Virus record (IMG/VR): IMGVR_UViG_3300048016_000077
Span: 1-40,471 of that record
Length of the DNA: 40,471 bases
Source of the DNA: a virus
Strand: one strand, 5' to 3'
Below are positions 1 through 40,471 of the stretch, in pieces (positions within the stretch are counted from its first letter, which is position 1; each line of letters opens with the position of its first letter). Both the position numbers and the translations under genes were made by a program. The notes below the pieces were generated by a model. That model saw only the letters and a list, made by a program, of their open reading frames with translations, did no database searches and was not told the origin of the DNA.

Positions 1-56
1 CCTATAGGGTTTTTTTAGTAACCGATATCTGGTCTTCCAATACATCGTCTCCGGGT

Positions 57-2003
57 TTATATTTGGTTTGGTGTGGATTCTTCAACTTTTGTAATCTCCC
101 CATTTTTATACCTTGTCATGACTTCCTTCAGATTTTCTATGTATGTATCCCCCGAGTTAGAATGTTTTAAAGTTATGGTATCTTTAAGCTTATCGTATTC
201 TATTACTTCATATGAAGCATTATCTTCAGATCCATACATAAGTTTATCTCCAATTTTTATATTAGATAATCGCGGTTCAGAATTAGTTAACTTGGTAAAC
301 AAATCACCAGTAGTTTTAGTAGGATCAAAATTTTGAGTAACTCCCTTCTCATCTTTTATGGTTATTTTGGTAGGATGTGAGTCGATTACAGTAAATGTAT
401 TACCGGAGTAATTACCTTTGAGTTTATCTCCAATTTTTATATTAGAGTAATGGTTTATATTAGAGTTGAAATTCTTTGGTGGTTTAGAATCCAAAACAGA
501 TATCTTCTGTCTTATGCCATCATATAGGGAGGGCTTAGACTCTTTCTTAAAATATGCTCCCATTTTAATATCATTTACCCAAGCATGTACGTTATTTGAG
601 AATTCATGTCCAGTGTTTGTGTTTTTAACAGTTGCTCTATTTCCCTTAATATCTGTAAAAAGATATTCCGTTCCTGTATAATGTCCAATATATACATCTC
701 CCACTTCAATATTGTATTTTCCTTTCCCTTTGGTTACTTTTATTGTACCGGCCTTGAGTTTAGTATTCACCCAATTTTTAAATATATTATATTTACCAGT
801 GGTGTTTTCGGACTTGGTATTAGATCCTTCATAAACATCATATGATATAATGATTGAATCGTATTTTACGTTTGGATCTTGTTCTATATTAGAAATGATT
901 ATTTTAATAGTAGTTTTAGTTATTATAGATTCATATTCTAAAACATCCCCCACATCAGGCGTATAGGTATCGGGGGTATTGGTATCGGGGGTATTGGTAT
1001 CAGTTAGTTTATTACCAAAATCTAAATCTATGGGTGGTAAACCAAGAATGGTTGCGGGTGCTGGTTTTTCCAATTTTATTTCCTTTTCCCATGTGGTTCC
1101 AAGTTTGTTATATAAAATTGGTAGGGCCATGGCCTTAACGGTTCCCGAGCTTTTACTTAAAAGTTTGTGATAACTATCTGTATTGGCTTTATCATCCAAT
1201 GCTTTTAAAATCCAAAAATAACCTCCTTTATAATAAGATGTCAGTTTGTTGAATACCGTATCTGTGTTGTGTTGTAGATCATAAATGTGGTCGATGGCAA
1301 CACCCATCGGTTTTTTGGTAGATTTTTGTTTAGTCTTATCATCCTTTACGGAAGTGTTGATTTGATCGGCTTCATTTAACATCAACCATCCTTTACATAT
1401 ATTAGCCCATGCCTTACCACCATAAGAAGTTGCCCAAGTTCCATAATCGTAAAGATATTCACACATCTTTACGAAATCCGCCGTGGATAGACCAGTTTGT
1501 TCTATGGCATAGTTCGCGGCTTTATATGATATATTTCGACCTGCATCATTGCTCTTTTCGGATTGGGGGGTTCTTTTAACAGATGATGGTTTTTTAACAT
1601 CATACAAATTCATGAGTTCTTCCTTATCAATAAGACTCTTACCATGAAAGTTTTTATATTTTAACCAATGCTTGTACAACTCCACATACTTAGGGTGTTC
1701 ATTTAGTAAGGTTCGATTTAATTTGTTTACTTCAGCATGTCGAATCTCCGCACATATGGCATAGAACACCGCATTCAATAATTCTTCCCTTAAGGCAGGA
1801 TACAGATTTTGAACAGCCGAACGAACACTGTCCTCCAAATCCGATGGTAGATCACGAAAATTCTTTGATGGTTGGTCCAATAAATAGTTCAGATAATCCA
1901 ATACATAAAAATCATACATTGTAAGAGACTTATCTTCAGGCATTTTATATGTATAAAATCTTTCCTCCAGAACCCGAATATACATATCTTCAAACCTTTG
2001 CAT
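57..2003 (-). CDS. Large phage protein with C-terminal repeated GD-containing modules
   Basis: 648 aa, function not recognised. The N-terminal ~250 residues are mainly helical with many Trp/Tyr. A Thr/Pro/Asp linker (repeats of NTPDT) near residue 340 leads into several copies of a beta-rich module starting with IKIGDKL or VGDVL. Such small repeated modules occur in virion or adhesion proteins, but no family was recognised. The ATG at 2003 is chosen because ATTAAATA lies 5 nt upstream. It diverges from the CCA-adding enzyme with only 32 bp between the two ATGs. The +1 frame past the stop (to about base 1) encodes another YKPGDDVLEDQ-like module, so the 3' end may carry a frameshift. Confidence 0.75.
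   Translation of the reverse strand: MQRFEDMYIRVLEERFYTYKMPEDKSLTMYDFYVLDYLNYLLDQPSKNFRDLPSDLEDSVRSAVQNLYPALREELLNAVFYAICAEIRHAEVNKLNRTLLNEHPKYVELYKHWLKYKNFHGKSLIDKEELMNLYDVKKPSSVKRTPQSEKSNDAGRNISYKAANYAIEQTGLSTADFVKMCEYLYDYGTWATSYGGKAWANICKGWLMLNEADQINTSVKDDKTKQKSTKKPMGVAIDHIYDLQHNTDTVFNKLTSYYKGGYFWILKALDDKANTDSYHKLLSKSSGTVKAMALPILYNKLGTTWEKEIKLEKPAPATILGLPPIDLDFGNKLTDTNTPDTNTPDTYTPDVGDVLEYESIITKTTIKIIISNIEQDPNVKYDSIIISYDVYEGSNTKSENTTGKYNIFKNWVNTKLKAGTIKVTKGKGKYNIEVGDVYIGHYTGTEYLFTDIKGNRATVKNTNTGHEFSNNVHAWVNDIKMGAYFKKESKPSLYDGIRQKISVLDSKPPKNFNSNINHYSNIKIGDKLKGNYSGNTFTVIDSHPTKITIKDEKGVTQNFDPTKTTGDLFTKLTNSEPRLSNIKIGDKLMYGSEDNASYEVIEYDKLKDTITLKHSNSGDTYIENLKEVMTRYKNGEITKVEESTPNQI
966..995. repeat. 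15-bp tandem repeat encoding NTPDT linker
   Basis: Two exact consecutive copies of a 15-bp unit (GGTATCGGGGGTATT on the plus strand) with partial copies on both sides. They encode the Thr-Pro-Asp linker of the 648-aa protein. Frame-preserving, so copy number could vary without breaking the gene. Confidence 0.85.
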
Positions 2004-2035
2004 AGCATTATTTAATGATTTATCTAAATATTACC
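2004..2035. promoter_or_regulatory. Divergent late-type promoter pair
   Basis: The 32 bp between two divergent start codons hold ATTAAATA on the minus strand, 5 nt before the ATG at 2003, and CTAAATA on the plus strand, 5 nt before the ATG at 2036. Both resemble the T4 late promoter core TATAAATA. No Shine-Dalgarno sequence fits in this space. Confidence 0.6.
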
Positions 2036-3526
2036 ATGATAACATTCTCCAAATTCTTTCAAGAAAGCGTAAATTATCAATTAGATGATTTTTCCGACAA
2101 ATGGGAACAGGCGTTGACATCATCAGAAGAATTGCGTGTTGGATTAGACCTAATGAATAAAATAGTTGATCTTTTTCCAACAGGAGAGATTTATATTGTG
2201 GGAGGAGTCCCAAGGGATTTGCTTATGGGAAATTCTATTGATGATGTTGATATGGCTACAAATATTCCATTTGAAGATCTATCAAAACATTTTGAATTGA
2301 GAAATATAAGTAAAAACGATACACAGCCCGTGTATACAATTCTATATGGAGATTATGCATTCGATCTTGCCAAGTTTAGGGAAGATTCCCAAACCGCAAT
2401 GGGAAGACAGAGCAATGTATCAACCGAAGTGGACAGTTTTGAAACCGATACCAAAAGAAGGGATATAACGATCAACAGTTTTGGATTGGATCATAGTGGA
2501 AGGATCGTTGATTACCAAGGGGGATTACAAGATCTACAGAATGGGCTAATCCGAGCCGTAGGAGACGCTAGGGAGCGTTTCAAGGAAGATGCCACTAGAT
2601 TACTCCGTGTGTTCCGTTTCGCCGCTAAAATGGATTTTGATATCGAACCAGAAACTCTAAATGCTGCTAAGGAATTAAAACATTTGTTATTAAATCCCAA
2701 TTTGATATCTCAAGAAAGCATTTCACAAGAAATGTATAAAGCTGCTAAGTCCGGTAGAACGTTATCCAACTTTTTATATAAATTACAAGATGCTGGAATT
2801 TTACATGACATACTTCCAGAATTTACAGATATGGAAGGATTTGATCATGATCCTGCACATCACCCGGAAGGTGATTCCCAAGTTCTAGGACATATTCATG
2901 AATGTCTAAAAGCTTCACCATATAGTGACCCCGTTATCAATTTAGCGGTAATGTTTCATGATTTTGGAAAAGCAACCACAAGAGGAACTAAACCAAACGG
3001 GTTTAGTAATTATCATGCTCATGAAGCAGCAGGAGTTCCCATCGTTGAAAATATTTTCAAGAGATTGCGTTTTGCCAAGTTGGGTCCAGATGATAAAAAA
3101 AATATACTAGCTGCGGTTGCAAATCATATGTATATACATGGACTTGATAAGTTAAGTCTTAAAGTTTTGAGACGTATTATACACAATCCCGCTTGGGAAA
3201 CTATTAAAGCTGTAGGATATTGTGATGAAGCTTCCCGTGGTCCCGGTTTGTTTAATAAACAAGCGTTCTTAGATAAGATTGAGAGAGCAGAAGCTAAACT
3301 GGCTACCGTTCCCGGTGGAGCAGATGAATTGAAAAAACAAATATCCGTAGTTATTAATGGTAATAAAATGATGCAATGGTTTCCACAGTTTCAAACCGAT
3401 AGAACCCAAATAGGAAAGTATCTTCCTAAGATACAGGATTGGGTGGCAGAAATGCTATTGAATAGCAAGGAAGTCACGGAACAAATGGCATATAAGAAAG
3501 CTAAACAGATGGTTCCTAAATCATAA
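2036..3526 (+). CDS. cca: CCA-adding tRNA nucleotidyltransferase with HD domain
   Basis: 496 aa. Class II (bacterial-type) nucleotidyltransferase: VGGVPRD at residues 55-61 binds nucleotide, DDVD at 69-72 supplies catalytic acidic residues, then RRDITINSF and a RFKEDATRLLRVFRF helix. An HD metal-binding domain follows (HIHEC, then FHDFGK), as in bacterial CCA enzymes of the HD subgroup. It would add or repair the CCA end of tRNAs, fitting the array downstream where most tRNAs lack encoded CCA. An ATG at 2015 is in frame, but the late-type CTAAATA sits between the two and points to 2036. Tails with the DUF4326 gene (6-bp convergent overlap). Confidence 0.93.
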   Translation: MITFSKFFQESVNYQLDDFSDKWEQALTSSEELRVGLDLMNKIVDLFPTGEIYIVGGVPRDLLMGNSIDDVDMATNIPFEDLSKHFELRNISKNDTQPVYTILYGDYAFDLAKFREDSQTAMGRQSNVSTEVDSFETDTKRRDITINSFGLDHSGRIVDYQGGLQDLQNGLIRAVGDARERFKEDATRLLRVFRFAAKMDFDIEPETLNAAKELKHLLLNPNLISQESISQEMYKAAKSGRTLSNFLYKLQDAGILHDILPEFTDMEGFDHDPAHHPEGDSQVLGHIHECLKASPYSDPVINLAVMFHDFGKATTRGTKPNGFSNYHAHEAAGVPIVENIFKRLRFAKLGPDDKKNILAAVANHMYIHGLDKLSLKVLRRIIHNPAWETIKAVGYCDEASRGPGLFNKQAFLDKIERAEAKLATVPGGADELKKQISVVINGNKMMQWFPQFQTDRTQIGKYLPKIQDWVAEMLLNSKEVTEQMAYKKAKQMVPKS

Positions 3527-3820
3527 CTCTTCTAAATTTATCTTAGGACGATTTTCTAAAAAGTCAACAATAATGTCACCGTGACAGGATTCTTTTCTAG
3601 TGCAAACACAAGCTATTCGTTTTCCACGAAGTTCTTCACATGCTTCCTGTAACTCTTTATTACTATAAAAATATTCTTTAAACTTTTCTACAGACTCTTT
3701 TCGAGAATTTGTTTTATATAACGCTAGAGTATTTTCCTTATGTGAATAAGGATTCGAAAATTTACTAGGTCTTGTTATAAGAATATCATATGGCTCATTC
3801 CAATTTACTCTCTCGGTCAT
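3521..3820 (-). CDS. DUF4326 family protein
   Basis: 99 aa. The order RPSKFSNPY near the N-terminus, LRGKRIACVCTR and then SCHGDIIVDFL near the C-terminus is the signature of DUF4326, a small phage and bacterial family of unknown activity with conserved Cys/His (possible metal site). The start at 3820 has neither the late motif nor a clear ribosome binding site. The gene is convergent with cca and overlaps its stop. Confidence 0.8.
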   Translation of the reverse strand: MTERVNWNEPYDILITRPSKFSNPYSHKENTLALYKTNSRKESVEKFKEYFYSNKELQEACEELRGKRIACVCTRKESCHGDIIVDFLENRPKINLEEL

Positions 3821-3874
3821 TGTATGATGATAACCAAACGGTGGTAATTGTCAAGGATCTTATTAAATAGTTGT

Positions 3875-5953
3875 ATGTATGTATCCCGTCATAGTATAGC
3901 TAATCTCTATAATGCTAGATTGATTCGTGAAATGGATGAACGAATAATCGACTATTTGGATGAACATAAAGAGGATCTACCGTTTTCACATATTTTCGGA
4001 GATGAAGATTTGAGAATAATTATTCCAATTTTCAGTGATCCAACTGCCAAGGATATTATTAATGCCTTAAAGAGAATTAAAGATTATGGTGGTATAGATT
4101 TAGATTCAGGAGAATTAATACGTAAAATCAAATTGGACCCAAAACATGGGGGTGGAGAAAAGGAACAACGAATAAAACTTGGTTCGGCTATATCTAAATT
4201 AAAATTAACTGATGATGATAAGAAAAAATATCTGGATTGGCTTGCAAGGTATAAGGAAAATTTAAAAGATACTCTAGGAACATCCAAATATAGTATCGTT
4301 CTTTCCCGTGCTCCAATTGATGTTGTTCGCATGTCTGACCATGATAATATAAAATCTTGCCATGGCCAAGGAAAGGAATACTTTCAATGTGCGGTTCAGG
4401 AAGCAATCAATGGTGGAGCAGTTGCATATATAGTGGAAGCGGAAGATCTGGAAGAATTTTTAAATAATGGAGAGTCTTTACAACAAGATGAAATATTTGT
4501 TGATGAAGAACGCCATGGGGACAGATTTGATTTGGAACCAATATCCAGATTAAGAGTTAGAAGATTGGAAGTAGATGGTAAAGAATTGGCCATACCAGAT
4601 GATAGAGTATATGGTAGTTCGACCATTCCCCAATTTTACGAAAGTTTGAAGGCATTTCTAAAAGAAAAACAGCCAATAGATCTGGAAGAATTCAAAGCAA
4701 GTGATTGGAAAAAAAGAGGAGGAACATATTACGACAATAGCATTTTGGGGTTGGTTAAAAACTATTACGATATTGGAGATGATGTGGAACATAGAATTCC
4801 CCAATATATAAATCATTATGATTCAGATAGAATAGCTGAAGTCGGAAGAAATCGTGAAATAAAAGAATTATACAATAATTTAGAAGAGGAATGTGAACAA
4901 CTTAAGAATTATTATAACAGTCGAATGAAATACTGTAAAGTTGATTATGATGTTTCGTGGGATGACACCGCATACTGTGTGGGGGAAGCCTATGCTGAAA
5001 TTACTTTTGATTATACTGGAATAGATTTCAGTAATATTGGTTTAAAGCTGGACGACGAGGGGGATTTTTCAAAGGCAAAGGATGGAGAATATGACGATGA
5101 TATAATTTGGTCAGGATTGATGTATTGGTTAGATCAAAATGTTGCTAGTATAGTGGATATTCGTGCTCTATCTTTCGTAAATAATAAATTAGAAATTTCT
5201 TTTAGTTCAGAGAGTGTGTTTTTTGATTCTTCTGAATACGAGGAATACTGTAGGGGGGTTGACGAATTTGATAATAGTATATTGGAAGCATTTACAGAAC
5301 CAAATGATTGGGTTAATATTTTCGAGGAGATTGGAATCATCCAATCGTCTAATGAATTCTTAAATAAGTTGGTAGAAAATGGATCAGAAGATCTCACATA
5401 TCATGATGGGAGAGGAAATAGGCATGTTGAATGGGAAATGATAGTTGATGGAATAACCCAAGAAACATATGAAACTTATTCAGACCCCGCATCATTTAAT
5501 GGTATTCCCAATATATCTAGAGAAGTGTCTTTTATAGGTGATGAATTTGGTAAAATGGTTTTTAATTATATTAGGGATAATTATGACACTTCTCCCAAAA
5601 TAGATAATCAAAAAACATTCAACAAGTTTTTTGAATCTTATTATAGTTTAACTATAGATTCAAGCGATAGACAATTATTATATAATAATGATTTAAATGA
5701 TATTCTTATAGAAATAGAACCAAGATGGAAATATAACACTCAAGTTATTTTATTTACATTAAAATTAGAAGTGGAAGAATTTAGTGAGTCGTCTGTAAAT
5801 CTAATTCTATTTTTAGACAGTCGTTTAACAGATTTAAAAAATATGGCCAAATTGGCATATTTTTCAAAAAATAAATACATATTAACGAATAGTCCAAAAT
5901 ATAAAATTCTTTTTCAAAATCTGAAAAGAGTATATGGAAAATATTTAAATTAA
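3875..5953 (+). CDS. Conserved large phage protein of unknown function
   Basis: 692 aa. The central block SRAPIDVVRMSDHDNIKSCH followed by YFQCAVQEA and GGAVAYIV resembles a block I recall from unannotated proteins of other large phages; no enzymatic fold was recognised. The Cys-His pair and acidic residues in this block are candidates for an active or metal site. The C-terminal half is acidic and low in recognisable motifs. A TTG at 3848 opens the same frame, but TTAAATA lies 5 nt before the ATG at 3875, so the ATG is preferred. Confidence 0.75.
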   Translation: MYVSRHSIANLYNARLIREMDERIIDYLDEHKEDLPFSHIFGDEDLRIIIPIFSDPTAKDIINALKRIKDYGGIDLDSGELIRKIKLDPKHGGGEKEQRIKLGSAISKLKLTDDDKKKYLDWLARYKENLKDTLGTSKYSIVLSRAPIDVVRMSDHDNIKSCHGQGKEYFQCAVQEAINGGAVAYIVEAEDLEEFLNNGESLQQDEIFVDEERHGDRFDLEPISRLRVRRLEVDGKELAIPDDRVYGSSTIPQFYESLKAFLKEKQPIDLEEFKASDWKKRGGTYYDNSILGLVKNYYDIGDDVEHRIPQYINHYDSDRIAEVGRNREIKELYNNLEEECEQLKNYYNSRMKYCKVDYDVSWDDTAYCVGEAYAEITFDYTGIDFSNIGLKLDDEGDFSKAKDGEYDDDIIWSGLMYWLDQNVASIVDIRALSFVNNKLEISFSSESVFFDSSEYEEYCRGVDEFDNSILEAFTEPNDWVNIFEEIGIIQSSNEFLNKLVENGSEDLTYHDGRGNRHVEWEMIVDGITQETYETYSDPASFNGIPNISREVSFIGDEFGKMVFNYIRDNYDTSPKIDNQKTFNKFFESYYSLTIDSSDRQLLYNNDLNDILIEIEPRWKYNTQVILFTLKLEVEEFSESSVNLILFLDSRLTDLKNMAKLAYFSKNKYILTNSPKYKILFQNLKRVYGKYLN

Positions 5954-6240
5954 TCCCTACCGTGAATGTAGATGTGCATTACATCTAATATGTGATCAAG
6001 TAACCAGCATATTGCTGATGAATATAACGCTAATGATAAAGCATATTCCATTGAGAATGGCCCAAAAAGTATCACTTTCCAAAACCCTATGTGAAAACCT
6101 ATACAAAGTGAGCATGATAGTAGTTCGTTAAAAAATTTTATTTTCTTTAGGGGATTTCTGATAAAGTTTAATATAGTCGCATATTTTATTATGAAACAAC
6201 ATCCAATAAGAGAAAAACTTAGGAAAATTAAATCAGCCAA
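5950..6240 (-). CDS. Small membrane protein
   Basis: 96 aa with two or three hydrophobic segments: residues 4-20 (LIFLSFSLIGCCFII), about 45-65 and 68-85. The middle stretch FFNELLSCSLCIGFHIGFW resembles small DUF1360-like phage membrane proteins, but this is a weak similarity. The start is TTG at 6240, overlapping the stop of the preceding gene, suggesting coupled translation. The stop overlaps the 3' end of the convergent large gene. Confidence 0.55.
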   Translation of the reverse strand: MADLIFLSFSLIGCCFIIKYATILNFIRNPLKKIKFFNELLSCSLCIGFHIGFWKVILFGPFSMEYALSLALYSSAICWLLDHILDVMHIYIHGRD

Positions 6241-6430
6241 GGATTAACTTTTCCCCCTTTAAAGTTTTAACCCCATCTGATATAAGTTCAGCTTCTTCTT
6301 GCTTCACCTGTATCTTATTACCATTATCATCTGTTATTTCAACAAATCCATTACCTAGATCTGTAACAGTGGGACATCCCTTTTTTCCACAACACAATCT
6401 TACGGTGTTTTTATTTTCGCGCTTAATCAT
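6233..6430 (-). CDS. Small hypothetical protein with CCGKKGCP motif
   Basis: 65 aa, not recognised. Residues around 13-20 carry three cysteines (CCGKKGC), followed by a short beta-rich region and a charged C-terminus. CTAAATA lies 6 nt before the ATG. It heads a two-gene unit with the downstream membrane protein. Confidence 0.65.
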   Translation of the reverse strand: MIKRENKNTVRLCCGKKGCPTVTDLGNGFVEITDDNGNKIQVKQEEAELISDGVKTLKGEKLILG

Positions 6431-6453
6431 ATCTTATATTTAGTATGATGTAT

Positions 6454-6816
6454 TTATTTTTCAAATATATTTCCTATAATTTGTAATGTAGTAATGTTCC
6501 CAACATCAACATTATCTGCCCAATAATCATCCAAGTCTTCCATATCGTTCAATACCCATCTTCCAAATTGATATTCTACGATCATATCACCATTATCCTT
6601 ATGCGATGGATAAATTAATTTATCCCCTTCATATATTGGATTTTTATTTCTATCATATAATTCTGTGAATTTTTGTATAATACAATTAGATTTATCAGCA
6701 TTTACAAGTTCACCATCCATTATTTCATAGTAAAATATTTCCCCAAGACCATTAACAAACCATTCGTCGGAAGATACAAAACATCCCAAGCTTTTATTCC
6801 ATATTCTAAATTTCAT
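6454..6816 (-). CDS. YopX family protein
   Basis: 120 aa. MKFRIWNK at the start, FTELYDRNKNPIYEGD in the middle and a terminal IIGNIFEK are the typical layout of the YopX family, small phage proteins of unknown function that form multimers in the one known structure. Nothing in the neighbourhood says what it does. No late motif precedes it. Confidence 0.8.
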   Translation of the reverse strand: MKFRIWNKSLGCFVSSDEWFVNGLGEIFYYEIMDGELVNADKSNCIIQKFTELYDRNKNPIYEGDKLIYPSHKDNGDMIVEYQFGRWVLNDMEDLDDYWADNVDVGNITTLQIIGNIFEK

Positions 6817-6837
6817 AATTTTAATTTTTTTATAATA

Positions 6838-7194
6838 TTATTTACCTTTGCTTAAGACTTCTAATTTGACCGATGTAACTCCTTGATTTTTAAATCCTAA
6901 TTTATCCGCCACTCCTATAGTTACATCAATAATTCTCCCCTTAATGAATGGTCCACGGTTATTAATAGTGACGACTTGTGCCTTTCCATTTTTTAAATTT
7001 GTGACCTTTACTTTGGTTCCAAATGGTAATGTTTTATGTGCTGCTGTATTTGAATAATTGTTGAGTTTTTGCCCACTGGCTGTATGAGTTCCACCATTAC
7101 ACGCTATAGAATACCATGAGGCTTTGCCTTGTTCTTCCGCATATACTTGCATGTTTAACATTAGAATCGTAATTATTAATAGAAAAGTTTTCAT
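6838..7194 (-). CDS. RlpA-like double-psi beta-barrel protein (secreted)
   Basis: 118 aa with a signal peptide (residues 1-19, ending VYA). The mature part is a complete RlpA domain: GKASWYS (23-29), TASG (38-41), TAAHKTLPFGT (50-60), NNRGPF (78-83), GRIID (86-90). RlpA proteins act on peptidoglycan glycan strands as lytic transglycosylases, usually with a SPOR domain, which is absent here. It diverges from the lysis genes and probably aids cell wall breakdown during lysis. TATAAATA, an exact T4 late core, lies 6 nt before the ATG. Confidence 0.88.
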   Translation of the reverse strand: MKTFLLIITILMLNMQVYAEEQGKASWYSIACNGGTHTASGQKLNNYSNTAAHKTLPFGTKVKVTNLKNGKAQVVTINNRGPFIKGRIIDVTIGVADKLGFKNQGVTSVKLEVLSKGK

Positions 7195-7253
7195 AGTATG
7201 TATTTATATCACCAATATTCGTTTTGTCAACCCGTTACACACTAAATATTAAT
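7195..7253. promoter_or_regulatory. Divergent late-type promoters of the lysis region
   Basis: TATAAATACATACTATG on the minus strand (rlpA-like gene) and ACTAAATATTAATATG on the plus strand (lysis operon) share this 59-bp interval. Each puts the start codon 5-6 nt after the hexamer TAAATA. Confidence 0.65.
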
Positions 7254-7598
7254 ATGGAAAAACCTCAATCCCCCGATAAAACCCTTATTAACGACTGGAC
7301 AATCCGAATCGTTGGATTAACTATGTCTGTAGCTATAGCGATAAGCTCTTTCTTTTTGAAAGAAGCATGGTATAAAATATCAGATCTTGAAAAAAAGGTA
7401 AATACTATAATGATAGCCGCTGCGGAAACCAGTGGTAATAGATTCACATCCACTAATTGGATTGATGCAAAATCCATACTGGATAGTGAACGTTTGGCTC
7501 AAGATCGTAGAATTATGAGATTGGAAGAATCCGTTCCTGTGATAAAAGAATCTCTATTGGAAATCAAACAAACATTAAGGAAACAGAGTGATGAATAA
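7254..7598 (+). CDS. Membrane-anchored coiled-coil protein of the lysis cassette
   Basis: 114 aa. One hydrophobic segment near residues 18-36 (IRIVGLTMSVAIAISSFFL) is followed by heptad-like helices to the end. First gene of the plus-strand lysis operon; it overlaps the u-spanin-like gene (GTGATGAATAA). It could be an i-spanin or antiholin-type component; sequence alone does not decide. An upstream TTG-type start is possible, but CTAAATA 5 nt before the ATG at 7254 supports this one. Confidence 0.65.
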   Translation: MEKPQSPDKTLINDWTIRIVGLTMSVAIAISSFFLKEAWYKISDLEKKVNTIMIAAAETSGNRFTSTNWIDAKSILDSERLAQDRRIMRLEESVPVIKESLLEIKQTLRKQSDE

Positions 7599-8316
7599 AA
7601 GAAAATATAGTAATGTTAAGAGACACCTATCAGTGAGCAGTGTCTTGTTAGCCGTGTTTATAATCTTTGGATGTGCTCCAAAAACAACACCCCCATCCAT
7701 AATTCCCCCACCACCAGCAAAAATCGAAAGCGTTGCACCTTCTCTGAGAAAAGTATCTGATGGTATAGATAGAACTATTGAAACTAATACTAAAATAGAT
7801 ACAACCATCAAACAACAAAGGGAGACAGTTCTTCGACAAAAAATAAAAATATCCGAAACAATTACTAAAGTTGAGAAATTAAGGGAGAAAGTTTTAGCGG
7901 AACAATTAATAAAAGAAATCGAAGTTGTTGAAATCATCAATGATTTACGAACAATAGAACAACGCAATCTATTTTTAGAAACCCAAAATGGTGAACTGGA
8001 AAATATTCGAAAAGATCAAGCTGCTATTTTAAAAATGACGAAAGAGGATGCATCCATAACCTACAGAAAGTTAATGGATAAGGAAAATGAAGCCAATGAA
8101 TTGAGAAATCAAAATACATTTCTGGCTACCAATTTAACCACTAAGAATCAAGAAGCTGAAACTCTTAAGAAAAATCTGGAAAAGGAAAAGGTAAAAGCTG
8201 CAAAAGCTTCTGTCTATAGAAACTGGATATTTGGTTTGGTTGGTGGATTTGTCTTATGGATTATCATAAAAAATGTTCTCATGGTTTATTTTCCAATGAC
8301 TAAATTTAGAATCTAA
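7591..8316 (+). CDS. Putative u-spanin (lipoprotein with C-terminal transmembrane segment)
   Basis: 241 aa. An N-terminal lipoprotein signal ends in a lipobox (IIFGC, Cys about residue 28), then a Pro-rich stretch, then a long coiled coil rich in Glu/Lys, and a C-terminal hydrophobic segment (WIFGLVGGFVLWIIIKNVL). An outer-membrane lipid anchor at one end and an inner-membrane segment at the other is the architecture of unimolecular spanins, which join the two membranes of Gram-negative hosts in the last step of lysis. The place beside holin and endolysin fits. It implies a host with two membranes. Confidence 0.72.
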   Translation: MNKRKYSNVKRHLSVSSVLLAVFIIFGCAPKTTPPSIIPPPPAKIESVAPSLRKVSDGIDRTIETNTKIDTTIKQQRETVLRQKIKISETITKVEKLREKVLAEQLIKEIEVVEIINDLRTIEQRNLFLETQNGELENIRKDQAAILKMTKEDASITYRKLMDKENEANELRNQNTFLATNLTTKNQEAETLKKNLEKEKVKAAKASVYRNWIFGLVGGFVLWIIIKNVLMVYFPMTKFRI

Positions 8317-8329
8317 ACTAAATAGTGAT

Positions 8330-8707
8330 ATGGTAAATAAAAAAGAAAAAGTTGTTACTCCTGTAGCCGAACCCGAACAAGTTGGTGTTAATAAGGATTG
8401 GTTATATGTTGGTGGTGCAGCCGCAGGGTTTTTTGCATTACTAAAAGGTGCAGGATGGATTGATCAAAATTTTGATTTTTCCGCTATATTCAATGTTGTA
8501 GACTTTTCCATAGTAGTGGCGAAGGTTGCTTTTGCATCCGCTCTAGCTTGGACTGTTAAGAAGTTTATCTTTAAGAATACTTTGGGTAAAGACTTCGGTG
8601 ATACATTTGATACTGGTTGGAATTCCATGACAAGCATCGAAAAAGCAAGATGGATTTTGGTGATATTCTCTGTAATGTTCACCACCATTATGGTAACGTT
8701 GCAATGA
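8330..8707 (+). CDS. Holin-like membrane protein
   Basis: 125 aa. Three hydrophobic stretches: YVGGAAAGFFALLKGAGW (~28-45), FSIVVAKVAFASALAWTV (~58-75) and WILVIFSVMFTTIMVTL near the C-terminus. It lies directly before the endolysin and overlaps it by ATGA, the usual holin position. No holin family was identified with certainty. CTAAATA is 5 nt before the ATG. Confidence 0.62.
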   Translation: MVNKKEKVVTPVAEPEQVGVNKDWLYVGGAAAGFFALLKGAGWIDQNFDFSAIFNVVDFSIVVAKVAFASALAWTVKKFIFKNTLGKDFGDTFDTGWNSMTSIEKARWILVIFSVMFTTIMVTLQ

Positions 8708-9423
8708 AAAAAATATTAATATATTTTTTATTAACTATTGTATTATACGGAAGCACTAATCCAAATGATGTTATATCTGAAGGGTTAACAATTCCCGTAT
8801 CGCAAAAAGCCATAGACCACATTATATACTACGAAGTTGGTGGTAGATCCTATTATAACTCAAAGTATACTAAACCAATGGTTCCTGCATGGCAGACGAC
8901 CTCCAGCGGGGTCACTGTCGGCTTTGGATTTGACCTAGGTTACAACACCCCGAAACAGATAGAGGACGCTTTTAAGGGAATTCTAAGCGATTCCGAAATA
9001 AAGGCACTACAAAGTGTTTCTGGATTGAAAGGTAAGAATGCTTACTATAATGGATTACCAAAAGTTAAGAATTCTGTTGTATTAACTTACGAACAATCAG
9101 AACAAGTCTTTAAGAAGGATAGCCTTCCTAGATTTGCTAAACAAACATCTGATGCTTTTGCTTTAAGAAAAGATCGACTTCACCCACATTCCAACGGTTC
9201 ATTGGTTAGTCTTGTATTCAACAGAGGACCATCTTTAGGTAGTTCTGATTCGAGAAAAGAAATGAGATGGATAAAATATAACATATCCACTGGTAAAGAA
9301 AAGGATGTCCCATCTGATATTAAATCGATGAAGCGTCTTTGGAACTATACTGCTCTCAAAGGATTGCATCTTAGAAGAGATGCCGAAGCTAAACTGTTTC
9401 AAGATGGTTTAGATTCTAAATAA
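8704..9423 (+). CDS. GH24-type endolysin (phage lysozyme) with signal sequence
   Basis: 239 aa. After a hydrophobic N-terminus (residues 3-16, signal or signal-anchor), IIYYEVGG carries the likely catalytic Glu44 and SGVTVGFGFDLGY (68-80) carries the second conserved acidic residue, Asp77. The later VSLVFNRG corresponds to the lysozyme NxG region. It would cleave the glycan chains of murein in the periplasm. The ATG overlaps the stop of the holin-like gene. The reading frame is open further upstream inside that gene, but this start gives the signal sequence its proper place. Confidence 0.88.
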   Translation: MKKILIYFLLTIVLYGSTNPNDVISEGLTIPVSQKAIDHIIYYEVGGRSYYNSKYTKPMVPAWQTTSSGVTVGFGFDLGYNTPKQIEDAFKGILSDSEIKALQSVSGLKGKNAYYNGLPKVKNSVVLTYEQSEQVFKKDSLPRFAKQTSDAFALRKDRLHPHSNGSLVSLVFNRGPSLGSSDSRKEMRWIKYNISTGKEKDVPSDIKSMKRLWNYTALKGLHLRRDAEAKLFQDGLDSK

Positions 9424-9766
9424 TTTTTCCTCTTCTTATCCATTCCCTAATTTTGGGTCTGACAAACACACCACGCTTATCCCAGATCGATACAAATTTG
9501 GTAATGTCTGGAAGAAAATAATCAGACATTATATATTCTCTTAATTCTCCAAGAGCGGCACCATCCTCATATGAGTTGGTAGAATTTATCAGATTGCGAA
9601 ATTCATTACAATCTACACATGTTTTATATGATTGTCCCTGACCATCCCATACTCCAGAACAATAGTGATATCGTTCTTTATAAAAGATAATTCCACCACA
9701 CTCACAACATTTATGTGGTTTTCTCGATATTCTCCATTTTTCACAGTAAGCTTGTGGATATTCCAT
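9416..9766 (-). CDS. Zinc-ribbon-like small phage protein
   Basis: 116 aa. Two CxxC pairs (CCECGG near residue 21 and CVDCNEF near 50) suggest one zinc site. It resembles small phage proteins of unknown role. It ends in TAG and overlaps the endolysin stop. No late motif. Confidence 0.65.
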   Translation of the reverse strand: MEYPQAYCEKWRISRKPHKCCECGGIIFYKERYHYCSGVWDGQGQSYKTCVDCNEFRNLINSTNSYEDGAALGELREYIMSDYFLPDITKFVSIWDKRGVFVRPKIREWIRRGKII

Positions 9767-9787
9767 AATTTTATATTAGTTTTCTGA

Positions 9788-9857
9788 GTTCCGTGAGGAA
9801 ATCGAATCCCCCTTAAGTGATTTGCAATCACTCACATAACCAATCTGTCAACGGAAC
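9788..9857 (-). tRNA. tRNA-Cys(GCA)
   Basis: Acceptor GTTCCGT pairs with ACGGAAC; anticodon stem AGTGA/TCACT with loop TTGCAAA; T-loop TTCGATT. Discriminator U73 is the known Cys determinant. No encoded CCA. Confidence 0.93.
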
Positions 9858-9861
9858 ATTG

Positions 9862-10097
9862 TGAGATTAAAAAGTGTGCTGTTACGCCAAATACTTGAGG
9901 CTTAGGAACCTACTTGTCGCCACTATCCTATGTTCTCTAGTGGTTGGGCTTGATGACCCTACGACGACTCTTGTTTATCCACAGGCACATCATCAGTATG
10001 TTCTGTTACCGAACTGGCTGACATATCGCACCATCATGGCAATGCCGTAACTCTTTAAATGATGGCTGCTTCTAAGCCGACATCCTTAATAATCTCA
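9862..10097 (-). ncRNA. RNA containing a 23S rRNA GTPase-centre (L11-binding) mimic
   Basis: An 8-bp helix (TGAGATTA at the 5' end, TAATCTCA at the 3' end) encloses the RNA. From 10087 to 10051 the minus strand reads GGATGTCGGCTTAGAAGCAG and goes on CCATCATTTAAAGAG, nearly identical to E. coli 23S rRNA ~1056-1090, i.e. helix 43 and the start of helix 44. At 9888-9874 GGCGTAACAGCACAC matches the following helix 44 loop (~1092-1106). About 160 nt of other structured sequence separates the two halves. It is packed between tRNA-Cys and tRNA-Trp with 3-4 nt to spare, so it is probably processed from the same precursor. Confidence 0.72.
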
Positions 10098-10100
10098 TGC

Positions 10101-10185
10101 ACCAAGAGTAGGATTCGAACCCACAGTGGAACTTTCGTTCGGCGGATTTGGAATCCGCTCGCTTCAACCATTCACGCATCTTGGT
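10101..10185 (-). tRNA. tRNA-Trp(CCA) with long variable arm
   Basis: Acceptor ACCAAGA/TCTTGGT with A1-U72 and G73, both Trp determinants. Anticodon stem GCGGA/TCCGC, loop TTCCAAA. The variable region is 17 nt with a GAAC-GAAA-GTTC hairpin, and the D-arm looks like a class II (Ser) D-arm. Normal tRNA-Trp has 4-5 nt here. Confidence 0.85.
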
Positions 10186-10189
10186 ATGT

Positions 10190-10263
10190 GGAGATGACAG
10201 GAATCGAACCTGCGAACTCTTCATTGCAAATGAAGTGCTTTAACCAACTAAAGCTGCATCCCA
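10190..10263 (-). tRNA. tRNA-Ala(TGC)
   Basis: Anticodon stem CTTCA/TGAAG with loop TTTGCAA; T-arm GCAGG TTCGATT CCTGT. Acceptor TGGGATG/CATCTCC includes the G3-U70 pair that defines Ala tRNAs, and A73. Bases 1-72 are mismatched. Normal variable loop. Confidence 0.9.
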
Positions 10264-10479
10264 TTATTTTTTATATTTATCATATAACACTTCAAACAAT
10301 TTAGATCCAAGTTCTTGTCTTGCTCTAGTATCAGATACAAAAGAATCCACATTGACAATATTTGGTTTAGCATCAGCTACACCTTTTACCATTTTTAGTG
10401 CTGCTATAATGTCTTGAGCATCGTCATCTCTGGTGTCTTTTTCAAGAACCACTGTTATTGCGTTGTATCTATCTGACAT
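10264..10479 (-). CDS. Small hypothetical protein
   Basis: 71 aa, not recognised. It starts MSDRYNAITVVLEKD and has an alternating beta-alpha pattern (ITVVLEKD, then helix IIAALKMVKGV, then beta strand), suggesting a small ferredoxin-like fold. Inserted in the tRNA array; the stop abuts tRNA-Ala. Confidence 0.65.
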   Translation of the reverse strand: MSDRYNAITVVLEKDTRDDDAQDIIAALKMVKGVADAKPNIVNVDSFVSDTRARQELGSKLFEVLYDKYKK

Positions 10480-10515
10480 GGTTGTATTATATTTCGGTTT
10501 TAATCAATGTCAAGC

Positions 10516-10606
10516 GGGTGCGGTAGGATTTGAACCCACGGACAGGCTACTAACCCATCGTCCGATTTCAAATCGGATGCCATAAACCAGACTCGACCAC
10601 ACACCC
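10516..10606 (-). tRNA. tRNA-Ser(TGA)
   Basis: Acceptor GGGTGTG/CGCACCC, G73; anticodon stem TCCGA/TCGGA, loop TTTGAAA; long variable arm as expected for Ser; T-loop TTCAAAT. No encoded CCA. Confidence 0.93.
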
Positions 10607-10612
10607 ATATGT

Positions 10613-10683
10613 AGAGGGGGAGGGAATCGAACCCTCACTAGCAGATTCAAAATCTGCTGTGCTAACCGTTACACTACCCCTCA
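10613..10683 (-). tRNA. tRNA-Gln(TTG)
   Basis: Anticodon stem GCAGA/TCTGC with loop TTTTGAA; T-arm GAGGG TTCGATT CCCTC; acceptor TGAGGGG/CCCCTCT with an unpaired 1-72 position, as is usual for a weak Gln end. Normal variable loop. Confidence 0.9.
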
Positions 10684-10685
10684 AT

Positions 10686-10961
10686 TTATTCCAAATCCAT
10701 AGAAGCATCAATCGCTTCTCTTAATGTTTTTCTTGTTGTTCTCCCTTCTTTTGGGGACCAAACACTCCAACATGGATATTTTCCATCCATTGATGGATGA
10801 CCTATAAATTTATAACAATTTATATTATTAGCAAGCCAATCCAATCTTACAGTATCGGTAATTTCTCGTAATGCTACCCATGGTGATGGACTTTCACTGC
10901 AATTACATTCTTTATTTGAGTCATTAAAAATATGACCACATCTCATACATTTCCAGTTCAT
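10686..10961 (-). CDS. Small zinc-ribbon protein
   Basis: 91 aa. N-terminal MNWKCMRCGHIFNDSNKECNC gives a four-Cys zinc ribbon (Cys5, Cys8, Cys19, Cys21). The rest contains RLDWLANN and a Trp-rich WSVWSPKEGRTTRKTLREAID, a pattern seen in small phage proteins of unknown role. It forms a pair with the next gene upstream (3-bp gap). Confidence 0.65.
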   Translation of the reverse strand: MNWKCMRCGHIFNDSNKECNCSESPSPWVALREITDTVRLDWLANNINCYKFIGHPSMDGKYPCWSVWSPKEGRTTRKTLREAIDASMDLE

Positions 10962-10964
10962 GGT

Positions 10965-11141
10965 TTAGTCATCTGATATTTCTTTTATTTCGTTAACCAT
11001 TATTTTAACACTACTCGCAAAATAGTCAAGCTGTTCCACGGTTTCAAATTTTAAAATAGTGTTATCATAAAAGAGGAGAATACATTTTTCATAACAATCT
11101 CCCTCGTCATCATATAAATTTTCAACCCAACTTGTTTTCAT
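10965..11141 (-). CDS. Small hypothetical protein
   Basis: 58 aa, starting MKTSWVENLYDDEGD, acidic, with beta strands (KCILLFYDNTILKF) then a helix. An in-frame ATG at 11153 would start inside tRNA-Asp, so 11141 is preferred. Function unknown. Confidence 0.6.
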   Translation of the reverse strand: MKTSWVENLYDDEGDCYEKCILLFYDNTILKFETVEQLDYFASSVKIMVNEIKEISDD

Positions 11142-11146
11142 AATGC

Positions 11147-11219
11147 GGAACATGACGGATTCGAACCGACGATAACCCGCTCGACAGGCGGGTGCATTAA
11201 ACCACTATGCTAATGTTCC
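11147..11219 (-). tRNA. tRNA-Asp(GTC)
   Basis: Acceptor GGAACAT/ATGTTCC perfect, G73 (Asp determinant); anticodon stem CCCGC/GCGGG, loop CTGTCGA; T-loop TTCGAAT. Normal variable loop. Confidence 0.95.
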
Positions 11220-11233
11220 ATTTAATTTAATGT

Positions 11234-11307
11234 CCCTTGTGTCGGAATCGAACCGACCTACTGCAAATCTTCAATCTGCCGCTTGGAACCAACTCAGCTA
11301 CCAAGGG
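11234..11307 (-). tRNA. tRNA-Phe(GAA)
   Basis: Acceptor CCCTTGG/ACAAGGG (one mismatch), A73; anticodon loop TTGAAGA; T-arm GTCGG TTCGATT CCGAC. Confidence 0.92.
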
Positions 11308-11313
11308 TTATGT

Positions 11314-11385
11314 AGCTAGGGTCGGATTCGAACCGACACTGTATGCGTTCTTAGCGCACTTTCTCTACCATTGGAATACCTAGCC
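11314..11385 (-). tRNA. tRNA with anticodon AAG (nominally Leu) in a class I body
   Basis: Acceptor GGCTAGG/CCTAGCT, A73; anticodon stem GTGCG/CGCAT with loop CTAAGAA, so anticodon AAG (CUU, Leu). Unlike every usual bacterial Leu tRNA it has a short variable loop. A34 would need deamination to inosine for wider reading. Isotype uncertain. Confidence 0.75.
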
Positions 11386-11391
11386 TTTTGT

Positions 11392-11462
11392 GGGAAATAG
11401 GGGAATTGAACCCACTGTCTTATGATTCGTATTCATATGTTCTTCCGTTATACTAATCTCCC
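11392..11462 (-). tRNA. tRNA-Arg(ACG)
   Basis: Acceptor GGGAGAT/ATTTCCC; anticodon stem TATGA/TCATA with loop ATACGAA; T-loop TTCAATT with one mismatch in the T-stem. A34 normally becomes inosine through host TadA. Confidence 0.88.
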
Positions 11463-11482
11463 TTATATATTCTTTTAAATCA

Positions 11483-11683
11483 TTGGAGTTGCCCCAATTG
11501 TTTGAATGTGGTTGGAGTGAACTTCACCCACAAACAAATAATTGTCCTCTAGAAATAAATCATATTGATGGAGACGCTGAAAATTGTATTGAGGATAATT
11601 TAGAAGTAATATGTCCAAATTGTCATTCTTTAACTCCAAATTTTAGAAATTTAAATTCTAATAGTAAAAGAATTAGAAAATAA
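11483..11683 (+). pseudogene. HNH endonuclease C-terminal fragment
   Basis: 66 codons on the strand opposite to the tRNAs. INHIDGDAENCIEDNL followed by VICPNCHSLTPNF is the HNH nuclease core (His-Asn-His with CxxC). The N-terminal zinc half is shortened (FECGWSE) and there is only a TTG start without promoter motif, so this is probably a truncated homing-type endonuclease lying between two tRNA genes. Confidence 0.6.
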
Positions 11684-11685
11684 GA

Positions 11686-11764
11686 GCTTCAGGTCAGATT
11701 CGAACTGACGGTGTGGAATACCATATTACAAGTATGGTGCTATCGACCACTAAGCGACTGAAGC
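11686..11764 (-). tRNA. tRNA-Thr(TGT) with 11-nt variable region
   Basis: Acceptor GCTTCAG/CTGAAGC; anticodon stem CCATA/TATGG, loop CTTGTAA; T-arm GTCAG TTCGAAT CTGAC. The variable region is about 11 nt, longer than the usual 4-5. Confidence 0.88.
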
Positions 11765-11797
11765 AAATCTACCGTTTTACCATTAAACTAACAAGGC
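11765..11797 (-). pseudogene. 5' half of a tRNA
   Basis: GCCTTGT TA GTTTAATGGTAAAAC GGTAG has an acceptor strand, a complete D-arm and the start of an anticodon stem, then runs directly into tRNA-Thr. No matching 3' half was seen nearby. A deletion remnant is the simplest reading; a split tRNA is possible but unsupported. Confidence 0.6.
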
Positions 11798-11800
11798 TAA

Positions 11801-12259
11801 TTAAAAATATCTATTTACAGTGTTTGTGAAAATTTTGGAAAGCTGTGGAGAAATCTTAAATCGCTCTTGATTCAATTCAATGGATTTATGAATGTTGCCA
11901 TTCTTATTTCTTTTGGTAGCAGCCGCCCAATCCGACAACATTTCAACTAGATCTAAAAGGTCCATATCCTCAATACCATTCGGCCAATGTTCTGGATGGT
12001 GTGTGTTCTTGGAATAGTGATGATCGATTGCGGGTTTTACTTCAACAAGTAATTCCTTATAAGCATCTGTTCCATATTCCGTCTTAGCCAACTTTGGTGT
12101 ATTCTGTGCGAATACACTTCTTTCCGGTTCTTGAAATTTGGAAGCATCATGAACTTGTGCGCGTTCATCCAATTCCTTTATTAGATTCCATATATTAGAT
12201 CGGACTTCATTAACATGTTTTAATGTTTCCGAATCGTGTAGTATCAATTCTTCGTTCAT
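11801..12259 (-). CDS. DUF5662 family phage protein
   Basis: 152 aa. HDASKF (~38-43), AIDHHYSKNTHHPEHW (~76-91) and DLLDLVEMLSDWAAA (~98-112) form the conserved His/Asp pattern of DUF5662, common in large phages. The HD-like metal ligands suggest a phosphohydrolase-type fold, though no activity is known to me. The start codon overlaps the stop of the disrupted gene upstream (ATGA). Confidence 0.8.
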   Translation of the reverse strand: MNEELILHDSETLKHVNEVRSNIWNLIKELDERAQVHDASKFQEPERSVFAQNTPKLAKTEYGTDAYKELLVEVKPAIDHHYSKNTHHPEHWPNGIEDMDLLDLVEMLSDWAAATKRNKNGNIHKSIELNQERFKISPQLSKIFTNTVNRYF

Positions 12260-12693
12260 AATTTATCTTGTTGTTTTCTAATTTTTTCTAACTGCTTTAG
12301 AATATTATTTAAAGATTTCGCTCTTTTTTCCTTCTCTTTAAAATCATCGGATTCTCTTGCTTCTTTGGATAATACAACCCACTCATTCCAATCCTTTAAT
12401 CTTTTTTGATAATCTTTCTCTAAATCATTTAATTCCTTTCGGTTAATGGAATTTCTAAAGAAAGATCACCCACAATATTATCATAATAATCTTCTTTAAT
12501 ATCTAAAATGGCATTTCTTGGATCACCATCATTAGACTCAACCCATTCTATTAATTTTGATAATGGAACAGAAGTATAAGCGTCTATAGTATATGTATAC
12601 TTACGTGTTTTTGTGTTATCCTTATATGGTTTAATATGTTTTAATATGTTTTACAATCTTACCTTTTTTATATTGTATTGGATATGTGGTCAT
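12256..12693 (-). pseudogene. Phage gene broken by a 10-bp duplication and a second frameshift
   Basis: The frame opened by ATG at 12693 (MTTYPIQYKKGKIVKHIK) stops after 20 codons. Removing one of two exact 10-bp copies (TTAATATGTT at 12631-12640 and 12641-12650) restores a frame through YTYTIDAYTSVPLSKLIEW to LEIPLTERN. A further ORF in another frame (LEKDYQKRLKDWNEWVVLSK and on) without start codon runs to the stop at 12256. Together they look like one gene of about 140 codons with two disruptions. Function unknown. Confidence 0.6.
12631..12650. repeat. 10-bp tandem duplication
   Basis: TTAATATGTT occurs twice head to tail. The length is not a multiple of three, and the duplication explains the early stop of the gene it lies in. 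Confidence 0.85.
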
Positions 12694-12700
12694 AATTTTA

Positions 12701-12774
12701 TGGTACGGGATATCAGAATCGAACTGATAACTTCTGAGTGGAAGTCAGACGGTTTACCATTAACCTAATCCCGC
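12701..12774 (-). tRNA. tRNA-Gly(TCC), CCA encoded
   Basis: Acceptor GCGGGAT/ATCCCGT, followed by A and an encoded CCA; D-arm GGTT/AACC; anticodon stem TCTGA/TCAGA with loop CTTCCAC; T-loop TTCGATT. Confidence 0.92.
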
Positions 12775-12778
12775 GTTA

Positions 12779-12870
12779 TATCAATCAAGAAGGGTCATTT
12801 GCATTAGCCCCAACCATTTCACATTCAGTATAATCTATTTCGAAATTCAACTATACCTATTTGATTGATA
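12779..12870 (-). ncRNA. Candidate structured RNA closed by a 9-10-bp helix
   Basis: ATCAATCAA and TTGATTGAT form an exact inverted repeat enclosing about 70 nt, starting 5 nt upstream of tRNA-Gly. No protein frame and no T-loop were seen. The inner part holds GGTTGGGGC and GACCC that can pair in part. It may be its own RNA or the 3' domain of the longer RNA at 12871-13092. Confidence 0.5.
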
Positions 12871-13092
12871 ATATCCAGAGAACATTCGTTTAGTTCACCT
12901 ACATGAGTAACACTTCTCATTCAAGAGCGTCCACCTTGGATACGTTTTTATTCTATACCATGTTGCAACATAGTCAAGCTAAGAATCGAGCCGTTCCCTT
13001 TCGGGCATGGATTGCCTTCACATTGCGATACTGTCACGGGACTCACGAAGTTTCCTTCCGCCACCCCCCACCCATTACAAGGGGACACGAAG
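12871..13092 (-). ncRNA. Candidate structured RNA, no gene
   Basis: This interval has no convincing coding frame but many short helices on the minus strand: GAAG-GAAA-CTTC, CCC-GAAA-GGG, the palindrome ATGTTGCAACAT, TGAG/CTCA and GAAC/GTTC. GAAA tetraloops and higher G+C than its surroundings argue for a folded RNA. A plus-strand ORF here is probably only its complement. It is not tmRNA, RNase P or SRP RNA by their conserved blocks. Confidence 0.5.
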
Positions 13093-13266
13093 TTATTTTG
13101 TATAGTAACCACAATCCAAACACCCATCTTCATCATTGAAGTTTTCATGTTTACATTGTTCTTGTAATTCTTCAAGATAAGCCCATTCAGCTAATTCTTG
13201 TTCATCTGGTATGTAATTGTTTAGTTCTTTACTTGCTGGTTCAAGTTTCCAAAATCTATTATTCAT
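13093..13266 (-). CDS. Small protein with C-terminal zinc-ribbon motif
   Basis: 57 aa. A helical N-terminus leads to CKHENFNDEDGCLDCGYYTK, where three Cys and a His may bind zinc. Several large phages carry short proteins ending in such a motif. The first ATG with a sensible length is at 13266 (MNNRFWKLEP). Confidence 0.55.
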   Translation of the reverse strand: MNNRFWKLEPASKELNNYIPDEQELAEWAYLEELQEQCKHENFNDEDGCLDCGYYTK

Positions 13267-13267
13267 T

Positions 13268-13426
13268 TTAATTATTGTTTCTAAAATAGTCTGCGTATAA
13301 ATCGGCACCATCTTCTATTACGTTAATAAAATCTTCTCTGGTATAATCTTCCAGAGAAGCCATCATAGTATCCATATCTTTTAATATGTCTATTATTAGT
13401 CTCATTGTTTGTTGATCAATTTCCAT
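13268..13426 (-). CDS. Small acidic helical protein
   Basis: 52 aa, MEIDQQTMRLIIDILKDMD at the start and FRNNN at the end. Good continuous frame ending 1 nt before the next gene's start, so the two are probably co-translated. Methionine- and Asp-rich, function unknown. Confidence 0.55.
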   Translation of the reverse strand: MEIDQQTMRLIIDILKDMDTMMASLEDYTREDFINVIEDGADLYADYFRNNN

Positions 13427-13462
13427 AAATTTATTCTACTTTAAAATTTTGATTAGTCAAGT

Positions 13463-13536
13463 CCGCGAGGCAGAAATCGAATCTGCGTATATGGAGTCAC
13501 AATCCATGTCTTTTGTCCAATTAAAGATACTCTCGG
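13463..13536 (-). tRNA. tRNA-His(GTG)
   Basis: Anticodon stem ATGGA/TCCAT with loop TTGTGAC; D-arm TCTT/AAGA; T-arm GCAGA TTCGATT TCTGC; accept-or strands CCGAGAG/CTCGCGG with one mismatch. The usual G-1:C73 of His tRNAs is not evident. Confidence 0.87.
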
Positions 13537-13543
13537 TTATGGT

Positions 13544-13626
13544 GGGTGCTGCTGGGTTCGAACCAGCGATGTCCTTTCGGATACGAGTTAAAAGCCCGTT
13601 GGTTTCAACCACTTACCTAAACACCC
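13544..13626 (-). tRNA. tRNA-Lys(TTT) with long variable arm
   Basis: Acceptor GGGTGTT/AGCACCC with A73, followed by an encoded CCA (13540-13542). Anticodon stem ACGGG/CTCGT, loop CTTTTAA. The variable region is 15 nt with a TCC-GAAA-GGA hairpin, not seen in normal tRNA-Lys. The D-arm (AAGTGGTTGAA) is class II-like. Confidence 0.87.
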
Positions 13627-13631
13627 ATAAC

Positions 13632-13715
13632 ACCCTCCGAATTACGCTTCATAAAACAGTATTAAATTTATGATCACTAGATTTAATACCTACAATTTAG
13701 AGAGGCGCGGAGGGT
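13632..13715. other. Nested inverted repeats
   Basis: Outer arms ACCCTCCG (13632-13639) and CGGAGGGT (13708-13715) enclose inner arms GTATTAAAT (13659-13667) and ATTTAATAC (13681-13689). The geometry recalls a cloverleaf without a T-loop. It overlaps the 3' end of the small gene at 13683. It may be a tRNA-derived or processing structure. Confidence 0.45.
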
Positions 13716-13856
13716 TGAATCATTATAATTCGGTTTTAATTGATCAAACATATTCGAAGAACATACATAATCTGAAAATCCATAATTAACTTTAAATTTC
13801 CAAGCATCGTCTATATTATCAAATCCACAATTGGCTATTACATATATGTCTTTCAT
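13683..13856 (-). CDS. Small hypothetical protein
   Basis: 57 aa starting MKDIYVIANCGFDNIDDAWK. Alternating polar and aromatic residues; no family recognised. Its ATG coincides with the encoded CCA of the upstream tRNA-like gene, and its 3' end lies within the nested inverted repeat. Confidence 0.55.
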   Translation of the reverse strand: MKDIYVIANCGFDNIDDAWKFKVNYGFSDYVCSSNMFDQLKPNYNDSTLRASLNCRY

Positions 13857-14060
13857 GGTCTACTCGGTAGGACTTCAACCTACATCTTCCTTTACGGGTG
13901 GCACTTATCGACTACCCAATCATAAAGTAACTGTAACACTTTGCCGATATTCGCGGCTTAGAAATAAAAATTCTCGTCAAGTGCGTCACTCCCGGTTATC
14001 GTTTATGTTGTTCCACTGGTGCTAAAATCACCACTGTTCTTTCTGTTGAACTACGAATAG
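13856..14060 (-). tRNA. tRNA-like gene with a giant insertion, CCA encoded
   Basis: The ends form a tRNA: acceptor CTATTCG/CGAGTAG (7 pairs), bases TA, D-arm GTTC/GAAC, then far downstream a T-arm GTAGG TTGAAGT CCTAC, A73 and encoded CCA. Between the D-arm and T-arm lie about 160 nt instead of about 22. They include a possible anticodon hairpin TGGTG ATTTTAG CACCA (anticodon unsure) and a row of small hairpins (AGTG/CACT, GCCG/CGGC, AAAGT/ACTTT, GGGT/ACCC). Either an extreme variable arm or an intron-like insertion; it seems too short for a group I intron. Confidence 0.55.
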
Positions 14061-14075
14061 TTTTAATTAATAAGT

Positions 14076-14169
14076 CGCAGCGGTCGGATTCGAACCGACG
14101 ACAGACAAGCACTTCTTGCCCGCAACTGATTCCAAGTCAGCCCGATTACCAAGCTATCGCAACGCCACG
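14076..14169 (-). tRNA. tRNA-Pro(TGG) with ~25-nt variable arm
   Basis: Acceptor CGTGGCG/CGCTGCG with C1-G72 and A73, typical of Pro; D-arm CGAT/ATCG; anticodon stem GCTGA/TCAGT, loop CTTGGAA; T-arm GTCGG TTCGAAT CCGAC. The variable region is about 25 nt with a CAAG/CTTG hairpin, where Pro tRNAs normally have 4-5 nt. Confidence 0.83.
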
Positions 14170-14257
14170 TTAATATCCGATTATTAATCCTCGGATCACA
14201 GATAATTCAACAGTTTTTCATACTACGTCGTCGTTAGAATCATACATCGACCTCTGC
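14170..14257 (-). ncRNA. Part of a structured noncoding stretch
   Basis: No gene seen. It contains the hairpin ATCCGA-10 nt-TCGGAT and lies between the Asn-like tRNA and tRNA-Pro. It may be a spacer processed out of the tRNA precursor, or the 3' part of a larger RNA extending to about 14600. Confidence 0.35.
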
Positions 14258-14342
14258 ACCTAATCGAGGTAACGATCCTCGCCTCCCTTGTGGGGTGCTG
14301 CGATTAACAGTCGCGCCCGTTCGCCTGCTCGGGTCATTAGGT
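14258..14342 (-). tRNA. tRNA-Asn-like(GTT) with long variable arm and odd T-loop
   Basis: Acceptor ACCTAAT/ATTAGGT perfect, G73 (Asn-like); D-arm CCCG/CGGG; anticodon loop CTGTTAA; variable region 17 nt with CCC-ACAA-GGG; T-stem CGAGG/CCTCG. The T-loop is ATCGTTA instead of TTCRANN, so modification and elbow folding may be unusual. Could instead be a tRNA-like domain of a larger RNA. Confidence 0.65.
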
Positions 14343-14591
14343 ATTGTGCGAGCTTTGATTGTTATTCTCTTTAGCCTTATCTCGCTGCATTTCTTACCTC
14401 ATATGTTCTATGGGATCTAAGTAAATAGAACTCTCTAATATCTCCACACTTAACATCTGGAGATTTGGTTTTTTTATCTTAGTCTCTTCGAAGCGAATAT
14501 ATTTTACCTCTTGAGCTAGTTCCTTTACTCTTACACACAATCCGCGAAGGAATGCACCGTCTCTTCTTGCAGATGTTCCGGCATCTGATAC
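14343..14591 (-). ncRNA. Candidate structured RNA, with an ORF lacking a start
   Basis: The minus strand forms CAGATG/CATCTG, ATCTCCA/TGGAGAT, GTTCTAT/ATAGAAC and GCGAG/CTCGC hairpins in sequence, ending next to the Asn-like tRNA. A 65-codon frame (GAFLRGLCVRVKELAQEVKY in its middle) is also open from 14591 to 14394, in frame with and directly after the TAG of the preceding small ORF. Structured RNA is preferred because of the perfect hairpins, but coding by amber readthrough cannot be excluded. Confidence 0.4.
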
Positions 14592-14690
14592 CTATTGTGT
14601 TTTCATAACATTCTTATTTAGAATACTAAAAGCTATTTCCGATTCATCCATTAAAATTTTACAAAATTCTTCAATTTCCTTTTTATCCAT
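14592..14690 (-). CDS. Short ORF ending in TAG
   Basis: 32 aa, MDKKEIEEFCKILMDESEIA at the start, helical and acidic, ending MKTQ-TAG. The same frame continues 65 codons past the amber. CTAAATA lies inside it, 8 nt before an internal ATG at 14606. Weakly supported as a gene. Confidence 0.4.
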   Translation of the reverse strand: MDKKEIEEFCKILMDESEIAFSILNKNVMKTQ

Positions 14691-14811
14691 AAAAAATTAT
14701 TTCCACCAATAATTTCTAGTTCAACATGAGGTTTCCCACTCGGCATACTAAATGATTTTACAATTGTGAAGTCTTGATTATCTTTATTGGTATATATTAC
14801 TTGTTTTTCAT
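14651..14811 (-). pseudogene. Small gene with a probable A-run frameshift after the start
   Basis: ATG at 14811 is followed by five A and stops after four codons. With one more A it would read MKKQVIYTNKDNQDFTIVKS and on to MPSGKPHVELEIIGGNNF, a natural-looking protein of about 50 aa. It follows the 2H phosphoesterase gene closely. Decay, slippage or a sequencing error in the homopolymer are all possible. Confidence 0.45.
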
Positions 14812-14816
14812 AACTT

Positions 14817-15356
14817 TTACTTAATAGTCCAGAATACCTTTTCTGAATCTTTATTTGAAAATATAAATTTATTAGAGGTTTCTACAGTTTTAAATGCTTT
14901 TGATTCCATATCAACATATTTTTTACCAGTTCCCGGTTTTAAATATGCCACTGTTAAGTGTGGTTTATAGTCTGGATAATCATTAGTATAATCTAATAAC
15001 TTAGTAACTTGTTTATTAAGTTTACGTAAATCTTTTGATTTAACTGAACATTTCAATACATCGTAATTATCGTTTTCAAATAACGATAATTTCTCCAATT
15101 GATATTCTACTGAGGTTAATTCTAGAACATCTTTAACAACATCAGGGTCTTGTTCATGTATACCATACAAAACAGTGATATGTGGTTCTTTTTCTAAGCC
15201 ATATCCTTCTTCATCATAAATATCTTCTTTCTCAATATGAGACTGAATATTTTTCAATTCAGTTTCAAAATTCGAACAATCCAACATTAAACATGAATAA
15301 GATCTAGGTTTTGAATTTTCAAAGACTAGATCAAAATAATCTTTAAAGTTTATCAT
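14817..15356 (-). CDS. 2H phosphoesterase (2'-5' RNA ligase-like)
   Basis: 179 aa. Two HxT motifs in the right spacing, EPHITVLYG (His59, Thr61) and KPHLTVAYL (His133, Thr135), define the 2H phosphoesterase superfamily, which acts on 2'-5' or cyclic phosphate bonds of RNA. In phage some members remove host cyclic nucleotide or oligoadenylate signals; others act in RNA repair. The setting in a tRNA array makes tRNA end repair an attractive but unproven role. TTAAATA 5 nt before the ATG at 15356 fixes the start. Confidence 0.85.
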   Translation of the reverse strand: MINFKDYFDLVFENSKPRSYSCLMLDCSNFETELKNIQSHIEKEDIYDEEGYGLEKEPHITVLYGIHEQDPDVVKDVLELTSVEYQLEKLSLFENDNYDVLKCSVKSKDLRKLNKQVTKLLDYTNDYPDYKPHLTVAYLKPGTGKKYVDMESKAFKTVETSNKFIFSNKDSEKVFWTIK

Positions 15357-15389
15357 GTGATTATTTAATATATATAATGGACTTTTCAA

Positions 15390-15476
15390 TGGTGTGTGCC
15401 AAGAGATTCGAACTCTTCAAGCCCGAAGGCAACGGGGTTACAGCCCGTCCCACTACGCCGCCAGTGGAGGACACAC
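15390..15476 (-). tRNA. tRNA-Tyr(GTA), CCA encoded
   Basis: Acceptor GTGTGTC/GGCACAC, A73 and encoded CCA; D-arm CCAC/GTGG; anticodon stem ACGGG/CCCGT with loop CTGTAAC; long variable arm, normal for bacterial Tyr; T-arm AAGAG TTCGAAT CTCTT. Confidence 0.94.
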
Positions 15477-15694
15477 TTATTTCTTATTCTTTCCACAGTA
15501 TGTATCCGTCTGACTATGGCAATTAGGACATACAAATCTTAGATTTTCCAATCTATGATCAGAGGAATCCCCATTAATATGATCTAAATGCATTGAAATA
15601 GGAAGATTATTCCATTTGGTTATTTGACATATACTACATTCATTTACAAGGATTTACAAACTTCTTCTAAGTCTATGTTTAATTTACCATTCAT
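15477..15694 (-). pseudogene. Frameshifted HNH endonuclease
   Basis: A start at 15694 (MNGKLNIDLEEVCK) meets a stop, while another frame continues NECSICQITKW, then MHLDHINGDSSDHRLENL and FVCPNCHSQTDT, a complete HNH core. A near-repeat (TTGTAAAT twice, 10 nt apart) marks the junction at about 15650. Its stop abuts the 5' end of tRNA-Tyr. A decaying mobile endonuclease. Confidence 0.65.
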
Positions 15695-15815
15695 TTTTTA
15701 GTCCTTCATTTTTTTTTTGCGGATTCAATAAAACTTGATTATCTGCTAATTCAATCATATCTCCAACTTTAAGCTTACGATCATTTAATTGAATAGCACC
15801 TTGATCCAAATCCAT
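15684..15815 (-). CDS. Very small hypothetical protein
   Basis: 43 aa, MDLDQGAIQLNDRKLKVGDM then IELADNQVLLNPQKK. Continuous frame between mazG-like and the HNH remnant, overlapping the latter's ATG. The KVGDMIEL part resembles a small beta-barrel strand pair. Function unknown. Confidence 0.45.
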   Translation of the reverse strand: MDLDQGAIQLNDRKLKVGDMIELADNQVLLNPQKKNEGLKNEW

Positions 15816-15843
15816 TGTATGAAATCAACTACATTACAATATT

Positions 15844-16170
15844 TCATCTATTGTCTCCACTTCCACTAATTTTATTACGTTCTTTTCTACTGGCAAGTTT
15901 ATCCAAGTTCATCTGAGCCATTTCCTCAAGAGTATACCCTAAGTCTCTAGCCAATGCTGCCAAATACCAAAGAACGTCACCACTCTCAAAAATTATTTGT
16001 TTTTTAATTTCATCAGTAAAAACTCCATTATTATCTCTTAGAACTTTCTTAACTTTATCTGCTACTTCTCCTGCTTCACCGCTAAGTCCAAGTGTTGGAT
16101 ATACGATTGCGTGACCTGAACCGTAGATTGAGGTTTCAATTGCTTTGTTTTGGTATTCGTTTATTTGCAT
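15844..16170 (-). CDS. MazG-like nucleotide pyrophosphohydrolase
   Basis: 108 aa. GLSGEAGEVADKV (28-40) and FESGDVLWYLAALARDLGYT (61-80) give the ExxE and ExxD metal-binding pairs of the all-alpha MazG/NTP-PPase fold. It hydrolyses nucleoside triphosphates to monophosphates; phage MazG proteins are thought to adjust dNTP pools or alarmone levels. ATG at 16170 (MQINEYQNKA) gives the usual length; an upstream ATG would start within tRNA-like sequence. It sits alone in the tRNA array. Confidence 0.87.
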   Translation of the reverse strand: MQINEYQNKAIETSIYGSGHAIVYPTLGLSGEAGEVADKVKKVLRDNNGVFTDEIKKQIIFESGDVLWYLAALARDLGYTLEEMAQMNLDKLASRKERNKISGSGDNR

Positions 16171-16183
16171 AATTTTAAATTTA

Positions 16184-16255
16184 TGGTGCGGCCAAAGGCA
16201 ATCGAAACCTTTATGATTCACTTTACGGGCAAATCATAATCCCATCGTTAACGCG
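16184..16255 (-). pseudogene. Degenerate tRNA-like sequence with CCA
   Basis: AAGGT TTCGATT GCCTT resembles a T-arm, followed 7 nt later by A and an encoded CCA. The middle can form TATGATT/AATCATA, too long for a normal anticodon arm, and the expected acceptor 5' strand does not pair. Probably a decayed tRNA. Confidence 0.4.
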
Positions 16256-16262
16256 CATATGT

Positions 16263-16332
16263 AGGAATAGACAAAATCGAATTGTCGTTCTCGCCTTATG
16301 AAAGCGTTGTCTTACCATTAGACGATATTCCA
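16263..16332 (-). tRNA. tRNA with anticodon CAT (elongator Met or Ile2)
   Basis: Acceptor TGGAATA/TATTCCT (1-72 unpaired), D-arm GTCT/AGAC, anticodon loop TTCATAA, T-arm GACAA TTCGATT TTGTC. Normal variable loop. CAT could be Met or, if lysidinylated, Ile(AUA); no other Ile tRNA was found here. Confidence 0.85.
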
Positions 16333-16339
16333 ATTATGT

Positions 16340-16427
16340 TGCAGGGGTCAGATTTGAACTGACAACGGGATTTTAACCTTTCTCCAGCTTATGAGGCTGG
16401 CATGTTACCGGATTACACTACCCTACG
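16340..16427 (-). tRNA. tRNA-Met(CAT), C1xA72, with ~20-nt variable arm
   Basis: Acceptor CGTAGGG/CCCTGCA has a C1xA72 mismatch, the hallmark of bacterial initiator tRNA, and A73. Anticodon stem CCAGC/GCTGG, loop CTCATAA; T-arm GTCAG TTCAAAT CTGAC. The anticodon stem lacks the three initiator G-C pairs. The variable region is about 20 nt with GG/CC pairing. Confidence 0.83.
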
Positions 16428-17179
16428 ATTTAATTAATTTTCTTGTTTTTGAATCTATTCCAATATTTTCACATCTTTTTCTAATAGCGTTATCTGAAAC
16501 TCCGAACATTTTACCAATTCTTGTAAATGGAACTTTATCACAACACACTAATTTTGTCAAGTCATCGTCCGATATTTCGAATTTTTTACTATGTTTCCCG
16601 GTGATTTTATTTGAACATTTGATACATCTTGTGGATATTTTATTTATCCTAGTCCCACAATCAATACATTTAGATCTCTGTTTTTCTCCATAACAAAACG
16701 TATCGGTTTGACTGTGACAGTTTGGACATAAAAATCTTAAGTTGGTGGGGGGTTATTATTCGTTGGATTACCGTCGATGTGGTCTAGTTGTAGACTTAAT
16801 TCTATACCATTCCACGACCTTTTAATATTACAAATAGCGCAATTAGTGTGTGGAACTATATTAGATTTTATAATTCTTTGTTTATCTCCAGAATGGAGTA
16901 ATTTTGGAATTTTTAACTTTTCTAAAACTTCATCTTTTGTATATGCTGTGCAATCAAATTTTCTATTTAAATTGGAACCTAACCCTAAATTAATATGAGA
17001 GTAATCGATTCCATCTTCATCTAACCTTTTCTTGAGAATAATATACCACCTAGATGTTAGGTGTTTTTCATAACCTAATTTTCTTAGTATTTCAGCGATA
17101 CTACTAGATTCTTCTGTTATTTCTATAAGTTTAGATTTTTCTATTTCCAGATAATAGACTTTCTTCTTTTATTTTCCAT
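16423..17179 (-). pseudogene. Homing-type HNH endonuclease with two frameshifts
   Basis: From ATG at 17179 (preceded by CTAAATA, 5 nt) the first 12 codons run into TAG; another frame then reads ITEESSSIAEILRKLGY, an N-terminal helix-turn-helix, to LDHIDGNPTNN, where a C6 run breaks it; a third frame continues NLRFLCPNCHSQTDTFC, a zinc ribbon (CIDCGTR..CIKC) and a C-terminal helix-turn-helix (TRIGKMFGVSDNAIRKRC). This is a full HNH protein of about 250 codons in three frames. One extra C in the run would restore the second junction. Confidence 0.72.
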
Positions 17180-17219
17180 ACTATTATTTAGTCTTTCGAA
17201 CTTCAAATCATTGAATAGC

Positions 17220-17304
17220 AATGCCGACGCGAATCGAACGCGCACTGTCCTTGCGGACTCCAGAGTGAAAGTCTGGTGGGGATAACCAATTTTCCTACGG
17301 CATC
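17220..17304 (-). tRNA. tRNA-Glu(TTC) with long variable arm
   Basis: Acceptor GATGCCG/CGGCATT, G73 as in Glu; anticodon stem CCAGA/TCTGG with loop CTTTCAC; T-arm GCGCG TTCGATT CGCGT. The variable region is 16 nt with GTCC-GCAA-GGAC, absent from normal tRNA-Glu. Confidence 0.87.
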
Positions 17305-17361
17305 GTTTCCCGGATTATAATCCGGTTTTAATTAATGTCAACTTAATATTTGCATTTTAAC

Positions 17362-17431
17362 AGGCTTTCGCGTGACCGCACAATTTTCCGTGCTGCTTGG
17401 GCGTTTCAGGCACTCCCTCGTCTTGGGCCTA
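17362..17431 (-). ncRNA. Candidate compact structured RNA
   Basis: AGGC/GCCT closes about 70 nt containing GCAC/GTGC and GGG/CCC helices and the segment CCTGAAACGCCCAAGCAG. It lies just downstream of a strong terminator and has higher G+C than its surroundings. CTTGGGC occurs twice on the plus strand. No known riboswitch or ribozyme was matched with confidence. Confidence 0.4.
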
Positions 17432-17444
17432 TCATATCCTTAAC

Positions 17445-17474
17445 AAAAAAGACTCCCTATTTTCGTAGGGAGTC
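17445..17474 (-). terminator. Rho-independent terminator
   Basis: On the minus strand GACTCCCTA-CGAAAA-TAGGGAGTC is followed by six T. It would end transcripts from the 18947-17607 operon before the tRNA array. Confidence 0.88.
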
Positions 17475-17520
17475 TCATTATATTTGGGTTTTAATTAATA
17501 TCAAACAACAAGACTCCCTT

Positions 17521-17539
17521 AGTAATCTTTACGATTACT
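17521..17539. other. Hairpin AGTAATC/GATTACT
   Basis: 7-bp inverted repeat with a 5-nt loop, no T-run on either side, upstream of the terminator in the leftward direction and next to a second copy of GACTCCCT. The remaining bases 17305-17606 hold no gene. Confidence 0.5.
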
Positions 17540-17606
17540 TGTTGGGTAAAATCCGCCTTGTTCGATATGTGACATTTGTTTTGGTATTTTTATTTAGTCT
17601 TCTGTA

Positions 17607-18257
17607 TTAAATTTTATCAGAATTTAATAATGTTTTTTCATCATCACTAAATGCTACGGACGCACAATATTGTTCCATGGTATTGGCGGATCTTGCAGAT
17701 CTCATCTTCAATCCAAGTGTAGAGAATGTTGCGTTTGAGTTTGTAGTATTATACGTGCTCATATTTGAGGCAGCAAATCCCCAATTTCTGGCTTCATTTA
17801 TAGAAGCTAAAGATGCTCCTATAAATTGAAATTGCCATTTATAAGTATTGGTTTGTTCTTCGATAAGTTTTTTAATATCTTCCTTTTTAAATTCTTTAGA
17901 TGAATTTTCTTCACCATCGGTTTGCACTACCACCATTACTTTCATAGGACGATCCTTTTCTTTCATCTTAGCAAGATTCTCACCTACGGTAACAATAGTC
18001 TTTCCAATAGCATCCAATAGTGCAGTTCCACCTCTAGGTGTAACAGTAAGTTCATCTTTAACGTCCTTAATATCAGTGAAATCTTCTAATAGCTCATATT
18101 CGGTATCAAATGCAGCAACAGTAAATGTGCATTTTCCGGGTTCTTCCTTATTTTGTTTTACAAGTTCGGTGTAACCACCCATAACGTCTTTCCAGCAGGA
18201 AGACATGCTTCCGCTGCGGTCGATTATCATTGCGATGTGTGTGTAATTTTTGTTCAT
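17607..18257 (-). CDS. von Willebrand factor A domain protein
   Basis: 216 aa. IAMIIDRSGSMSS near residue 9-21 is the metal-ion-dependent adhesion site (DxSxS), RGGTALLDAI supplies the MIDAS Thr and VVVQTDGEENSS the following Asp. The single VWA domain is close to the whole protein. VWA proteins mediate metal-dependent protein binding; phage copies have no settled role. ATG at 18257 is preferred to the TTG immediately before it. It lies at the end of a three-gene unit closed by the terminator at 17445. Confidence 0.87.
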   Translation of the reverse strand: MNKNYTHIAMIIDRSGSMSSCWKDVMGGYTELVKQNKEEPGKCTFTVAAFDTEYELLEDFTDIKDVKDELTVTPRGGTALLDAIGKTIVTVGENLAKMKEKDRPMKVMVVVQTDGEENSSKEFKKEDIKKLIEEQTNTYKWQFQFIGASLASINEARNWGFAASNMSTYNTTNSNATFSTLGLKMRSARSANTMEQYCASVAFSDDEKTLLNSDKI

Positions 18258-18288
18258 CAAAATAAATTTACCACACTATTTTGGAATG

Positions 18289-18612
18289 TCAACTTAATTT
18301 CTGAAGAAATCTTCGAAGATAATGTAAGGCACGTTCACCTTTATGAATAGCTTCCTGATGAACACCATCAGTAGATTTTAACAACCATCCACCTTTAGTT
18401 TCTTTTGCAGTAATAAGACCTTTAGAAATGGCATCATTCATCATATTTTGAACTGCTTTTTGATCACCGTGTCCAGATTTTCCCTCATACACTATTTCAG
18501 TGTAATCTTTTAAATCAAATTTGGAGAATTTATTATTTTCCTTAATAACTTCTTCCTCTGATTTTTTACCCGATTTTATATTTTCGTAAATATTTTGTAA
18601 TGATTTGTTCAT
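18289..18612 (-). CDS. Hypothetical protein
   Basis: 107 aa, MNKSLQNIYENIKSGKKSEE at the start, basic and helical, with a winged-helix-like C-terminal half (AVQNMMNDAISKGLITAKET, then KGGWLLKS). It overlaps the upstream gene by ATGA-type coupling (18609-18612). Function unknown; a small DNA-binding role is only a guess. Confidence 0.65.
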   Translation of the reverse strand: MNKSLQNIYENIKSGKKSEEEVIKENNKFSKFDLKDYTEIVYEGKSGHGDQKAVQNMMNDAISKGLITAKETKGGWLLKSTDGVHQEAIHKGERALHYLRRFLQKLS

Positions 18613-18947
18613 AAATTTTTTATTATTTTAATCAATCCGCTTAAAATTAATATAGAATTTTTATCCATATTATTATTGTGATCTAAATCTTGCATACTTT
18701 TATGAAGTAATTGTAATATAGTGGATTTACTTACTGCGGAATCTTCCTCTTGTTCATAAGGATTTTGGCCACTAGCCATACTAAGGGATGCTATATTAGC
18801 AGGAGAATCACCGCTACCGAAGACTCCCTTCATTCGGATACTATCCTTGGTTTCTTGTGGGGGAAGCGTAGAACGACCATCTGCGGGGTAATTGGGACTA
18901 CTCGGACCCCATCCTTCATATAACATTCCTATTTCTTTGATCCACAT
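18609..18947 (-). CDS. Hypothetical protein
   Basis: 112 aa. N-terminal half is Pro/Ser/Gly rich (GWGPSSPNYPADGRSTLPPQ), C-terminal half a helix pair. The ATG at 18947 is preceded by TTAAATA with 5 nt spacing, so this is the first gene of the late unit 18947-17607. A virion or assembly role would fit the promoter class but is not shown. Confidence 0.65.
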   Translation of the reverse strand: MWIKEIGMLYEGWGPSSPNYPADGRSTLPPQETKDSIRMKGVFGSGDSPANIASLSMASGQNPYEQEEDSAVSKSTILQLLHKSMQDLDHNNNMDKNSILILSGLIKIIKNL

Positions 18948-19050
18948 ATTATTATTTAATCGATTGGAAAAAATTCCTATTTATTCACACGGATGAACTT
19001 TTTAAAGGTTTGAAATTTATATTTTTGAGGGTAAATAATCAAACAAAAAA

Positions 19051-19096
19051 CGATTGACTTTCTCCGATTAGATGGTCTAATTGAGAACGGTCAACG
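19051..19096 (+). promoter_or_regulatory. Leader stem-loop before the ribonucleotide reductase gene
   Basis: TTGAC-TTTCTC-cg-ATTAGA-tgg-TCTAAT-t-GAGAA-cg-GTCAA forms a long, slightly bulged hairpin ending 18 nt before the start codon. TTGACT could alternatively be a -35 element for a host-type promoter. No cobalamin riboswitch was recognised although the enzyme needs B12. Confidence 0.5.
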
Positions 19097-19114
19097 AGAC
19101 ATTTTATAAAACTT

Positions 19115-21433
19115 ATGAGTATTAAAGCATTATCCGATTACACATTTTATTCTCGTTACGCGAGATACAACAAAGAGAAAAAAAGAAGAGAGACATGGGA
19201 AGAAGCGGTAGGTAGAGTATTTGAAATGCATAGAATAAAATATGCGAAACAAATTGAAGAAAATCCAGAATTGGATCAACTTATTTCATTTGCACAATCA
19301 ATGCAAAATAAGAAAAGGGTTCTGGCAGCACAAAGAACATTACAATTTGCTGGTGATCCAATTTTCAAACATGAATTAAAAGTATACAATTGTTTATTCA
19401 CACATATTGATAGAGAACGAGTATTTCAAGAGATTATGTATTCTCTTCTATGTGGATGCGGTGTTGGGTTTTCTGTTCAGAAGCAACATGTCAAAAAGTT
19501 GGGAGTGATACATAAACGCAGCATACTTACAAATAAATATACTATTGAAGATTCAATCGAGGGTTGGGCGGATGCGATTGGTGTTTTATTAGATTCATAT
19601 TTTCAATCCAACGATGAATTTAAATCACATCACGGAGCCACATTGAAATATGATTTTTCTAAAATCAGACCAGAAGGCACCTTAATCGCTGGACAATTCA
19701 AAGCACCGGGACCGAATGGGCTGAAGGCATCTTTAGAAAAAATAGAATTTGTTATAGAACAAAGATTAAATTCTCCAGAATTCAATACCGATGAATTTGC
19801 GGGTAAACTTCGTCCTATCGATGCATATGATATTATCATGCACATTTCCGATGCCGTTTTGTCCGGTGGTGTTCGTCGTTCCGCCACCCTTTGTCTCTTC
19901 TCTCATGACGATGAAGAGATGTTGAATGCCAAGATTGGAGATTGGTTTATTACTAATCCTCAACGTGGTCGTTCTAATAACAGTGCTGCTCTTTTAAAAG
20001 GTAAAGTCACAAGAGAAGAATTTGCAAAATTAATGAAATCCACAAAGGAGTTCGGTGAACCCGGATTTATTTGGATGGATGATTTGGATATTGGTTATAA
20101 TCCTTGTGTTGAAATTGGTATGTATCCAAAAACCAAAGATGGTCGTAGTGGTTTTCAAGGATGTAATCTTACAGAGATTAATGGTAAATGGTGTGATACA
20201 AAGGAAAACTTTTTAAAGGCTTGTGAAGCATCTGCTATTATAGGAACTTTACAGGCAGGATATACAGATTTTAAATATCTTTCCAAAGAATCCAAAGAGA
20301 TTTTTGAAGAAGAGGCACTACTTGGTTGTTCCATTACTGGAATGATGGATAATCCTGATTTATTATTTGATGAAGAGATTCAACAAGAAGCCGCTAAATC
20401 AATTTTAGATATTAATAAAAAAATTGCAACAATGTTGGGTATTAATCCTTGTGCGAGAGCTACCTGTGTTAAACCCGCTGGTTCTACGTCATGTGTATTG
20501 GGAACTGCATCCGGTATCCATCCACATCACGCAAAACGTTATGTAAGAAGAGTTCAAGCAAATAAATCAGAATTTTGTTTAAAGGAAACGGAAAAAAGAA
20601 ATCCTGCTGCGGTTGAAGAATCAGTTTGGTCCACAAATAAAACGGATAAAGTTATTTCATTTTTATGTGAAGTTCCAGTTGGTGCTATTGTAAAGAATCA
20701 ATTAAAAGCGGTTGAACTCTTAGAAAGAGTTAGAACGACTCAACAAAATTGGGTAGATCATGGAACTGTTATAGAACGTTGTGTTAATCCAAAAGCAAGA
20801 CATAACGTTTCTAATACTATTACTGTAAAACCTGACGAATGGGAAGATGTTGAAAACTTCATCTTTGATAATCAACAATGGTTTGCTGGAATTTCTTTAT
20901 TACCTTCTTCTGGGGATTTGGATTATGCTCAAGCACCATTTGCAACCGTATTAACACCGTCTGAGTTGGTTAAAGAATACGGAGACGCATCTGTATTTGC
21001 ATCAGGTCTTATTGTAGATGGTCTTGCTGCATTTGATAATAATCTTTGGAGAGCTTGTGATACCGTTCTTGGATTCGGTGAGGATTTAACCAAAGGTCAC
21101 GGTTGGATTAAACCAGTTTACCCAACAGTTAAAAGAACGAATAAAGCGTTGGCTGAATATTTTTTAGAAACTGAATCATATGATGAATGGTTTAATAAAG
21201 TTGATTGGGTTCGTAGAGTGAAACAATTCGGTGATAGATACTTTGATGGTGATGTTAAACGTGCTACATATTGTTTAAAACATGTTTCTCTATGGAAAAC
21301 TTGGTGTGACCTTAAGAGAGAATATGTTGAGCTTGATTGGACGCAAATAACTGAAGATCATGAAAGTCATGTTGATGCCGATACTTTGGGCGCACAGGCT
21401 TGTTCAGGCACAGGAACGTGTGAATTAATGTGA
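19115..21433 (+). CDS. nrdJ: Adenosylcobalamin-dependent (class II) ribonucleotide reductase
   Basis: 772 aa, the monomeric RTPR type. VYNC (Cys92) and GFQGCNL (Cys350) give the redox pair; NPCVEI (329-334) carries the thiyl-radical Cys331 and Glu333; LLCGCGVGFS follows the family; the C-terminal CSGTGTC (763-769) is the swinging disulfide that re-reduces the active site. It makes deoxynucleotides from ribonucleotides and needs B12 from the host. TTTTATAAAACTTATG, a variant of the late motif, precedes the ATG. Followed by a BFD-like gene and clpP on the same strand. Confidence 0.95.
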   Translation: MSIKALSDYTFYSRYARYNKEKKRRETWEEAVGRVFEMHRIKYAKQIEENPELDQLISFAQSMQNKKRVLAAQRTLQFAGDPIFKHELKVYNCLFTHIDRERVFQEIMYSLLCGCGVGFSVQKQHVKKLGVIHKRSILTNKYTIEDSIEGWADAIGVLLDSYFQSNDEFKSHHGATLKYDFSKIRPEGTLIAGQFKAPGPNGLKASLEKIEFVIEQRLNSPEFNTDEFAGKLRPIDAYDIIMHISDAVLSGGVRRSATLCLFSHDDEEMLNAKIGDWFITNPQRGRSNNSAALLKGKVTREEFAKLMKSTKEFGEPGFIWMDDLDIGYNPCVEIGMYPKTKDGRSGFQGCNLTEINGKWCDTKENFLKACEASAIIGTLQAGYTDFKYLSKESKEIFEEEALLGCSITGMMDNPDLLFDEEIQQEAAKSILDINKKIATMLGINPCARATCVKPAGSTSCVLGTASGIHPHHAKRYVRRVQANKSEFCLKETEKRNPAAVEESVWSTNKTDKVISFLCEVPVGAIVKNQLKAVELLERVRTTQQNWVDHGTVIERCVNPKARHNVSNTITVKPDEWEDVENFIFDNQQWFAGISLLPSSGDLDYAQAPFATVLTPSELVKEYGDASVFASGLIVDGLAAFDNNLWRACDTVLGFGEDLTKGHGWIKPVYPTVKRTNKALAEYFLETESYDEWFNKVDWVRRVKQFGDRYFDGDVKRATYCLKHVSLWKTWCDLKREYVELDWTQITEDHESHVDADTLGAQACSGTGTCELM

Positions 21434-21469
21434 ATTAATTATATGTTCTGGAGGTAGCTGCGAGATTCT

Positions 21470-21661
21470 ATGATTGATAAATGTATATGTTATAATAGAT
21501 CTTTTAGAAGAATCCATAAAGAAGCAACGGAAACTGGAATAGATACATTGGAAAATGTAAAATCCATTATGAATATTTGCAACAAATGTCAACTATGTAA
21601 TCCCTACATAGTTGACATGTTTAAGACAGGGAAAGTAGAATTTAATAAAATAATAAAATGA
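21470..21661 (+). CDS. BFD-like [2Fe-2S] protein
   Basis: 63 aa. CIC at residues 5-7 and CNKCQLC at ~37-43 match the CxC...CxxC ligand pattern of bacterioferritin-associated-ferredoxin-like [2Fe-2S] domains, usually about this size. A redox or iron-sensing role is likely; direct pairing with the reductase is inference. A GGAGG lies 15 nt before the ATG, too far for a usual ribosome binding site. The gene contains a perfect 14-bp inverted repeat and overlaps clpP by ATGA. Confidence 0.68.
   Translation: MIDKCICYNRSFRRIHKEATETGIDTLENVKSIMNICNKCQLCNPYIVDMFKTGKVEFNKIIK
21586..21618. repeat. Perfect 14-bp inverted repeat inside a coding region
   Basis: ATGTCAACTATGTA and TACATAGTTGACAT flank a 5-nt loop (ATCCC). 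It encodes the Cys-cluster end of the BFD-like protein, 40 bp before clpP. In mRNA it forms a very stable hairpin that may control clpP translation or transcript processing. Confidence 0.85.
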
Positions 21662-22284
21662 ATTGGAAAAATAAAAACAAAGCCAAGTGTTCCTCAGAAG
21701 AACAACCCACCCCATTTACCATAAGCAATGAACAGTTCCAATCTTCTTCGGCACTTAGGGTATTGGAAAATAAGATTTTCTTCTATGATGATATTACAAA
21801 TGAATCTGTATTGGAGTTGAATAGATCACTTCAAGAAGTGGATACTAAATTACAAAATACTAAAAATGTATTGGGTGATAGTTTCGATCCAGTGATCCAT
21901 TTACATTTAAAGACAGATGGTGGAGAACTAAGTTCTGCTATTGCAGTCATTGATTTTATACCAACTTTAAAATCAAAAGTATATACATATGTTGATGGGT
22001 ATGTTGCTTCCGCTGGAACACTTATTTCCATAGTTGGTCATAAGAGATTTATGGGCAGACATGCATCTTTATTGATTCATCAACTTTCTTCTGAAATATA
22101 TGGAAAGTATTCCGAATTGGAAGACTCAATGGAAAATTGCAATAACATGATGAAGTTTATCAAAGGATTTTATAAACAGTATACTAAAATTCCAATGGAA
22201 CGTTTAGATGAATTACTTAAACGTGATTTATGTTTAAGTATCGAAGAGTGTTTGGAGTATGGTATTGTTGATCAACAATTATAA
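21658..22284 (+). CDS. clpP: ClpP-like serine protease
   Basis: 208 aa. DGYVASAGTLIS holds catalytic Ser118, LLIHQLS His141 and LLKRDLCLS probably Asp190, all at ClpP spacing. N-terminal 35 residues are extra and low in structure. Phage ClpP-like proteases often process capsid components or work with host ClpX/ClpA; here a gp21 prohead protease is also present, so a separate role is likely. Start overlaps the stop of the BFD-like gene; its 3' end overlaps the convergent spike gene. Confidence 0.88.
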   Translation: MNWKNKNKAKCSSEEQPTPFTISNEQFQSSSALRVLENKIFFYDDITNESVLELNRSLQEVDTKLQNTKNVLGDSFDPVIHLHLKTDGGELSSAIAVIDFIPTLKSKVYTYVDGYVASAGTLISIVGHKRFMGRHASLLIHQLSSEIYGKYSELEDSMENCNNMMKFIKGFYKQYTKIPMERLDELLKRDLCLSIEECLEYGIVDQQL

Positions 22285-23871
22285 TATTTCATTTGCCATT
22301 TTTCTTTCATGAATTTGTGGCAGAGATTGGGAAATATTATTATGTTCATTGATCTTTTCATTGGCCGCGAACTCTCTTACATCGGAATTGGATCTGGTCA
22401 ATCTCATGGGAATACCATTATGATGGTGACTATGCGGATAGTTGACGATTAAATCATCATTTTTGATGGCATATACGGGATAATATCTGTCTCCGATATG
22501 TGCTTCCCCTATTAATAAAGTTCTATCTGTGTCGGTTGCGAATTTACCTGTTACTACAGTGTCTTGAGTTTGATGAACTTCCAAAGGTGCTGTAATGTGA
22601 TGACAATATAGTTCTCCTTCCACGTATATCCCCCCACCAACGATTAAATTACCCTTTACACCTAATGAACTCTCAACATATACTTGTCTGTTGGTTCTTA
22701 GGGTTATAGTTTTTAATGATTGAAGTTCAATAAATTCCTCTGACGCGACTTGAATACCATCCGAAGCATTTAGATGAATTCTATTGAAACCAGCTTTAAG
22801 TATAGTGCCTCCCAATTCCGTAGATCCCGTGGTCTTGAAATTTATACCACCCGAACCAACTGTTCTGGAATATCTATTGCCTATAATTTTATCATCATTT
22901 CCACATGGAAAAAAAGATGAGTTGTCAATCTCTTCGATATGTGGAACCGCATCATGGTTTTTAAATGCCCCCGTGCTGGATACAACCATTTCAAATGGTT
23001 GGCTTCTTCCAGTTTTATCTATTCTAATAGATGGATAATCATTAAACGTGGCACCTACTTGTTCAAATTTATTTCTTTTAGTAAAGAGAATTTCATCACC
23101 CCCATCACCCATTTGTTGTTCAATTGGTTGAATTTCTTCTTGAATATCTAATAGTTTTAAATCTATTCGTTGGGCATCATAGTTGATATCCCATAGACCA
23201 TTCTCAGATGCCGCACTCTTCTCTGCTCCTTGGGATATGACACCGGGAGCATTAGAACCAGATTCTCCCGCCGCACTTTCTATATTAGCTGAAGATATTT
23301 GTCTTGTTTCTGCTGGTTTTGTTTTATTATAATCGGGAACTTTGGCAAATGTAACCACTTCATCCGTATCCGATTTTCTAATGGGAACACCAGAATAACC
23401 ATTGAAGGTATTTTCTACAGTGAACACAGTGCTTCCAACAACTGGATTACTTGCTCTATTTCCTGATTCTATAGTTTCTTCCCCATTTGGAACCCCAATA
23501 CCCCCTCTCTTAATTTTAAATTGGGAATTTAATTTTGATATTGGTCGAAATATATCTCTCCATGTTTCAAAAGCCTTTAACTGTTCATCCCCGATAAATC
23601 CCTTTAAATTATAAGTGTTTCCTCCCGTTCTTAAAGTATTGTCTTTAGCTACAAATTCGGTTTTATCTTTACCCACAGTTTGAAAAAGATCGTTTATGAC
23701 AGAAGTTTGCTTATTATTTGTAGCTAACTCGGAATTAACCACATTTGTCAAATTTATATTTGAACCACTTCTATGTGACAATTTAAGTTTCTCTTTATCG
23801 GTAGTGTTGTCAATATCGATTGATCCCCCTCTCTGATTTATAATCAGTCTGTTTTTATATATTAATCCCAT
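22279..23871 (-). CDS. Baseplate spike protein with C-terminal beta-helix (gp5 C-like)
   Basis: 530 aa. The last third has regularly spaced beta-helix strands (IHLNASDGIQVASEE, IELQSLKTITLRT, VYVESSLGVKGNLIVGGGI), as in the trimeric T4 gp5 C-terminal spike or VgrG. The N-terminal part starts MGLIYKNRLIINQRGGSI and also has short beta repeats. Its gene follows directly that of the OB-fold hub protein, 3 nt apart. Together they seem to divide the roles of one gp5. No lysozyme domain was found between them. Confidence 0.7.
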   Translation of the reverse strand: MGLIYKNRLIINQRGGSIDIDNTTDKEKLKLSHRSGSNINLTNVVNSELATNNKQTSVINDLFQTVGKDKTEFVAKDNTLRTGGNTYNLKGFIGDEQLKAFETWRDIFRPISKLNSQFKIKRGGIGVPNGEETIESGNRASNPVVGSTVFTVENTFNGYSGVPIRKSDTDEVVTFAKVPDYNKTKPAETRQISSANIESAAGESGSNAPGVISQGAEKSAASENGLWDINYDAQRIDLKLLDIQEEIQPIEQQMGDGGDEILFTKRNKFEQVGATFNDYPSIRIDKTGRSQPFEMVVSSTGAFKNHDAVPHIEEIDNSSFFPCGNDDKIIGNRYSRTVGSGGINFKTTGSTELGGTILKAGFNRIHLNASDGIQVASEEFIELQSLKTITLRTNRQVYVESSLGVKGNLIVGGGIYVEGELYCHHITAPLEVHQTQDTVVTGKFATDTDRTLLIGEAHIGDRYYPVYAIKNDDLIVNYPHSHHHNGIPMRLTRSNSDVREFAANEKINEHNNISQSLPQIHERKMANEIL

Positions 23872-23874
23872 ATT

Positions 23875-24624
23875 TTAATTTTCGAAATCGTTAGGATACA
23901 CTGGACCTATTTTACTTTCATTGTCTGTATCGTTGAGCAATGTCAAGCTTCTAAAATCTTGGGTAACTCCAAAATAAACAGGAAAATTCAAGTCCCCTTC
24001 ATAGTGAAAAACCCAAACTTTACTTCCAACTTCTGGAATTCCTATAACCCCCTTCGTTTTATTTACGTGTTTTGATGGTCTATATGAAAAGGAATAAGGA
24101 TTACATTTGACGCAAAAATTAACAGTTGGAGAAGAGAAAGAATCTCCTATTACAGTTTCTTCATTTTCATATAAGAACGCAGGACTAAATGATCCATCTT
24201 GTATAGTTGGAGCTTCTTTATCAATAACTTTAAATCCATCTTCATAATTACAATCAGATATTGTTGATATATCTTCTAGATCCCTGTTTAGCCTAAAATT
24301 ATTGGATTCTCCGAATAATGGAAAACATGGTTCCGCCCATGGAATACCTTTACAAATTTCATCAAAAATTTCATAGTCTTCCCAATCTCCGGTTTTCTTT
24401 TTTTCTGATTCCGTTTTGGGATTGGAATTTACACCGGGAGATTTTAATATAAATATTTCAAATTTTTCAAACCATTCATCATATGGTTGATTTGTTAATT
24501 CTGGTATGTATATTTTAACCCTATTTAGTTTTTCGGGATCATTGTTCTTAACGATAATTCCTCTATAGAATGAGTTATCCACTCTACGGTATTCATTGCC
24601 ACTTCCACTGCCTCTTACAAACAT
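23875..24624 (-). CDS. Baseplate hub OB-fold protein (gp5 N-like)
   Basis: 249 aa. FYRGIIVKNNDPEKLNRVKI and, after a long insert, GVIGIPEVGSKVWVFHYEGD followed by FPVYFGV are the typical strands of the gp5/gpV OB fold that connects the tail tube to the spike; GIPWAEPCFPLFG lies between. It would sit at the centre of the baseplate. TTAAATA 7 nt before the ATG. Confidence 0.8.
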   Translation of the reverse strand: MFVRGSGSGNEYRRVDNSFYRGIIVKNNDPEKLNRVKIYIPELTNQPYDEWFEKFEIFILKSPGVNSNPKTESEKKKTGDWEDYEIFDEICKGIPWAEPCFPLFGESNNFRLNRDLEDISTISDCNYEDGFKVIDKEAPTIQDGSFSPAFLYENEETVIGDSFSSPTVNFCVKCNPYSFSYRPSKHVNKTKGVIGIPEVGSKVWVFHYEGDLNFPVYFGVTQDFRSLTLLNDTDNESKIGPVYPNDFEN

Positions 24625-24630
24625 GTATTA

Positions 24631-25179
24631 TTATTTAACAGCATATAGCTTATAACAGAACCAATAAAGTAGTTTACTTTTTGATATTTTATTTACTATA
24701 AATTGAAAATTATACTTTAACCATGATAAAGGAACTTCTTCGGGGTGATATCTACACGCATATCTTCGTTTCTCTACACAATTATCTGGATTATTGTTAG
24801 ACCACTTAACCCTTTCAATTATAGAATCTTTTGAAAATGGATTATCTGGACATTCTAAGATTATCGAACATATAATAGAATAAATGACTGGTCTATTACC
24901 TCTCAACCATTTCCTCATATCTTTTTTACTTTCAAATAGTTTAATTTCTGGAACGGAAACTAATTGTTTATTATCTGACCATTTCAACCATAACAATGAA
25001 AACATTTCATTTGTGTATAGTTCAGATTTATCTCTTGGGATAAAGTACCTCTTCCCATTATAGAAAGCCATTGTCAATACATCCTTTTTAAAGTTAGAAA
25101 ATGTGGGATCATTAAAACCGGGAATATTCTTAACCACATTTTCCAATTGTTTAACTTCTTCTGTTATATAATCAATCAT
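24631..25179 (-). CDS. Hypothetical protein
   Basis: 182 aa, not recognised. Basic, Trp-rich (SLLWLKWSDNK, MRKWLRGNRP, LSWLKYNFQF), with a Cys/His group in NCVEKRRYACRYH. GTAAATA 7 nt before the ATG suggests late expression. Position between capsid and baseplate genes suggests a structural or assembly protein, with low certainty. Confidence 0.6.
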   Translation of the reverse strand: MIDYITEEVKQLENVVKNIPGFNDPTFSNFKKDVLTMAFYNGKRYFIPRDKSELYTNEMFSLLWLKWSDNKQLVSVPEIKLFESKKDMRKWLRGNRPVIYSIICSIILECPDNPFSKDSIIERVKWSNNNPDNCVEKRRYACRYHPEEVPLSWLKYNFQFIVNKISKSKLLYWFCYKLYAVK

Positions 25180-25297
25180 AGATATATATTTACAACACTT
25201 ATAAAAATGTCAATAAAAAACACACGGGAAATCAATCCAATGTGTTAATGTATGAAATATCAGACGAAAAGTGTCTGTTTGTGTATTGTATAACACA

Positions 25298-25669
25298 TTA
25301 AATGTAACCTAATATGTGCATTCTGGATTTATTAGAATCCCATATATTAATATCTTGGCCGCTCATTCCTAATGAGTCAGTTAATGAATTACTAGCGGAA
25401 CTATACGTAAAGAATGTGTATGTTGAATTATTAGAAATAGCCATTGGGGAATAGTGATAATTTTTATCAATTTGGAAAGCAGAACCAAAAGCATTAAATG
25501 AACATAAGGTATTACTTAAAGTTGTTTTTCTATTAAATGCTATTCCTTTATCGAGAGTATTTAAATAAACTATCCTTACACCATCACTTGATAATGATGT
25601 ATTGGTTAGTGGGGGATTTCCTGTTTTTTGGGCGGAAAGTAAGAGAGTATCGAAAGTATATCTAGCCAT
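25298..25669 (-). CDS. Hypothetical beta-rich protein
   Basis: 123 aa, starting MARYTFDTLLLSAQKTGNPP, rich in Ser/Thr/Asn and beta-prone throughout, with few charged residues. This composition is common in virion decoration or fibre proteins, but no family was recognised. CTAAATA is 5 nt before the ATG. A strong terminator separates it from the capsid gene upstream. Confidence 0.6.
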   Translation of the reverse strand: MARYTFDTLLLSAQKTGNPPLTNTSLSSDGVRIVYLNTLDKGIAFNRKTTLSNTLCSFNAFGSAFQIDKNYHYSPMAISNNSTYTFFTYSSASNSLTDSLGMSGQDINIWDSNKSRMHILGYI

Positions 25670-25719
25670 ACTATTATTTAGTCATTATGATATATTTTTC
25701 CATTTTATGTATAAAAGAA

Positions 25720-25751
25720 GAAACCGTGGGATCTTCGGTTCCCACGGTTTC
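25720..25751 (-). terminator. Rho-independent terminator after the major capsid gene
   Basis: On the minus strand GAAACCGTGGGA-8 nt-TCCCACGGTTTC, a 12-bp stem, is followed by TTCTTTT. It lies 32 bp after the capsid stop and would end the high-level capsid transcript. Confidence 0.88.
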
Positions 25752-25782
25752 GGTTTTGATTCGTTTTGCTTTACTGGATCGG

Positions 25783-27234
25783 TTACAGGTAAACTGAAGT
25801 TGATCCGGGGGTAAAGGCAACACCAAGTCCTTTTACGATAATTAAATGATAATAAAGATTGGCACCAAATATGTTATTAACGATACCGTAACGGGTCATT
25901 AGACCAACGCGAGGGGTGAAGTTAATAGGATCGATGGCACGTTGTACCATGATCGGGATATATGGGCAATAGATAATACCAGTATCATAATATTCAGAAC
26001 CCTTATAACCCATCAACGCATATTCCACAGGCTCGGTACGAGTTGGTGTGTAATAGTTTTGGTTAGGATAGTAAGTAGTATTCTGAACTTCAGTTCTTGT
26101 ATCACGATAGACGGTGAATCTAGATCCAACAGTTCCAACTTTAGCGATACCAACACCAGCAGTCGAGACAGTGCCATTGATTTCGTAAATCTTGAAGTCA
26201 GGAAGCATTTCGAGGATACTGCAAACACGAGGAGTGGCGATAATGAAATTAGCGGCACCTCTACGGTTACGAGCGGCCATACGTCCAGCTTCGATAATCA
26301 ATTTTTGATAGAATGTAAGATTTCTTTCAGCGGTCCAACGACCATCAGCACTTACAGGACTCCAGAAGGAGTAACCTGCCCCATAACCAGCGTTGAATGC
26401 AGCTTGTAGCATACGCATAACAACTTCACGGTCGATTTCGGCTTGGATTTCGTAAGACATTGCATTAGTAAGCTCGCCATCGATGTCGATGCCTTGCATA
26501 TTTTTAATATCTTGTTCCAATTCGATTGACCAACGAGTTGCGAGTCTGCGAGTACCAGCTTCAACGGAGGTTTTTTCGAACTTCATCTCAATTTGAGGAA
26601 TGCGTCCAGTGGCTTCATAGTTCTCCAAGAGTTGGGCAACGCCGCGATCTTGGTTAGCAAAAGCCCACTCGGCGTGTCCAGACAACGCAGCAGATGAAAC
26701 ACCAGTGAAACGAGTATCAAGTAATTGATAACCGAGTTCATTAGTGACACCATTTGTGTTACCTGTATAACCTAATCCGGGATTGGTTCCGCCAGTTGCA
26801 GCAGTCTTGCCAACACCATCGGTATCACTGAGGAAATCAGATTGATATTGATAGCGTAAGGCAAAAGCCAAACCGACAGGTCCACCCATAGGTTGAACAC
26901 CGCAAATCTCGTTAGAGATTAATTCGGGGAAAGTACGTCTGATCATAGGAATGAGGATTTTCGGAAGTCTGGAGTCACCAGCAGCATAATTGTCGCCATT
27001 CGCCATTGCTTGCGGGCCTGAGCCAGCAGCAGTAGTTGCGCCAAAGATACCAGAGGATGTACCGGCTTCTTCTAAACACCATCTCTCTTGGTTTTCCATA
27101 AGAATAGCAGTCGTGCGATAAACGTGTTCATTTTGGATTTCAGCTACATCTTTCGATGAGTAATCCAAAATGTCTTTCCATTTATCAACGATTGCGTTGA
27201 CATTCTTAGGGTCGATACTTTGAGGGATTTTCAT
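25783..27234 (-). CDS. 23: Major capsid protein (gp23-like)
   Basis: 483 aa. T4 gp23 family: MENQERWCLEE followed by AGTSSGIFG near the N-terminus, then LPKILIPMIRRTFPELISNEI and CGVQPMGGPVGLAFALR, a hallmark of T4-type capsid proteins. A probable gp21 cleavage site lies after Glu56 (LEE before AG), fitting the LxE rule and the T4 pattern. It forms the hexamers of the head. It follows gp22 and gp21 in T4 order and is closed by its own terminator. The start lacks the usual late motif; an AGAAAGAAAAC purine stretch lies upstream. Confidence 0.96.
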   Translation of the reverse strand: MKIPQSIDPKNVNAIVDKWKDILDYSSKDVAEIQNEHVYRTTAILMENQERWCLEEAGTSSGIFGATTAAGSGPQAMANGDNYAAGDSRLPKILIPMIRRTFPELISNEICGVQPMGGPVGLAFALRYQYQSDFLSDTDGVGKTAATGGTNPGLGYTGNTNGVTNELGYQLLDTRFTGVSSAALSGHAEWAFANQDRGVAQLLENYEATGRIPQIEMKFEKTSVEAGTRRLATRWSIELEQDIKNMQGIDIDGELTNAMSYEIQAEIDREVVMRMLQAAFNAGYGAGYSFWSPVSADGRWTAERNLTFYQKLIIEAGRMAARNRRGAANFIIATPRVCSILEMLPDFKIYEINGTVSTAGVGIAKVGTVGSRFTVYRDTRTEVQNTTYYPNQNYYTPTRTEPVEYALMGYKGSEYYDTGIIYCPYIPIMVQRAIDPINFTPRVGLMTRYGIVNNIFGANLYYHLIIVKGLGVAFTPGSTSVYL

Positions 27235-27263
27235 ATGATAGTTTTCTTTCTATATATTAGTTC

Positions 27264-27277
27264 AGGTCTTGCGACCT
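27264..27277 (-). other. GCAA-tetraloop hairpin between gp22 and gp23
   Basis: AGGTC-GCAA-GACCT on the minus strand, 30 nt before the capsid start and 17 nt after the gp22 stop. Possibly an RNA processing or stability element for the capsid message. Confidence 0.5.
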
Positions 27278-27294
27278 CATAGTTCTTGGTGAGA

Positions 27295-28185
27295 TTATTT
27301 TTGCCCTTTCCCACGGGATAGAGCAGCGAGATAATCGTTCTTAAGATTGCTATTAGTATTATTTACTTTTTCTTCCACAACTTTTTGTATTTTAGGTTGT
27401 GGAACGAAATCTGGTTTAACTTCTCTCTTGGAAATTGCTTCTTCTTTTAGAGTTTGAAGTTTTGATTTTTCTTGTTTGTCAAACAAACGAACCGTGTAGT
27501 CGAAATTTTCTTCGATGAATTTCACAGACTTATCACCCAAAGCTTTCTTGACGAAGTTCTTTTTAGATTCTGGGAACTTGGAAACTTTGGATTCGAGCAG
27601 AGAACCGACTTCGGTTCTTTGATTTTGTTCGTATAGAGATTTGAATTGTTTCTTCAACTCCACATTTTCCTTTTTAAGTGTAGCAATTTGATCCGCACCA
27701 TCAATAACCGCTTCTTGAACGGACTCCTTGATCATTGCAGAGTCAACAGCAAGAACCTTTTGTAAATTCTTTAAAACATTGAATGCGGTCTTGTTCTTAA
27801 CTGCTTGGGAGAAATCTTCGGCATTAATGGATTCCTTTAGATATTCATCAAGATAAGTGCTAATGGATTCGATAAGAGTTTTCTTGAATCTTTTAGCATC
27901 GACTTTAGAATCTCTTTCATATAACTTAACGATTTTGACTAATTTAGAAGCGTTTGATTTATCAACAGCTTCGATTAATCTCTTCATTTTCTTTGTATGG
28001 TCCTTGTCGATGGTATCAATAAGGGTTTTTAACTTCCCTGCATATATTTCATCTTGTTCCAAAAGAGCGGATTCAACATTCAAGTCAACCTTTTCGTTAA
28101 AGGCTTCTTCGATTGCAGTAAGAGTTTCGTCGGTCAGAACCTTCTGAACGTCTTCGGTGAATAAATTTTTAAGATTTTTCTTCAT
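27295..28185 (-). CDS. 22: Prohead scaffold protein (gp22-like)
   Basis: 296 aa. Begins MKKNLKNLFTEDVQKVL, is highly charged and almost entirely helical (coiled coil), as expected for a core scaffold, and lies between gp21 and gp23 in T4 order. The scaffold is digested by gp21 during head maturation; several LxE sites are present. An ATG 36 bp upstream is in frame, but it overlaps the preceding stop and adds a non-homologous looking stretch. Confidence 0.85.
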   Translation of the reverse strand: MKKNLKNLFTEDVQKVLTDETLTAIEEAFNEKVDLNVESALLEQDEIYAGKLKTLIDTIDKDHTKKMKRLIEAVDKSNASKLVKIVKLYERDSKVDAKRFKKTLIESISTYLDEYLKESINAEDFSQAVKNKTAFNVLKNLQKVLAVDSAMIKESVQEAVIDGADQIATLKKENVELKKQFKSLYEQNQRTEVGSLLESKVSKFPESKKNFVKKALGDKSVKFIEENFDYTVRLFDKQEKSKLQTLKEEAISKREVKPDFVPQPKIQKVVEEKVNNTNSNLKNDYLAALSRGKGQK

Positions 28186-28186
28186 A

Positions 28187-28474
28187 TTATTGGAATAACG
28201 GGGTTGATAGTTCTTTTTCAATTTTTTCTTGAAGTTTGGACTCTACCGCTTGCTTAATATATTTATTCGCGGAGGCATAGTTTTTTATTAAAATACATTC
28301 TATAAAGTTAACAATGTCAGTATTTTCACATATATCTTCTTTTCTTTTATATGAACCCTTACCTTTTTTAGGTGCTTCGACTTTAGTAGCAGGAGCAAAC
28401 TTTCTACGCTCTTTAACCTTTGGCCCCTTAACAGAGGCTTTTCCTGTCTTTTTAATTTGTTTAGCGATTGACAT
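28187..28474 (-). CDS. Small prohead core-like protein
   Basis: 95 aa. A very basic N-terminal half (KKTGKASVKGPKVKERRK) is followed by a helical half ending KELSTPLF. In T4-like phages a small protein beside gp21/gp22 (gp67/gp68 type) belongs to the prohead core; the position and the terminal TPLF pattern fit, but homology is not secure. TTAAATA is 5 nt before the ATG, suggesting that the gp22 gene is read from this promoter. Confidence 0.6.
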   Translation of the reverse strand: MSIAKQIKKTGKASVKGPKVKERRKFAPATKVEAPKKGKGSYKRKEDICENTDIVNFIECILIKNYASANKYIKQAVESKLQEKIEKELSTPLFQ

Positions 28475-28482
28475 AACTATAT

Positions 28483-29151
28483 TTAACCTAAGCTGTTAAT
28501 AAACTTTATAATTTGTTGACGAAGGAAGTTATCTATGTCCTTTTTTGGTAGTTTAGAGATGGATTTTTCAAAATCTTCATATAACTCCTCAAACCTTCCC
28601 TCATCATCTATAACGAATGACTTGGATTCCAGAATACCATTAACAAATGCTTTTGGATATGATGGATCAGCAACCGCATCAATAGCCACCAAATACATAT
28701 TCTCAACTAAATTGAAATCTTTAGATTCTTTTAATGATCCCAATGCTCTTGTAGATACCCCAACTTTAACTCCATCATTAATAAGTGATCTTAAAATTTG
28801 ACCACAAGGAGTTGATAAAACTTTGGACTTACCATGAAAACCTCCATCGGCTTCATATAATTCTGTTACTAGATGACAAGCTCTTTCTAAATTAACATCA
28901 GCAGAACTTGGATGGTTTAATTCTCCCATTGCTCGTCCCGGTTCCACCATCTCTTTAATATATCTCCCAACATCCTTTCTGGTTTCGTCCAACCCATACA
29001 TTCTCTTATTCTTATTAACTTGGTCACAACCTATGAATGGACCTTTGATATATAATGTTGATTGACCTTTTAAATTTACTTGTTCTTCCAAGTATTCAAA
29101 GTTATCAAATGCATCGGGATTCTCGGCTATTAATTTTAATCTTAGCGACAT
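28483..29151 (-). CDS. 21: Prohead core protease (gp21-like)
   Basis: 222 aa. GRAMGELNHPSS carries catalytic His80 and VKVGVSTRALG catalytic Ser133, as in T4 gp21 and related phage maturation proteases with herpes-protease fold. GPFIGCDQVNKNKRMY and AVADPSYPKAF are also typical. It cleaves scaffold and capsid proteins at LxE sites. ATAAATA lies 5 nt before the ATG. Confidence 0.93.
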   Translation of the reverse strand: MSLRLKLIAENPDAFDNFEYLEEQVNLKGQSTLYIKGPFIGCDQVNKNKRMYGLDETRKDVGRYIKEMVEPGRAMGELNHPSSADVNLERACHLVTELYEADGGFHGKSKVLSTPCGQILRSLINDGVKVGVSTRALGSLKESKDFNLVENMYLVAIDAVADPSYPKAFVNGILESKSFVIDDEGRFEELYEDFEKSISKLPKKDIDNFLRQQIIKFINSLG

Positions 29152-29183
29152 ACATATATTTATTAAAATAAAGGATAAATCTA

Positions 29184-29642
29184 TTAATTTAATTCCTTTT
29201 CTGTAATAATAATAAATTCCATTCCATGTTTCTTGGCAAATTCTTTAGCAAACAACCACTTATCTTGATTATTCTTATACTGTAATTGTTCGTATAACAT
29301 ATTGGATTTCTTTTTACCTTTGGATACAATAGGTTCTAATGTTTGTTTATATGGTTTTATTTCAACTAGATATTTTTTTTATTTGTTACCTTCTAATATC
29401 TCAACGTAATTATCTATGTAATATTTACGTTGAGTTTTTTTAATTGTATCGAAGTAAGGTATAACTATGCTTTCACTTGACCATTTTTGTATGGTGTCTG
29501 TCTTATCACACCATCTCATAAACTTTAATTCCAATCCCGATCTATATATAATAGGAGCCTTTCCTATATATTTTTGGGGATTCAGTGGTTTATAATAACC
29601 CTGCTTGAATTTTGGATTTTTATTTAATCCCAATAATCCCAT
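29184..29642 (-). pseudogene. 4: Head completion nuclease gp4-like, interrupted by an in-frame TAA
   Basis: Reading from ATG 29642, 87 codons (YIGKAPIIYRSGLELKFMRW, then YYIDNYVEILEGNK) end at TAA 29381-29379. The same frame continues with KKYLVEIKPYKQTLEP to WLFAKEFAKKHGMEFIIITE and stops at 29184. The whole frame is 152 codons, close to the 150 aa of T4 gp4. The stop lies before the conserved EIKP, where the nuclease's catalytic Glu and Lys should be, so the short product would lack activity. Adjacent A8 suggests an error-prone site. Readthrough, mutation or sequence error remain open. Confidence 0.75.
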
Positions 29643-29866
29643 TATTTCTTTTCAGTGTTTGCTCGTTGTGTCCAGACTTCAGATCTTAATGATTCAAAGC
29701 GTTCTTCCAACCTAGCAATTCTTGTTTCTATGTTAATATCTCTTACAACTCTGGTTTCGATTTGTTTTTCCATGCGATCCTTTAATGTAAACCACATACC
29801 AAAGGAACCCGCCATTATACCAACAATGGTTCCAATTGTTACAAGGGTTTTGCTATTAATCTCCAC
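29642..29866 (-). CDS. Small membrane-anchored coiled-coil protein
   Basis: 74 aa. Hydrophobic segment at residues 8-27 (VTIGTIVGIMAGSFGMWFTL) then a charged helix with IARLEERFESLRSEV. Starts with GTG; ATAAATA lies 6 nt before it. Similar in layout to the membrane protein of the lysis region (7254). Its stop overlaps the ATG of the gp4-like gene. Role unknown. Confidence 0.62.
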   Translation of the reverse strand: MEINSKTLVTIGTIVGIMAGSFGMWFTLKDRMEKQIETRVVRDINIETRIARLEERFESLRSEVWTQRANTEKK

Positions 29867-29875
29867 AACTATTAT

Positions 29876-30259
29876 TTATTCCATCGGATCTTCAATTATT
29901 GGATCTGGAATTATTTCTTCAAGCACTGGACACTCTATTGATATGATACCTTGATTGGATACATTTATTTTTTTACCAGCAATCGTAATTGCTCTGGGTC
30001 CACCGTATCCTGTATTATCTTGAATATTATTTAAACTTGTAGCAGTTATGTAATGAATTTCAAACAACCCTTGTAACTTTCCAGTATTCAAAAGTTCCTG
30101 TAAAACACTAACCAATTCGTTATCAGGAAGACTCCAAAGATAATTATAACTGTTATTAAGAACAGAAATAGCTGCGGCTATTGCGCGGTTTTCGGTATCC
30201 GAAAATTCTTCAAGTTTGCGAATATGTTGTTGCGTGGTTGTTGTTTCAATTAGTTTCAT
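29876..30259 (-). CDS. Hypothetical protein downstream of fibre genes
   Basis: 127 aa, starting MKLIETTTTQQHIRKLEEF, helical N-terminal half and beta C-terminal half with an acidic Pro-rich tail (EEIIPDPIIEDP). ATG at 30259 is chosen over an upstream one; it is preceded by TATAAAACTT, as for the reductase gene. It follows the fibre-like gene and may be a chaperone or attachment protein; no direct evidence. Confidence 0.62.
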   Translation of the reverse strand: MKLIETTTTQQHIRKLEEFSDTENRAIAAAISVLNNSYNYLWSLPDNELVSVLQELLNTGKLQGLFEIHYITATSLNNIQDNTGYGGPRAITIAGKKINVSNQGIISIECPVLEEIIPDPIIEDPME

Positions 30260-30264
30260 AAGTT

Positions 30265-31299
30265 TTATATTGTTGCAGATGACCCCCAAAAGGTATCTAT
30301 CCTTGAAATTATCAATCTACGTTGTTGCGATGGAGTGGGAGTATATGAAGTATGATTTGCAAAAATATATGGACTTCCACCACTAGTTACTCCTGCTATG
30401 GGAGCACCACTGACTGATCCCAATAAAGTTGTATCTGAATATAGATATGCGGTTCCAGCATTAACATATAAAGTATATTGTCTATCGAAATAAGTAGTGG
30501 CCGCCAATGTTTCCATGGTGGCAGAAGTTACACTATTTCCCGTTCCTTTTTGAGTTACAAGTTTTATCGCTCCACGGTCACAGAACAAAGCGACATATCC
30601 CCTAGATGCATTACTTTGGGGAGATGGCATCAGAGTGGTTATGTTTGCTGTTGGTTCGGTTGAGTGAGCACCAAAACATACACACCAAGATTGATTATCT
30701 CTATCATAGTTATTATTATAGGTGTGATATAGTCTTATTTTAAACATCAATGGACCGTAAAAAGATGCAACCGAAGCAGGATTTGAAGGATCAATTAACC
30801 CAAAATTTGGAGTGGCGGATGATTTTAATGTAATTGCACCCGATAAAGATGTGCTGGTGGTCCCATCAAGTCTTAACTGATCTGTGTAAGTGCTATTATT
30901 AGCACCCGCACCGCTGATAGCCACAGTAGCATTTGCCCATAATGCGGGAAATATCTGAACGTGATTATGATATAAAAACTGAGATGCTAATAATTCCTTT
31001 GTTATAATACTTTCCGGTGTATTTGCAGTTTGATTCGGTAATCTATTATTTGTTCCATTTCCTACTATGTTTTGTAGGAATGTTTTGTCACCGTCTATAC
31101 TTTGATTGGTTGTTGTATAGACTAGGTTTGTTCCTGTTACTGTTCCAGATGCGGATATATTTCCAGAAGCGGAAAGACTCGCAACGGAAACGCCTGACAA
31201 AGTAATAGGTTTGGTTAAAGTGATACTAGATCCCGCATTCAAGTTGTCTTGTGCGGCGTTTGTGGCTAGGATGTTTGATGTGATTTTTGTTTGTGCCAT
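30265..31299 (-). CDS. Tail fibre-like protein
   Basis: 344 aa. Ser/Thr/Ala/Asn-rich with repetitive beta segments: GVSVASLSASGNISASGTVT then NQSIDGDKTFLQNIVGNG, a module found in phage fibres, and a C-terminal domain with aromatic strands (WCVCFGAHS, YILYV-like strands). Probably a receptor-binding or whisker-type fibre. It follows the larger fibre gene directly. Confidence 0.7.
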   Translation of the reverse strand: MAQTKITSNILATNAAQDNLNAGSSITLTKPITLSGVSVASLSASGNISASGTVTGTNLVYTTTNQSIDGDKTFLQNIVGNGTNNRLPNQTANTPESIITKELLASQFLYHNHVQIFPALWANATVAISGAGANNSTYTDQLRLDGTTSTSLSGAITLKSSATPNFGLIDPSNPASVASFYGPLMFKIRLYHTYNNNYDRDNQSWCVCFGAHSTEPTANITTLMPSPQSNASRGYVALFCDRGAIKLVTQKGTGNSVTSATMETLAATTYFDRQYTLYVNAGTAYLYSDTTLLGSVSGAPIAGVTSGGSPYIFANHTSYTPTPSQQRRLIISRIDTFWGSSATI

Positions 31300-31300
31300 A

Positions 31301-34066
31301 TTAAGGTCTTCCTATTTGTAAAAATCTAAAGTAGTCGATAAGACATTCTCTCGCGGACGTAGTATAATTTTGTCCTAAAAATGAAAAGTTGAGAGTCGTA
31401 GTCGATATTGTCAGACTTTGTTCTACCCCTGAATCTATGGACATTCTCCAATTATTTGAACCATTATACCTCATGGTAAATATATGCCAATTAGTATCTA
31501 CAACAATACCAGAATCTTGAATAGTTCCTGTCAAACGATCAGTTGAATCTCTTGTTAGAAATTGGAAGTTTACATTTCCATCTCTCCCATCTTCTGTCCA
31601 AGTAACCGTTCCATCAACTACTGTTGCGGATGTGGGCCATGTTGGTTCTGATCCCGATGTTGTCCCCGCGACAGAAGCATAATAACGTCTGCCATTAGCT
31701 ACCGTTGGTCTTCTATATTCGTTTAAAGCAATAACTTGACCAGCATTCCAAGCTGTTGAGGATGGAGTCGCGTCCATACCTATAAATCGAGTCGGGTTGA
31801 TTACTCCAGACGCAGGGGGAGTAGTAAAACCTATTCTTAAACCGTATGAGGTTGAGTCAGCTAATTTAAACCTAACTTTAAATATCGCAGTAGAATTTAA
31901 ATCTGCTGAGTTATAAACACCGCCACCACTATGATTAGTGTTAGTATAAATTGCGACACCATCTCTTCTATTGGCTCCAGTTAATAATGAAACGCTTCCA
32001 GCACAAGGTATGTTTAAAAATGTGTGCCTACCATATCTAGCTGTTGAAGAACCTTGAATAACGGTAGCCGCCCAACCTATAGGACTCTGCATTTGGTTGG
32101 ATATGGTTCCCCCGCCCCAAAAATCATCATGTACAAAAATAAAGTCTTCATCCAACATCGACTCCACTGTTAATACATCATTAGAAGTATTAATTAATTG
32201 ATTCGGCGCGGTTAATTGTCCCGCTATTGCTATATCGGAAGCAAGTTTTGTTGAAGTCACACTACCATCAGCGGGAACCATTTGAGAAACTTGTAAAGAG
32301 TTTGTCGGAGATATCACTACTGCTTTGGAACCATTTGGAATGGGAGAAGTAAAAGTGATAAATCCACCGGATAACGAATAGTCCACTATAGGTTCCTGTA
32401 ATGCTCCATCAATAGCTACTGTTATAGCGGATGGGTTTATTAAATTGTTTGCACCACTAATGAAAAATGTTGATAGGGTTCCATTACCAGTTAAAGTTGT
32501 TTTTACAGGATCACTCACAGCCCCCCAAGCACCACTATTGGCTAAAACTGTTGTATATGTGTTTTGCCAGTTAGCAGATAATCCAGATACGTCTGAACCA
32601 CTAGAACCACCAGTAGAAATACCTAAATATTCACTTGCGCTGATAGTACCAAAGACAGTCAGATTACCATTAACATTGAGATTACCATTCATAGTTCCCC
32701 CATCTGCAAATTGCATTGCTACAGAACCACCACCAGAATAAACCGCAATATATCTACGAAGTCTTGTAACTTCATTGTCAATTTTGGAATTGATTTTCTT
32801 ATCAAAATCCTTAACCAAATCGTCGGAATTTATGGTTTGTTTCTTACCTTTTGATTCGACTATATATTCAATAGGTTTCTCATTTTTTAATTTACGAACT
32901 TCTTCAATGAGATTATTTCGGGATTCAGTGATTACTTCAATAAAATATTTTCTAGTCTCTTCATTGAGTTCAAACGTCTTATCTTCAAGTAACTTAATTC
33001 TTTCCTTGTAATAATTGGTTATATGATCTTCCGCTTTGTTAACACGATCATTAACTTCTTCAGAAAGAGCTATGGTTAATTCATCAACCTTCTTATCGGC
33101 ATTGCCAACTCTTGAAAGTGCTTTATTAACACCTTTATTAATCTTATCATTAAGCTCAATATTGGCCTTTGCTATGGAATTTAGTTCTCCTTCAAAATTT
33201 TCTATTACAACTTTATCAACTTTTGTCTCAAGTTTTTTACCTAAATCCTTTTCAATAGTATCAACCTTTTCAACGATTTGAGTTGCAATTTCCTTTAACT
33301 CATTATCAATTTGTGGTTGTAAAGATTCATATAATTCCTTTACAAATTGACGTATTTTAGATTCGAATTGTTTCTCGGATGTATTAAAGTCTTTCTTCAG
33401 AGACTCCCATAATGTATCCGACATATCGGAAATTTTATTATTAATAGTTTCTTTGATTTCCTCAAATCTACTATCATTTTCATCAATAAATTCATCTTTG
33501 ATTTTTTTAGAAACCGATACAAATTCAGTAACAAGGGATGATCTGGCATCTCTTACCATGTTTTCTAAAGCTTTTTTCTTGGATTTTATTACCAAGTTGG
33601 CTTCATCCAATTTTTGTTTCTTGATCTTTGACGCAAAATATACCGCTTCTTTTTTGGCCTTTTCAATCTGTTCCAGAATTTGTTTTTTATTATCAATTAA
33701 CTCTGGAACGGAAATTTCTTCCTCAACTGATACCGGAGAATCCTCAACGGCATGTTCAACTATAACGGAGGGGGGTTCCTCAAAATTATCAACCACTTTG
33801 TTTATGGTATTATTTTCATTAAATAATACTTCGAATTTACCCTGTATTAATACAAATGGGTAGTATTTCTTTACACCCTTAACTAAAACAGGCAAAGACA
33901 CTATTGGATTACCATTGTGTTCGGAAATCTTTTCAACAGGATATTTGGACTTGTTTATCTCTATCTCATAAACACCGAAAAATATTTCTTCGAAAGATTC
34001 AACGCTTAAGATGTTTTGAGAAGAGTTAGTTAAGGTGGGGTTCACCTTTTCGCTAAACAATTTCAT
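31301..34066 (-). CDS. Large virion protein: N-terminal beta domain, long coiled coil, fibre-like lectin C-terminus
   Basis: 921 aa. Residues ~20-95 form a beta-rich domain (EIFFGVYEIEINKSKYPVEK), ~120-420 a continuous coiled coil rich in Glu/Lys, then a fibre shaft (GGTMNGNLNVNGNLTVFGTI), and a C-terminal domain with jelly-roll strands (FLGQNYTTSARECLIDYFRF) like concanavalin-type lectin folds. Such architecture suits a long trimeric tail fibre. TTG at 34069 opens the frame, but ATG 34066 follows; CTAAATA is 7 nt upstream. Confidence 0.75.
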   Translation of the reverse strand: MKLFSEKVNPTLTNSSQNILSVESFEEIFFGVYEIEINKSKYPVEKISEHNGNPIVSLPVLVKGVKKYYPFVLIQGKFEVLFNENNTINKVVDNFEEPPSVIVEHAVEDSPVSVEEEISVPELIDNKKQILEQIEKAKKEAVYFASKIKKQKLDEANLVIKSKKKALENMVRDARSSLVTEFVSVSKKIKDEFIDENDSRFEEIKETINNKISDMSDTLWESLKKDFNTSEKQFESKIRQFVKELYESLQPQIDNELKEIATQIVEKVDTIEKDLGKKLETKVDKVVIENFEGELNSIAKANIELNDKINKGVNKALSRVGNADKKVDELTIALSEEVNDRVNKAEDHITNYYKERIKLLEDKTFELNEETRKYFIEVITESRNNLIEEVRKLKNEKPIEYIVESKGKKQTINSDDLVKDFDKKINSKIDNEVTRLRRYIAVYSGGGSVAMQFADGGTMNGNLNVNGNLTVFGTISASEYLGISTGGSSGSDVSGLSANWQNTYTTVLANSGAWGAVSDPVKTTLTGNGTLSTFFISGANNLINPSAITVAIDGALQEPIVDYSLSGGFITFTSPIPNGSKAVVISPTNSLQVSQMVPADGSVTSTKLASDIAIAGQLTAPNQLINTSNDVLTVESMLDEDFIFVHDDFWGGGTISNQMQSPIGWAATVIQGSSTARYGRHTFLNIPCAGSVSLLTGANRRDGVAIYTNTNHSGGGVYNSADLNSTAIFKVRFKLADSTSYGLRIGFTTPPASGVINPTRFIGMDATPSSTAWNAGQVIALNEYRRPTVANGRRYYASVAGTTSGSEPTWPTSATVVDGTVTWTEDGRDGNVNFQFLTRDSTDRLTGTIQDSGIVVDTNWHIFTMRYNGSNNWRMSIDSGVEQSLTISTTTLNFSFLGQNYTTSARECLIDYFRFLQIGRP

Positions 34067-34076
34067 CAAATTATAT

Positions 34077-34592
34077 TTAGTCTTTTGGTATAGTTGTCAA
34101 CTCAGATTTAACATTATAATCTTCGGCGGGAGATATAGTGCTCCAACTTCTAACTCCATAATAATATATTTTTGATAATATAAAATCGTGTTCCTCTAAT
34201 ATATATTTGAAGAAATTATCTATTTCATATCTACTTAATGGAAAATGTTTAGTTGTATAGAATTGTAATAAAACATCATGTAATAATGATGCTAATATAG
34301 TAGATTCAAAATCTGGGGTTCCCCACCAAATACCCCACCAACGTTTAGGTGTGCATCCATCCCAAGCATAATCTTTTGATATAGTTATCTTATAAGGAGT
34401 CATTGTCATCCAGACTCCTCCCTTCTTATCCTTAAAGATTATTTTCTGTCCTCTTGGAATTAATGGATATAACACACGAAACTCAATTTCTTTTAGAGTT
34501 ACATATCTATATCTATAACCACCTTCATATGGATCATACTCCTTATAATGAGTAAGTTTTTCAAATTCTGGTATAGACTCGATTCTGTTCAT
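34077..34592 (-). CDS. DUF1353-like phage protein
   Basis: 171 aa. YAWDGCTPKRWWGIWWG followed by SLLHDVLLQF is the conserved centre of DUF1353-type proteins, small phage proteins of unknown function often among structural genes. The His-Asp of LLHD is the best conserved pair. The start overlaps the stop of the gene before it, indicating an operon. Confidence 0.72.
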   Translation of the reverse strand: MNRIESIPEFEKLTHYKEYDPYEGGYRYRYVTLKEIEFRVLYPLIPRGQKIIFKDKKGGVWMTMTPYKITISKDYAWDGCTPKRWWGIWWGTPDFESTILASLLHDVLLQFYTTKHFPLSRYEIDNFFKYILEEHDFILSKIYYYGVRSWSTISPAEDYNVKSELTTIPKD

Positions 34593-35740
34593 TACCTTAC
34601 TAGCATACTCGGAGGGTCATAACTAGCGAATCCACCAGTGCCTTCCATTAACATTGTTTCTAGTTTTTCTTTATCAGAAATTCCTTCACTTAACACCAAT
34701 TCTCCATTAATGGTTCCACCACCTAATAACGTAACTCCATTGATTTTAGTAAGAATTCTTCCCCACATGATTTTAGCCAGAGCAACGGAATATTCTAATA
34801 CCCATTTTTCTTTAATTATATCTCTAAGTGGTCTTTCCACATAACATTCCAATACACCAACAAAAGATGAGGAATCTTTTGGTTGGGGGTAAAATCTTAA
34901 ATATTGTGTTCTATTATCGAAATGAATATCTCTTCGAATAGCTAATAATTTTTCTCTAGTATCTTGCCAATCCTTTACAGTATGCCATGATAGTAAGTCA
35001 AATCCGAAATTTCCCATGGCATAACTATAGAATGTTTGTTGTGCTAAAGTTTGTTCCATTGAAAACAAACTTGTTATACCACTACTACTACCCTCTTCAA
35101 AATCTATTACATCAATAACTTTACGATAATCCATTATATCATAGTCAAACATATTATTATATGTTTTTGCCGTAGTTGGTTCACATTGAACTAAAAATGG
35201 TTTTTGTGGGGAAATTCTAAAAAGGCTTGTTAATGATGAATCATATGCAGTTAATTGAGCAAATGAACTTTCATCTAATATTTGCATTTCTGTAATACCA
35301 TCTGTTGGAATAGACGCAGATAGTGCGGATGAACTTAAAAAGTAGCTATATGGAATTGTGGATAATGTTATGTATAGATTTTCTCTGATTTTTATTTCAG
35401 AGTCGGGATTCGGAACCGTTGAATCGTTTAATTTTTGAGATAATGTGAATCCGGTTTTTGCCACTGTATATAAGTAATCCAGCCTAATTCCCTTATCTCT
35501 TTCATATACATTAGAATCAAAAATCAAATATTCCTTTGTATACCCAGCATATTTTGTAAAGAACTCACATGCTTGTGAAATAGAATCATATAGTTGGTCC
35601 GGGTGGATCTCAACATTAATCATTGGATGACCCAACATTCTCAAAATTCGTTGTCCCAATTCTTGAAAACAATCAATTTTAGAACTCAAGTTAGTTGACA
35701 TGAATGCAGAAATCGGAGTTATGGTGCAAAGATCAGACAT
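34592..35740 (-). CDS. Virion structural protein, probable neck/connector component
   Basis: 382 aa. ILRMLGHPMINVEIHPDQLYDSI and EFFTKYAGYTKEYLIFD near the N-terminus, and YFYPQPK-like strands later, resemble structural proteins found next to the portal in large T4-like phages. The location between portal and fibre genes supports a neck (gp13-like) role, but the match is from memory of the pattern only. TTAAATA is 10 nt before the ATG, the longest spacing seen. Confidence 0.55.
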   Translation of the reverse strand: MSDLCTITPISAFMSTNLSSKIDCFQELGQRILRMLGHPMINVEIHPDQLYDSISQACEFFTKYAGYTKEYLIFDSNVYERDKGIRLDYLYTVAKTGFTLSQKLNDSTVPNPDSEIKIRENLYITLSTIPYSYFLSSSALSASIPTDGITEMQILDESSFAQLTAYDSSLTSLFRISPQKPFLVQCEPTTAKTYNNMFDYDIMDYRKVIDVIDFEEGSSSGITSLFSMEQTLAQQTFYSYAMGNFGFDLLSWHTVKDWQDTREKLLAIRRDIHFDNRTQYLRFYPQPKDSSSFVGVLECYVERPLRDIIKEKWVLEYSVALAKIMWGRILTKINGVTLLGGGTINGELVLSEGISDKEKLETMLMEGTGGFASYDPPSMLVR

Positions 35741-35777
35741 ATTGTGTAATTATTTAATCCAAAGACTAAATATATTC
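35741..35777. promoter_or_regulatory. Divergent late-type promoters
   Basis: ATTAAATA on the minus strand (start 35740) and CTAAATA with TATTC spacer on the plus strand (start 35778) lie in 37 bp between two start codons. Confidence 0.6.
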
Positions 35778-36131
35778 ATGAGTTTTTTAATAGACAGCGG
35801 CCCTGTTCTTCCAACTAAAGAAGAAAAATTACAACAAACAGTTAATTATATCAAAGGTATGTCTAAGCAAACCTTTAAATATTTATTAGAAGTTCAAAAA
35901 AACGGAGTTCGAGCAGTTTGGAATCAACCGAATTTAACCCCACAAGAAGTTATTGATGAATTGGGATCGGATGCTCTTAAAATTTTTCAATTTCATGGCG
36001 GATTAACGGATTATATAGAATCCGTAGCCGCCGTAGAAGGTATAGATATTAAATTATCATATCCAACAAATACCTTTACCATTGATCAGCAAGGTAAAAT
36101 TACTGTTACTGATAAGCCTTACCAACCCTAA
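35778..36131 (+). CDS. Hypothetical protein, plus-strand island in the virion region
   Basis: 117 aa. MSFLIDSGPVLPTKEEKLQQ, then a helical part with QNGVRAVWNQP and a beta C-terminus. ATG 35778 is fixed by CTAAATA 5 nt upstream; the frame is open further upstream inside the divergent gene. Paired with the next gene. Probably a small virion protein; unknown. Confidence 0.62.
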   Translation: MSFLIDSGPVLPTKEEKLQQTVNYIKGMSKQTFKYLLEVQKNGVRAVWNQPNLTPQEVIDELGSDALKIFQFHGGLTDYIESVAAVEGIDIKLSYPTNTFTIDQQGKITVTDKPYQP

Positions 36132-36134
36132 TAA

Positions 36135-36431
36135 ATGGCTTTAGATACTAATAAAGGAACGCAGTATTATGGAATATCATGTGATGTTCCTAGCGATCCC
36201 GGTTTGGTATTAACCTCAAATAGTGGTAGTAAATACTATGGGTTATCCTCAAATGACTTTATATTATGGGGACAATCAACACATTATACACATGTGTCTT
36301 CAAATAAAGGAAGTAATAGTTATTTCCTAGAGTGTAATGTTCCAAGTGATGCTGGATTAGATTTAAATTCCAATTCAGGAACAAAATATTATTTCAACTC
36401 AGCTTTTAATTGCGTTAGTTTTTGCGATTAA
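36135..36431 (+). CDS. Small internally duplicated protein
   Basis: 98 aa made of two similar halves: NKGTQYYGISCDVPSDPGL with NSGSKYYG, and NKGSNSYFLECNVPSDAGL with NSGTKYYF. Each unit has one conserved Cys in the repeat. Beta-rich; could be a decoration or fibre tip protein. It converges on the portal gene, sharing TTAA of the two stops. Confidence 0.62.
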   Translation: MALDTNKGTQYYGISCDVPSDPGLVLTSNSGSKYYGLSSNDFILWGQSTHYTHVSSNKGSNSYFLECNVPSDAGLDLNSNSGTKYYFNSAFNCVSFCD

Positions 36432-38245
36432 GCTGCTGGTTCCTCTGGAGCTATAGGTGCTTCGGGTGGATTACCCGCATTAGGTGGCATCATTTCATCA
36501 CCACCAAGGGCCGCATCTCCTCCTGAAAACGGTGGTGGCATTCCCCCCGCTCCACCGGGACTCATTCCACCACCCATATCACCACCTTCTGGGAGTGCTC
36601 CTGTTTGGGCTTGTTGTAATAATTGTTTCTTCCAATCTGGTCCCATTGCCATGATTTGTTGCAACTCCCATTCAAGTTCCATATCCTTGCGGCGAAGTTC
36701 ACGATCAGCGAGAATGTCCTTATCATTCCAACCCATAACCTTTTTCTTAGCATATGTATCGGAAACTTTTTGAGTAGACATTAAATTGTTATATGAATTG
36801 ATTTTTAATTCCATTTTTTGATTATTTCTAAGATCATAAAAATTGGATGGTGGATTAAAAATAATGTTTATGTTCAATTCAGTCAGGTCTAATTCCTCAA
36901 ACATTTGTTTTAGTTTTAAATGAGTAATGAATCCTCTTTTAAGACCAGAAGCGAATTTCTTCTGTTGTCTCATTACCATCGTTGCGAATTTCAATTCTTC
37001 ACGAAGAATATCCGTCCCATCCCTAAATGAATCTTCTGGATCAAGTCTTGATGTTGGAACTTTTAATGATCTGTAAAGTTTTTTAATAAAGAACATTAAA
37101 TCATGAAGCTCTCCTAATCCCGGAGTTCCACCAATTTCACTAACTGTGGTTGGTTCCTGTCCTTGACGTTTAGCAAACCAATAACTATCCAACGTTGATT
37201 GTGGACTATACTTTTTAACAATGTCACCTTGATCAGAATCAAATGTCTTAGAAGACCAATATTGGGCTTGTAGCTTTCTTAAATAGGATTCTGCTTGGGG
37301 AACCGGAAGTGTCCCCACATCAACATTAAAAACGAATCGTAACGGAGCATGGACCATTCTATGGATAACCACGGCATCTTCGATCATGGATAATTGTCTG
37401 TAAGCTCTACGACAATTTTCAATAAAGGGAATTATAAATTCCTTTGTTTCATTATATGATGAGTTGTTTATGTATACAATTTGATTTTCTTCAAATGGTA
37501 TAGGTTCATATTTTTCAACCTTTTTTGGATCGTTTGGATCGAATATTGGTTTTTGATATAAAAATCCCTTTACAAACATATTTTGAATGTTTGAATATAC
37601 AGGATCAATTAAATCTGCTGGTATATTAATAATCCCCAATATACCCGCATTGGTATATTCTTCATGAATGATCTGTTCAAAAAATAACTCACCTTCAGTT
37701 AAAAACTGGCGGAATAATGCCCACCCATTATTATGCAGATCATAATATTCTATATACTTGTTCCATTCCTCTTGAATTTCGTTTTTCTTATCAGAATCCA
37801 GATCTGTATTTTTAAATTTCAATAAAACTATTTCATCATTCTCATCGGAATTAATAGTTTCATCACATATTTCATCCAATGCGTCAGCAATTTCGGAGAA
37901 TGCTGCCATGGTTCTATAATCCCTTAAACGTCCCGGCTTATCCTCAGACGCAGAAGCATACATAATATCACCAAAGGACTTATCCCTTTCAATTGCGGAG
38001 AAAGCGGTATTATTATATGGATTGTTAAGTGTTACCGAATTCTTGGCAAGTGCTTCCGGTCTACGCATTCCAACCTTTTGGAAATATTTGTATTTTGTAT
38101 TTTTAGCCTCGTCCGTGTTTAATACACTATAATTATAAGGTAAACGGTTCTTGAGATAGGTTTGCATTGACCTATCGTACATTCCAGATTTTCCATCTCT
38201 GGATAAATTGCTCCTATTATTAGGATTATTCTGAATACCTGCCAT
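36428..38245 (-). CDS. 20: Portal vertex protein (gp20-like)
   Basis: 605 aa. T4 portal family: YRTMAAFSEIADALDEICDE, WNKYIEYYDLHNNGWALFRQ, then FIENCRRAYRQLSMIEDAVV and LDPEDSFRDGTDILREELKF are recognisable conserved blocks. Twelve copies form the DNA entry ring. The C-terminal ~60 residues are an added low-complexity Gly/Pro/Met-rich tail. CTAAATA is 6 nt before the ATG. Confidence 0.93.
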   Translation of the reverse strand: MAGIQNNPNNRSNLSRDGKSGMYDRSMQTYLKNRLPYNYSVLNTDEAKNTKYKYFQKVGMRRPEALAKNSVTLNNPYNNTAFSAIERDKSFGDIMYASASEDKPGRLRDYRTMAAFSEIADALDEICDETINSDENDEIVLLKFKNTDLDSDKKNEIQEEWNKYIEYYDLHNNGWALFRQFLTEGELFFEQIIHEEYTNAGILGIINIPADLIDPVYSNIQNMFVKGFLYQKPIFDPNDPKKVEKYEPIPFEENQIVYINNSSYNETKEFIIPFIENCRRAYRQLSMIEDAVVIHRMVHAPLRFVFNVDVGTLPVPQAESYLRKLQAQYWSSKTFDSDQGDIVKKYSPQSTLDSYWFAKRQGQEPTTVSEIGGTPGLGELHDLMFFIKKLYRSLKVPTSRLDPEDSFRDGTDILREELKFATMVMRQQKKFASGLKRGFITHLKLKQMFEELDLTELNINIIFNPPSNFYDLRNNQKMELKINSYNNLMSTQKVSDTYAKKKVMGWNDKDILADRELRRKDMELEWELQQIMAMGPDWKKQLLQQAQTGALPEGGDMGGGMSPGGAGGMPPPFSGGDAALGGDEMMPPNAGNPPEAPIAPEEPAA

Positions 38246-38266
38246 ATATGTTATTTAGTTAAAAAT

Positions 38267-39450
38267 TCAAAATAACAACTGATCTATTAGTATATACTCA
38301 TCAAACTCCGTCAATACATTTTCCCCAAGTTCAGTCAACAATCCATTATATATTATAACATCGGAGTTTATATTATAAAAAAAAACGTAGAAGCTGCCCA
38401 CCCAGCATCGTTTGCCGTTATAAAAACACCTGTTCCACTTAGACTCAAATAATTAGAACTTAAGCCGATTGATACCATATTATCATTAATAGTCGTAATT
38501 ATATTATTTGGTAATCTATAAGCAGAAATAGTGGGAAATTTTGCAGTATTTATTTCTTCTAATGTTAATTCTGGTATGACATGAGTAGCACTTAGATACC
38601 ATTTATTATCAAACCCAAATCTTTTACCATAAAATCCGTAAGTTTTATTGTTTATGGATTTCAAACTAATTGTGGTATATGCCATACCATTTATAAAATA
38701 ATTAGTAAACTCTGGATATGCGGATATTAATATACTATCCGTAGTGGCATTATCACCGGATAATGACCAATATTCATCATAACCATGAAGATTAGCCCCA
38801 CTAGATACAGCTACAAAGTTGGTATTGACAACATAAATGGGTGCTTGTGGGGTTTCCAAGGCTGGAAATATCCAGCCTTTAACAGTAAATGATGTATTAC
38901 CGACAATCTTGTATTTTTCGGAATTATCTATATTCGTTGGATTTTCATAATCAATGTTTCCAGACCAAGTAACTTCGGTTCGGATTTCATCCGTGAAATC
39001 CAATTCAAATTCTTCTGGAATTTTCCAAGATATTATAAAATATGGGTTACACCATGGAAAAATATTAGACGCTATTTGATCTATGTCTTCCTTATAATTG
39101 GCAACTATAGATACATCTATATCCATAGTCACAGGAACGGGCATTGGGATTCTCGATATGTTCTTATCGTTGATGTGTGGTCGGGTCATTCTCTGATCCT
39201 TAAATTGGATTCTAGAAGAGTCACGCTTTACATTCTTTTGTTCCATGGATATCACCGGAAGAGTGATATTTTTAGCCTGATTCACAATATCATAGAGAAC
39301 CCTATTCTTTGGTCCAAAAACATATCTTACGTTTATTTTCTCTTTTGGTTGGAAATCTTTAGTATATCTGTAAACAAAGCATCCATCAAATGCTGCTGCG
39401 AATTGAGTGAGTGTGTTAAATTGCTCCCGAAAATATGAATATTTGTTCAC
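38267..39450 (-). CDS. 15: Tail sheath stabiliser/completion protein (gp15-like), frame shifted at a T9 run
   Basis: The uninterrupted frame gives 360 aa to 38368. VISMEQKNVKRDSSR followed by MPVPVTMDIDVSIVANYKED and IASNIFPWCNPYF match the T4 gp15-type core that caps the tail tube and sheath. After ASTFFF (nine T) it stops, but another frame continues YNINSDVIIYNGLLTELGEN and LTEFDEYILIDQLLF to a TGA at 38267, filling the space before the portal gene. The extended form would be about 394 aa. Start is GTG, with TTAAATA 6 nt upstream. Confidence 0.72.
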
Positions 39451-39459
39451 TATTCATAT

Positions 39460-39696
39460 TTAATCATATCGACTCATCCAACTCCCCCATGCATCCAAAT
39501 ATTCCGATTCTTCCGATTCTTCCTCACGAACATCCATCTCGACAGCATCAATATATCGTTGTGGTAATTTTATAGTCTTTACATTTTCACTCAACCATAT
39601 AATATAATTTGGATCTTTTTCAGCAATCTCATCAAATATTTCTCCTTTATATTTTCCAAACGTTATAACGTCTTTATATGGGTTTATTGATTTCAT
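39460..39696 (-). CDS. Small protein with ExoX C-terminal-like domain
   Basis: 78 aa. ITFGKYKGEIFDEIAEKDPN followed by YIIWLSEN is the short domain found at the C-terminus of exonuclease X-like proteins and as single-domain phage proteins, thought to bind nucleic acid. The tail is acidic. The start overlaps the stop of the AAA ATPase gene. Confidence 0.72.
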   Translation of the reverse strand: MKSINPYKDVITFGKYKGEIFDEIAEKDPNYIIWLSENVKTIKLPQRYIDAVEMDVREEESEESEYLDAWGSWMSRYD

Positions 39697-40471
39697 ATAA
39701 ATCCTATTTTTCTACTTTCAAATGAATTTTCAATATGATTGTCTTCAACATTGAAAAACTCTGCAAGAGTCATGGGTTCAGTTATTGGTCGATCAACTTC
39801 TAGATGATTTGCAAGTTTTTCACATTCATCAATACTTAATTCGGAAAATTTATATTCTAAGAACATACGACCCTTTCTCATCAATGCTGGATCTATTTGA
39901 CCAATATCACAATTAAATGTTGCTATCACCTTCAATCCTAGAGAATCTTTTAAAAATCCATCCGTTAATCCTAAAAGATTATTTGTAGCGGAATTTCTTT
40001 GAATTGATAATACTTCTTCAGCATCTTCAATCAATAAAATTGAATCTTTGTTATTCATCATAAATGTTACAAATTGAGGAGATGATATAACACTAAGCAT
40101 CGATGGTGCAATATATATTACCTTCTTTTTAGAATTTGTTATAATATGTTTAATATAATTTGATTTACCAGTTCCGGGATCACCATGTAATAACATAAGA
40201 TTTTCCGTTTCTGTTTCAATAAATCTTTTCATTTTTTCATGTGGAAATTTTTCACCATAAAATAAATCATATCGATTTCCTTTAATTGGAATTGATTTAA
40301 ATTTTGTTTTCTGTGTAAATAATCCGCTCTGATTTTGAGCAATCAGATAAAATTTATTACTATCTTTAGATACATCTATTAAAAATTTATTGAGACTTTT
40401 AATAAAATTTTCAATAAAAATCTTATTTTCAATCGTAGGGAGACAGGATATAAAAATAGTATCTTCTTTAC
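39693..40471 (-). CDS. AAA ATPase, 5' end outside the window
   Basis: At least 258 codons, open at the right edge. LLHGDPGTGKSNYIKHI is the Walker A loop, SILLIEDAEEVL the Walker B segment, VIATFNC a sensor 1 Asn, and DPALMRKGRMFLEYKF the arginine-finger region of classical AAA proteins. An internal ATG at 40232 is not the start, since the frame continues upstream (FYGEKFPHEK). This family in phages includes chaperone-like ATPases of unknown target. Confidence 0.85.
   Translation of the reverse strand, partial: KEDTIFISCLPTIENKIFIENFIKSLNKFLIDVSKDSNKFYLIAQNQSGLFTQKTKFKSIPIKGNRYDLFYGEKFPHEKMKRFIETETENLMLLHGDPGTGKSNYIKHIITNSKKKVIYIAPSMLSVISSPQFVTFMMNNKDSILLIEDAEEVLSIQRNSATNNLLGLTDGFLKDSLGLKVIATFNCDIGQIDPALMRKGRMFLEYKFSELSIDECEKLANHLEVDRPITEPMTLAEFFNVEDNHIENSFESRKIGFI

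Follow-up and report, generated by a model that had tools for sequence, protein, structure and literature searches.

The factor-binding site of the ribosome contains two rRNA elements, the GTPase-associated centre (GAC) and the sarcin-ricin loop (SRL). In bacterial 23S rRNA the GAC comprises nt 1051-1108 (within Rfam family RF02541); an isolated 58-nt GAC RNA is bound by protein uL11 in vitro, RelA activation requires uL11 and, on the ribosome, A1067 touches the tRNA elbow. A non-rRNA RNA that copies a protein-binding site of rRNA is familiar from the L10(L12)4 leader (Rfam L10_leader), which acts in cis ahead of ribosomal protein genes, but to our knowledge no viral RNA has been described that imitates one of the functional centres of rRNA. 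Amongst phage-encoded RNAs, the nearest in habit to the one considered here are GOLLD and ROOL, structured RNAs of phages and prophages that are of unknown function and often lie near tRNA islands. Both are large and ornate, and ribosomes have been reported to bind GOLLD in pull-downs (PMC12286853). The T4 RNAs rnaC and rnaD (species 1 and 2) are likewise stable RNAs from within a phage tRNA cluster.

The RNA with which this analysis began is encoded by IMG/VR virus record IMGVR_UViG_3300048016_000077, of which the whole stretch analysed (40,471 nt) is called the window below. The record has head, portal and tail-completion genes, which mark it as a fragment of a T4-like myovirus, and it contains no rRNA gene. 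The relevant features are as follows.

9862-10097, minus strand: whole RNA (GAC mimic plus insert), its ends set by the closing helix; the same layout recurs in 220 copies
10085-10097, minus strand: 5′ arm of the closing helix, H42-like, equivalent to E. coli 1043-1055; pairs with 9862-9874
10050-10086, minus strand: 5′ GAC module, equivalent to E. coli 23S 1054-1090; H43 with loop UUAGAAGCA, A1067 at 10073, then AAAGAGU
9888-10049, minus strand: insert of 162 nt at 1090/1091, terminating in the conserved UUUG linker (9891-9888)
9985-10031, minus strand: insert element common to other copies, GUGCGAUAUGUC (10031-10020) ... UGAUGUGC (9992-9985)
9872-9887, minus strand: 3′ GAC module, equivalent to E. 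coli 23S 1091-1106; H44 hairpin GCGUAACAGC, A1095 at 9883, then ACACUU, with U1101A
9862-9874, minus strand: 3′ arm of the closing helix; pairs with 10085-10097
10099-10185, minus strand: tRNA-Trp (CCA), ending 1 nt upstream of the GAC-mimic RNA
9786-9857, minus strand: tRNA-Cys (GCA), beginning 4 nt downstream of the GAC-mimic RNA

Read directly, the minus strand is AGGAUGUCGGCUUAGAAGCAGCCAUCAUUUAAAGAGU at 10086-10050 and GCGUAACAGCACACUU at 9887-9872. Set against the real E. coli rrlB sequence of a genome record, the first of these differs from 1054-1090 only by U1061C, A1089G and A1090U (the last two being normal in many bacterial 23S rRNAs), and the second differs from 1091-1106 by U1097C, U1101A and one change in the closing helix. 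Jointly the two modules rebuild nt 1054-1106 of E. coli 23S rRNA, that is, the GAC; the H44 hairpin lies intact within the 3′ piece, the insert having been plugged in between 1090 and 1091. An earlier, sequence-only reading had noted matches to the H43/H44 core and to the adjacent H44 loop, enclosed by a closing helix and tightly spaced between tRNA genes, all of which proved real (its core match began one base too far out, at 10087); the closing helix pairs 10097-10090 with 9869-9862 and 10087-10085 with 9874-9872.

It is useful to state how this RNA stands relative to those already described. It resembles the 23S GAC in the sequence of H43/H44 and the H42 base, in fold and in the nucleotides of the tertiary core, but differs in being free-standing, outside any rRNA gene, and in having the insert, the UUUG linker, the change of U1101 to A, and relaxed positions 1067, 1068, 1070 and 1096. 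When the Rfam bacterial LSU model is applied, as had been proposed as a check, it finds the 5′ piece with a score of 21.5 bits, short of the gathering score of 50 (E=1.6e-4 for a search of 600 bases), so that the RNA falls outside RF02541 in a record that has no 23S rRNA. Beyond this, an Rfam scan of the RNA stretch gave no other families save tRNAs and weak noise, and neither ARAGORN nor Rfam places a tRNA, tmRNA or group I intron over 9862-10097. Neither the window nor any of the 17 loci searched matches the Rfam covariance models for GOLLD and ROOL; in contrast to those RNAs, the GAC mimic is smaller (approximately 100-700 nt) and is built on an rRNA domain. T4 rnaC and rnaD were considered as relatives and rejected, as direct reading shows that neither holds the GAC module. 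Unlike the L10 leader, the mimic copies H43/H44, has no Rfam match and is not followed by a ribosomal protein gene: in the window tRNA-Cys lies directly downstream, and the neighbours in named phages are likewise free of such genes.

A 16-nt pattern drawn from the 5′ module finds at least 120 viral contigs and, chance hits within protein-coding sequence aside, most of its matches consist of GGGANGUUGGCUUAGAAGCAGCCAUCNUUUAAAGAGUG followed by non-rRNA sequence. Nearly all of the non-coding matches also carry the 3′ module and the closing helix, and because the family retains these a chance match is ruled out. The consensus of the 3′ module, YYUUUGGCGUAAYAGCACACC, is the H44 hairpin with U1101 changed to A and occurs downstream of almost all 5′ pieces, while scans for the 3′ piece alone added copies whose 5′ pieces had diverged. 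Both modules and the closing helix were identified in 220 distinct copies overall, nearly all in phage contigs, with a distance from 1062 to 1091 of 55-656 nt (median 180); the covariation, insert-clustering and tRNA-context figures given below refer to the first 160 of these. A scan for the CACACT form gave 98 matches, and since this form makes up only about 14% of copies it is likely that several hundred IMG/VR contigs carry a GAC mimic.

Copies are also present in complete genomes of cultured phages, namely Aeromonas phage 4_4572, Pseudomonas phages pf16, UNO-G1W1 and Astolliot, Erwinia phage SNUABM_12, Serratia phage BF, Xanthomonas phage XacN1, Cronobacter phage GAP32 and Pectobacterium phage CBB, and in none of these records is any RNA annotated at the site (in UNO-G1W1, at PP551948.2 70501-70608, a probably spurious hypothetical protein, XAI98144.1, is annotated antisense to it). 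Of the copies in bacterial assemblies, those of the two isolates tested (L210 and L221) adjoin tail-fibre, RNA-ligase or other phage genes. Amongst some 120 sampled bacterial genomes, short GAC-only matches occurred solely in those already known through the mimic, and the plasmids scanned held no copy with a 3′ module. Rfam 15 has no family for this RNA, and nothing on phage GAC mimics appeared in the open-access papers searched, a scope that makes the absence weak evidence. Judged from sequence, GAC-mimic RNAs are a real and widespread class of phage non-coding RNA, encoded by many large phages and frequently within tRNA clusters, and apparently an undescribed one.

To assess covariation, one representative was taken from each insert cluster, giving 76 usable rows for 20 GAC pairs. 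Standard pairs fill 91.9% of the cells, as against 69.8 ± 0.8% after shuffling, and this falls to 31-51% if the partners are slid by 1-3 positions; cells with a double change number 371, against 133 ± 11 when shuffled. Across the family the H42 pairs include all four Watson-Crick types, and the H43 pair 1058-1080 occurs as U-A, G-C, A-U and C-G. Of the tertiary pairs, U1060-A1088 is kept in 105/105 copies, while 1082-1086, which is invariably U-A in the 23 distinct bacterial 23S GACs that served as a yardstick, is formed in 95/105 as U-A, C-G or A-U. The helices H42, H43 and H44 and the tertiary pairs of the 23S GAC fold are present in the family, and the helices, together with the 1082-1086 pair, covary strongly. 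The sequence-only reading had proposed a phage-encoded GAC mimic, to be given up if related phages lacked it; it is in fact conserved and covarying in many other phages.

These results also dispose of the most prosaic explanation, that the RNA is a relic of an rRNA fragment once acquired by a phage, or simply contaminating rRNA in an assembly. The 37-nt match to 23S rRNA is nearly exact, and some short phage records do hold true 23S contamination, but the idea is refuted by the family-wide covariation and sits equally badly with the insert site (occupied by non-rRNA sequence), the UUUG linker and the U1101A change shared across 220 copies, and with the presence of copies in complete genomes of cultured phages; the probability left to it is negligible.

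For the conservation of individual nucleotides, bias from the search patterns was avoided by reading each module only in copies that the other module alone had selected (n=112 for the 5′ module, n=78 for the 3′ module). G1059, U1060, C1072 and A1077 are each present in 112/112, and G1093, U1094, A1098 and A1103 in 78/78. By comparison, A1067 is found in 94/112, G1068 and A1070 each in 93/112 and A1096 in 62/78, all four being invariant in the 23S yardstick, while A1095 is kept in 75/78. The 60 copies that were found later show largely the same picture. Selection thus appears to act on the GAC fold more than on the surface contacted by factors and, with the interior kept and the outward face partly freer, the pattern suits a partner that reads the fold, such as uL11, more than it suits exact mimicry of the factor or antibiotic contacts.

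The relaxation of A1067, G1068, A1070 and A1096 relative to 23S rRNA is correspondingly awkward for the suggestion that the GAC surface, sometimes joined by an SRL surface, docks translational GTPases, or RelA with deacylated tRNA, directly, so as to sequester or recruit them, with uL11 being secondary. What speaks for it, apart from the retention of A1095, is that the GAC mimics of one subfamily hold an SRL lookalike. Allowing one mismatch, 6 of the 160 inserts first collected contain AGUACGAGAGGA, where dinucleotide shuffling predicts 0.05, and the lookalike AGUACGARAGGA, enclosed by a stem whose pairs covary (UUACAU/AUGUAA, CCUCGC/GCGAGG, CCCGCA/UGCGGG and others), is present in L045, L088, L170, L178, L189, L232 and L350, and more weakly in L144, in inserts of 340-475 nt; L216 and L374 are without the full SRL motif or stem. 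When the SRL pattern was scanned for by itself four contigs were found, of which two are GAC-mimic RNAs, including that of L232, which every GAC pattern had missed and in which both GAC modules are present but diverged, the 5′ motif strongly so. Set against this, the lookalike is found in only about 4% of copies (7-8), and in several of these the SRL strand could pair instead with upstream CGUACUANG (UAGUACG with CGUACUA), so that on balance we regard direct docking of factors as rather unlikely.

The inserts themselves are extraordinarily diverse. Those of the first 160 copies fall into about 90 mutually unalignable clusters on one shared GAC base, so that the earlier proposal of a phage-specific domain of about 160 nt was right for the window (162 nt) but understated the variety in the family. 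What is constant is the manner of attachment: a covarying stem follows AAAGAGU, and the chain returns via UUUG to the intact GCGUAAYAGC hairpin. In the 78 copies chosen by the 5′ module only, the UUU(G) linker is conserved at 94-99% and U1101A is found in 76, creating a U1090-A1101 pair at the foot of the insert. In some copies a further, smaller hairpin interrupts 1077/1078, and at L015:3690-3790 there is a GAC mimic with no insert at all and a long closing helix, adjoining a tRNA-like stretch; L061 and L163 each carry two GAC-mimic RNAs with differing inserts. Some insert sequence is shared more widely, as with GUGCGAAAUG...UGAUGUGC, present within 2 mismatches each in 26 copies, and with the 3′ part of the window insert, ACAAGUAGGUUCCNAAGCCUCAA, which recurs in L060. 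An element ACCCCGNAANNGGUAAGG lying ahead of the 3′ module is common to a cluster of 37 copies (including L204, L109, L206, L207, L210 and L226) linked to Pseudomonas, Aeromonas, Clostridia and Bdellovibrio records. Apart from the SRL, a search of the inserts for other pieces of rRNA came to nothing, 11-mer matches to E. coli 16S, 23S and 5S rRNA being at about chance level.

Extreme diversity of inserts, together with a phage-linked distribution, is what might be expected of an arms race, and it could be imagined that the RNA is a counter-defence bait for some host defence factor or modifying enzyme aimed at the GAC of 23S rRNA. We know of no phage-defence nuclease or modifier that targets the GAC, and in the one case compared the mimic is not tuned to its host: the Clostridiaceae genome that holds L210 has A1062-U1076 and C1066 in its own 23S rRNA, and the mimic differs from this variant. 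A role as bait is thus improbable, and the same departure from the host variant led us to reject capture of the host's own rRNA.

Turning to genomic context, ARAGORN finds a tRNA no more than 300 nt away for 85/160 copies, as compared with 28% for random points in the same loci, and in 85/85 the tRNA is on the same strand as the copy; about half of the copies have no detected tRNA close by. Where no tRNA lies downstream, a run of six Ts occurs within 60 nt of the 3′ end in 16/99 copies against a background of 2.75%, as expected for an independent 3′ end, whereas for the window RNA the gaps of 1 nt and 4 nt to the flanking tRNAs make release by tRNA-processing enzymes plausible. Such proximity, always on the same strand, could suggest instead that the GAC loop acts as a dock for the elbows of phage tRNAs, holding them and aiding their processing, protection or delivery. 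Many copies are without a detected nearby tRNA, as in Erwinia phage SNUABM_12 and XacN1, A1067 is not strictly kept, and other RNAs are also present in phage tRNA islands, all of which make a helper of this kind doubtful. A further idea, that loss of L11 might aid read-through of UAG, was rejected, as tRNAs whose anticodon is CUA number only 9 in the loci and translation table 11 gives a normal reading of the window.

Various other genes and RNAs were seen in these regions. The window encodes a phage tRNA nucleotidyltransferase (phrog_2244; 2015-3526, plus strand), which fits its large tRNA array, and, within the array, a 2′-5′ RNA ligase / Acb1-like protein (14817-15389, minus strand); Rfam tRNA matches at 13464-13535 and 16262-16332 (both minus strand) are absent from the ARAGORN list. 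A 2′-5′ RNA ligase also lies directly upstream of the GAC mimic in XacN1, and a polynucleotide kinase-RNA ligase protein near that of L221. Group I introns occur at L144:2941-3164 and L112:1354-1608, a marginal twister ribozyme in L090 and tmRNA genes in several loci. The link once drawn to MazG is weak, its gene (15844-16221) lying 5.7 kb from the GAC-mimic RNA and MazG not recurring beside the mimic in those regions of named phages that were inspected.

Returning to uL11, binding of this protein is suggested because isolated GAC RNA binds it in vitro, and we consider it about an even chance that the GAC platform is kept for a protein that reads the fold as uL11 does, the RNA acting in trans as a decoy or scaffold and the insert adding a lineage-specific function. 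The phage RNAs keep the complete GAC fold, made up of H43, H44 and the foot of H42, as an unvarying platform for a large and fast-changing insert at 1090/1091; in this scheme the platform would be retained through binding by a conserved GAC-fold-reading protein, most likely uL11. In tRNA arrays the RNA would be co-transcribed with the tRNAs and freed by their processing, and would then act away from the ribosome, taking up uL11 and perhaps its stalk or factor partners, so that uL11-dependent events such as RelA activation may be blunted, or the use of factors retuned, during infection. The insert would supply a second function particular to the lineage, and in the one subfamily a copy of the SRL would complete a binding surface for translational GTPases. 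An insert of 80-600 nt would be superfluous in a plain sponge for uL11, which counts against the simplest form of this scheme. A more elaborate form, to be held only tentatively, is that tailed phages from a wide range of bacterial groups encode modular RNAs that rebuild the factor-binding site away from the ribosome (the GAC always, the SRL in some) in order to capture uL11 and, by way of it, translational GTPases or RelA, a swappable insert adding an activity particular to the lineage.

Predicted folding of the window RNA is less accommodating to uL11 binding. In the secondary structure prediction that the sequence-only reading had proposed, H43 is absent from the unconstrained minimum-energy fold, in which CCAUCA pairs with UGAUGG of the insert, and constraining the fold to that of the GAC is 11 kcal/mol worse by nearest-neighbour rules; this preferred rival hairpin counts against the uL11-binding reading. 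In unconstrained folds of the first 160 copies, the upper stem of H43 forms in 92 and H42 in 144.

As for wider significance, these results suggest that phages commonly produce, away from the ribosome, a copy of an important component of the translation apparatus. The GAC-mimic family may account for some of what is left unannotated in phage tRNA islands and, being common, phage-linked and present in cultured phages where it can be tested, it offers a direct handle on how phages may act on translation factors or the stringent response.
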